From a virus: a stretch of 37,368 bases of DNA. The notes beneath the pieces were generated by a model that searched no databases, had not been told where the DNA came from, and saw only the letters and a program-made list of their open reading frames with translations. The translations under genes and the position numbers were made by a program. Shown here piece by piece: positions 1 to 37,368 of the stretch; the first letter of the stretch is position 1, and every line of letters begins with the position of its first letter. The DNA lies in the IMG/VR virus record IMGVR_UViG_3300048924_000580, positions 1 through 37,368 of that record. The stretch is one strand, 5' to 3'.

Positions 1-1152
1 ATGGCGACTATCAGGGCAAGAAAACTGGCAGATGGGAGCGTGAGCTACACGGCTCAGATCCGCATCAAGCGCGACGGAGTGCAAGTTTACCAAGAGAGCC
101 AGACCTTCGCCCGAAAACAGGCTGCCCAAGCCTGGGCGCGTAAGCGCGAGTCAGAGCTCGATGAACCTGGCGCGATCGAGCGCGCGAGCCGCAAGGGCGC
201 GACGCTCAAAGAAATGACCGAACGCTACCTGGTAGAGGTCGAGAAAGCCCGGCCGTTGGGTAAGACCAAGCGCGCGACACTCAATGCCATTTGTGAGACG
301 TACCTCGGCGGGCTGACCGACACGGACATCAATACTCAGTGCTTGGTCGATTTCGCGCTTTGGCGGATGAGCAAGGAAGGTGGCGGGGTTCAGCCACAAA
401 CCGCCGGCAATGACCTGGCGCACCTCGGTGCTGTTCTAGCGATTGCCAAGGATGCGTGGGGCTACCAAGTGGACCCGCTCGCCATGGGCGGAGCCCGGCG
501 TGTACTGCGCAAGCTGGGTTACAACCTGAAAAGTCGTGAGCGCGACCGCCGGCCGACTTTGGACGAGTTGGGAAGGGTGCTGACGCACTACCAAGACATG
601 CAGGCGAGGCGCCCAACTGTCATCAATATGCTGAAAGTCGTGGGCTTTGCCCTGTTCTCTACGCGCCGGTTGGATGAAATAACCCGTATTCGCTGGGCCG
701 ACGTCGACGAGCATGGTCAGCGAGTGCTGGTGCGCGACATGAAGAACCCCGGTCAGAAGATCGGCAACGATGTCTGGTGTTACCTGCCGGACGAGGCGTG
801 GCAGATTCTCCAGACGATGCCAAAGGCCGGCGACGACATATTCCCCTACAGCCCTGAATCTATCTCCACTTCCTGGACGAAAGCCTGCAAGTTTTTGAAC
901 ATCGCAGATCTGCACTTCCATGACCTTCGCCACGAAGGCATCAGCCGTCTGTTCGAAATGGACTGGGATATCCCGCGTGTGGCGAGCGTCTCAGGGCATA
1001 GGGATTGGAACTCGATGAGGCGCTACACCCACCTGCGGGGGAAGGGTGATCGTTACGTAGGGTGGGAATGGCACGAGAAGATGTTGAGGGCGCCCGTCCA
1101 ACTGGGCGCCGCATCAATGAAGTGGCTCAGTAGGCGGGTTTTATCCCGTTGA
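1..1152 (+). CDS. int: Prophage integrase (tyrosine recombinase)
   Basis: This 383-residue protein should catalyse site-specific integration and excision of the prophage. The N-terminal ~60 residues look like an arm-type DNA-binding domain, residues ~65-170 like a SAM-like core-binding domain, and ~185-360 form the catalytic domain. The catalytic set is visible: Arg223 in TRRLDE, probable Lys248, His307-x-x-Arg310 in HDLRH, His333 in GHRDW and the nucleophile Tyr342 in RRYTHL. It begins at base 1, so its promoter and the left attachment site lie outside the window. Its 3' end overlaps the opposing prtN-like gene by 26 bp. P2-family prophages carry int at one end, which fits. The family call is secure; the target site is not known. 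Confidence 0.96.
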   Translation: MATIRARKLADGSVSYTAQIRIKRDGVQVYQESQTFARKQAAQAWARKRESELDEPGAIERASRKGATLKEMTERYLVEVEKARPLGKTKRATLNAICETYLGGLTDTDINTQCLVDFALWRMSKEGGGVQPQTAGNDLAHLGAVLAIAKDAWGYQVDPLAMGGARRVLRKLGYNLKSRERDRRPTLDELGRVLTHYQDMQARRPTVINMLKVVGFALFSTRRLDEITRIRWADVDEHGQRVLVRDMKNPGQKIGNDVWCYLPDEAWQILQTMPKAGDDIFPYSPESISTSWTKACKFLNIADLHFHDLRHEGISRLFEMDWDIPRVASVSGHRDWNSMRRYTHLRGKGDRYVGWEWHEKMLRAPVQLGAASMKWLSRRVLSR

Positions 1153-1402
1153 GCTGGTTGTGCTCTTTAACCGCGGCCGCGCGCTGTAGATCTAGGTAAG
1201 CGGCCAGGTCGGTGAGGTGGATGCCCTTGGCCGACTTCTGGCTCGGTTCTAGGCGGGTAATTGGTAGCTTGATCTGACCACTCATCACCTTGCGCTGGAA
1301 CATTTCCGGCGTTAGGTGCGTGAAGTAATCCCGGCACACCAGTTCCAGCGAGATAATCGCCTGGCCGTCGTATTGGGCCATCAGAATAAAGGCTGTGTTC
1401 AT
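1127..1402 (-). CDS. PrtN-like pyocin activator family protein
   Basis: The 91-residue product resembles the PrtN pyocin-activator family of Pseudomonas throughout: an N-terminal MNTAFILMAQYDGQ block, a central YFTHLTPEMFQRKV helix and the stretch PSQKSAKGIHLTDLAAYLD. In P. aeruginosa PrtN is a DNA-binding activator of pyocin genes, induced when PrtR is cleaved after DNA damage. Here it is the last gene of the leftward early block and converges on int. The RBS GGGAG lies 6 nt before the ATG. It may activate phage genes or the host's pyocin genes; which of these applies is inference. Confidence 0.85.
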   Translation of the reverse strand: MNTAFILMAQYDGQAIISLELVCRDYFTHLTPEMFQRKVMSGQIKLPITRLEPSQKSAKGIHLTDLAAYLDLQRAAAVKEHNQLNGIKPAY

Positions 1403-1421
1403 GGCTAACTCCCTGGCGGCT

Positions 1422-1673
1422 TCACATCCGAAACGATTGATGAATGAACCCTGGTTGGGCCGTTTGCTCTCCAGGTTGAGCGGAGGCAGCCTGGATCTCG
1501 CAATCGAACTCGTGCAGTTCGCGGTTGGGGGCGGTCAAGGCTTCGGTGAGACCAGGCACCGTGTTGATGCACTGCTGATATGCGTCAGGTCCCACCCAGC
1601 GCTGGAGCGGGATCACCTGACAGTCAGTGCGATCGACATTGGTGCATAGGTACAGCAAGAGGAAGACGTTCAT
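1422..1673 (-). CDS. Hypothetical phage protein, 83 aa
   Basis: I do not recognise a function. The start overlaps the stop of the preceding 20-codon ORF as ATGA, so translation is probably coupled. The first ten residues are hydrophobic but short for a signal peptide. Three cysteines lie in the first ~40 residues (in LCTNVDRTDC and QQC), followed by a charged, Gln- and Ala-rich tail. It sits between two small early genes and the prtN-like gene and is presumably on the same leftward transcript. The overlap and lack of a better frame support it as a real gene. Confidence 0.6.
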   Translation of the reverse strand: MNVFLLLYLCTNVDRTDCQVIPLQRWVGPDAYQQCINTVPGLTEALTAPNRELHEFDCEIQAASAQPGEQTAQPGFIHQSFRM

Positions 1674-1732
1674 AGAGCCTCCTGCTGCGTAACACTCATG
1701 GCGTTGCCAATAAGTTCTTCTGATATTTGCAT
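1670..1732 (-). CDS. 20-residue early ORF (possible leader peptide)
   Basis: The frame reads MQISEELIGNAMSVTQQEAL and stops. It begins at an ATG carried by the same hairpin-RBS module that precedes three other genes here (AAAGGAGAAGCACCATG). It ends in an ATGA overlap with the 83-residue gene. The strong conserved RBS plus the overlap are the main evidence that it is translated. It may be a leader that couples translation of the next gene, or the remnant of a longer gene. Confidence 0.5.
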   Translation of the reverse strand: MQISEELIGNAMSVTQQEAL

Positions 1733-1772
1733 GGTGCTTCTCCTTTGGGGCGATGGGGAGTTGCAGCTCCCC
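1730..1772 (-). promoter_or_regulatory. Intercistronic hairpin + RBS module, copy A
   Basis: On the - strand a 6-bp stem (GGGGAG with CTCCCC, 1755-1772) encloses the loop CTGCAA and is followed after four bases by CCCCAAAGGAGAAGCACC and the start codon at 1732. It begins 22 nt after the stop of the 67-residue gene. There is no T-tract, so a simple terminator is unlikely. See copies B, C and D. Confidence 0.75.
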
Positions 1773-1793
1773 GTTGAACGCCCGTTTTCCAGT

Positions 1794-1997
1794 TCAGCGC
1801 GCGAAGCGCCGAGGCTTGTTCTGCTTGGCTGCGGCCTGTTCGGCCATGAATGCTGCCCACTCCGCTGTTTTGCGCTGTTGGCGGGTCTTGCTGCAGCGTT
1901 GGTGGGTGCGGGTGGATCTGGCCTTGCCGCAGATGTCACAGCGGCTCGGCAGGTCCAGGCGATGGCTGGCCATCGCCGGGCGGGAGCGTTCGGCCAT
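1794..1997 (-). CDS. Small basic Cys-containing phage protein, 67 aa
   Basis: A CDICGKARSTRTHQRCS segment gives two close cysteines and a later His/Cys pair that could bind zinc. The C-terminal half is Arg/Lys/Gln/Ala-rich and probably helical. The ATG at 1997 is chosen because it follows the upstream stop by two bases (TGAACATG) with GGAG 9 nt upstream; an earlier start at 2015 would overlap the previous gene. Function is unknown; a small nucleic-acid-binding protein would fit the composition. Confidence 0.6.
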   Translation of the reverse strand: MAERSRPAMASHRLDLPSRCDICGKARSTRTHQRCSKTRQQRKTAEWAAFMAEQAAAKQNKPRRFAR

Positions 1998-1999
1998 GT

Positions 2000-2263
2000 T
2001 CAGCGCTCTCCGCACAACATGCGGGTGAGCGCGTTCGGTTGACCGTCTGGTGTCAGCTTGTCGAGCGGGTGGGTAATGCGACGGCCGTTGGCTGCGCGCA
2101 AGGTCGCGACGTTGCCGTTTATCTCGACGATAACGCCTTTGCGCGCGCTAAAACGGTAGCTGCGGCCGCCGCCGCTGATTGCGACGTAGCTAACCTTGTC
2201 GCCGACAGCGAGTGGGGTTGTGGTAGCCTCTGCGGTGCCGCCTTGGGGTTGATTCACTTGCAT
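2000..2263 (-). CDS. Hypothetical early phage protein, 87 aa
   Basis: Residues ~18-70 alternate hydrophobic and polar residues (VGDKVSYVAI, KGVIVEINGNVATLR, RRITHPLDKL), which suggests a small SH3-like beta barrel; that fold reading is inference. It starts at the ATG of hairpin-RBS module B with a strong AAAGGAG. Its stop is two bases from the start of the 67-residue gene, so the two are probably co-translated. No enzymatic motif is visible. Confidence 0.65.
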   Translation of the reverse strand: MQVNQPQGGTAEATTTPLAVGDKVSYVAISGGGRSYRFSARKGVIVEINGNVATLRAANGRRITHPLDKLTPDGQPNALTRMLCGER

Positions 2264-2316
2264 GGTGCTTCTCCTTTGGGGTGGTCGGTGTCGAGGGATT
2301 GCAGTCCCTCGGCACC
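2261..2316 (-). promoter_or_regulatory. Intercistronic hairpin + RBS module, copy B
   Basis: The stem is 12 positions per arm (2287-2298 with 2305-2316). Eleven pair; the remaining one is A.C on the coding strand and would be G.U if read from the other strand. The loop is CTGCAA and the AAAGGAGAAGCACCATG block follows. It starts 17 nt after the stop of the 98-residue P-loop gene. It is the longest of the four stems. Confidence 0.8.
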
Positions 2317-2332
2317 ACTCTTTCGGAACAAT

Positions 2333-2629
2333 TCAGCCGGCGATGCGAACCAGGAAAATTTCCAGGTCCTTCAATCCATCGTTCTCGTCGTGAGCTGTCT
2401 GCCACTTCAATACTTCGTCGATTTGCTGGCGGGTGCAGTCATCCACGAGCAATGTTTGTTCTCCGCGCTCAATCCTGACTTCCATGATCGAAAGCAGGCC
2501 CGCCTGGGCGTATGCATCCGCGTGGATGATGCTGGTGTGCTTTCCTTGCGCGTTTCGCTGCTCCTCGATCTGCCTTAGTTGGCGGGTCTTTCCCGTCGCC
2601 CTGGCGCCTTTGATGACCTTGATATGCAT
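2333..2629 (-). CDS. Small P-loop NTPase-like early protein, 98 aa
   Basis: A Walker A motif GARATGKT is seen at residues 8-15 and a Walker B-like strand TLLVDDC at 59-65. At 98 residues it is far shorter than a normal AAA+ or ABC domain, so it may be a minimal P-loop fold or act with a partner. It starts at hairpin-RBS module C. A second small P-loop protein lies in the lysis block (22552-23031) with a similar TGKT-R-L pattern. It lies on the early transcript downstream of the primase-helicase. Its role is unknown. Confidence 0.7.
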   Translation of the reverse strand: MHIKVIKGARATGKTRQLRQIEEQRNAQGKHTSIIHADAYAQAGLLSIMEVRIERGEQTLLVDDCTRQQIDEVLKWQTAHDENDGLKDLEIFLVRIAG

Positions 2630-2673
2630 GGTGCTTCTCCTTTGGGGTTGCCCAGGCGTTGCAGCACCTGGGC
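2627..2673 (-). promoter_or_regulatory. Intercistronic hairpin + RBS module, copy C
   Basis: Arms 2650-2658 and 2665-2673 form a 9-bp stem that includes one G.U wobble when read as coding-strand RNA, closing the loop CTGCAA. The block ending in AAAGGAGAAGCACCATG follows. The hairpin begins 8 nt after the stop of the 42-residue gene. Confidence 0.8.
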
Positions 2674-2680
2674 GGTTGGG

Positions 2681-2809
2681 TTAACGGACGATGGCCAGCA
2701 GTACGTCCGGCGCGAGGTTGCCCAGGACGATCAGGACAGCCAGTGCCGCGGCACTGCAGGTCAACGTGATCGCGTTGTCACTCAAGGTCGGTTCGTTGTC
2801 GTCTTGCAT
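2681..2809 (-). CDS. Small single-pass membrane protein, 42 aa
   Basis: Translation gives an acidic N-terminus (MQDDNEPTLSDN) followed by a continuous hydrophobic stretch, residues ~13-41, ending in Arg-stop; it would form one transmembrane helix. It starts at the ATG of hairpin-RBS module D and ends with TAA at 2681-2683. It is below most gene-finder length limits, but the conserved RBS and clean membrane-helix composition support it. Small membrane proteins in early operons may affect host physiology or exclusion; that is speculation. Confidence 0.65.
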   Translation of the reverse strand: MQDDNEPTLSDNAITLTCSAAALAVLIVLGNLAPDVLLAIVR

Positions 2810-2851
2810 GGTGCTTCTCCTTTGGGGTGCCGAAGCGTTGCAGCGCTTCGG
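2807..2851 (-). promoter_or_regulatory. Intercistronic hairpin + RBS module, copy D
   Basis: A perfect 8-bp stem (CCGAAGCG with CGCTTCGG, 2830-2851) closes the CTGCAA loop and is followed by the conserved RBS block and the ATG at 2809. It begins 10 nt after the primase-helicase stop codon. Confidence 0.8.
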
Positions 2852-2860
2852 TGATGGGAT

Positions 2861-5587
2861 TCAGGGCTGGAATACCCAGCAGCGAATGGTTTTCGGTTTG
2901 TCGAACGCGTCCAGCAACCGGGCTGAGTTGACGCCCTTGTTCGACTCCAGAAACTTGGGTGACTTGCTCGTTTTCAACAGGCGCTTTAGATCGCTGAGCG
3001 CAGGCACCTGCTGGCGTTTGTTGGCAGCCATCTCGACGAATTCATTGAGGTTCACGGCGATTAACCCGTCCTTGCGCGCATGGTTGAGCGCGCCTTTCTC
3101 ATCCATGCCGTTCAGGAATTCGTACAGGTCCCAGAATTCGCGCACGGTCGGGTGATCGGCGTTGATGGCCTGCTGGCGCTCCAGGGCCATGCGGTTGACC
3201 TCGGCGTGTGCTAGGGCCTTCCGGTGTTCGCCGAGGGGCACCACGTCTGCCAAGGCATCCACCAGGCTGCGCAGTTGGGCATGGTTCTTGGCGATACGAA
3301 CGGTACGGACGCCGGGCTGGGCCAGTAGCTCCTGCTCGTAGCCGGAGGTGTTTTCCTCCATCAGGCGCATCGTGTTGGCTTCGCGTTGCAGTGCCTTGAC
3401 CAGGAAGCCGCTGATGTTTTCCATCGGCATGCGTTCCAGTTGCTCGGCGAACTGCTTGGTTTCCGGGGTGTGGTGCTCCCGGGTCAGGTGGACGTGGCAC
3501 AGCCGCTGCAGGATCGGCTCCGAGGCATTCACCGGGTTGTTCTGAGCGATCAGCAGGGCGGCGCGGAAGGGCGGTTCGTGGGTGTCGTTGCCGTTGTTCT
3601 TGACGCCGGTAGAGCGAACGCTGCGGCCGTTGTAGGCGGTTTTCAGTTCGTCCCAGTCGAAGTGTTTCACCGGCTGGCCTTCCTTTTGCTCACGCTCCGA
3701 CTCAATCAGCACTACCGGCAGGTTGCTGACCTGGGAGAAGTTGCGCGCACGGCTGGCGGCAGTCGCTTTGGATGGGTCGAAACCTTCGTAGTCGGTACGG
3801 CCGACCAGTTTCCACAACAGCTCCACCAGGGTGGTTTTACCCGAACCGGCTTCCCCTACCAGCTCCAGGAACATCAGTGATTTATGGATCTGGCGGATCT
3901 GCTCGGCGTGCAAGGCACCCAGCCACCAGGCCAGCACTACCAGACCCTGCACGCCAAAGCAGCGCCAGTAGATATCGAACCAGCCTTCGTTGTAGGTGTT
4001 GAGGTCGGTATTGATGTGCAGCACCGGCGACTGGCTCTGCGACTTGATGCTCAGTTTTCCAAGGTCGAAAAAGTCTTCCTTGTTGCGCATCTGGATCTTC
4101 CCGCCGAAGAAGGCGAGGTCGTTGAAGACGTAGGCTCCGTGCTCGCGGCTGTAGCCGATCCATTCGATGGTGTTCACGGTTTTCAGGCAATCGAGCTGGG
4201 GCGCGAGAATCCGTTTCAGCTGTTGGGCGCTGCCCTCGAACATTGCACCGTTGGAGACGTTGAGCAGGCGATTGGTGAACTCAGGGGCCGAAGTGAGTTG
4301 TTTGGCCGTGAAAGTGCTTTTGATGACTGGCCCTTGAGGGCGCTCGATGCGGAAGTAGTACCAGGCCTCATCGGTCAGGTCGTTGCGCATGTAGTACAGC
4401 GCTTGGAAATTGCAGTTGGCGATGCTGGTCACAGAGCCAGATTGACGCAACGCTTTGTGCCGGCGCTGTTTCTCATTGAGCAACTGATCTTCATGGTTGT
4501 TTGAGCTCTCCAGATCGCTCATGGCGCGGTCATACCGATCAAGATCCAGCCGAAACCAGTACAGGCGCTTGCGGAACGAAAAGTGGAATTCCTTACGCTC
4601 GTCGCGCAGGTAGATGAGAAAGCCCTTTTCTTCAGCTGAATCGGCGAGCAGCAGGTCGCCCTGGTGAAGGGCCTCTTCCAGATCTTGCTGGATGCGTTCG
4701 GCCCGTTCGTCCTCACCTTCGATAGATTTCCAGCGTAGGTGCAGGTCGTTCCAATCGACTTTTTTGCCATTGGGCTGGGGGATCACTGCTGCCTTGCAGG
4801 TGAAGCCCAGGTCGCGTGCTTCCTTCGCCCAGCGGCGCATGTTGGCCTTGGCGACAGGCTCGTTATCGAGCGCCCACACCAGGCGCGGAAGAGGTCTGTC
4901 AGCGTCGCGGCGCAATTTGATCAACGCTTTGAGGGAATCGATAGGGCAGGGGGCGCTGGACATCATGGAAACGGCCGAGATGTCGTTGTGGCCCAGGGCA
5001 ATGGCGTCAAAGATCCCTTCGTTAACCCAGAGCTCGTCAACTTCCAGCAGATCCAGGCTTGGTGGGCACCACCAGACGCCTTTGTAACCTGGCTGGCCCT
5101 CGCCGGTGGGGCGGAAGCGCGCCTTCATCTTTCCGAATCGCTCGGGCCGATCGATCAGGCGCTCCCAGTAGCCGCCCTTCTCCAGTGGGAAGCGCACCGT
5201 GGCGCTGCCGATGTTGAGGCGGCTGTCCCAGTAGTGTTCCTGGGTGAACCAACCGGCGATCAGCTCAAACTTAAAGCCCCGCGCAAACTCAAGGTAGGCG
5301 CGCGCCGTGGCGAGCGGGTTGTCCGGCGTCGACGGGGCAGTCTTGCTCCAGTCGTTGAACAGATCGTCGTAGACGTCTTTTATATGGACACGGTGGTCGC
5401 ACTTTTCTGGTCGTCCGCAAATCAACGTCCAGGGTGAGTCGTAGAAGGTGTACAGGGTCTTCTGGCCGCAACTTGGCGCAGGGCAAACACCCTTGCGCAT
5501 GTAGTTGGTGCCGGGCATGTGCTTGAGCTGGTAATCCCGCTCAATGCGTTGGATGACTTCGGCTCGCAGCCTATGTTCCATTTCCAT
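2861..5587 (-). CDS. Phage primase-helicase (zinc finger, Toprim, P-loop ATPase)
   Basis: This 908-residue protein is probably the phage replication enzyme. Residues 35-65 hold a CHC2-like zinc ribbon (Cys35, Cys40, Cys57, Cys63, His65). A Toprim-like region follows with Glu190 in NEGIFDA and Asp241/Glu243 in ALDNE. The C-terminal half has a Walker A motif GEAGSGKT at ~578-585 and a hydrophobic strand VVLIES at ~625-630 that may serve as Walker B. It would prime and unwind DNA in the cytoplasm. P2 and phiCTX instead use the rolling-circle protein A, so this early region is not P2-like. The start ATG at 5587 has no strong RBS; an ATG two codons later is possible. Confidence 0.85.
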   Translation of the reverse strand: MEMEHRLRAEVIQRIERDYQLKHMPGTNYMRKGVCPAPSCGQKTLYTFYDSPWTLICGRPEKCDHRVHIKDVYDDLFNDWSKTAPSTPDNPLATARAYLEFARGFKFELIAGWFTQEHYWDSRLNIGSATVRFPLEKGGYWERLIDRPERFGKMKARFRPTGEGQPGYKGVWWCPPSLDLLEVDELWVNEGIFDAIALGHNDISAVSMMSSAPCPIDSLKALIKLRRDADRPLPRLVWALDNEPVAKANMRRWAKEARDLGFTCKAAVIPQPNGKKVDWNDLHLRWKSIEGEDERAERIQQDLEEALHQGDLLLADSAEEKGFLIYLRDERKEFHFSFRKRLYWFRLDLDRYDRAMSDLESSNNHEDQLLNEKQRRHKALRQSGSVTSIANCNFQALYYMRNDLTDEAWYYFRIERPQGPVIKSTFTAKQLTSAPEFTNRLLNVSNGAMFEGSAQQLKRILAPQLDCLKTVNTIEWIGYSREHGAYVFNDLAFFGGKIQMRNKEDFFDLGKLSIKSQSQSPVLHINTDLNTYNEGWFDIYWRCFGVQGLVVLAWWLGALHAEQIRQIHKSLMFLELVGEAGSGKTTLVELLWKLVGRTDYEGFDPSKATAASRARNFSQVSNLPVVLIESEREQKEGQPVKHFDWDELKTAYNGRSVRSTGVKNNGNDTHEPPFRAALLIAQNNPVNASEPILQRLCHVHLTREHHTPETKQFAEQLERMPMENISGFLVKALQREANTMRLMEENTSGYEQELLAQPGVRTVRIAKNHAQLRSLVDALADVVPLGEHRKALAHAEVNRMALERQQAINADHPTVREFWDLYEFLNGMDEKGALNHARKDGLIAVNLNEFVEMAANKRQQVPALSDLKRLLKTSKSPKFLESNKGVNSARLLDAFDKPKTIRCWVFQP

Positions 5588-5593
5588 CGTGGC

Positions 5594-5827
5594 TTACTTC
5601 GCTTCGTCGAGACTATGTTTCAGGGCGCCAATCAGGCGTTTTTGCGCAGCCATGACCGGAAAGGCCACGAGCAGCGAGCCGTGCCGCAGGCCTTCGGGAA
5701 TCATGCGAAAGCGGTCGTCATACCAGTGCTCGTTGAACTGGGCGCTGTAGTCAGCCCGGAGTGCTTGAAGCAGGGCTTCGGCCTGTTCGCGGGGCAGTTT
5801 TGCGGTGATGGCGATGTCGATTTCCAT
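5594..5827 (-). CDS. Hypothetical early protein, 77 aa
   Basis: The ATG at 5827 is chosen because GAGGTGG lies just upstream; an in-frame start ten codons earlier lacks such a site. The product begins MEIDIAITAKLPREQAEALLQAL, a beta strand then a helix, and has a YSAQFNEHWYDDRFR segment in its middle. It ends 7 nt before the primase-helicase start, so they share a transcript. No known family is recognised. Confidence 0.65.
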   Translation of the reverse strand: MEIDIAITAKLPREQAEALLQALRADYSAQFNEHWYDDRFRMIPEGLRHGSLLVAFPVMAAQKRLIGALKHSLDEAK

Positions 5828-5903
5828 GGTCCACCTCAGATTTCGGGCAAAGCTCACCCAAACCCACAGGACGCGGGGCAGGGCGGGGTGTTTTAAATGG
5901 GTG

Positions 5904-6275
5904 TTATTGAGGGTGCGGCTTGAGAGCAGAGTCGCGCCGGGTGAGCAGTGTTTGAGGCAGAAGTCTTGCCGGAACTGGGTAGCGCAGATCGGCCCGGGTA
6001 TCGATCAGATGCACGACCTTGCAACCAGGACTGGAGCCCCAATCGATACCAATCCATTTACGCTGCTGGATCACCTGCAGCTCGGTCCAGGCGTTGTGCA
6101 CCAGCTGTTCAGCCATGAATACCGGGACTTCTAGGGCGGTCGTGAGGTGTCGGACGCAGTTGTCGTAGAGCCTGTCGGAATCCACCAGATACTGCGCTTC
6201 ATGCCGTTGCAGATAGGCAAATGCCGCCCGTTGCATGCTGCTGCGGTAGTCATGGGGCAGGTGTTCGTGATTCAT
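5904..6275 (-). CDS. Hypothetical early protein, 123 aa
   Basis: The start at 6275 overlaps the ogr stop as ATGA and has GGAG 8 nt upstream; a GTG at 6284 is the alternative. The N-terminal half is helical with many His and Tyr residues, and the middle has WIGIDWGSSPGCKVVHLID, which looks like alternating strands. No catalytic motif is identified. It is part of the tightly overlapping leftward early operon. Confidence 0.65.
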   Translation of the reverse strand: MNHEHLPHDYRSSMQRAAFAYLQRHEAQYLVDSDRLYDNCVRHLTTALEVPVFMAEQLVHNAWTELQVIQQRKWIGIDWGSSPGCKVVHLIDTRADLRYPVPARLLPQTLLTRRDSALKPHPQ

Positions 6276-6562
6276 GGCGCACACTCCATTTCCATTTGGT
6301 CGAGCAGATCGGGTTGATCGTTGGCGGTCTTCATTGCCGCACGGCGTAAGGCGATGTCGGCGACCGGAAGGCGCACGGATGGGTTAGCCATGCCGCTGGG
6401 GCTCATCTCGTGGGTCATCTCGAATTCAGCGCGTACTGACCAGCCACAAGCCTCGTTGGTGCACTGCAGGTAGGCCACCCGCAGAAAAATGTGGGTGCCC
6501 TCGCTGGTGCGGATACGCATGCGGCTGAGGCAGTGGGGGCAAACGAGCTTGTAAGTACTCAC
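6272..6562 (-). CDS. ogr: Ogr/Delta-like late-gene transcription activator
   Basis: The first 40 residues carry the Ogr/Delta zinc finger: Cys8 and Cys11 in CPHC, then Cys34 and Cys39 (QCTNEACGW), with the typical Arg-rich linker and a Tyr before the second pair. In P2 and 186 this family activates late promoters by binding a dyad about 55 bp upstream of the transcript start and contacting RNA polymerase alpha. At 96 residues it is somewhat longer than P2 Ogr (72). Matching dyads are visible upstream of O/P, FI and V. It overlaps both neighbours by 4 bp, so it is made early. In P2 ogr sits beside gene D; here it lies in the early operon. Confidence 0.9.
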   Translation of the reverse strand: MSTYKLVCPHCLSRMRIRTSEGTHIFLRVAYLQCTNEACGWSVRAEFEMTHEMSPSGMANPSVRLPVADIALRRAAMKTANDQPDLLDQMEMECAP

Positions 6563-7032
6563 CCTGCAACCTCCTTGCTGTAGAGCTGGATGGTGGCTAG
6601 GACCTCCGCATAGCGTGCCGACATGTAGTTGAGCAGGGCGCTGACAATGGCATCGGCTTCATGCCTTTCAATAATGCCGTCGTCGAGTGCCTTGGCTATC
6701 GCTTGATCCACTCGGCCGCGCTTGGCAGCAGCCTTGACTGACCGGTTGTACAACTCGACGTTGTCCAGATCCGTCGACGCGGTCAGCGGGACGAACATGC
6801 CGCCGTATTTGGCCGCGATGTAGTCGGGTAGAAAGGTCGTACCTGCGACTTGCTCAAGACGATGAATGTGATCGTCACTTAGGGGGCGGCTACCGGCGTT
6901 TTCATAGGCTTGGTTATCGAACTTCTTGAGCCTCATACCGAGATCAACGGCGGCGTACGGGCGGCCACCCGGGTAGCTGCAAATGACTGCGCTGACGACG
7001 TCTCTTCTGGTGCCTAGAACTGGGCGTTTCAT
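6559..7032 (-). CDS. YmfL/CII-like phage regulatory protein, 157 aa
   Basis: The ATG at 7032 is chosen for the AAGGAG upstream; longer in-frame starts to 7140 would run into the 3' part of the upstream regulator gene. The sequence RRDVVSAVICSYPGGRPYAAVDLGMRLKKFDNQAYE followed by PLSDDHIHRLEQVAGTTFLPDYIAAKYGGMFVPL is typical of the YmfL/phage CII (CP76) regulator family. These are DNA-binding proteins that tune the lysis-lysogeny decision. It overlaps ogr by 4 bp. Confidence 0.75.
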   Translation of the reverse strand: MKRPVLGTRRDVVSAVICSYPGGRPYAAVDLGMRLKKFDNQAYENAGSRPLSDDHIHRLEQVAGTTFLPDYIAAKYGGMFVPLTASTDLDNVELYNRSVKAAAKRGRVDQAIAKALDDGIIERHEADAIVSALLNYMSARYAEVLATIQLYSKEVAG

Positions 7033-7072
7033 CTTCTGGTTTCTCCTTGGAGTCATCGCCCCTACAGTGAAT

Positions 7073-7333
7073 TTACAAAGCCGGAATGGAAGGTCGTCCG
7101 GCGTTTTCAGCGAGGATTCCGGGTAAAACCTCTTTTTCAATCACCCGGGATAAGTCCTGCAGGATCTGGAAGGTCAGGCGCCCGCGAGGCAGCGTTTTGT
7201 GTCCCGCCCAGCGTTGAACTACTTGCGTCACGGTTCGCACCTCGTAGCCATGGCTGATGGCGAACTGGCGGAAGTTGCTCCCTCGCTCGATCAGTCGTGC
7301 CTGGATCTGGCGCTTTTCCATGGCTTCGCTCAT
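7073..7333 (-). CDS. Cro-position regulator, BcepMu gp16 family
   Basis: An 86-residue protein whose FRQFAISHGYEVRTVTQVVQRWAG stretch forms a helix-turn-helix, followed by LPRGRLTFQILQDLSRVI, as in the gp16-type phage-associated proteins. It is the first gene of the leftward operon, immediately downstream of the promoter at 7378-7405 and divergent from the CI-like repressor. That is the position of Cro or Cox. The start has AGGAA ~11 nt upstream, a somewhat long spacing. Confidence 0.8.
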   Translation of the reverse strand: MSEAMEKRQIQARLIERGSNFRQFAISHGYEVRTVTQVVQRWAGHKTLPRGRLTFQILQDLSRVIEKEVLPGILAENAGRPSIPAL

Positions 7334-7377
7334 GGTTGGAGTGTTCCTAGTTGGTTAAGATGTACCTGTTTGTTCGC

Positions 7378-7405
7378 AGTATACGCACTCAAACGGGTGC
7401 GTCAA
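7378..7405 (-). promoter_or_regulatory. Leftward early promoter
   Basis: On the - strand TTGACG (7405-7400), a 16-bp spacer and TATACT (7383-7378) form a near-consensus sigma70 promoter pointing to the gp16-like gene. Transcription would start about 7371, leaving a leader of roughly 38 nt. The whole spacer is covered by the inverted repeat at 7383-7402. Confidence 0.75.
7383..7402. promoter_or_regulatory. Probable repressor operator
   Basis: ACGCAC-N8-GTGCGT is a perfect 6-bp inverted repeat spanning the interval between the -35 and -10 boxes of the leftward promoter, in the gap between the two divergent regulators. A dimeric repressor bound here would block polymerase. Only one clear copy is seen. 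Confidence 0.7.
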
Positions 7406-7422
7406 CCGGATCATATGAAAAA

Positions 7423-7830
7423 ATGAGTATAGCTACGCGCCTGCGCAATGTTCTCGACGAGAAAGGACTCTCCATAAAGGAGGCCTCTAAGGTCGTTGGC
7501 ATCCCTTATAGGACGCTCCAAAACTACCTTTTGGACGAGCGCGAGCCCAATGCAAAGGCTATGACAGCGTTTCGCACTCATTTGGGTATAAGTCTTGATT
7601 GGCTGCTTACAGGGGAGGGGTCTATGTTCCCGGGGCAGGGTGGTGAGGTAGCTGGAGTTCAAACGACGAACATGCAGGAGGAGGCCATTCTTGAGCTGTT
7701 TCGTTCGCTTGGAGAGGCCGGAAAAAGAGAGATACAAAGCGCTGCTGAGGAAAAGAAACGTTTAATGGATGTCGAGCAGCGCCTCAAGGAGTTGACTGAA
7801 TCTCTTGCTGACACTAAACGGCCGGCATAG
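7423..7830 (+). CDS. CI-like phage repressor without peptidase domain
   Basis: The 135-residue product has an N-terminal helix-turn-helix (residues ~15-36, LSIKEASKVVGIPYRTLQNYL) followed by GISLDWLLTGEG, the signature of phage CI repressor N-domains. The C-terminal ~50 residues are charged and helical, probably a coiled coil. No S24/LexA-type Ser-Lys peptidase is present, so direct RecA-stimulated self-cleavage is not expected. ATG 7423 is the first in-frame start with the helix-turn-helix at normal distance; the ATG at 7415 meets a stop at once. It should bind the inverted repeat at 7383-7402. Confidence 0.85.
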   Translation: MSIATRLRNVLDEKGLSIKEASKVVGIPYRTLQNYLLDEREPNAKAMTAFRTHLGISLDWLLTGEGSMFPGQGGEVAGVQTTNMQEEAILELFRSLGEAGKREIQSAAEEKKRLMDVEQRLKELTESLADTKRPA

Positions 7831-7913
7831 TCTGCATCCATTAAGTTCGGATCAGTCAGAAGGGCAGCTCGGGGCACCAGTTGCAGCGGTCGGCGACAAA
7901 GCTAAGGACGGTT

Positions 7914-8372
7914 ATGAAAGTGGGTCTTTTTTTAAATGCGGGCGTCTGTCTGGCGGTGCTGACTTTGTCTGCATCTGCATCCGCGGCTACCTGTGACAGT
8001 ATCCTGGCGGCGCTCAAGCAAGAACGTCACCTGACCCAAGTTAGGCAAACCGAAGGCAATCGAACTACTGAATATCGGGACGGGCCGAACATTGCCCTGT
8101 CAGTTAGTTGTGGTGTCGGAAAACCTAACCTCGCGATCACTTGGGATGGTCCTGAACCTGATTCGCAATATTACGACCTGATCGGTCGGGCTGGCAGTCT
8201 GGTTTCCTCTCGTTCTGCCGCTGGTATCGTCAAAGCATCAAAGCAATGCCGTAGTAGGGCTCTCAAGGACGATGGGGAAATTGCAACGATCGAGGAAGAC
8301 GATCTCGCCCTTGAATGTCAGGCATTCGTCCGTGACGGTGGCAGCACGACCATTTCTGTGTTTGCCGAATAA
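7914..8372 (+). CDS. Secreted Cys-containing protein beside repressor, 152 aa
   Basis: Residues 1-24 form a clear signal peptide (MKVGLF..., a hydrophobic core, then ASASAA before TCDS). The mature ~128 residues contain several cysteines (TCDS, SCGV, QCRS, ECQA), suggesting disulphides in the periplasm. The ATG at 7914 has AAGGA just upstream; an earlier ATG would hide the signal peptide. It is co-oriented with the repressor, 83 bp downstream, and converges on gene D with a 9-bp gap, so it is probably expressed in the lysogen. No family is recognised; a lysogenic-conversion role is inference. Confidence 0.7.
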   Translation: MKVGLFLNAGVCLAVLTLSASASAATCDSILAALKQERHLTQVRQTEGNRTTEYRDGPNIALSVSCGVGKPNLAITWDGPEPDSQYYDLIGRAGSLVSSRSAAGIVKASKQCRSRALKDDGEIATIEEDDLALECQAFVRDGGSTTISVFAE

Positions 8373-8381
8373 CGCAGTTAT

Positions 8382-9686
8382 CTAAGATGCGGGCACGCCT
8401 TTTGCGGGTTTTTTTGATTCCTCTTTCGCCGCCTGCAGCCGCTTCCACTCCCGATCAACCGCACGTTTTGCGGTGTGCTTGTTGGCGTAAAGCCACAGCA
8501 GGCGCTTGGGTTTCGTCTGGTCACCGGCCGTCCTGGTCTTCTCTTTCCCGGTTTTCTCGTCGCGGTAGTAGGCAATGATGCCGGTGTAGTCCTGCTGGTT
8601 TTCTTCGGCCAAGCCTTCGACTGTGTCCTCTGGCAGCTTGCTTTCCAGGTCCAGGCTTACGGTGTAGCCATTGTCAGCGCTGAGGGTGTGCTGCACGTTG
8701 CCGCCGTACCAGATGATTTCGTCAATTTCGGCTTTCACGCCCTGGAGGGTGTAGGTGAGTTCGGGTATCAGATCTGGCCTGCCTCGGGCCAGGGTGTAGC
8801 TGAGTGTTGCGCTCCCACGTTGTAGTCGATTGAGCTCGGCTCGGGCAGCACGTAGCGCGGATTGCCTGTCGCTGTAGGTGTGACGGAGATCCTTGAGGTT
8901 TTCACCTCCGCCGGCAATGGCTTCCTGTTTTTTCGCGCTGTTCACGTCGTAGAAGTACGCCCGAACCCCGCCATAGCTGTCGCGTTCGGCTTGCAGATAG
9001 CGGTGTGAGTCTCCGTCGGAGCGAGTCAGCGTGATGTGTGGCAGATCCAGACCGCTGGCTGTCTTGCCTCCACCCGCTGGAATGCACAGCAAGCAGCCGG
9101 CCTTGACGCTGATCACCGCGTCAAAGTCTTCACCCAGGCGGCTGATCAAGTTGGCGTCCGACTCATTGGCTTGAGTCAGGTGAGGGATGGGGAGTCCATC
9201 GAGTGCGCCGGCGATAGTCGCTGTAAGGCCGTTGCCTACGGCGATATCGCCGAGGATATCCCCCAGGGTTTTGTTGCTCCAGCTGCGCTCGCGCTTGGTC
9301 TTCAGCCCTTTGCGCAGGTCTGCTGATCGAGCGCGGATGCTCAGCACATCGGGGGCGCCGCTGTGTTCGGTTTCGTCGACGGTGTAGGTTCCTTTGTCGA
9401 CCAGGCCTGTGTCGCTCCAGCCAAGCCAGAGGCGCACCACTGCGCCTTTTGGTGGGATCGCTAATAGCCCGTCGTGATCGCTGAGGGTGATGCTGAGTTG
9501 ATCGGCTTCGATTCCCCGGTTATCGGTCAGATCCAGGCTCAACAATCGGGGACTGATCAACTGAGCAATATCATTGCCGTTCACGGTCATGCGAAACGCA
9601 GGAACGGCATAGATCGCGTCGCGCTGATACTGCTCGGCAGTGTCCCGGAGATAAGCAGTCACACGGGAAATTGCGGCATCGATCAT
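8382..9686 (-). CDS. D: Late control / baseplate hub protein gpD
   Basis: A 434-residue member of the P2 gpD family (P2 ~387). The order of blocks is typical: RLLSLDLTDNRGIEADQLSITLSD near the N-terminus, then VRLWLGW, VDKGTYTVDETEHSG and NESDANLISRLGEDFDA. gpD is the hub that links spike V to the tail tube. The C-terminal ~70 residues are Lys/Arg-rich and extend beyond the core. It overlaps U by 4 bp and is the last gene of the FI-FII-E-T-U-D operon. Confidence 0.93.
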   Translation of the reverse strand: MIDAAISRVTAYLRDTAEQYQRDAIYAVPAFRMTVNGNDIAQLISPRLLSLDLTDNRGIEADQLSITLSDHDGLLAIPPKGAVVRLWLGWSDTGLVDKGTYTVDETEHSGAPDVLSIRARSADLRKGLKTKRERSWSNKTLGDILGDIAVGNGLTATIAGALDGLPIPHLTQANESDANLISRLGEDFDAVISVKAGCLLCIPAGGGKTASGLDLPHITLTRSDGDSHRYLQAERDSYGGVRAYFYDVNSAKKQEAIAGGGENLKDLRHTYSDRQSALRAARAELNRLQRGSATLSYTLARGRPDLIPELTYTLQGVKAEIDEIIWYGGNVQHTLSADNGYTVSLDLESKLPEDTVEGLAEENQQDYTGIIAYYRDEKTGKEKTRTAGDQTKPKRLLWLYANKHTAKRAVDREWKRLQAAKEESKKPAKGVPAS

Positions 9687-10123
9687 AGGAGTGCTCGGAG
9701 AATGTTGACGCCTGTGCTGGTAGCGGCGCCCAACAGGTCGATACGGTCATCGTCAATGCGCTTGAGCGTGAGGCTGAACTCAATTCGCCGCGGTGTACCG
9801 TCGTTGAAAAAAATGGTCTTGGTTTCACTCAGACTTTCGATGATCCAGAGGCCGTAGATTCGTCCGCTGCCCTCGATCACCGGCCATGCCTTGCCGGTGT
9901 TTGCCATATGCCGTAGGGCGTCGAGGCTGAGTACCGTGCCTGCCAGCTCAGGAAGCAGTATCCCCGGTAGAGTGATTGTGTCCTCTCCGCGCCCGAGGAA
10001 TTGCCGGGCGGGTGGTGCGCCTAAACGATTGTTGCTGGCGTGGCGCCAGTCGGTCTGGCGTTGCAGTTCCTGGTAGGCCAGCGTGTGCAGGCTGAAAACG
10101 AACATGCCAAGGGCGAGCATCAT
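9683..10123 (-). CDS. U: Tail protein gpU
   Basis: The 146-residue protein opens MMLALGMFVFSLHTLAYQELQ and contains FLGRGEDTITLPGILLPE, both typical of P2 gpU, the tail-terminator or completion component. GGAG lies 8 nt before the first ATG. It overlaps D by 4 bp and starts 5 nt after the T stop. Confidence 0.92.
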   Translation of the reverse strand: MMLALGMFVFSLHTLAYQELQRQTDWRHASNNRLGAPPARQFLGRGEDTITLPGILLPELAGTVLSLDALRHMANTGKAWPVIEGSGRIYGLWIIESLSETKTIFFNDGTPRRIEFSLTLKRIDDDRIDLLGAATSTGVNILRALL

Positions 10124-10128
10124 GACGG

Positions 10129-12867
10129 TTACTCCAGGTCTGACAGTTTGCTGCGTTGCCGAGCGCTCTTTTCACTCTGTATACGGGCCAGTTCAGCGCG
10201 TACCACTTTTGCAACTGCCTGTGCATCCATGCCGGGGCTGGTAGGAATGCTGATCATGTACTGGTCGTGGCTGTCATAGAGCACCGGTGCGCTGCCGCTG
10301 ATCGGGCTTCTGCTGTCGACGGTCAGTGCGGAGGTTGATGTTGAGCCCCGGGCCAGGTTCCCAGCAGCGGTGAGTTGCTTTGCCGTGCTGGTCATAGCGC
10401 TGATCGGGCCTTTTGCACCACCTTCCAGGCCCAGTGTCAGGCCGGCCATGGTGAAGCCCCCAAGTTCGGTAAAAACTCGCGAGGGACTATGGATGTCCAG
10501 CTTTTCTTTGAACCAGTTGATGGTGGAATCGCCGATCGAGGTGATGGCTGTTTTGATTTGTCCCATGCCGGCATAAAGCCCGTTCACCAGGCCGTTGATG
10601 ATCATGCTGCCGAATTCGGTAAATCGAGTGGGCAAGTCGAGCCCCAGGTAGTTCAACACCTCGGCGAAGGCTCGATAGAGGATGCCGATAGGGGTGAAAT
10701 TGGTCAGTACAGTAACGATGCCGCCGATCCCGCCTGAAAACCCCGCTTTGATCTCGTTCCACAGGCCAATGACATACAGCTTTACTGCATCCCAATTTTT
10801 GTAGATCAGGTACGCGGCTCCAGCCAGAGCAACCACTACAGCAGCAATGGCCAGTGCTACTGGGTTGGCGGCGAGCCCCCACAGCGCGATGCCGACAGTG
10901 CGTATTGCTGTCATCAGCACGCCGCCCATCAGGCTGGCGAGCACTCTTATACCTTGGCCCAGCATCGGTAGTGCGTTGCGAGCGAGCCCGGCTAGAGTTG
11001 GAAAAAGTCGTTGAATGACGCCACCGGCACCAGCAGCCTTGAGCCCGAACAAGCCCATGCCGTAATTGATGACGGCAAAGGGTCCGATCAAGCTAGCCAA
11101 GGTCAGAGCCAGCGCCCCGAAGGTTGCCGCCAGCACTCCGACCACCATCAGGGTTTTCATCATGGCGGACGCGGCAGCCGGATTCTCCTTCATCCAGGCA
11201 GTGATTTCCTTGATCGCCTCGGTGATGGTTTTCAGTGCCGCGACATAGGTTGGCAGAATCGCAGCGCTCATCTCTCTGTAGGCGTTTGCCCGCTGTGCCA
11301 GCAGCTCTAGTTCCTGGCCTTGAGTGCTGTCTAGGCCTTTCGCATATAGCTGATCAATGCCGTCGGCGCCGGCGTTAAGTTTGGCGTTTTTATGGATCTG
11401 CTCACGCTGCAGGTACATCTGGGCGAACAGGTTCGAGGCTGTGCGGTTGGAGAAGATGCTTCCGATCGTGTCTAGCACTTGGCTCTTTTCGGTGATGCCT
11501 TTGGCTTTCAGCTGTGGCAGCAGCACTTTTTCCAGCCACTCGAACTGGTTCTCCCGGAAAATCTTGCTGCCCTTGATCGCACCGACATCGAGAAAGGCAA
11601 TCTGACCGGCCTTGTCGTGTTTGACCTTCGTCGGATCTACCAGCCCCAGTTTCTCCAGGTTGTTGGCCGCGCGCTTGGTGGTGCGTCCTTGGTAGATGTT
11701 GGAGTAGGCGCTCATCATCGCCGTACCGACACGGTGCCCACCCATCTCCTGTACGAGCGGTTCCAGTTGGTAATAAAACGCATCGTCTTTGATGCCTTTA
11801 GCCGCTACACCACCGGTCTTGATCACGTTCAGCCATTCGTTCGGGCCAACGCGGCCACCGGTGGCCGTGAGCACCCGTTGCACGATATCGGCCTGATTGA
11901 TAAAGGCTTCCTTGCTGGCGAGTCCACCGCGCAGCTCAATCACCTTGAGCATGTCCATGAACTTGCGTTCGTTGTCTGCTCCTTGTTCCTCGCCGTACAT
12001 GGCGTGGTTGGCGAACTTCATTTTCGCCAGGGTCGGGGCGACCATCTCGGCTTCGTGTTCATCGGCGAACACGGTCATGGCATCACGGACCAGGGTCAGG
12101 TTCTCGGTCACGCTGGTGCCGTATGTTTTCATCTCCTTGGCAAACTGGATTGCCTTGCTGGTGTCTTCTTTGCCGAGTCCCAAAGCCGCTACGCGCTGTT
12201 CCTCCAGCGCGAAGTGTTTGCCCTCTTGCAATGGGGCATACAGACCACGACCTATCCCATAGCCGACACCCATGCCTGTTGCGCCGCTCATTGCTGCGTC
12301 GCCGGCAAATTGTTTACGGCGGTCATAGGCCTGTTTGATTGCGGCCCGAGATTTGGCCGTGTGTGCTTGCTGTGCGCTGAGAAGTCGAAGACGCCGAGTC
12401 TGGTCGTTGATTGTGGTGTTGGTGGCGCCGATTTGCTCGCGCAATTGGCGCTCGTGACTACTGAGATTATTGGTGCTGATCCCGGCACTGTAGAGCTTCG
12501 ATCGCAGCCCCTGCAGTTGCACTCCTTGTTGCTGATGCTCTTGCTTCAGCCGCTGGGCTTCGCGCACGGCTGCACGAAAGTCCCGGGTCATAGCTTTGGT
12601 CGGAACGCCGGTGGACGCAAACTGTTGGCTCAGGGCCTTGACCCGTTCCCGGGCGGCATCTAGAGACTGCTTGGTCTGATCGGCGGCGGTGCGTTGTGCG
12701 CGCCAGGCGCTGACGTCTTTCTGTTGGGCGTTGAGCTCCTTCAGGCGATCGCGTGCGGTCTTGAGCGCGCGTGCGCTCTCCAAGCCGCCCGCGCTGATCT
12801 TCTTCAGAGGACCGCTGGCCTTGTCGATGGCGTTGAGCAGAACCCGCAGTTTCAAATCATTCCCCAT
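10129..12867 (-). CDS. T: Tail tape-measure protein gpT
   Basis: At 912 residues (P2 ~815) this is the length-determining tape measure inside the tail tube. The first ~200 residues are a long coiled coil rich in Arg, Gln and Ala. Hydrophobic segments lie at ~570-605 and ~672-695, and the C-terminal region contains DKW-type polar repeats ending in a Lys/Arg-rich tail. An AGGAG RBS lies 8 nt before the ATG. The start overlaps the end of the E' frame by 11 bp, as in P2. Confidence 0.95.
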   Translation of the reverse strand: MGNDLKLRVLLNAIDKASGPLKKISAGGLESARALKTARDRLKELNAQQKDVSAWRAQRTAADQTKQSLDAARERVKALSQQFASTGVPTKAMTRDFRAAVREAQRLKQEHQQQGVQLQGLRSKLYSAGISTNNLSSHERQLREQIGATNTTINDQTRRLRLLSAQQAHTAKSRAAIKQAYDRRKQFAGDAAMSGATGMGVGYGIGRGLYAPLQEGKHFALEEQRVAALGLGKEDTSKAIQFAKEMKTYGTSVTENLTLVRDAMTVFADEHEAEMVAPTLAKMKFANHAMYGEEQGADNERKFMDMLKVIELRGGLASKEAFINQADIVQRVLTATGGRVGPNEWLNVIKTGGVAAKGIKDDAFYYQLEPLVQEMGGHRVGTAMMSAYSNIYQGRTTKRAANNLEKLGLVDPTKVKHDKAGQIAFLDVGAIKGSKIFRENQFEWLEKVLLPQLKAKGITEKSQVLDTIGSIFSNRTASNLFAQMYLQREQIHKNAKLNAGADGIDQLYAKGLDSTQGQELELLAQRANAYREMSAAILPTYVAALKTITEAIKEITAWMKENPAAASAMMKTLMVVGVLAATFGALALTLASLIGPFAVINYGMGLFGLKAAGAGGVIQRLFPTLAGLARNALPMLGQGIRVLASLMGGVLMTAIRTVGIALWGLAANPVALAIAAVVVALAGAAYLIYKNWDAVKLYVIGLWNEIKAGFSGGIGGIVTVLTNFTPIGILYRAFAEVLNYLGLDLPTRFTEFGSMIINGLVNGLYAGMGQIKTAITSIGDSTINWFKEKLDIHSPSRVFTELGGFTMAGLTLGLEGGAKGPISAMTSTAKQLTAAGNLARGSTSTSALTVDSRSPISGSAPVLYDSHDQYMISIPTSPGMDAQAVAKVVRAELARIQSEKSARQRSKLSDLE

Positions 12868-13314
12868 CGGCGGAGCTCCTTACCCTGGCGCGCTCGCGCC
12901 AGTCCATCAGTTCTTGCAGGCCCAACTGGTCCATGTCAGCCGGCGCCCAGTGAAAAACCACAGCCAGGTCGGCCATGGCGTCCTCTACGCAATGAGGGAT
13001 GCTTCCTTCTTCACCGACTTCTGTAACAAAAAATCGGTGATCTTGCTGCCGCACGCCAACAGGTCGGCCGGGTCCATCGCTGCGGCTTCGGGGGTGGTGA
13101 TACTGGGGGTGCTGATGCGCGGAATAACCTTGATCAGGCTGGCGACATCCATGTTCAGCAGTTCGATCAACTGCACACCGCGAAGCTCGCCGGACTGAGG
13201 TTTGCGCAGGCTGATCTGGGTAATCTCGGTTTTACCGCGTTTGATCGGGCTGTCGAGGGTGACGCTGTTGTCGTCAGCGACGATTGGGGTTTCGAGGGTT
13301 TCTTCGGTATTCAT
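12857..13314 (-). CDS. E': Frameshifted tail chaperone E+E'
   Basis: A -1 slip at T TTT TTG (13033-13027) joins the first 96 residues of E to a 56-residue tail, giving about 152 residues. The -1 tail contains DAMADLAVVFHWAPADMDQL and LQELMDWRERA, which match the GpE' family, so the overlapping frame is real. The location between E and T, and the same slippery heptamer, are as known for P2 and its relatives. Confidence 0.88.
12985..13314 (-). CDS. E: Tail assembly chaperone gpE (zero-frame product)
   Basis: The 109-residue zero-frame product contains the gpE core (DSPIKRGKTEITQISLRKPQSGELRGVQLIELLNMD, part shown only by its key words KRG, LRKP, ELRG). The ATG at 13314 has GGAG 8 nt upstream; an in-frame TTG four codons earlier is less likely. 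E works as a chaperone on the tape measure and is made together with a -1 frameshifted E+E' form. Confidence 0.88.
   Translation of the reverse strand: MNTEETLETPIVADDNSVTLDSPIKRGKTEITQISLRKPQSGELRGVQLIELLNMDVASLIKVIPRISTPSITTPEAAAMDPADLLACGSKITDFLLQKSVKKEASLIA
13027..13033 (-). promoter_or_regulatory. Programmed -1 frameshift site (T TTT TTG)
   Basis: On the - strand the heptamer TTTTTTG lies with zero-frame codons GAT-TTT-TTG; a -1 slip re-pairs as TTT-TTT and continues with GTT. The X XXY YYZ pattern and the conserved protein in the -1 frame support programmed shifting. Confidence 0.85.
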
Positions 13315-13367
13315 GGTGTGCTCCAAGTGAGGACATTAATTTGCTCGGTGATCAAGCCTTGCCCAGG

Positions 13368-13883
13368 TCAGATGCCTAGGGCTTGGCGCTGTTTTTCCAG
13401 CATGTCGACGCCGTTGACCTTCTCGATGAAGTTCAGCAGATCGATTTCGACGATCTCTTCGTTATCCACGGTGAGCTTGTAGTAGCTGCAGGTGGTTTTG
13501 ATGCTGTGCTCGGTATCTTCACCGGGCTTGGCGTCGCCCATTTCGATGGACTCGTGCCGGCCACGCACCACCACCTCGACGGTGCTGACGTCGCCGGTGT
13601 CGTCCTGCTGAAAGGCACCGGAGAAGCGCAGCATGATTCCGGAGGCATTCACCGAGCCGAACTGGCGTAGGGCGATCAGGTCCAGGCCGCCGGTTTTCCA
13701 TTCGAACTGGATGCCGTCATCGGAGAAGCCCAGGTCTGCCTTGACCGAGCCGTTCATGCCGCCGCCCCGGTAGGCTTCCATCTTGCGGCCGAGGGGCGGC
13801 AGGGTGACTGAATTGACCACGCCCAGGTAGCTGTTGCCGTCGTTGAACAGGTTGAGGTTTTTTAGTTTGCGAGGCATGGCCAT
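13368..13883 (-). CDS. FII: Major tail tube protein gpFII
   Basis: The 171-residue product matches P2 FII (172) in length and in its N-terminal block PRKLKNLNLFNDGNSYLG followed by VTLPPLGRKMEAYRGGGM. It polymerises as the inner tail tube. It sits between FI and E in the expected order, with GGAG ~8-9 nt before ATG 13883. Confidence 0.95.
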   Translation of the reverse strand: MAMPRKLKNLNLFNDGNSYLGVVNSVTLPPLGRKMEAYRGGGMNGSVKADLGFSDDGIQFEWKTGGLDLIALRQFGSVNASGIMLRFSGAFQQDDTGDVSTVEVVVRGRHESIEMGDAKPGEDTEHSIKTTCSYYKLTVDNEEIVEIDLLNFIEKVNGVDMLEKQRQALGI

Positions 13884-13940
13884 GGTGGTGTTCTCCGGTG
13901 TCCTGGCACGGGGTGACTCCCTTCGCGGGGGAGCCCCTGG

Positions 13941-15110
13941 TTAGCTGTTGATCTTGCTGGCGAAGTCCATCAGGTAGCGGTCGGTGATCCGCTGCCGCAG
14001 GGTGAGGTCTTCCAGCGGTGGAACCGGCGTGTAGTCGTAGTCGATGAACAACTTGCCGGCCTTGAGGGTGTCCTTGTCGTTGGCGTCTCCCCCGTACCAG
14101 CAACCGCCGCCGATCAGGTACCCGGCAGAAATCAGCTCGCGGAACTTGGCGTTGATGCCGTTGATGATGTCTTTCACCAGGGACGGGGTCATGGGCTTGT
14201 CCACGGCCCACATGTGCGCCTCGGCCATGGTGTCGGCGAGGATCTGTGCGGTGCGGGTGTAGTTCTCGAAGGCGAATAGCGGATCATCGCTGCAAGTCCG
14301 GCTGCCCCAGAAGCGGAAGCCGCCCTCGTTGATCAGGGTGGTTACCTCGTTGGAGTTGAGGTAGTTGGCATCAGTGGCCGGGTTCTGAAGGTCCCAGAAC
14401 ACATCAGCGCTGATACCGGTGACACCGTTGACCGCGACGTTGGACAGGGTCTTGTGCCAGCCGGTTTCCTGGTCGATCTTGGCCCGCAGGCCCAGGGCGC
14501 GAGCGACGGCGGATGCTTTCGCAGTTGCGTTGTTGGTTGTGTCCCAGTTTTGAAAGTCTGGCCAGATCACCATTGCCTCCCGAGCGCCGAAGTTTTCACG
14601 GTAGGCGACGGCTTCCTCTTTGGTCTTGCTGTCCCAGGCGCTGACATAGCAGAAGGCCCGCAACTGCTGGCCGATCGAGACCAGGGCGGTGGCAACGGGC
14701 AGGCTGTCGAGGTCTGGCACGCCAAGAATGCGCGGCACCATGCCAACCCGAGCCTTGGCGGCGAGCAGGGCTTTCATGCCGGTGTATTTGCCGTCGGCGG
14801 TGGTGGTACCGATCAGGGCGCTGGTGGTCGCGGCTTCGGTTTCGCCTTCCTTGACCCGTACCACGATGACGTAAGGCTTGGTCTGGTCGGCAATGGCTTG
14901 CAGGCTGGCGCCCAGGGTGCCCTTGGTGCCGGCTTTGCCGACCGCGGTCTGAACGTTGGTTAGCAGGATCGGGGTATCGAGCGGGAATGCCAGTGGATCA
15001 GCGTCGTCGGCAGTGCAGACCAGGCCGATAACAGCGGTGGGGATGGTGCGAATGGGGCGGGTGCCGTCGTTGAGTTCGAGGACCCGCACGCCGTGAAGAT
15101 AATCGGCCAT
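13941..15110 (-). CDS. FI: Tail sheath protein gpFI
   Basis: The 389-residue product (P2 ~396) starts MADYLHGVRVLELNDGTRPIRT, the typical FI N-terminus; the frame is open for another 36 codons but those are not conserved-looking. It has the sheath patterns GVPDLDS, SAWDSKTKEEAVAYRENFG and FRFWGSRTCSDDPLFAFENY. It forms the contractile sheath. A likely Ogr-dependent promoter lies ~87 bp upstream. Confidence 0.95.
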   Translation of the reverse strand: MADYLHGVRVLELNDGTRPIRTIPTAVIGLVCTADDADPLAFPLDTPILLTNVQTAVGKAGTKGTLGASLQAIADQTKPYVIVVRVKEGETEAATTSALIGTTTADGKYTGMKALLAAKARVGMVPRILGVPDLDSLPVATALVSIGQQLRAFCYVSAWDSKTKEEAVAYRENFGAREAMVIWPDFQNWDTTNNATAKASAVARALGLRAKIDQETGWHKTLSNVAVNGVTGISADVFWDLQNPATDANYLNSNEVTTLINEGGFRFWGSRTCSDDPLFAFENYTRTAQILADTMAEAHMWAVDKPMTPSLVKDIINGINAKFRELISAGYLIGGGCWYGGDANDKDTLKAGKLFIDYDYTPVPPLEDLTLRQRITDRYLMDFASKINS

Positions 15111-15186
15111 GGGTTTTGCCTGCGCAGTGAATGGGGTGACAGTGCACAGGCTGCCGCGCGCGCGCCGGATCGGCGAGCGCGCAGGC

Positions 15187-15207
15187 TTGTAGGGGGAAGG
15201 GTTACAG
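15187..15207. promoter_or_regulatory. Putative Ogr-binding dyad upstream of FI
   Basis: TTGTA-N11-TACAG (TTGTA at 15187-15191, TACA at 15203-15206) has the same spacing as the dyads at O/P and V. Its centre is 87 bp before the FI start. P2 has its F-operon late promoter in this interval. Confidence 0.6.
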
Positions 15208-15231
15208 GTGCCCAACAAGGGTTCGCTACCC

Positions 15232-16014
15232 CTAAGTAATCGGACCTTTTACTCGTGTTGAATCGTTGCCTGCAGTGAACACCAGGGTGAAACCATTTGT
15301 AGCCACCGCGCTACCAGCCGCGCCCGCCGGAGCGGTCCCGGCTGTACCGGCCATACCCGGGGCACCACCGGCACTGCCGATGGGGCCGTAGCCGGGGAAA
15401 CCTCCACCGGCACCACCAGCGTCATCTGTGCCGCTTTGCGCAAAAGCAACCGGCAGGGTGGTCGTTTGAAAGCTGGTGCCTCCGCCCCCTCCCGGCCGGC
15501 CAGCCCCACCACCGGCACCAGCGTTTCGCGATGCCGCGTAAGAACCACCGCCACCGCCGCCGCCGCCGAAAATGAAGCCCTTGGAGTTGTCCACCGATAC
15601 TGGGAAATCAAGTAGCAGCGCCGCACCACCAGGTTTGCCATCAAGCCCTGTAGTGTGCCCACCACCAGCTCCACCGGCCCCCCTTATGTAGGACTCATTG
15701 ATGATTGTGAGCCGTGACCCAGCTGGAAAAGCACCAGTTCGTAAAGCGAAGTTTCCTGCCCCGCCGTAGAGCAATGCACGATTAATAAAGACGTAGTGAC
15801 TGCGTTTTGTCGGTCGCCCCATCAGATCGAAAATCGAAGCCCCTGCGCGGCTTTCAGTGTTCACATACATCACTTGCCGGCGCCAGACCGTTCTCCAGCC
15901 GGTCGGAGTTTTGATGAACAACTCGTCCCCTTGACGCCAACCGCTCTGCAACTTGACCTGAGGTAGAACGCCAATACCCCATCGGCCGTTGGACAGCTTC
16001 ACATGAAAGTTCAT
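15232..16014 (-). CDS. Glycine-rich tail adhesin (gp38-like)
   Basis: A 260-residue product with a compact N-terminal domain (residues 1-~110, including WGIGVLPQVKLQSGWRQGDELF and GWRTVWRRQVMYV). A glycine-rich region follows at ~111-235 with at least five Gly blocks (for example RGAGGAGGG and an eight-Gly run at ~150-157). The C-terminus reads NGFTLVFTAGN. This layout resembles T-even/S16 gp38 adhesins, which cap the fibre tip and bind the receptor through loops between polyglycine helices. It replaces the usual chaperone gpG after H. ATG 16014 overlaps the H stop as TGATG; GTG 16017 is the alternative. Confidence 0.75.
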   Translation of the reverse strand: MNFHVKLSNGRWGIGVLPQVKLQSGWRQGDELFIKTPTGWRTVWRRQVMYVNTESRAGASIFDLMGRPTKRSHYVFINRALLYGGAGNFALRTGAFPAGSRLTIINESYIRGAGGAGGGHTTGLDGKPGGAALLLDFPVSVDNSKGFIFGGGGGGGGSYAASRNAGAGGGAGRPGGGGGTSFQTTTLPVAFAQSGTDDAGGAGGGFPGYGPIGSAGGAPGMAGTAGTAPAGAAGSAVATNGFTLVFTAGNDSTRVKGPIT

Positions 16015-17240
16015 CACACCACCTCATATTGCAGCCACAGGGTACCCACCACCCCATCGAGCGGGCCTGGAGCATTCGGTGAGTAGACGATACGGTCGGA
16101 TGTCACCGCGTCAGTGATGCCATACCCCGCCAACGTAGTCGCCTTATTGGCTTTTGTGTCGGGACTGAAGTTGCCGGCGTGCCAGGCGATGTTTCCGAAA
16201 AAAGATGCCGTCTTGTCAGGAATGTTCATTGCTAAAGGGAATGCTAATTCCCCGTTAACGACAGTGAAGAAGCGAATACTCTTGTTAACAACATCGACCC
16301 TTGCATCTATCTCAGGTGTACGCCATCCGAATTCTGGAGAATCAACAGCCCCATTTTCGAGAATGATAGACCCCGATGCCACGCCGCCTGCCTTCGGCAA
16401 TAGCCCGCCAACTGCCGCGTTCATCTCCGCTTTAGTCGCCCCATCAGTGATGCCATAGCCACCCAGAGTCGTAGCTTTTGCAGCCTTGCCAGCTAGAGCA
16501 TTGACCATAGTGGTCGCAAAGTTCGGATCGTTGCCCAGTGCCGCCGCAAGCTCCTGGAGTGTGTCGAGCGCCCCAGGCGCTGATGCGACGAGACCTGCCA
16601 CGGCCTGCTGAATCGCCGAGTTCGTTTCAGTACGGGTATAGGCATCGGCAATTCCATAGCCCGCCAAGGTTGTAGGGTTTGTACCGCTGACCACTATGCC
16701 CCGCTTGTCGATAGTGACTTGCCGATAGGTTCCCGGCACCTTGTTCGCCGGCAATGCAGCTAACAGCGAATCGTCGACGTATTGCCGGGTCGCCAGCACT
16801 ACCGCGGGATCGATCTTCAATTCCACGTTGGCTGTGCTGGTGACAATGATGTTGAGCCGTACTATTTGGGTCTTACCGGTGCCTTGAGACAGCAGCGGCT
16901 TGAAGCTCGGGGCGCAGTTCGCAACTGCCACCAGGTCTCCTGCCGCGTCATACAGACCAATTTCCCGTATCCACCAACCACCCACATCGGGAGGGATAAT
17001 CTGCTCGGCAATGATGATGCTCGGGTTAGCTGGATCGACCTTGATCTGATTGAGCGGCGCTCGACGTCGCTCATTAATCAGTTTCGTCTGTGCCCGTGAG
17101 GGCGTCGGCTCTCCACCGTTGGCATCACCAACCCCCATTTGCGCGAAGGTCCAGGGCACGCCCAATGCGTTGGCGTTCGCCTGCTTGGCCTCGCCTACAG
17201 CGGTGAGAATTGCAAAGAACTGGCTGGTTTGGTCTGTCAT
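16014..17240 (-). CDS. H: Tail fibre protein gpH
   Basis: The N-terminal ~150 residues (MTDQTSQFFAILTAVGEAK, VPWTFAQMGVGDANG, GGWWIREIGLYDAAGDLVAVAN) are the tail-collar fibre domain that attaches to baseplate gpI. Three copies of a TTLAGYGI(A/T)DA-like repeat follow, near residues ~191, ~256 and ~367. At 408 residues it is shorter than P2 H (~669), consistent with a separate adhesin finishing the tip. It overlaps I by 4 bp. Confidence 0.92.
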   Translation of the reverse strand: MTDQTSQFFAILTAVGEAKQANANALGVPWTFAQMGVGDANGGEPTPSRAQTKLINERRRAPLNQIKVDPANPSIIIAEQIIPPDVGGWWIREIGLYDAAGDLVAVANCAPSFKPLLSQGTGKTQIVRLNIIVTSTANVELKIDPAVVLATRQYVDDSLLAALPANKVPGTYRQVTIDKRGIVVSGTNPTTLAGYGIADAYTRTETNSAIQQAVAGLVASAPGALDTLQELAAALGNDPNFATTMVNALAGKAAKATTLGGYGITDGATKAEMNAAVGGLLPKAGGVASGSIILENGAVDSPEFGWRTPEIDARVDVVNKSIRFFTVVNGELAFPLAMNIPDKTASFFGNIAWHAGNFSPDTKANKATTLAGYGITDAVTSDRIVYSPNAPGPLDGVVGTLWLQYEVV

Positions 17241-17854
17241 GGGTACACATCCAAGTATTCAATTTGATGGTCGCGGCCGACATGGCCGAATGTTCCGTCG
17301 ACAACGACATCGGGTGAGGATGGCGGGTAAACATCGATGGCTTCGCCCTCAGTGAGCCCCGCGCCCAGGTGCAGATAGCCGGTGGTGGCCAGGGCAATTG
17401 CCAAACCGATCAAGTGGCGGGTCACTGGTCTGGTGTCATCCACCAGCCAGGTGAGCTCCTGGTACATCTCTTCTGTGATGCCGGTTTCGAGCACACCAAT
17501 CTTGATAGCAAAAGTGCCTGGTACACCTTCTGGCACGGTTTGCCACCACTCTAAGACCTCGATCAGGTAGCCCAGGGGCTCTACTACACGCCGCAGGGCG
17601 CCGATGGTGCCTTTGCGCGAGTGGATGTAATGGGATGAGCGAATCGCCGAGCGCTTGGCAGCCTCGGGCCATTTGCTGTCCCAGCGATCGACCGAGAAAG
17701 CCCAGGCGAGGTAGGGCAGCAGCTCCACCGGGCAGGTGTCGGGGTTCCACAGTTGACGCAGTGGGATCGGTACGCGCTGGATCTGCGCCAAGGCTTGGGT
17801 GGCCTGGCGTTCAAGTGCTGTGGAGTTGCCAGGCAGCAGCGGCTGAGCACTCAT
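17237..17854 (-). CDS. I: Baseplate/tail protein gpI
   Basis: The 205-residue product has the gpI signature LLPYLAWAFSVDRWD near residue ~50 and KGTIGALRRVVEPLGY around ~85. It joins the fibre H to the baseplate wedge. ATG 17854 is preferred because GGAGG lies 7 nt upstream, with GTG 17857 as alternative; it meets the J stop as TGATG. Confidence 0.94.
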   Translation of the reverse strand: MSAQPLLPGNSTALERQATQALAQIQRVPIPLRQLWNPDTCPVELLPYLAWAFSVDRWDSKWPEAAKRSAIRSSHYIHSRKGTIGALRRVVEPLGYLIEVLEWWQTVPEGVPGTFAIKIGVLETGITEEMYQELTWLVDDTRPVTRHLIGLAIALATTGYLHLGAGLTEGEAIDVYPPSSPDVVVDGTFGHVGRDHQIEYLDVYP

Positions 17855-18765
17855 CACTCAGCCTCCCGGCTCAATACGATGTTGGTGCAGTAGGGCGCCT
17901 GGGCTTTGGTCGCGACGATATCGACCCAGTTGTCCAGCAGCACCTTGCGCATGCCTTCAACGTGCAATGCCGCGTGGATTGCTGACTCGGTAACTTCCAT
18001 CCCCAGGCGACGGCGCTGATGCACGTAGGCCTGCAAGCTTTTTTCCGCCGCGGCCAGAATGGGTTCGGCTTCTGGGCCGCTGGATAGCGGGTAGAGCTTG
18101 GCCTTGACCTGGTAGCGCAGGATGGTCGCGCCCTGGACGATCAGGCGGTCAGCCACGGGGCGTCGGTCGTCGTCGCTGAGGTAGCTGTTGACCACGGCGA
18201 GCAGGTCCGCCGGCGCGGTGCCGTCGCCCAGCAGGCTCTGCACCGTCACCACCGCCACGGCCGGTGATGGGCTTTCAGCGGTGGCGTCGGCGACACGGCC
18301 GTCTGCGGCTCGGGCGTGGAAGATGTAGCTGTTACGGGGCCCCGCCGTGCTCAGGCCTTCCCAGGCCATCTGGGCGCGTTCACGGAGGCTGTCGTCGCCT
18401 TCCATAATCCGGGGCTGCGGTGGTACGGCGCTTGGTTTGGCTTCCTGTACCACCAGACGCTTGACGTTGTAGTTGGCGGTTAACTGCTCCAGATCGGTGC
18501 CTTTGGCGGTCGCCAGTAGGTTGGCAAGCGCTGCCTCGTTGACCCGCTGTCGCCAGACCATTTCCCGGTAGGCGTTCTCCTGCAGCAGCTTGGCCAGGGG
18601 CTCCGAATCCATGTCGAGGCGGGCGGCGATTTCGGCACGCTCTTCGAACGGCCAAAGGCTGATGGCATAAGCCTTGCGCTCGGCGAGGATCAACTCGAAA
18701 TCGATCTGCTCGACGATCTGTGGCGGTGGTAGTTGGCTGAGATCGATGGCGGCAAAGGTGTTCAT
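17854..18765 (-). CDS. J: Baseplate wedge protein gpJ
   Basis: The 303-residue product equals P2 J (302) in length. The N-terminus reads IDLSQLPPPQIVEQIDFELIL, and the middle has the J-type segment QMAWEGLSTAGPRNSYIFHA. It builds the baseplate wedge with W and I. ATG 18765 overlaps the W stop by 4 bp; longer in-frame starts lie inside W. Confidence 0.95.
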   Translation of the reverse strand: MNTFAAIDLSQLPPPQIVEQIDFELILAERKAYAISLWPFEERAEIAARLDMDSEPLAKLLQENAYREMVWRQRVNEAALANLLATAKGTDLEQLTANYNVKRLVVQEAKPSAVPPQPRIMEGDDSLRERAQMAWEGLSTAGPRNSYIFHARAADGRVADATAESPSPAVAVVTVQSLLGDGTAPADLLAVVNSYLSDDDRRPVADRLIVQGATILRYQVKAKLYPLSSGPEAEPILAAAEKSLQAYVHQRRRLGMEVTESAIHAALHVEGMRKVLLDNWVDIVATKAQAPYCTNIVLSREAE

Positions 18766-19106
18766 GCGCTGGCCCCCAGTTGCAGTGTGACGGCCAGGTT
18801 GAGCGGTTCGTTGGTATCCACACGACGACACTCAATATCCAACACGGACTGTCCTTGCAGCGTCGCACCCTTGAACTGCACCTGGCTCAGGCTGACGCGG
18901 TGTTCCCAACGCATCAGCGCCATCACTGTGGCGGCATAGACCCGCAGGCGGGTGAGCTCATTGAAAGGGTGGTCGACCAGCTCGGGCAGCAGGCTGCCGT
19001 ACTCCCGGCGCATGACGCGGGTGCCGAGGCGAGTGCTGAGGATGTCGCTGCACGACTGTTCGATGTGCTCGGTGGTGTTGATCGCTGTGCCGGTATCTCG
19101 GTTCAT
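18762..19106 (-). CDS. W: Baseplate wedge protein gpW (gp25-like)
   Basis: The 114-residue protein (P2 115) contains HIEQSCSDILSTRLGTRVM and REYGSLLPELVDHPFN, the conserved gp25/W-like fold of contractile baseplates. It overlaps V and J by 4 bp each. Confidence 0.95.
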   Translation of the reverse strand: MNRDTGTAINTTEHIEQSCSDILSTRLGTRVMRREYGSLLPELVDHPFNELTRLRVYAATVMALMRWEHRVSLSQVQFKGATLQGQSVLDIECRRVDTNEPLNLAVTLQLGASA

Positions 19107-19675
19107 TCCGGTGTTCCTGTCTTGGCTCCGCCCGGCATCACTCCACCATGCAGGTGCTTGACCAGGCTGATGCCGGCCGCGACCACGTCCTGCGACACGG
19201 TGACCTTGCCGGTGACGGTTTGGTTGCCGGTCTGGGTGTAGTCGCCCTGGTGGGTGATTGGGCCGACGATGCTGATGCCGCCGTCGCTGACCAGGTTGGT
19301 AGTACCGCCCGGGGCCAGGGTGGCATTCAGGTGATGGGCGACGCTGTCGTACTCGATCACCGTGCCGTCGCTGTAGGTGCGGCGGTGCAGGCCGGCGCGG
19401 TCACCGTTGGCCGGGGCGTTGTCGCTGAACAGGCCGGTTAAAGCCACGCCGTTGCCAAGTTGGCCCGAGGGGCTGATCAGTAAGACTTGCTCACCGGCGG
19501 TGGGCGGGTCCCACTCCTTGTCGGAACCGGCGCGCAGGGTCAGCCATGGCAGCCAGGTGGTGGTCAGTTCACCGGTTTTCACACGCACGCGCGGGGGCGT
19601 CATCTGGACTGCGGCGACAACGCCGAAGCGGATGAGGTTTTCAATCAGGCGGGCGAGGGTGGCTAGATCGTTCAT
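19103..19675 (-). CDS. V: Baseplate spike protein gpV
   Basis: The 190-residue product has an OB-like N-domain (ARLIENLIRFGVVAAVQMTPPRVRVKTGEL, positions ~5-35) and a repetitive beta-helix end. The C-terminus has a His-Leu-His at 174-176 (KHLHGGV), the HxH metal-binding motif of P2-type spike tips. The start at 19675 fits the family; it has no clear RBS. Just upstream are the dyad at 19723-19741 and an AT-rich cargo gene, so the native leader may have been altered by insertion. Confidence 0.92.
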   Translation of the reverse strand: MNDLATLARLIENLIRFGVVAAVQMTPPRVRVKTGELTTTWLPWLTLRAGSDKEWDPPTAGEQVLLISPSGQLGNGVALTGLFSDNAPANGDRAGLHRRTYSDGTVIEYDSVAHHLNATLAPGGTTNLVSDGGISIVGPITHQGDYTQTGNQTVTGKVTVSQDVVAAGISLVKHLHGGVMPGGAKTGTPE

Positions 19676-19700
19676 GGCGTTAATGGTTGCGTTGCTTATC

Positions 19701-19730
19701 TTTCCGTACAACCTACTAAAAATGTATGAT
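19701..19730 (+). promoter_or_regulatory. Possible promoter of the S-V cargo gene
   Basis: TTTCCG (19701-19706), an 18-bp spacer and TATGAT (19725-19730) precede the cargo gene. The -35 box is weak. The -10 box falls inside the Ogr-like dyad. Confidence 0.4.
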
Positions 19731-19741
19731 GTTTATTTACA
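19723..19741. promoter_or_regulatory. Putative Ogr-binding dyad upstream of V
   Basis: TGTA (19723-19726), N11, TACA (19738-19741) repeats the spacing seen at the O/P and FI dyads. It is centred 57 bp before V on the - strand. On the + strand it overlaps a possible -10 box TATGAT (19725-19730) of the cargo gene. Confidence 0.5.
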
Positions 19742-19744
19742 TGT

Positions 19745-21115
19745 ATGAAATGGATGTTTATGAATAAAAAATGGAATTCGACTTTTTGTGGTGCTGAACC
19801 AACGTGGGCGAATGCGTGTGTTGGTGATAATGGGCAGCCAGATTATTTTGATTATGCCCAAGGCTTTTCGTCGGCTGCCAATCTCTTGATTAAGGCGGTA
19901 CTGACAGAGCGAGGATTGAAATACTCGCCGGACATATTTATTTATCCGATTTGCTTCAATATGCGTCACTCGGTTGAGTTGCGGCTTAAAGGGTTAATTG
20001 AGAATCTCAGAAAGTTTCCCGGTCGAAAAACTGAATTGAACTCAATTGAGCTGACGTCGATACATGGTATCGGTAAGCTGTGGGAGCATATAGTAGTTGC
20101 TGCGGCCATAATTGATAGTCGTTTCGGATTGTTTGTTGATGATTTGAATGAGTATATTTTGGATATTGAAGAGGTTGACCCGACTGGTCAAACTTTTAGG
20201 TATCCGCATGATAGGGAAGATAACAAGCATTTGGTTGATGTTTCAGTAATTAATGTATATGTTTTGCATTGTCGGTTTAAGTCTCTTGAGGAAAAGCTAG
20301 ATTGTTTAGATAGTTTTTGTTATGAGTTGCTGAGAGAGTACTCTCTTGGTACTTTTACGACAAAATTTTCTCGTGCTCAGCTTCTGGAACTTGCACTCGA
20401 AGTACCGCCACTCAGTGAGTGGAGAAGTGATGTATTTGTTGATTTTTCTTTGAGGGTTAAGGAGAAATACTCACTTAGTAATAATGATTTTAGCCGTGCT
20501 ATATGTAAGATTAAATCGCATTATGGTATGGTTTCTTCTTTGCAGTCACCGCCTTTGAAGTTTGTTGGTAGAGAGGGGTTGATTGTGTTTTTTGAGGCGT
20601 GGTGTCAGTTAAATGATATAGGTGAACTAAAGAATGAGACTGAGGTTGAGTTCTCATTCGATAATGCAGCATCTATAGCGGTTGCCTTCGAAAGTATAAA
20701 GGTTCAGCAAAGAAAAGAAGACGAATTGTGGCCAGGTTTGAGCGGTGCTTTGAGTTTAGGAGAGCTGGCGGATCTGAAGGCCCTGTACGAGTGCGGCGGT
20801 GAAAAATACTCTGAAGAATATGTACGCTATGTTGATCATTTCTTCGGTGAATTGAGTGCTGAGTCAGGCGAGGTCAGGTTTAGGTATTTGCTATTCAAGT
20901 TGTTAGGTCGGCCTGGGGCAATTGAAAGGATCTTAAAGGCTTTGTTTCTGGTTGGGCATGGCGATGATGCAGAATTCTTGATTGCTCATCTTGATCTAGA
21001 TGGATATTTTGATTGGGTTGGAAAGGCAAAAAGAAATATGCTTTTTATAGAACCTTGGCGTTCTATTAGTCAGAGGTTTTCCGAATTGGCTGCTGCTAGT
21101 TTGTCGCGAGATTAG
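19745..21115 (+). CDS. AT-rich cargo gene, HEPN-like protein of unknown function
   Basis: The 456-residue protein stands alone on the + strand inside the leftward late region and is far more AT-rich than its neighbours, a sign of horizontal gain. Residues ~67-85 (YPICFNMRHSVELRLKGLI) contain an R-H pair within a helix and recall HEPN-like proteins; FRYPHDRED at ~151-159 is another recurring block of such proteins. The C-terminal third is helical with no motif I recognise. No clear RBS is seen; ATGs at 19754 and 19760 are alternatives. Its stop overlaps the S stop tail-to-tail. P2 also carries a non-essential gene (orf30) between S and V. A defence or exclusion role is inference. Confidence 0.75.
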   Translation: MKWMFMNKKWNSTFCGAEPTWANACVGDNGQPDYFDYAQGFSSAANLLIKAVLTERGLKYSPDIFIYPICFNMRHSVELRLKGLIENLRKFPGRKTELNSIELTSIHGIGKLWEHIVVAAAIIDSRFGLFVDDLNEYILDIEEVDPTGQTFRYPHDREDNKHLVDVSVINVYVLHCRFKSLEEKLDCLDSFCYELLREYSLGTFTTKFSRAQLLELALEVPPLSEWRSDVFVDFSLRVKEKYSLSNNDFSRAICKIKSHYGMVSSLQSPPLKFVGREGLIVFFEAWCQLNDIGELKNETEVEFSFDNAASIAVAFESIKVQQRKEDELWPGLSGALSLGELADLKALYECGGEKYSEEYVRYVDHFFGELSAESGEVRFRYLLFKLLGRPGAIERILKALFLVGHGDDAEFLIAHLDLDGYFDWVGKAKRNMLFIEPWRSISQRFSELAAASLSRD

Positions 21116-21570
21116 CTTGAAATAATATTGGCTAGCAATGCCTCCCGTACATCTTCTAGGTCGGCTGTCGTAAAGCCCAGTATTTCCCTCTGTTCATACT
21201 TGAACTCTGGTGCACTACGTTCCGCGCGATCCCTAAGCCCGTACTGATGCACACGCGCAATACGGGCTACTCGCCCAGTAAACCCAACGCTGATCGCATT
21301 ACCGTCCCCCTGAACCTTCAGGAAGCTCGCTGTACGCAGCTTCTTGAACATCTGCACCTGACGCTTGATGCGTCCTTGTTTGCCCCGCAGGTTCCGCTGT
21401 TTGCGTGGTGCGTACTTGCTCCCGTCCGGGTTGCGCTGGGCAATGATCCGTTGTTGCTGGCTGCGGCGCAGGGCCTGGCCGATGCTTCGGGCGAGCTGAT
21501 TACGGGCGGCCGGCTGCAACTGCCCCAGCAGACCCGCGGCCCAGTCCTCCAGTGCTTCAAGATCAGCCAT
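21112..21570 (-). CDS. S: Tail completion protein gpS
   Basis: The 152-residue product (P2 150) begins with a helical segment ending in LARSIGQALRRSQQQRI. It then has the family block NPDGSKYAPRKQ and a RVARIARVHQYGLRD motif typical of phage virion morphogenesis gpS. It completes the tail with R. It overlaps R by 8 bp and converges on the cargo gene. Confidence 0.93.
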   Translation of the reverse strand: MADLEALEDWAAGLLGQLQPAARNQLARSIGQALRRSQQQRIIAQRNPDGSKYAPRKQRNLRGKQGRIKRQVQMFKKLRTASFLKVQGDGNAISVGFTGRVARIARVHQYGLRDRAERSAPEFKYEQREILGFTTADLEDVREALLANIISS

Positions 21571-22015
21571 TGGGCACTATCCATTCCGGGCCGCTTTCGG
21601 GCCATGTTGGGTTGCGCTGTGGTTCACCTGGGTGGCTGATAGTGGTGTTGCCTGCATCATCAGTACGAACGACCACGCGCTCAGTGAGGGGAAGTGTCAG
21701 GCTCATGTCCACCTTGCTCTTGTCGATGAGGTCGGCCTCAAACTTGATGCCGTCGGCGGACTTGTCGAGGTTCTCCAGCAGTTCGGACTGGTTCACGCGG
21801 AGCCACTCCAGCAGCGGCAGCATGACGCTGTCCGGATGGCCGGCGAAGTCGGTCAGGATTACCTGCAGGTCGTAGTTGTACTCGAACGAAAGGCTGCTGG
21901 CAGCGGTGCAGCGGACCTTGCCGTTGTCGATGAAGATCAGCAGCCGGTCTGGGCTGTGGCGCAGTTCCTGGATCTGGTCCAGCAGGTAGGCCCGCAGGCT
22001 GTCGGGTTTGTTCAT
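21563..22015 (-). CDS. R: Tail completion protein gpR
   Basis: The 150-residue product (P2 155) starts MNKPDSLRAYLLDQIQEL and contains YNYDLQVILTDFAGHPD, both gpR patterns. ATG 22015 overlaps the lysC stop by 4 bp; an in-frame upstream extension to 22063 lies inside lysC. Confidence 0.92.
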   Translation of the reverse strand: MNKPDSLRAYLLDQIQELRHSPDRLLIFIDNGKVRCTAASSLSFEYNYDLQVILTDFAGHPDSVMLPLLEWLRVNQSELLENLDKSADGIKFEADLIDKSKVDMSLTLPLTERVVVRTDDAGNTTISHPGEPQRNPTWPESGPEWIVPNG

Positions 22016-22269
22016 GGTTTGGCCTGCTGGTAGCGATAGATCATATCGACCTGGCCCGCGCATTCGGCCCAGGCGGCCTCGCTACTGTCCTGGTCGGTGA
22101 TCAGGTCGCCGTTACTGCTTGGGCTGGTCGCCGGCAGGCTGCAGGGCACCACGGCCGGACAGCCACTGACGATAAGCGTCGGCGCCGGTGAGGGCGGGGC
22201 GCTCGCGCAGCCGGCGAGCAACATTAGGCAAGGGCTGGTCAGCCCAAGCGCGCAGATCAGCGTTTTCAC
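22012..22269 (-). CDS. lysC: Outer-membrane spanin lipoprotein (Rz1-like, LysC)
   Basis: The 85-residue protein has a lipoprotein signal with lipobox LLAGC (Cys21), then a Pro/Ala/Ser-rich stretch as in Rz1 o-spanins. Its 5' part is nested in another frame inside the Rz-like gene, the standard Rz/Rz1 arrangement. It would pair with the i-spanin to fuse inner and outer membranes at lysis. Confidence 0.88.
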   Translation of the reverse strand: MKTLICALGLTSPCLMLLAGCASAPPSPAPTLIVSGCPAVVPCSLPATSPSSNGDLITDQDSSEAAWAECAGQVDMIYRYQQAKP

Positions 22270-22555
22270 GTTTCAGCCCCTCGATTGTGAGTTGTCGTTT
22301 GGCGAGCCCCTGGCGTAGTAGATCCTGTTCCGTGCGCAGACGGGCCTGGGCCTCGCGCTCGGCGGAAAGCGCAGCCTCCAGGGCGTTGGCTTTGCCCTCG
22401 CTGCGTCCGGCCGCGGCCAGCGCGTCCTGGGTGTTTTTCTCTGCCAGTGCTCGGTTCTTGTCGGCGACCTCGATGCGTTGTTCCTGATTCCAGGCCAGCA
22501 GGCCCAGCACGCCGACCAGGGCCAGGCCCAGCAGGATCTGGCGGATGGTGCTCAT
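22112..22555 (-). CDS. lysB: Inner-membrane spanin (Rz-like, LysB)
   Basis: The 147-residue product has one N-terminal transmembrane helix (ILLGLALVGVLGLLAW, ~7-22) followed by a long Glu/Ala/Arg/Gln coiled coil (~30-110), the i-spanin design. It overlaps the P-loop gene upstream by 4 bp and contains the lysC start. Confidence 0.88.
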   Translation of the reverse strand: MSTIRQILLGLALVGVLGLLAWNQEQRIEVADKNRALAEKNTQDALAAAGRSEGKANALEAALSAEREAQARLRTEQDLLRQGLAKRQLTIEGLKRENADLRAWADQPLPNVARRLRERPALTGADAYRQWLSGRGALQPAGDQPKQ

Positions 22556-23031
22556 TTTAGGAACTCCCCCAGGATCAACTGGCGGTACTGCTCATCGGTG
22601 TAGACCGCGCGGGCCTCCTCGTAGTAGGCCTCATCGATTACCCCCGGTGTCAGAAGATGGCGTTGATAGCTGCCGCCGTTGAGCTCGATCAGTTGCAACA
22701 ACAGATCCGTTTCCGGGGTATCGATCCTCAGGTCACGGACTCGGCTCGCCGTCGTTGCGTAGTACCCGCCGTTACGGACCTTGGCCGACTTGAGCCAGTC
22801 GAACTCGTCGTAGATCCAGATAGCTTGTTCCAGGTCGAGGTCATCAGGATGGGCCTGATGGTCCGAAAGTACGACGACCCCTGGCAGGCGCCCGAGTAAA
22901 TCCTCTGCTTGCTGGGTGACGAAAATCACCGTCTCCCCCTGGGCGGTGAGGTCGTTTGCGATTTTCACCAGGCGGGTGGTCTTTCCTGTCTGGCGACCGG
23001 AGATTTCGAGGTAGGCGATCTTGGTGGTCAT
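22552..23031 (-). CDS. P-loop protein in the lysis cassette, 159 aa
   Basis: A Walker A-like SGRQTGKT is at residues 11-18 and a Walker B-like IWIYDEFD at 71-78, so an NTPase fold is likely. ATG 23031 overlaps the upstream stop as ATGA. It lies between endolysin and spanins, where P2 has lysA, yet it shows no membrane segment. The TGKT-R-L pattern resembles the early 98-residue P-loop protein. Its role in lysis, if any, is unknown. Confidence 0.75.
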   Translation of the reverse strand: MTTKIAYLEISGRQTGKTTRLVKIANDLTAQGETVIFVTQQAEDLLGRLPGVVVLSDHQAHPDDLDLEQAIWIYDEFDWLKSAKVRNGGYYATTASRVRDLRIDTPETDLLLQLIELNGGSYQRHLLTPGVIDEAYYEEARAVYTDEQYRQLILGEFLK

Positions 23032-23234
23032 GCGCGGTACCAGCCCAGTTTGTTCATGGCGCCGACGTCCAGGTGTTCGAGCGGGCCGCGAATCACAATC
23101 ACCCGACAACCAGGATCGACAAATTGCAGCGCCTCGGCCAGCAGCTCCATGGCTTCTGGCTCGGTGTTTTCCGGCACAACCAGGACATCACCGTCTTCAA
23201 CCTTCAGCTTGTGCACCGCTTCGAGATCGATCAT
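23028..23234 (-). CDS. Hypothetical small acidic protein, 68 aa
   Basis: The product alternates strands and helices (DGDVLVVPEN, EAMELLAEALQF, CRVIVIRGPLE), perhaps one Rossmann-like half. It overlaps the endolysin and the P-loop gene by 4 bp each, which supports it as real and co-translated. Function unknown. Confidence 0.7.
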   Translation of the reverse strand: MIDLEAVHKLKVEDGDVLVVPENTEPEAMELLAEALQFVDPGCRVIVIRGPLEHLDVGAMNKLGWYRA

Positions 23235-24073
23235 GCCGGTACCTCCTGACCGCAGCTGCAGGCGCTATGCCGCTCATAGGCGCGCTGGAGCTTGGTGTCG
23301 TACAGGTTGCGCTGGTAGTTCGGCCCGTTGTACTGCCTGGCGAAGTCGGCCCATTTGCGGGCCTTCAGCGCTTTGTAAAGGGCCGGATCGGACTCGATGA
23401 AGCGGACGAAGGCGTTGAACTGGCGGGACTCGTTCGCGCTCATGGCCGTCACGAAGTCCTGCACGCTGGCATAGCCCAGGCGCTGCCAGTGAAAGCCCAT
23501 GATCTGGAAGGCGCCCCAGGAGGCGGACTCCAGGGCCGCGGTGTCATCGATCAGGCGGGCCGTGGCCAGGCGCTGATGCTCAGCAGGGCCGCCGGCATAG
23601 CCTCCGGGGTTCGGGTTGATGATGGCCGGGTACTGCGCCGCAAGCTCGTCGGCGTGGCGCTTGAGTTCTGCCGGGTCGTCGCCTGGGTGGCGCGGCGTCT
23701 TCAATTGGCGGTACATGATGTGCCGCTCAAACAGGATCGCCGGCTTGCCGTTGGCGAAGAAGCCCTTGCCGTTCGATTCGACCTCATTGACCGCGTAGAC
23801 ACTAGCGAGGGGCAGATCCAGGCGCTGGGCGGCGCTGACCAGGTCGGCGTTCTTCAGCAGCAGAGCGCAATCGCCACCGGCCAGGCTGGTTTGGGTTTTC
23901 TCGCCGGCGATACCGTCCACCACCAGGCCGGCCTTGAGCTGGTAGGCGCGCACGGCCGCTTCGGTGGCGTCGCCGTAGTCGCCGTCCACCACCAGGATGG
24001 CCCCGTGGCTGTTGAGGTTCTTCTGCAGGGTGCGTACCGCTTGCGAGCGATCGCCGTGCCGGAGTGTGTTCAT
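23231..24073 (-). CDS. Endolysin: peptidoglycan-binding N-acetylmuramidase
   Basis: Residues ~5-65 are a PG_binding_1-type domain (VRTLQKNLNSHGAILVVDGDYGDAT, then AVRAYQLKAGL). Residues ~70-275 are the DUF3380-type N-acetylmuramidase domain with AVNEVESNGKGF (probable catalytic Glu97 or Glu99), ILFERHIMYR and SWGAFQIMGFHW. It cleaves the glycan backbone of the cell wall after holin opening. No signal peptide is present, so export depends on the holin. It overlaps the holin by 4 bp. Confidence 0.92.
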   Translation of the reverse strand: MNTLRHGDRSQAVRTLQKNLNSHGAILVVDGDYGDATEAAVRAYQLKAGLVVDGIAGEKTQTSLAGGDCALLLKNADLVSAAQRLDLPLASVYAVNEVESNGKGFFANGKPAILFERHIMYRQLKTPRHPGDDPAELKRHADELAAQYPAIINPNPGGYAGGPAEHQRLATARLIDDTAALESASWGAFQIMGFHWQRLGYASVQDFVTAMSANESRQFNAFVRFIESDPALYKALKARKWADFARQYNGPNYQRNLYDTKLQRAYERHSACSCGQEVPA

Positions 24074-24393
24074 AGCTGCTCTACCTTGCGGTTGAAAAAC
24101 TTGCGGGCCGCGGCGCGGGTGCCCTCGACGCCTAGCAGGCCGATCACGCCACCGAAAAACGGGGCGGTCGATGCCGGGATGCCGAGCAACGCCAAGCCGT
24201 GGCTGGCAGCCAGGGCCAGCGCCCCGCAGAGCGGCGCCTCGATCAGCACTCGGCGTAGGGTGCCCCCGCCGTACATGATCCGTAGGGCCGCGATGATCAG
24301 CGCCAGGACGCCGGCGTACAGGGTCGGCCAGTTCTGTTCGAGCCAGGCGGCGAGCCAGGCCCAGGTGTCGGGACGGTCAGGCATTCGCTTCAT
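24070..24393 (-). CDS. Holin (lambda-type family)
   Basis: The ~107-residue protein has three likely membrane segments: ~23-37 (TLYAGVLALIIAALRI), ~48-65 (APLCGALALAASHGLALL) and ~70-90. An MPDRPDTWAWLAAWLEQNWP-type N-terminus precedes them. ATG codons at 24393 and 24384 are in frame (M-K-R-M), a layout like the lambda S dual start. The 24384 start has GGA 9 nt upstream. It overlaps the endolysin by 4 bp. Confidence 0.82.
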   Translation of the reverse strand: MKRMPDRPDTWAWLAAWLEQNWPTLYAGVLALIIAALRIMYGGGTLRRVLIEAPLCGALALAASHGLALLGIPASTAPFFGGVIGLLGVEGTRAAARKFFNRKVEQL

Positions 24394-24438
24394 TCCAGGG
24401 TCCAGGGTGGTAGGTCTCAAGGAGGCGGCTCAAGTGGA

Positions 24439-24651
24439 TCAGTCCCATAGGTTCACCATCTGCCGCTGTGGGGCTGTGGTCTGGGCTTCGGGCATTTGAA
24501 CGGCGAGGCCTTGCGGCAGGGTGGGGCCGTGATCAGCCAGCCCGGGGTTGGCCTCAAGCACCGCCTCGGTGACGCCGGCGGTGCGGCCGTAGTGACGCCA
24601 GCAGAGAGCGTCGACGGTGTCGTTTTGCAGGGCGCGAAGGGTGACGGCCAT
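24439..24651 (-). CDS. X: Tail protein gpX (LysM-like)
   Basis: The 70-residue product (P2 67) reads like the gpX family: TLRALQNDTVDALCWRHYGR, then VLEANPGLADHGPTLPQG, a LysM-like fold. It overlaps the L stop by 1 bp as TGATG and precedes the holin gene, the P2 order. Confidence 0.93.
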   Translation of the reverse strand: MAVTLRALQNDTVDALCWRHYGRTAGVTEAVLEANPGLADHGPTLPQGLAVQMPEAQTTAPQRQMVNLWD

Positions 24652-25112
24652 CAGATCAGCTCCACGGTGGTGCGCTTGGTTCTCAGGAAATCGCGGATGG
24701 CCCAGCGTTGGTCGCGGTGGTAGTCATCGATGTTCGGGGCCAGTTCTTCGGCCTTGCGGTTGCCCGTGTTGGTGCTGTCATAGGAGCGGTAGCGTTCACA
24801 GACCTCAGCGCCAACGCCGGCCTCGATCGCTCGGCGGTACAGGTGGACCTGGGCGGATTCATCCTTGACCAGGGGGCTGGGGACGTCTTTCAGTTCGGCA
24901 TAGCCTGCAGCTTGCTGGGCTATGCGCCAGTCATCGAGCTCCCGGTTGACGCTGATGGCGGCGTTGATCACCGCTGTTTCCAGACGAGCCGGGGTGACGC
25001 TGCTGTCGATGCGCAAGGTGGCGCGCAGCTGGTCCAGGTCGATCGAGGGCCAGAATGGGTCGGTGTTGATGTGGCCGCTTGGCGTACTGCCGCCGGCTAC
25101 GAATCCGCTCAT
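24651..25112 (-). CDS. L: Head completion protein gpL
   Basis: The 153-residue product (P2 169) shows the gpL pattern FWPSIDLDQLRATLRIDSSV and the terminal WAIRDFLRTKRTTVELI. It stabilises filled heads after packaging. A 115-bp gap to M upstream shows no clear small gene. Confidence 0.93.
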   Translation of the reverse strand: MSGFVAGGSTPSGHINTDPFWPSIDLDQLRATLRIDSSVTPARLETAVINAAISVNRELDDWRIAQQAAGYAELKDVPSPLVKDESAQVHLYRRAIEAGVGAEVCERYRSYDSTNTGNRKAEELAPNIDDYHRDQRWAIRDFLRTKRTTVELI

Positions 25113-25227
25113 GGTGCTGCGCTCAATAAGTCGCCGGTGGTCGGGGCTTCACGTTCAGGGGGAGCGGTCTGGCCGATCCGCCCCGAGCCGGCGGGGTGCG
25201 TGGGGACGCTCGGTTAACTGCGTGCCT

Positions 25228-25935
25228 TTAAGGGGCGGGCGCAGTGTGTTTCTTGAGGAGGCGCTCGACGCGCTCCAGATCCTTTTTGCCGCCGCAGTTG
25301 CTGTGCAGCTCGATGGCGCGGGCCAGGTGTGTCTTGGCCTGCTCCAGGGGCTGCAGGGCAGTGTCTGCGGGGGCGTCATCGGCGACCTGAGCAGAAAGCG
25401 CCTTGCCGATGGCCAGGTGCAGCTTGGCCCGGGCCTGGTCTGGCATATCTTCCTTGGTGGTGATCTGCTCGGTGCGCAGTAGCAAATCCAGGTCAAAGCT
25501 GCCGCCGGCTTTCTGGGCCTTCAACGCGGCTTCGGCGATCTCCTCGGCGACGATGGTGCCGGTGGTGCGCTCGAAGCGATCCGGCATCAGCAGCTGGTGC
25601 TCGATCACGTAGGCGGCGATGTCCAGGGCACCCTTGAAGTCGCCGGCGTCCATGCGCCAGACCATCAGGGTGGTCAGCACCTGGTCTTGGGCGCCTTTGC
25701 CCTCGGCGAGCATGCCTTCGACGTAGGGCTCGTATTCCGGCAGCAATTGCCGCTTGAGCTCTGCCTTGCCTTCGGTGGACTGCACCTGTTTGAGCCGCAG
25801 GTAGTCCTGTTGGAGTTTGGCGAGGTGCAGCTCGTAGATGGTGGCGCCTTCCATGGTCAGGGCTGGCCCGGCGACAGCAGCCGCTGCAACGGCTGCTGTT
25901 ACGCGCTGGAAGTGACGACGGCAGGGGTTGGTCAT
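25228..25935 (-). CDS. M: Terminase small/endonuclease subunit gpM
   Basis: The 235-residue product (P2 247) has the gpM order: an N-terminal CRRHFQRV segment, a conserved DYLRLKQVQSTEGKAELKRQL-like helix near 45-65, LTTLMVWRMDAGDF at ~87-100, and a C-terminal helical repeat region. It is the endonuclease subunit that cuts cos together with P. It follows N by 11 nt. Confidence 0.94.
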   Translation of the reverse strand: MTNPCRRHFQRVTAAVAAAAVAGPALTMEGATIYELHLAKLQQDYLRLKQVQSTEGKAELKRQLLPEYEPYVEGMLAEGKGAQDQVLTTLMVWRMDAGDFKGALDIAAYVIEHQLLMPDRFERTTGTIVAEEIAEAALKAQKAGGSFDLDLLLRTEQITTKEDMPDQARAKLHLAIGKALSAQVADDAPADTALQPLEQAKTHLARAIELHSNCGGKKDLERVERLLKKHTAPAP

Positions 25936-25946
25936 GATTGCCGGCC

Positions 25947-26954
25947 TCAGCTCAGGGTGATGTTTTCGGCCATGGCAGCGCAGCCCAGGTCTTCAATCAC
26001 GTAGCTTTCATTGACCGATTCGAAGTTCTCGATGCGGTCGCGTTTGGCGTTGTCGACGACGGTGCGGCGGCGGGTGCCTTCCTGCCAGTACAGCGACAGG
26101 TTGTCGAGGCGGGTCACCAACAGGCCGTTGGCCGGGAAGTGCGGCACCCGAACGGCTGGCAGGTTGCCAATGCGCTTTTGGCTGGTGACGATGTCGGCCG
26201 CGAGCATCTCGGTCGGCGCCTGGGTTTTGTTGATGATCGGGAAGTACTTGTCGGCCAGTAGCTGGCGACCGCAGACCACCACCAGTTCGGTGTCTTCCTG
26301 GTACCAGGGCTCAATGAACTCGTTGACCATGCTGATGACCAGGGCGTCGATGTTTTCGAAATCCTTGCCCGCGCCGATCTGGATCTTGCCGCTGCCGTCG
26401 ACTACTTCGTGCAACACGCGGGCGGCGTTTTCCAGGCGCATTTTCTGCAGCCAGCCAATGTTCACGTCCTGCAACAGCGGGTTGGTGGATGGGTTGGAGG
26501 TCGCGGCGCGGCTGGTGCCGTTCCAGCCGATCATGATCCGGTTGAGGGCCTGAGCCTTGATGATGGCGTCACGAATGCGCGCCTGAAAGTCCTTGAACTT
26601 GGCCCACTGGTCGAGCTTCTGGTAGCGAATCCCAGTGTCGAAGTTGGTCTGAGTGCAGGTGTACCCGCGGTTATCCAGCCCGCTCGGGTCGCGGGGCTCA
26701 CGGTCCTTGACGGTGGTGTCGGTGGTGCTGGCAATGGTTCCGTCGATGCCGATGCCGATCTTCTCGCCCGACTGTTCGGAGACGCCGTAAACGTTGATGG
26801 CAGTGAGGAACGCGCTGGACTCCTGAATGCGGGTTTCCAGGGTCTGGGCAACGCTGGGGGCGGCCGTGAATTTGGTGGTGACGTCGCTCACGCCGTGCAG
26901 CTGCGCGAGTTGTTGCAGGTAGGCGTTGAAGAGGACGCGGGTATCGTTACGCAT
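25947..26954 (-). CDS. N: Major capsid protein gpN
   Basis: The 335-residue product (P2 357) begins RNDTRVLFNAYLQQLAQLHGV, the gpN N-terminus, and contains KLDQWAKFKDFQARIRDAI and IGWNGTSRAATSNP near the middle. It is cleaved by the O protease in relatives. GGAGAACACC precedes ATG 26954. Confidence 0.95.
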   Translation of the reverse strand: MRNDTRVLFNAYLQQLAQLHGVSDVTTKFTAAPSVAQTLETRIQESSAFLTAINVYGVSEQSGEKIGIGIDGTIASTTDTTVKDREPRDPSGLDNRGYTCTQTNFDTGIRYQKLDQWAKFKDFQARIRDAIIKAQALNRIMIGWNGTSRAATSNPSTNPLLQDVNIGWLQKMRLENAARVLHEVVDGSGKIQIGAGKDFENIDALVISMVNEFIEPWYQEDTELVVVCGRQLLADKYFPIINKTQAPTEMLAADIVTSQKRIGNLPAVRVPHFPANGLLVTRLDNLSLYWQEGTRRRTVVDNAKRDRIENFESVNESYVIEDLGCAAMAENITLS

Positions 26955-26998
26955 GGTGTTCTCCGATGTTCCTTGGCTTGGTGTTGTCCGTGTTGGGA

Positions 26999-27877
26999 TC
27001 AGCAGTCGGTGACGAGAGCCCCGTCACCACCCGTAGCCGCGGGGCGAGCGGTGAACTGCGGTTGCTGGCTGGTGCCGGCCGGCGTCTTTTCGAGTTTTTC
27101 CACCAGCGCCGAAAAGTCGGCAGCCAGTTTCTCGTGCTTGATCAGCAGGCTTTCGCGGGCAGCTTTCTCGGCGGCGAAGGCCTGGCCCTGGCCGGCGACG
27201 TGCTCAGCCATGGCCTCGACGGCCTCGCCAAGCTCGGTGAATAGAGCGGCGTCCTTGCCTTCCTTGTCCTTGCTCTTACCGAGCAGGTCGAGCACGCGGC
27301 TGAACAGGCCAGCGACCTTGCCGCTTTCGTCCTCGACTTCCTCGAATTCGAGGGCCACCTCGATGGCCTCGGAAAACAGGTTGCTGGCGTCGCGCTTGCG
27401 GGCTGCCAGCGGGTTTTTGTCCGGGTTCTGGGCGCTGAACGTCAGCATTTCGGTACCCAGGCTGGCCGGGGTATCGGTCACCGCGATGCCGTCCAGATAG
27501 GCGCGGCCGGTGTCGGCGAACTTCGGGCGGATCTCGATGCTGGTGTAGAGCTTCTGCCGGGCCTTGTTCATGTTCACCAGGTCGGCGGTGGGTTCGATCT
27601 GGGCGAACAGGGCGAGCTTCTTGGCGCCGGCAATCTCGACCTCTTCGGTCTTCAACGCGACCACGTCGCCATAGGCACGGAACGGGCTGTCCGGCAGCAT
27701 GCTGCGCATGTGCTCGATCCAGACCCGTGCGCCGTAGGTGTTCAGGCTGTAGGTCTCGGCAGCGTCGACCAGCCATTGCCGTTCGATCTGGCGGCCATCG
27801 GTGGTGGCGCCTTCAACGGCGACGCGGAAGAACTTGGAACGGTGTTTTTTGGCTGGGGTGTCGGTTTTGCCGGCCAT
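26999..27877 (-). CDS. O: Capsid scaffold-protease gpO
   Basis: The 292-residue product (P2 284) combines an N-terminal serine protease with a C-terminal coiled-coil scaffold. Asp27 (TTDGR), His56 (WIEHMR) and Ser113 (YTSIEI) correspond in spacing to the P2 triad Asp19/His48/Ser107. ATG 27877 with GAGGA upstream is preferred; the frame is open further upstream but is not conserved-looking. Confidence 0.94.
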   Translation of the reverse strand: MAGKTDTPAKKHRSKFFRVAVEGATTDGRQIERQWLVDAAETYSLNTYGARVWIEHMRSMLPDSPFRAYGDVVALKTEEVEIAGAKKLALFAQIEPTADLVNMNKARQKLYTSIEIRPKFADTGRAYLDGIAVTDTPASLGTEMLTFSAQNPDKNPLAARKRDASNLFSEAIEVALEFEEVEDESGKVAGLFSRVLDLLGKSKDKEGKDAALFTELGEAVEAMAEHVAGQGQAFAAEKAARESLLIKHEKLAADFSALVEKLEKTPAGTSQQPQFTARPAATGGDGALVTDC

Positions 27878-27961
27878 GCGTGAATCCTCAGTGCGGTGGC
27901 TGTGTGCCTTGGCGATGAGGGCATGTTGTTGAGCACGGGCGAGACGGGCAACGAGGCGCTG

Positions 27962-27982
27962 TTGTAGATCCACGACTTACAA
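27962..27982. promoter_or_regulatory. Putative Ogr-binding dyad in the O-P divergent region
   Basis: TTGTA-N11-TACAA is a perfect 5-bp dyad between the divergent O and P genes, 95 bp from the O start and 57 bp from the P start. P2 has two divergent late promoters at this point. The rest of 27878-28028 holds no gene. Confidence 0.65.
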
Positions 27983-28028
27983 GGGGCGGCGCGGGAAGTG
28001 TTCGCGCGCGGGCGGCAGCATCTGCGCC

Positions 28029-29786
28029 ATGAATGCCATCGTCGATTTGCCCACCGATCACCGCCGACACGCCAAACACCTGTATTGGCAGGGCTATCGC
28101 GTGTGCGAGATCGCCGAGCTGATCGGGGAGAAGGAAAAGACCCTGCACAGCTGGAAGGCCCGGGACGAATGGGACCGGGCCACGCCGCTGGAGCGCATCG
28201 AAGCGGCCACCGAAGCGCGCCTGGTGCAGTTGATCCTCAAGGACCCCAAGTCAGGGGCGGACTACAAGGAAATCGACCTGCTGCACCGCCAGCTGGAGCG
28301 CCAGGCGCGAATCCGGCGCTTTACCGAGGGCGGTACCGAAACCGAGCTGAACCCGAACCTGGCCAAGCGTAACGAGGGGCCGAAGAAGGCACCGAAGCGC
28401 AACGAGTTCGATGAAGAACACATCGAAAAGCTGACCGAGGCGTTCATCGATGGCTGCTTCGGCTATCAGCTGGACTGGTACAAGGCGGGCAACCAGCGTA
28501 CCCGAGCGATCCTCAAGTCCCGGCAGATCGGCGCGACGTTCTACTTTGCCCGCGAGGCGTTGATCGATGCGTTGACCACCGGACGCAATCAGATCTTCCT
28601 GTCGGCCTCGAAAAATCAGGCGCACATCTTCAAGGCCTACATCCAGGCCTTCGCCCGTGAGACGGTCGGTGTCGAGCTGACAGGTGATCCGATCATCTTG
28701 GGCAACGGCGCCGAGCTGCATTTCCTGGGGACCAACGCCCGGACCGCCCAGGGTTATCACGGCAACTTCTACTTCGACGAATTCTTCTGGACCTTCAAGT
28801 TCAAGGAGCTCAACAAGGTCGCCAGCGGCATGGCGATGCAGAAGCAGTACCGCCGGACCTACTTCTCGACGCCGTCGAGCATGGCGCACGAGGCCTACAC
28901 GTTCTGGACTGGGGAGCGCTTCAACAAGGGCAAGCCGGCGGCTCAGCGGATCAAGCTCGACGTGTCCCACAATGCCCTGCAGCAGGGGCGGCTCTGCGAG
29001 GACCGGATCTGGCGCCAGATCGTCACCATCCTGGACGCGGAAGGGCGGGGCTGTGATCTGTTCGACCTGGACGAGCTGCGGCTTGAGTACGACGCCGAGG
29101 CCTTCCAGAACCTGCTGATGTGCCAGTTCATCGACGACGGGGCCAGCATCTTTCCTCTGGCGATGTTGCAGCCCTGCATGGTGGACAGTTGGGACCTATG
29201 GGCGGAGGACTACAAGCCCTTCGCCGCGCGGCCGTTCGGCGATCGCCAGGTCTGGGTGGGCTATGACCCGGCGGAAAACGGCGATAGCGCGGGCATGGTG
29301 GTGATCGCACCCCCCATGGTGCCCGGCGGCAAGTTCCGAATCCTGGAGCGGCACCAGTTCCGAGGTATGGACTTCGCGGCCCAGGCCGAGGCCATCCGCC
29401 AGGTCACTCAGCGCTACTGGGTGACCTACATTGGGATCGACATAACCGGCATGGGCTCAGGCGTGGCGCAGCTGGTGAAGTCGTTCTTCCCGAACATCAC
29501 CACCTTCAGCTACTCGCCCGAAGTCAAAACCCGCTTGGTGCTGAAGGCCTACGACGTGATCAAGAACGGCCGGCTGGAGTTCGATGCCGGCTGGACGGAT
29601 ATGGCCCAGTCGCTGATGGCTATTCGAAAGACCGTCACCGCCTCCGGGCGCCAGTTCACCTACACGGCCGGTCGCACCGACGAAACCGGCCATGCCGACT
29701 TGGCGTGGGCGACCTTCCACGCCCTGCACAACGAACCCCTCGAAGGGCAGACCACGGCGAACACCGGATTTATGGAGTCCTACTGA
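28029..29786 (+). CDS. P: Terminase large ATPase subunit gpP
   Basis: The 585-residue product (P2 590) has an N-terminal DNA-binding helix region (CEIAELIGEKEKTLHSWK), a Walker A-like KSRQIGAT at 163-170, a Walker B YFDE at ~248-251 and a nuclease-like segment GYDPAENGDSAG starting ~411 with Asp413. It powers DNA packaging through the Q portal. Its stop overlaps the Q start (TGATG). Confidence 0.96.
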   Translation: MNAIVDLPTDHRRHAKHLYWQGYRVCEIAELIGEKEKTLHSWKARDEWDRATPLERIEAATEARLVQLILKDPKSGADYKEIDLLHRQLERQARIRRFTEGGTETELNPNLAKRNEGPKKAPKRNEFDEEHIEKLTEAFIDGCFGYQLDWYKAGNQRTRAILKSRQIGATFYFAREALIDALTTGRNQIFLSASKNQAHIFKAYIQAFARETVGVELTGDPIILGNGAELHFLGTNARTAQGYHGNFYFDEFFWTFKFKELNKVASGMAMQKQYRRTYFSTPSSMAHEAYTFWTGERFNKGKPAAQRIKLDVSHNALQQGRLCEDRIWRQIVTILDAEGRGCDLFDLDELRLEYDAEAFQNLLMCQFIDDGASIFPLAMLQPCMVDSWDLWAEDYKPFAARPFGDRQVWVGYDPAENGDSAGMVVIAPPMVPGGKFRILERHQFRGMDFAAQAEAIRQVTQRYWVTYIGIDITGMGSGVAQLVKSFFPNITTFSYSPEVKTRLVLKAYDVIKNGRLEFDAGWTDMAQSLMAIRKTVTASGRQFTYTAGRTDETGHADLAWATFHALHNEPLEGQTTANTGFMESY

Positions 29787-30838
29787 TGAGCAGACGTAAC
29801 CGCGGAAAACAGTTGGCACCCGCCAATGCCCCGAAAGAAGGGGAGCTGCTGCAGGCCGAGGCCGGCCCAGTGGAGGCCTTCACCTTCGGGGACCCGACGC
29901 CGGTCCTGGATGGCCGCGAGATCCTCGACTACCTGCAGTGCTGGCTCAACGGCCGCTGGTACGAAACGCCGATGTCTATGGATGGCCTGGCCAAGACCAC
30001 TCGGGCCAGCGTGTATCTGCAGTCTGGGCTGAACTTCAAGCGCAACATGCTGGCCCGCACCTTCATCCCCCACAAGCTGCTCAGCCGCCAGGCCTTCGAA
30101 CAGTTCGCCTTGGACTGGCTCTGGTGCGGCAACTGCTACCTGGAGAAGCGCAACAACATGCTGCGCAACACCCTGGGCCTGGTCCCTCCGCTGGCCAAGT
30201 ACATGCGCCGCGGTGCCGATCTGGTGACCTACTACCAGGTGCGGGGCTGGAAGGACGAGTATGAGTTCGCCCCGGGCTCCATCTGTCACCTGCGCGAGGC
30301 TGATATCAACCAAGAGATCTATGGGCTGCCGGAATGGCTGGCGGCGCTGCAAAGCGCGCTGCTGAACGAGAGCGCCACGCTGTTTCGCCGCAAGTATTAC
30401 AACAACGGCAGTCACGCCGGCTTCATCCTCTATATGACCGACGCGGCGCAGAAGGAAGAGGACATCGATTCGCTGCGTGCCGCGCTGAAGAACTCGAAAG
30501 GCCCGGGCAACTTCCGCAACCTGTTCGTCTACGCACCCGCCGGGAAAAAGGACGGCATCCAGCTGATCCCGGTCAGTGAGGTGGCGGCAAAGGATGAGTT
30601 CAGCTCAATCAAGAATATCAGCCGCGATGACTTGCTCGCGGCCTTGCGCATTCCGCCCCAGTTGATGGGCATCGTGCCGCAGAACGCGGGTGGTTTCGGG
30701 TCGTTGCGAGAGGCTGCTGAGGTGTGGGCAGTGAACGAGCTGGAGCCGCTGCAGGCGCGGCTGGCCCAGGTCAACGAGTGGCTTGGAGAGGAGGTTGTTA
30801 AGTTCAAACCGTTTGAGCTGGGTGCGAGGGAAAAATAG
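29786..30838 (+). CDS. Q: Portal protein gpQ
   Basis: The 350-residue product (P2 344) contains MDGLAKTTRASVYLQSGL, DWLWCGNCYLEKR and the C-terminal ALRIPPQLMGIVPQNAGGFG, all typical of P2-type portals. It forms the DNA entry ring. It is transcribed toward cos, as in P2; here 3.5 kb including a cargo operon separate it from the predicted cos site. Confidence 0.95.
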   Translation: MSRRNRGKQLAPANAPKEGELLQAEAGPVEAFTFGDPTPVLDGREILDYLQCWLNGRWYETPMSMDGLAKTTRASVYLQSGLNFKRNMLARTFIPHKLLSRQAFEQFALDWLWCGNCYLEKRNNMLRNTLGLVPPLAKYMRRGADLVTYYQVRGWKDEYEFAPGSICHLREADINQEIYGLPEWLAALQSALLNESATLFRRKYYNNGSHAGFILYMTDAAQKEEDIDSLRAALKNSKGPGNFRNLFVYAPAGKKDGIQLIPVSEVAAKDEFSSIKNISRDDLLAALRIPPQLMGIVPQNAGGFGSLREAAEVWAVNELEPLQARLAQVNEWLGEEVVKFKPFELGAREK

Positions 30839-30870
30839 GTTCAGGGCTATAGATACATTGACGATAAAAA

Positions 30871-30896
30871 CCCCAGCACGTGTCGGTATTTTTGCT
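30871..30896 (+). terminator. Possible terminator after Q
   Basis: CCAGC-ACGT-GTCGG can fold with one mismatch and one wobble, and it is followed by TATTTTT. It begins about 35 nt after the Q stop. The stem is weak. Confidence 0.45.
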
Positions 30897-31064
30897 TGGT
30901 ACTACTTGAGGATTTTTAAGTATGTTAGTTTTTTTGGGGTTAAGAAATAATCAGCTTTGTGGGGGGGCGTGGTGGATTAATCTCATCGGAAGTTGTTGGT
31001 GGCGGTGAAAACGATCAAAGTAAAGTAAGCGGATTGGAATGGCGAACTTGAGAGAAGTATTCGA

Positions 31065-31100
31065 TGCATTAATAATGCAAGGTGGCCCGTAAAGCCACCT
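31065..31100. terminator. Palindrome plus hairpin at the Q-side cargo boundary
   Basis: TGCATTA-A-TAATGCA (31065-31079) is a perfect palindrome, directly followed by the hairpin AGGTGGC-N7-GCCACCT (31080-31100) and then GCGCGATTTT. It lies 30 nt past the DGQHR gene stop and would terminate the leftward cargo operon or rightward reading from Q. The remaining 30839-31129 holds no gene I can support. Confidence 0.6.
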
Positions 31101-31129
31101 GCGCGATTTTACAAGTCGATTTTTCCTAT

Positions 31130-32356
31130 CTACTCCTCAAGCATGTCTTCCAGTGTTATTTTTCCTCTAAGCATTTTCAGGAACATAGATTGGCCACCAC
31201 TGCCAGGAGCAAAGTTTCTAATTGTGAAGTCTTCATCTTTCAATTCGATATGGGAAAAAAATTGATCGAACTCTTGGACTGTAGGAACATAACCCTCACC
31301 TGTAGGGTCGAGCTCAGGGTAAATATCTTCTCTTAAATAAATCATGAACGCTTTGAACGCATTCGAGCGGGGAAGTAAGTTTCCGGTTTTGTCTTTGTCG
31401 TTCCAGGACGTCGGCCACTTACTTTCAATAGCTTTGAAATAGTTGTAGAGGATTTCAGTTATGTCTATCTCTTTGCTTCGAATAAAAAGATTCCTGAATG
31501 GGCACTTTTTTAACTCCAGGCGATCAGCAATTCTGAGTTTTCCCTTGGCAAGTAGTTCATTTCGGTCTTGGATTGGATTGGTGGATATAAACTTTACAAG
31601 TGACTCGACAAAAGACGCTTGAGTCAAAGGTTCTTTTTTTCTTCCAGGTGTCGCGGTGCCAAGTCGCTTGATTCGTTTATATAACGGGCTTGACGGTTCC
31701 TGGTCTAGTGCAACTGCGACATTGTGGCAGGTTTTATATGGGCTGTCAGTGTTCGCTAATTCGGTAAGGTCATACACTAAACTGCGGTTTACTTTGGTCT
31801 GCGCAAGGTTGACCGTGGCGAATATATTTGCCTGTTCTGATACATCAGCTCCAATGAAAATGGAAACATTTATATCAAAATTTTTATCATCGTAATCAAA
31901 GCAAAAATTTTTGTTATCGTCCATGAACGCAGCGATTCGATGTTGACCATCGATGACCTTAGCGATTTTTTCAAATGGAATAGGCTGCTCTTGAATTGAG
32001 ACGCCCCCATCAGAGTCACTCATCTGTTCCGGTACAAATGCCTTTAATATCAGAGTGCCGACAGCGCCTTCTTCTTGATCATACTCTGCGCATCGTTCAT
32101 CTACCGAAAGTATGACTGCAGTAGGGAAGGTAGCATCTTGGCCTTCAATATACTGTTTGATGTCTTTGATGCGTTTGGCGCTTACCGGGCGTTGTATACC
32201 AAGATATTTTTCGAGGTCTCGCTGGTCTTCTGCAAGTCGCCTAACATCGGAGTATGAAATTTCAACTAGGTCTTGGGCTTTAATCGATGCAACATAAAAA
32301 TCCCCAATTGGTTGGCGGACTTTCAAAACCTTCAGTTTTAATTCCTTAGCGGCCAT
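31130..32356 (-). CDS. DGQHR-domain protein (DndB-like family)
   Basis: The 408-residue protein has the DGQHR motif at residues ~136-140 (KVIDGQHRIAAF), preceded by QRPVSAKRIKDIKQYI and followed by ANIFATVNLAQTKVNRSL, the usual DGQHR-family order. DndB, the regulator of phosphorothioation operons, belongs to the wider family, but no Dnd partners are seen here. GAGGAG lies 6 nt before ATG 32356; an ATG at 32362 directly abuts it and is less likely. It overlaps the membrane-protein gene by 11 bp and is last in a three-gene leftward operon with a Dam-like methylase. The region is AT-rich. Function unknown. Confidence 0.82.
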   Translation of the reverse strand: MAAKELKLKVLKVRQPIGDFYVASIKAQDLVEISYSDVRRLAEDQRDLEKYLGIQRPVSAKRIKDIKQYIEGQDATFPTAVILSVDERCAEYDQEEGAVGTLILKAFVPEQMSDSDGGVSIQEQPIPFEKIAKVIDGQHRIAAFMDDNKNFCFDYDDKNFDINVSIFIGADVSEQANIFATVNLAQTKVNRSLVYDLTELANTDSPYKTCHNVAVALDQEPSSPLYKRIKRLGTATPGRKKEPLTQASFVESLVKFISTNPIQDRNELLAKGKLRIADRLELKKCPFRNLFIRSKEIDITEILYNYFKAIESKWPTSWNDKDKTGNLLPRSNAFKAFMIYLREDIYPELDPTGEGYVPTVQEFDQFFSHIELKDEDFTIRNFAPGSGGQSMFLKMLRGKITLEDMLEE

Positions 32357-32975
32357 TGTCATCTCCTCGATTACGCAGGCGTTCAGCGAAATCCTGTTTT
32401 AGAGTGTTTTCAGACTTTCTAGTTTCTTCAACAAAGTTTCCGATGAAGATTCCGTCGAGCAATGAAAGATAAAAGCAAAAAAGTGCGAATGCATAAATTA
32501 CAGGGGAGTATGTTACGAGAAATAGGTTAAGGAAGGTTTCTTTAAAGGCGCCAGGGTTGGTTTTCAAAGAGCTAAAGGCTGAGGCCGTTAAAAACATTAC
32601 TACTAGAGATATGACGGCAATAAGACCATAACCTCTGAAAACTGTTTTTAAGCTATGATGTAGCTTTCCATTTATAGTGTCGCTGTTGGAATTTTCATAT
32701 TTTTCAAAAATTATATATAGGATTGGGGTTAGAAATGATGCGGTGTATACAAATTGTTCCGATACAGAGATCGCGTCACTGAGCTTAAATCCGAGCTTTT
32801 GTATTACTCCTAAATCTCCATCTGGGATCGGAGATAATACAGCGGCTACAATTATCGGTAGGCTAGAGATAAGCCAAAGTACGAAAAATTTTTTTGCACC
32901 CGCCTTGTGAGTGTCTGCAGGGAAATATGTTAGGCACTGAATGATCGGGATTTTATTAAAGAATTTTAATAGCAT
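32346..32975 (-). CDS. Multi-pass membrane protein of the cargo operon
   Basis: The 209-residue protein has about four membrane helices (~30-50, 74-91, 116-135, 148-172) and a charged cytoplasmic-looking tail (~182-209). GGTGA lies 5 nt before ATG 32975. It overlaps both neighbours, 10 bp with the methylase and 11 bp with the DGQHR gene, so it is co-translated with them. No family is recognised. A membrane effector paired with a DNA-modifying enzyme is a common exclusion-system layout, but that role is inference. Confidence 0.75.
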   Translation of the reverse strand: MLLKFFNKIPIIQCLTYFPADTHKAGAKKFFVLWLISSLPIIVAAVLSPIPDGDLGVIQKLGFKLSDAISVSEQFVYTASFLTPILYIIFEKYENSNSDTINGKLHHSLKTVFRGYGLIAVISLVVMFLTASAFSSLKTNPGAFKETFLNLFLVTYSPVIYAFALFCFYLSLLDGIFIGNFVEETRKSENTLKQDFAERLRNRGDDNGR

Positions 32976-33880
32976 TTGATCACCATTTCTTCGTATCTTC
33001 CTCTGGCCTCTGACTTCCCTGCTATGACACTCGATCGGCTGAGCTCGATTAGTTCGCCAATGCCATCATATATCTCACGTATACTATCGTGGCATGCATT
33101 AGTGACTAGAACTTTCGCGCCTCGACTTATTGCGGATTTAACAGCATCTCGCAGTCTTAGCTGATCTTCCCAAGAAAATATATGCTCATTGTACTTTATG
33201 AATCCGTTGTGGTTGTGCTTTACAGTATAGGGTGGGTCAACGAAAACGAAATCGCCATCCATGGACTGGTTCAATGCTAGTTCGAAGTCGCCTGAAATTA
33301 GCTTGCAGTTATTCAGTAGCTTGGCGATACCTTCGAAGTTGTCAGTTTCAAGGATCGCATTGGTTTTAGTTCCAATCGGTACGTTGAATTTTCCGTTTAA
33401 ATTGACTCTGTAAAGTCCGTTCCAGCAAGTTCTATTTAGATAAATAAATTGTGCTGCTCTAGATTCGGCGCTTTTAAGTTTTTTGGCGCGAACAGAGTAG
33501 TAGTATTCTTTTGAGTGTTTTTTGTGATGGTCTTTGAGTAGGGACTCTACTTTTTGCCAGTTGCTCTTGATCGCATCATAAGTTTCGATAAGTGACTCAT
33601 TTTTATCACATAGAATCGCGTTTTCAGGCTGAAGCTTAAAGAAAACAGCACCACTTCCGAGGAACGGCTCGATAAAACGATTATGAGTGGGGGAAATTAG
33701 AGATGAGTGCTTATCAACAAGCCATCGCTTCCCACCAGCCCATTTCAGGAATGGAAGCACCGGACTTTGCATTTTCTCAATATTGACGTGATTGTCCGAA
33801 ATGCTGTTCGGTTGGCTATCAAGCGCGGTTGAGAAACAGCCGTCCTTTTCTCGTATCTCAGGGTGTAAAACTTCGGTCAC
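32966..33880 (-). CDS. Dam-family DNA adenine N6-methyltransferase
   Basis: The 304-residue product has the D12-class motif I FLKWAGGKRWLV at ~44-55, EPFLGSGAVF at 71-80, YLNRTCWNGLYR at 147-158 and the catalytic DPPY at 215-218. Such enzymes methylate adenine, often in GATC. The GTG start at 33880 has AAAGGAA about 9 nt upstream and adds a ~40-residue extension before motif I; ATG 33772 would give the usual Dam length. It heads an AT-rich operon between Q and cos. Protection of phage DNA or modification linked to the two partner genes are the possible roles. Confidence 0.88.
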   Translation of the reverse strand: MTEVLHPEIREKDGCFSTALDSQPNSISDNHVNIEKMQSPVLPFLKWAGGKRWLVDKHSSLISPTHNRFIEPFLGSGAVFFKLQPENAILCDKNESLIETYDAIKSNWQKVESLLKDHHKKHSKEYYYSVRAKKLKSAESRAAQFIYLNRTCWNGLYRVNLNGKFNVPIGTKTNAILETDNFEGIAKLLNNCKLISGDFELALNQSMDGDFVFVDPPYTVKHNHNGFIKYNEHIFSWEDQLRLRDAVKSAISRGAKVLVTNACHDSIREIYDGIGELIELSRSSVIAGKSEARGRYEEMVIKCY

Positions 33881-34376
33881 TGTGTACGGTTCCTTTGGGT
33901 CACGCTATCTGGTGCTGACACGAAGGGGCGTCGTTCCATGACTCAGCCGCCGACCAAACGTCCAATAGCTTATGGTGGCATTATTGCTGATTTTTCAGTT
34001 TTGGTGTTTGTTTGTGGTCGAAATTTCAAGCTCCTACGCGGAAAAAGAGCTTGGTTGATCCAACGGTTTGCGCGTTCTGTGTTTCCCATAAGTCAAGGCG
34101 CTATCCGCTTCGGGGCTCTGGCTCGCGAGTTTTGAATCCGCCTCTTGAACTGCCGATATTTCGTCCTGGTACGGAGCAGGTGGCTCCACGTATTTAGTGC
34201 AATGCTCCCCAGGTCTGATTTAAGTCTGTCCGGCCTCTAAATTGCCGTCTTCTTGCAAGCTCAGCCGTTTCAGCTCGGGTGGTGGTGCTCGTTGGGATGC
34301 GCAAATTGGCAGCTTTTCGCGCACCAAGTTGGTGCACTCAGAAAAAGCTGCAGCTAAGTAGCACTCGGCGCGCGCC
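33881..34376. other. Non-coding stretch between cargo operon and cos
   Basis: I see no supportable gene. Short frames on both strands lack RBSs and family features. The part next to 33880 should hold the promoter of the leftward cargo operon, but no clear boxes were found. Confidence 0.5.
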
Positions 34377-34395
34377 GTCGTCCCCCCACCTCGCC
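34377..34395 (-). other. Predicted cos site (19-nt cohesive end)
   Basis: On the - strand the sequence GGCGAGGTGGGGGGACGAC agrees with the P2 cohesive end GGCGAGGCGGGGAAAGCAC, recalled from the literature, at 14 of 19 positions. It lies to the right of Q as expected. The flank CTGCGGGCTAAATGGGTCG followed by T6 reads like a conserved cos-flank. Terminase M/P would cut here. Confidence 0.7.
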
Positions 34396-34575
34396 TGCGG
34401 GCTAAATGGGTCGTTTTTTCTGCGCTTCTGCGGACCACTCCCGGCGGTTCAGGCTGGGCGCTTGCTTGGCGTTGTGGGGAGGTTGAAAGCCTGCGGAACC
34501 CTGCGCCGAGGGGGTATTTCTTCGAAAGGTCTGGAGGGGGTGTTGTGCAGGTATAGGGGGGGTATTTCAAAAAGA

Positions 34576-34847
34576 GTAATTTCAGTAACCGCGTCTGGGT
34601 AATGGGCTGGAAGCCGCGTATACCGTGGGGTTCGGTATTACAAAAAGGAGTAATAGAGAAGTAATTGAAAAGGTAATTATTTTGCAAGGTGTTGTTTTTA
34701 AAGGTTTTTTATAAAAGTGAGAATTACATTTATAAAGAGTAATCAGGTTACTTCAATATTACTTAAAAATTACCTTTTGGTTGAAATGCAAAACCCTTTA
34801 ATTTCAATGGCTTGAGCGTAAAAAATGGTCAAGATTACTTATGTTAC
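34576..34847. repeat. Cluster of GTAAT motifs
   Basis: GTAAT occurs at 34576, 34599, 34650, 34661, 34673 and 34739, and its complement ATTAC at 34637, 34723, 34758, 34769 and 34834. GTAAC/GTTAC variants lie at 34585, 34747 and 34843. Most extend to (A/G)(A/G)GTAAT. The left half is mostly direct, the right half mostly inverted. The block is AT-rich and begins ~180 bp from cos. Integrase arm sites, terminase binding sites or iterons are possible. Confidence 0.6.
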
Positions 34848-34864
34848 TCTTTTTTTGCCCCCCT

Positions 34865-34882
34865 CTAGATTTCGAAATCCAG
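34865..34882. repeat. Perfect 12-bp palindrome
   Basis: GATTTCGAAATC (34868-34879) is flanked by CTA and CAG, extending the symmetry with one mismatch. It lies at the end of the GTAAT cluster, so it could be an attachment core or a regulator site. The following 34883-35129 holds no gene I can support. Confidence 0.45.
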
Positions 34883-35129
34883 TCCCCTATACGTGTGATG
34901 CGCACGCGTACAGCTTGCAACGTTTTGGGTGGTGACAGGATTGGAGCGACAGGCACTCGCCACATGGATGCTGTTGGCTTGGTATGGGGTTAGAAGCGAC
35001 ATCTAAAAAAAGCTCATGCACCTGGTCGAGATGCTTGGAGCCTGTACCTTAGCGAAGTATGGGGTTTGGACAGCGCGTAAGAACTCAAGGCGTCCATTGC
35101 GTGTAAGCGACGGTGGGCGCGCGATGTCT

Positions 35130-36089
35130 TTAAGACTTAGGTTTCCTAACTGATTTGCGTGGTACTTCGGAGACATTCCGAAACACGACTGTTGAGCCTG
35201 GAATGCCGGGAGATTCATGAATTTCGGTCTGTAGATTCAGGCCAAGAATTTCCATCGGTTCGAACATCCGCAATCGTGAAATCTTTTCTCCAGTGGGGCT
35301 ATGAGAGTACTCGCCCGAAACCACCAGCGGTTTGTGTTCCTCAAGCCACCGGACGCTACCTGCGCACCTTAAAAAAGCGATGGGCACAGGGCCGTCGGAT
35401 GTATCCAAAATGTAAGGCTCCTTGAAGTCGACCTTGAAATCCACCGGTACTGCTGGACCGTTCAGCGTCAGTCCACGCAGCAGCTCCGGATTATTGCCGA
35501 GCGTTTTTGTAAAAACTTCACGTGGAGTGACGGTCATGTTGGTAATTACATTGCGGAGCGTAATATTCGCTTGATCGCCTTGTAGCACCTTGTTTAGACA
35601 CTCTAGGCTGACAGTTGGCGGGAGTGACTCTATCCCAAAGTCAACTCTGTCTAAATAGCGTATCTCTGTGCGATGAGGCATCCCGATCAGCTCTGGCCAA
35701 CCCTCGAACTCAGAGGGGGAAAGTTCCCTAAATTCCCGAGTGCCGATTTCAAAACGCCCTGCCACTTCGATTGCGGCAGCACTGAAGCCGGTAGTAGACA
35801 CTGCCGTCACGCGCGAAAGGTTGAATCTCAGCCTCCTACCAATCAGCTGTTCGATCCACGCAGCAGGGGCGGGTCCTGCTGACGGTCGGTCTCGGCATTC
35901 AATAAGCCACTTGAAGTCGCTCGTATCAACCTTGCCTTCGACCATTATGTCGAGCTCAGCTCCTGGCCTTCCCTTATCAGTACTACTGAGTACTCGGGGT
36001 GTAATCGTCCAATCCGTTGGGAGCCGCAAACTCTCGATGTAAGTGACGACGTTCTCTAACTGTTTGCCGTCCTTTTTTTTCTTTGCCAT
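35130..36089 (-). CDS. Restriction endonuclease-like (PD-(D/E)xK/Mrr-type) protein
   Basis: With ATG 36089 the protein has 319 residues. Residues ~45-66 show ELDIMVEG then KWLIECRDR, the D...ExK strand pattern of PD-(D/E)xK nucleases, and WIEQLIGRRLRFNLSRVTAVSTTGFSAAAIEVAG follows like the Mrr catalytic domain (key words VSTTGFS). The usual ExK lysine appears as Arg66 (ECR), so activity is uncertain. The C-terminal ~190 residues are of unknown fold. A TTG at 36122 is an alternative start; neither has a strong RBS. It lies between cos and the host gene, a cargo slot used by P2 and phiCTX. Confidence 0.7.
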   Translation of the reverse strand: MAKKKKDGKQLENVVTYIESLRLPTDWTITPRVLSSTDKGRPGAELDIMVEGKVDTSDFKWLIECRDRPSAGPAPAAWIEQLIGRRLRFNLSRVTAVSTTGFSAAAIEVAGRFEIGTREFRELSPSEFEGWPELIGMPHRTEIRYLDRVDFGIESLPPTVSLECLNKVLQGDQANITLRNVITNMTVTPREVFTKTLGNNPELLRGLTLNGPAVPVDFKVDFKEPYILDTSDGPVPIAFLRCAGSVRWLEEHKPLVVSGEYSHSPTGEKISRLRMFEPMEILGLNLQTEIHESPGIPGSTVVFRNVSEVPRKSVRKPKS

Positions 36090-36468
36090 GGGCCATTTGT
36101 CTAATGGTGACGTGATCTCCAATGAGTATACGTGTTGAGCTGAAAGATCAATCGTATTTGCGGAGGTAACGGGCAGGGCTTCGGTGTGTGGGCGTGCTGG
36201 TGGTATGAAAGTGGTACGGGCTTTTTGGGTGGGCTCTGGACGCCATGTATTACGGGGGCTACAGGATTAGCAGTTCCAATCCATCATCGGCGCCACACTG
36301 AAGCGCCGGGAAGGTTCTGAACGGGAAGGGCTTGGAGCGGTAAAGGGCATGGGATGTTTGTCGCTTTGCGGGGCAACCGCCTGTGGTCATGGCGGTTGTC
36401 GGGGTGACGAATTGGCGCAGTTTATCAGGAAGTGCCACGCCGACGCTGTGCTCTGAGCCATTGCCGGG
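36090..36468. other. Prophage-host junction region
   Basis: No gene is visible. The right attachment site may lie here, but its repeat partner is upstream of int, outside the window. No complete tRNA was found. A hairpin CAACCGCC-N9-GGCGGTTG (36374-36398) lies ~70 nt past the glycosyltransferase stop and may be its terminator, though it lacks a T-tract. Confidence 0.5.
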
Positions 36469-37368
36469 CTAGCGAGGCTGTCCGAGCATCCGTCCCACCT
36501 GCGCCAGCCAGTGGTAGCCCACCACGAAACTGAAACGTAGCCAGACACCTGCACAGATGCTCCAGGAGAGGACCCGGGGATAGTCCTCACGAAAAAACTT
36601 GCCATAGAAGCGGATCATGCCCCGGTGCTTGTGCCATTCGACGAACACCGGGCGGGTGCGGCTGCAGGCGCCCCAGGCGTGAAAGATCCTGGCCTGGGGT
36701 ACGAAGCAGACTTTCCAGCCTTCCTGGCGAAAGCGCATGCACAGGTCCAGGTCCTCGCAGTGCAGGAAGTAGCCTTCGTCCCAGCCGCCGACGCTGTCCA
36801 GGGCTTCGCGCTTGACCAGCATGCAGGCGCCGGAAATGGCTTCTACCTGCGTCGTACGGCTGGGCAGGGGCTCGCGGTGCAGAAGAAAGTCGGAAAACAG
36901 TCGCGGCGAGAGCCAGGCCAGGCCCGACAGGTTGAGGGCGCGTACTATTGCCCGCCGTGGAGTGGGGAAGACCCGACGTCCACCGGGCTGTTCGCTGCCG
37001 TCGAAGTTGCACAGCAGGCCACCTGCCATGCCCAGATCGTGGGTGTGGCGCAGGGCGTCGATCATTCCTTGCAAGGCGCCCGGTTGCAATACGGTGTCGG
37101 GGTTGAGGAACAGGATGTGTGGCTGCTCGCAGTGACTGGCGCCTAGGTTGCAGGCCGCGGCGAAGCCGGTGTTGCTTGGGTTGCGCAGGATGAGCAGGCG
37201 TTCATCGGCAGCGAACCGGGTGGCAACCTGTTCCAGGCTGCCGTCATGGGAGGCATTGTCCACCAGCACCAGCCGGTTGATGTCCTGGGCCAGCACCGAG
37301 ATCACGCAGTCCTCCAGCAGAAGGCCGGCGTTGTAGTTGACCACCACCACATCACAGGAACGCGGCAT
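36469..37368 (-). CDS. Host family-2 glycosyltransferase (rhamnosyltransferase-like)
   Basis: The 299-residue protein has the GT2 nucleotide-binding start VVVVNYNAG (~7-15), VDNASHDGS (~36-44), NTGFAAACN and the LNPDT metal-site region (~88-92), then GACMLVKREAL and CEDLDLCMR, typical of WbbL-like rhamnosyltransferases. It would add sugars to a surface polysaccharide. The C-terminal part has an amphipathic or membrane-associated segment. It is GC-rich and continues to the window edge, where its ATG is the last codon. It is chromosomal rather than phage. Confidence 0.9.
   Translation of the reverse strand: MPRSCDVVVVNYNAGLLLEDCVISVLAQDINRLVLVDNASHDGSLEQVATRFAADERLLILRNPSNTGFAAACNLGASHCEQPHILFLNPDTVLQPGALQGMIDALRHTHDLGMAGGLLCNFDGSEQPGGRRVFPTPRRAIVRALNLSGLAWLSPRLFSDFLLHREPLPSRTTQVEAISGACMLVKREALDSVGGWDEGYFLHCEDLDLCMRFRQEGWKVCFVPQARIFHAWGACSRTRPVFVEWHKHRGMIRFYGKFFREDYPRVLSWSICAGVWLRFSFVVGYHWLAQVGRMLGQPR

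Follow-up and report, generated by a model that had tools for sequence, protein, structure and literature searches.

In the viral DNA analysed here, a virus record of 37,368 bases that is referred to over its whole length as the window, four small genes are located downstream of the primase gene on the minus strand, and each of them is preceded by a hairpin and then by the sequence AAAGGAGAAGCACCATGCA. This arrangement raises the question of whether the hairpins represent a selected structure and, if so, what they might do at the starts of these genes. Several features of the window are typical of a P2-like temperate phage: an integrase (1-1152), an Ogr/Delta-type zinc finger, CP76 as a CII-like regulator, and a Toprim primase of 908 aa that shares 51% identity with its counterpart in phage Dobby of Pseudomonas aeruginosa (Peduoviridae, Citexvirus). 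The window phage is a P2-like (Peduoviridae) Pseudomonas phage. A sigma-70-like promoter (TTGACG-16-TATACT) is present at 7378-7405 on the minus strand, upstream of the early operon and opposite the repressor gene. The primase of GenBank entry OR820920, which is named Bacillus phage vB_BpuM-ZY1, is 46% identical to the Pseudomonas-type primase of the window, and the host label of this entry may merit a check.

Hairpins, start blocks and small genes in the window

The pattern CTGCAA-N(4-30)-CCCCAAAGGAGAAGCACC has four exact matches in the window, all on the minus strand, and none in 100 shuffles. This bears out the first-pass annotation, in which each of the four small-gene starts had been placed behind a hairpin with a CTGCAA loop and an identical start block (Table 1). 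The stems differ from copy to copy, yet their arms pair with the one G.U and the one A.C exception noted previously (U.G in hairpin 3, C.A in hairpin 2). The hairpins indeed follow the preceding stop codons at short spacing, but the measured distances are 7-21 nt rather than 8-22 nt. The reported absence of T-tracts also held: a terminator scan gave no intrinsic terminator at the four sites, and the T-tract that joins a GC hairpin in such terminators is missing from all of them. A role in transcription termination is therefore rejected.

Table 1. Positions of the hairpins, start blocks and small genes in the window.
Feature	Position	Strand	Description
Hairpin 4	2830..2851	-	CCGAAGCG-CTGCAA-CGCTTCGG, 8 bp; 9 nt past primase stop; covariance model score 65.7 bits
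Start block 4	2805..2823	-	AAAGGAGAAGCACCATGCA: SD, start codon 2809-2807, first bases of codon 2
42-aa ORF	2681..2809	-	hydrophobic stretch; behind hairpin 4
Hairpin 3	2650..2673	-	GCCCAGGTG-CTGCAA-CGCCTGGGC, 9 bp, one U.G; 7 nt past previous stop; covariance model score 65.7 bits
Start block 3	2625..2643	-	AAAGGAGAAGCACCATGCA
98-aa ORF	2333..2629	-	P-loop-like; behind hairpin 3; phrog_7795
Hairpin 2	2287..2316	-	GGTGCCGAGGGA-CTGCAA-TCCCTCGACACC, 12 positions, one C.A; 16 nt past previous stop; covariance model score 63.5 bits
Start block 2	2259..2277	-	AAAGGAGAAGCACCATGCA
87-aa ORF	2000..2263	-	recurrent N-terminus MQVNQPQGG; behind hairpin 2; phrog_3728
67-aa basic protein	1797..1997	-	CX2CX8HX2C and Arg/Lys-rich helix; stop 1794-1796; phrog_10699
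Hairpin 1	1755..1772	-	GGGGAG-CTGCAA-CTCCCC, 6 bp; 21 nt past previous stop; covariance model score 63.2 bits
Start block 1	1728..1746	-	AAAGGAGAAGCACCATGCA
20-codon ORF	1670..1732	-	behind hairpin 1; end overlaps ATG (1673) of 83-codon ORF 1422-1673

The 42-aa ORF had no match in Pfam or PHROG, and the 98-aa ORF showed a weak match to AAA_14 (E 7e-4) that was below the cut-off. The overlap of the 20-codon and 83-codon ORFs suggests that these two genes may be translationally coupled. Among the relatives, the longest stems are retained at the site of hairpin 2. Comparison of Rfam covariance models with positions 1000-8000 of the window gave no match up to E = 1.

Base pairing in the stems is selected

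The folding energies of the four copies as single sequences are modestly better than those of shuffles, with z values of -1.4 to -2.6. The main evidence for structure is the covariation across relatives, more than the folding energy of these four copies. In 30 non-redundant hairpins, 81.3% of the stem cells were paired versus 55.1% in shuffles, and 67 cells had changed on both sides versus 25.9. The covariation score of these hairpins was 0.689 as compared to 0.213 after shuffling, and none of 500 shuffles reached the former value. When the arms were slid against each other, only 30-43% of the cells were paired (around 40% for a slide of one base). Likewise, pairs 2-6 were formed in 80-95% of 298 distinct sites versus 43-86% with the arms re-dealt, and the loop-closing pair was G-C or A-T in that orientation (purine-pyrimidine) at 284 of the 298 sites. 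Since the pairing exceeds that of both shuffled and slid controls, we conclude that it is selected, as had been proposed from the window alone. Among the internal exceptions in pairs 1-5, G.U was seen 27 times and A.C 30 times; outside the site before a zinc-finger/KOW-like gene the counts were 17 and 11, and the excess of A.C is mainly due to one recurrent mismatch at that site.

Distribution of the element among Pseudomonas phages

Scanning IMG/VR with the CTGCAA pattern identified 115 stretches with 151 distinct sites. A second loop, CGGCAA, was revealed by a scan for the start block that left the loop unspecified, combined with reading of the upstream hairpins, and a scan for this loop gave at least 120 stretches. 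The best hairpin at 616 distinct start-block sites had the loop CTGCAA in 189 cases and CGGCAA in 164, while any other loop was seen at most a few times; CGCCAA represents a rarer third class. The CTGCAA loop, previously described as invariant, is so within the window phage, whereas relatives use CGGCAA and rarer variants.

Altogether, phage contigs with related elements number in the hundreds, and about 8% of the sampled Pseudomonas genomes contain such elements. Of 299 such genomes, 13 contained CTGCAA elements, 12 contained CGGCAA elements and none contained both, with usually two to four elements close together. The hairpin arrays were encountered almost exclusively in Pseudomonas phages and prophages; outside Pseudomonas, the bare 17-mer gave scattered matches, mostly without such a hairpin. 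The covariance search that the first-pass annotation had called for did find homologues: the model (R1) retrieved all four copies of the window together with about 90 strong matches in 62 sources, most of which had been picked by primase similarity and not by the hairpin. Some of the searched loci come from contigs that also went into the model, and the search is thus not a fully independent test. No R1 matches were obtained in the Halomonas, E. coli, BIBS67, PAJU2, Smp131 and UFJF_PfPro stretches.

In more distant relatives, the site that precedes the zinc-finger/KOW-like gene has kept its stem but has another loop, which is TTACAG in UFJF_PfPro and CGCCAA in five loci (L537, L538, L543, L548 and L602). 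The same stem with TTACAG, TTGGCC, TTGCAG, TTCGCAC or TTCGTAC loops was seen in L425 (~8040-8095), L582 (9026), L572 (9455), L586 (9046) and L571 (9043), TTGGCC being the loop of L582 and TTGCAG that of L572. A weaker CGCCAA hairpin, read by eye, precedes CAGGAGAGAACCATGCAA in the Stenotrophomonas phage Smp131. These distant relatives appear to carry one element rather than an array, and we infer that, in the lineages with arrays, a single ancestral hairpin may have been multiplied to serve as a tag. Decayed copies were also encountered. At the first post-primase site of L550, L539 and L540 (near 8715-8760), a CTGCAA-, CCGCAA- or CAGCAA-like remnant and the start block have been kept while the paired stem has been lost. 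In L068, the hairpin before the 42-aa gene is chimeric, with arms seemingly from two elements, and the start codon is ATA instead of ATG; this copy resembles a recombinant that has decayed.

Loop and start block are properties of the genome

The first-pass annotation overlooked that the identity of the loop is a per-genome property. Loops were compared in 117 genomes that carry two or more elements and differ in their hairpin sets. A single loop was used throughout in 112 of them, and the pairwise concordance of loops within genomes was 0.951 versus 0.494 after shuffling (shuffle maximum 0.605). Three of the five non-uniform genomes contain single point variants (L348, L352, L357), and the other two have one CTGCAA among CGGCAA loops (L454, L470). 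A further apparent case of mixed loops, L046, was rejected as an artefact of a CGGCAACC tandem. In the loci picked by their primases, where any hexaloop was read, each of the 30 loci that had at least two hairpins showed only C[T/G]GCAA with the classes unmixed, save for one CAGCAA copy; the opposite strand of these loci, which served as a control, showed nothing comparable. Closely related primases can nevertheless be accompanied by different loop classes, and some 13 changes of class were counted on the primase tree. In the pairs examined, such a change mostly involved replacement of the whole downstream region. Shared ancestry of blocks therefore explains part of the uniformity of the loops.

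The start block behaves in the same manner. It reads AAGGAGAGACACC at every copy in Dobby-type phages and AAGGAGAAACGA- at 3 of 3 copies in L568. It is conserved from the SD through ATGCA, and thus into the coding sequence, in genes that encode unrelated proteins, and this conservation exceeds the needs of SD pairing. The base before AAGGAG is mostly A in CTGCAA genomes and mostly C in CGGCAA genomes. Pairing of the loop with this base (T-A, G-C) was considered, but it would comprise just 2 bp and some CGGCAA sites have A, so that the preference was treated as a lineage effect. A kissing interaction, in which the palindromic UGCA of one loop would pair with another loop or with the AUGCA at the start, was likewise considered; it is weakened by the fact that CGGCAA and CGCCAA phages keep AUGCA.

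A possible role in translation initiation

The position of the element at gene starts after stop codons argues for translation initiation, and of the functions offered by the first-pass annotation, translation control would fit best. We tentatively propose, with a confidence that stays just short of an even chance, that hairpin and start block together form a cis-acting element, repeated across the early accessory operon of P2-like Pseudomonas phages, that would serve translation initiation and be read by a trans-acting factor. The element would comprise a hairpin with an exchangeable stem and a fixed hexaloop (CTGCAA in the window), a C-rich linker and the fixed start block. As the loop and the start block are uniform per genome despite the variable stem and linker between them, and beyond what copying of whole elements would give, the simplest reading is that one factor reads both of them in the mRNA. 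The stem would then serve to display the loop, and loop and start block would be recognised together by a single factor, most likely an RNA-binding protein encoded by the phage, whose specificity differs from genome to genome. Such a factor might coordinate the translation, or the protection, of all tagged genes at once, by either activation or repression. The tagged sites of L550, L539 and L540 that have no stem are a point against this model, as are the five genomes with non-uniform loops and the lack of a preference for G.U over A.C in the stems. Because the same joint is found at every gene, the block would also serve as a junction at which accessory genes can be swapped without loss of control.

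More doubtful, though still worth considering, is the extended proposal that the exchangeable accessory genes are under the post-transcriptional control of a phage-encoded RNA-binding protein whose loop specificity can switch, such that entering genes would join the regulon and the loop and its reader would co-evolve. The 67-aa zinc-finger protein (Table 1) is a weak candidate for the hairpin-reading factor. Its AF2 model (pLDDT 78) has a long Arg/Lys-rich helix, and the protein is found in 70% of the primase loci with several hairpins, in 43% of those with one and in 7% of those with none. It was set aside as an established reader, since homologues also occur in PAJU2-type phages, where the region examined gave no R1 match, no residue among the homologues tracks the loop class, and no structural match to the protein was found. 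Proteins of phrog_10699 are widespread in Pseudomonas phages, and the PAJU2-type homologue is encoded directly after replication protein P.

Alternatively, the mRNA architecture could suffice without any factor, the hairpin shielding the start block from upstream sequence or protecting processed mRNA ends, and the loop being kept for stability. GC-rich, stable stems directly past stop codons are consistent with this idea, as is the openness of the SD, which was 0.601 for the native sequences and 0.577 with a shuffled 5' arm (P = 0.001). However, this difference is very small and is not seen at the AUG, conservation of the start block goes past the SD requirements, and a purely structural loop gives no reason why the copies of one phage should have CTGCAA and those of another CGGCAA. 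We regard this explanation as rather unlikely.

Could the element simply be a recombination joint, with loop and start block acting as short homologies that promote the exchange of cassettes, so that conservation would reflect exchange and not regulation? Exchange is evident in 287 pairs of sites that have the upstream sequence and both arms in common ahead of unrelated genes, in 218 pairs that share the gene and the 3' arm and differ in the 5' arm and upstream sequence, and in the identical copies of window hairpin 1 ahead of three different ORFs in relatives. Exchange alone, however, does not produce compensatory changes in stems, nor would it homogenise the loop and start block and leave the intervening stem and linker variable, or tie the element to translation starts. 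The recombination seam suggested in the first-pass annotation thus finds support as a secondary effect and is insufficient as the sole explanation, because it leaves the covarying stems and the genome-uniform loops unexplained; the probability of the joint as the whole answer is low.

We also give little credence to a host factor or host small RNA as the reader, to which the phages would adapt their loop and block. The occurrence of the arrays almost exclusively in Pseudomonas phages and prophages and the lack of any of the 299 genomes with both loop classes are in line with such a reader. The start block moreover has no antisense match elsewhere in the window, so that a phage-encoded antisense RNA is not evident. 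Yet chance alone predicts the absence of overlap between the classes (about 0.5 genomes), and the occurrence of different loop classes next to closely related primases speaks against host adaptation. An element acting at the DNA level (a cruciform, an N4-type single-stranded hairpin promoter or a protein-binding site) is very improbable: covariation by itself does not separate RNA from DNA and G.U is not preferred over A.C in the stems, but the element has one orientation relative to the genes and lies directly upstream of SD and start codon, its loop has six bases whereas N4 promoters, which are read by a virion RNA polymerase, have a 4-5 nt stem and a 3-nt loop (PMC3715699), and the longest ORF of 912 aa leaves no room for a 3500-aa virion RNA polymerase. 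Target hairpins of CsrA/Rsm differ in having GGA in the loop, which here is present only in the SD and absent from the loops, and the place of the hairpins beside the RBS argues against elements of the lambda nut/boxB type, where boxA lies beside boxB and an N-like protein acts.

Comparison with known systems and implications

Lambdoid phages have boundary sequences, which are short conserved joints between exchangeable genes; the role as a joint is alike, but in the present phages the joint also holds a covarying hairpin and the RBS. Phage T4 reportedly contains many intercistronic CUUCGG hairpins, in which the stem varies and the loop stays the same, as Tuerk et al. are said to have described in 1988. 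The UUCG tetraloop of these hairpins is of exceptional intrinsic stability, and they are not known to have a fixed start block. A fixed loop on variable stems is thus common to both systems, but the hexaloops described here (CTGCAA/CGGCAA) are not C(UUCG)G and vary between phages, not within one. In T4, the phage proteins RegA, RegB and gp43 act at many early translation starts (PMC3014915). The sites of RegA, however, overlap with the AUG and have no constant sequence, RegB cleaves GGAG, and no such protein has been identified in the phages studied here.

The closest precedent is provided by the SAS/ESAS elements of cluster K mycobacteriophages (PMC3203893) and cluster EF Microbacterium phages (PMC7302621). 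Both systems have over-conserved repeats, all in the same orientation, at the RBS position of some non-structural genes; a second element lies immediately upstream, and the consensus is specific to the lineage. The ESAS consists of 17-bp inverted repeats with conserved half-sites and a variable spacer, for which the authors saw little support for RNA pairing (PMC3203893; PMC7302621), whereas the stems described here vary and covary around a constant loop. The sequences are also unrelated, with AAAGGAGAAGCACC in the present phages and a SAS consensus of GGGATAGGAGCCC (PMC3203893). Our literature searches, which had most subscription journals outside their coverage, found no description of the present element. 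What looks new is a start-associated element that combines a covarying stem with a per-genome constant loop, the loop resembling a tag for a putative factor.

The hairpins offer a clean set of natural covariation data on an element linked to start sites, and elements of this class have been known in actinophages for more than a decade without a mechanism. If the proposed reading by a trans-acting factor is true, temperate phages can run a regulon at the level of translation with an addressable tag, and newly acquired small genes would fall under phage control at once. Orthogonal RNA-protein pairs would then also be available from the CTGCAA, CGGCAA and CGCCAA classes.
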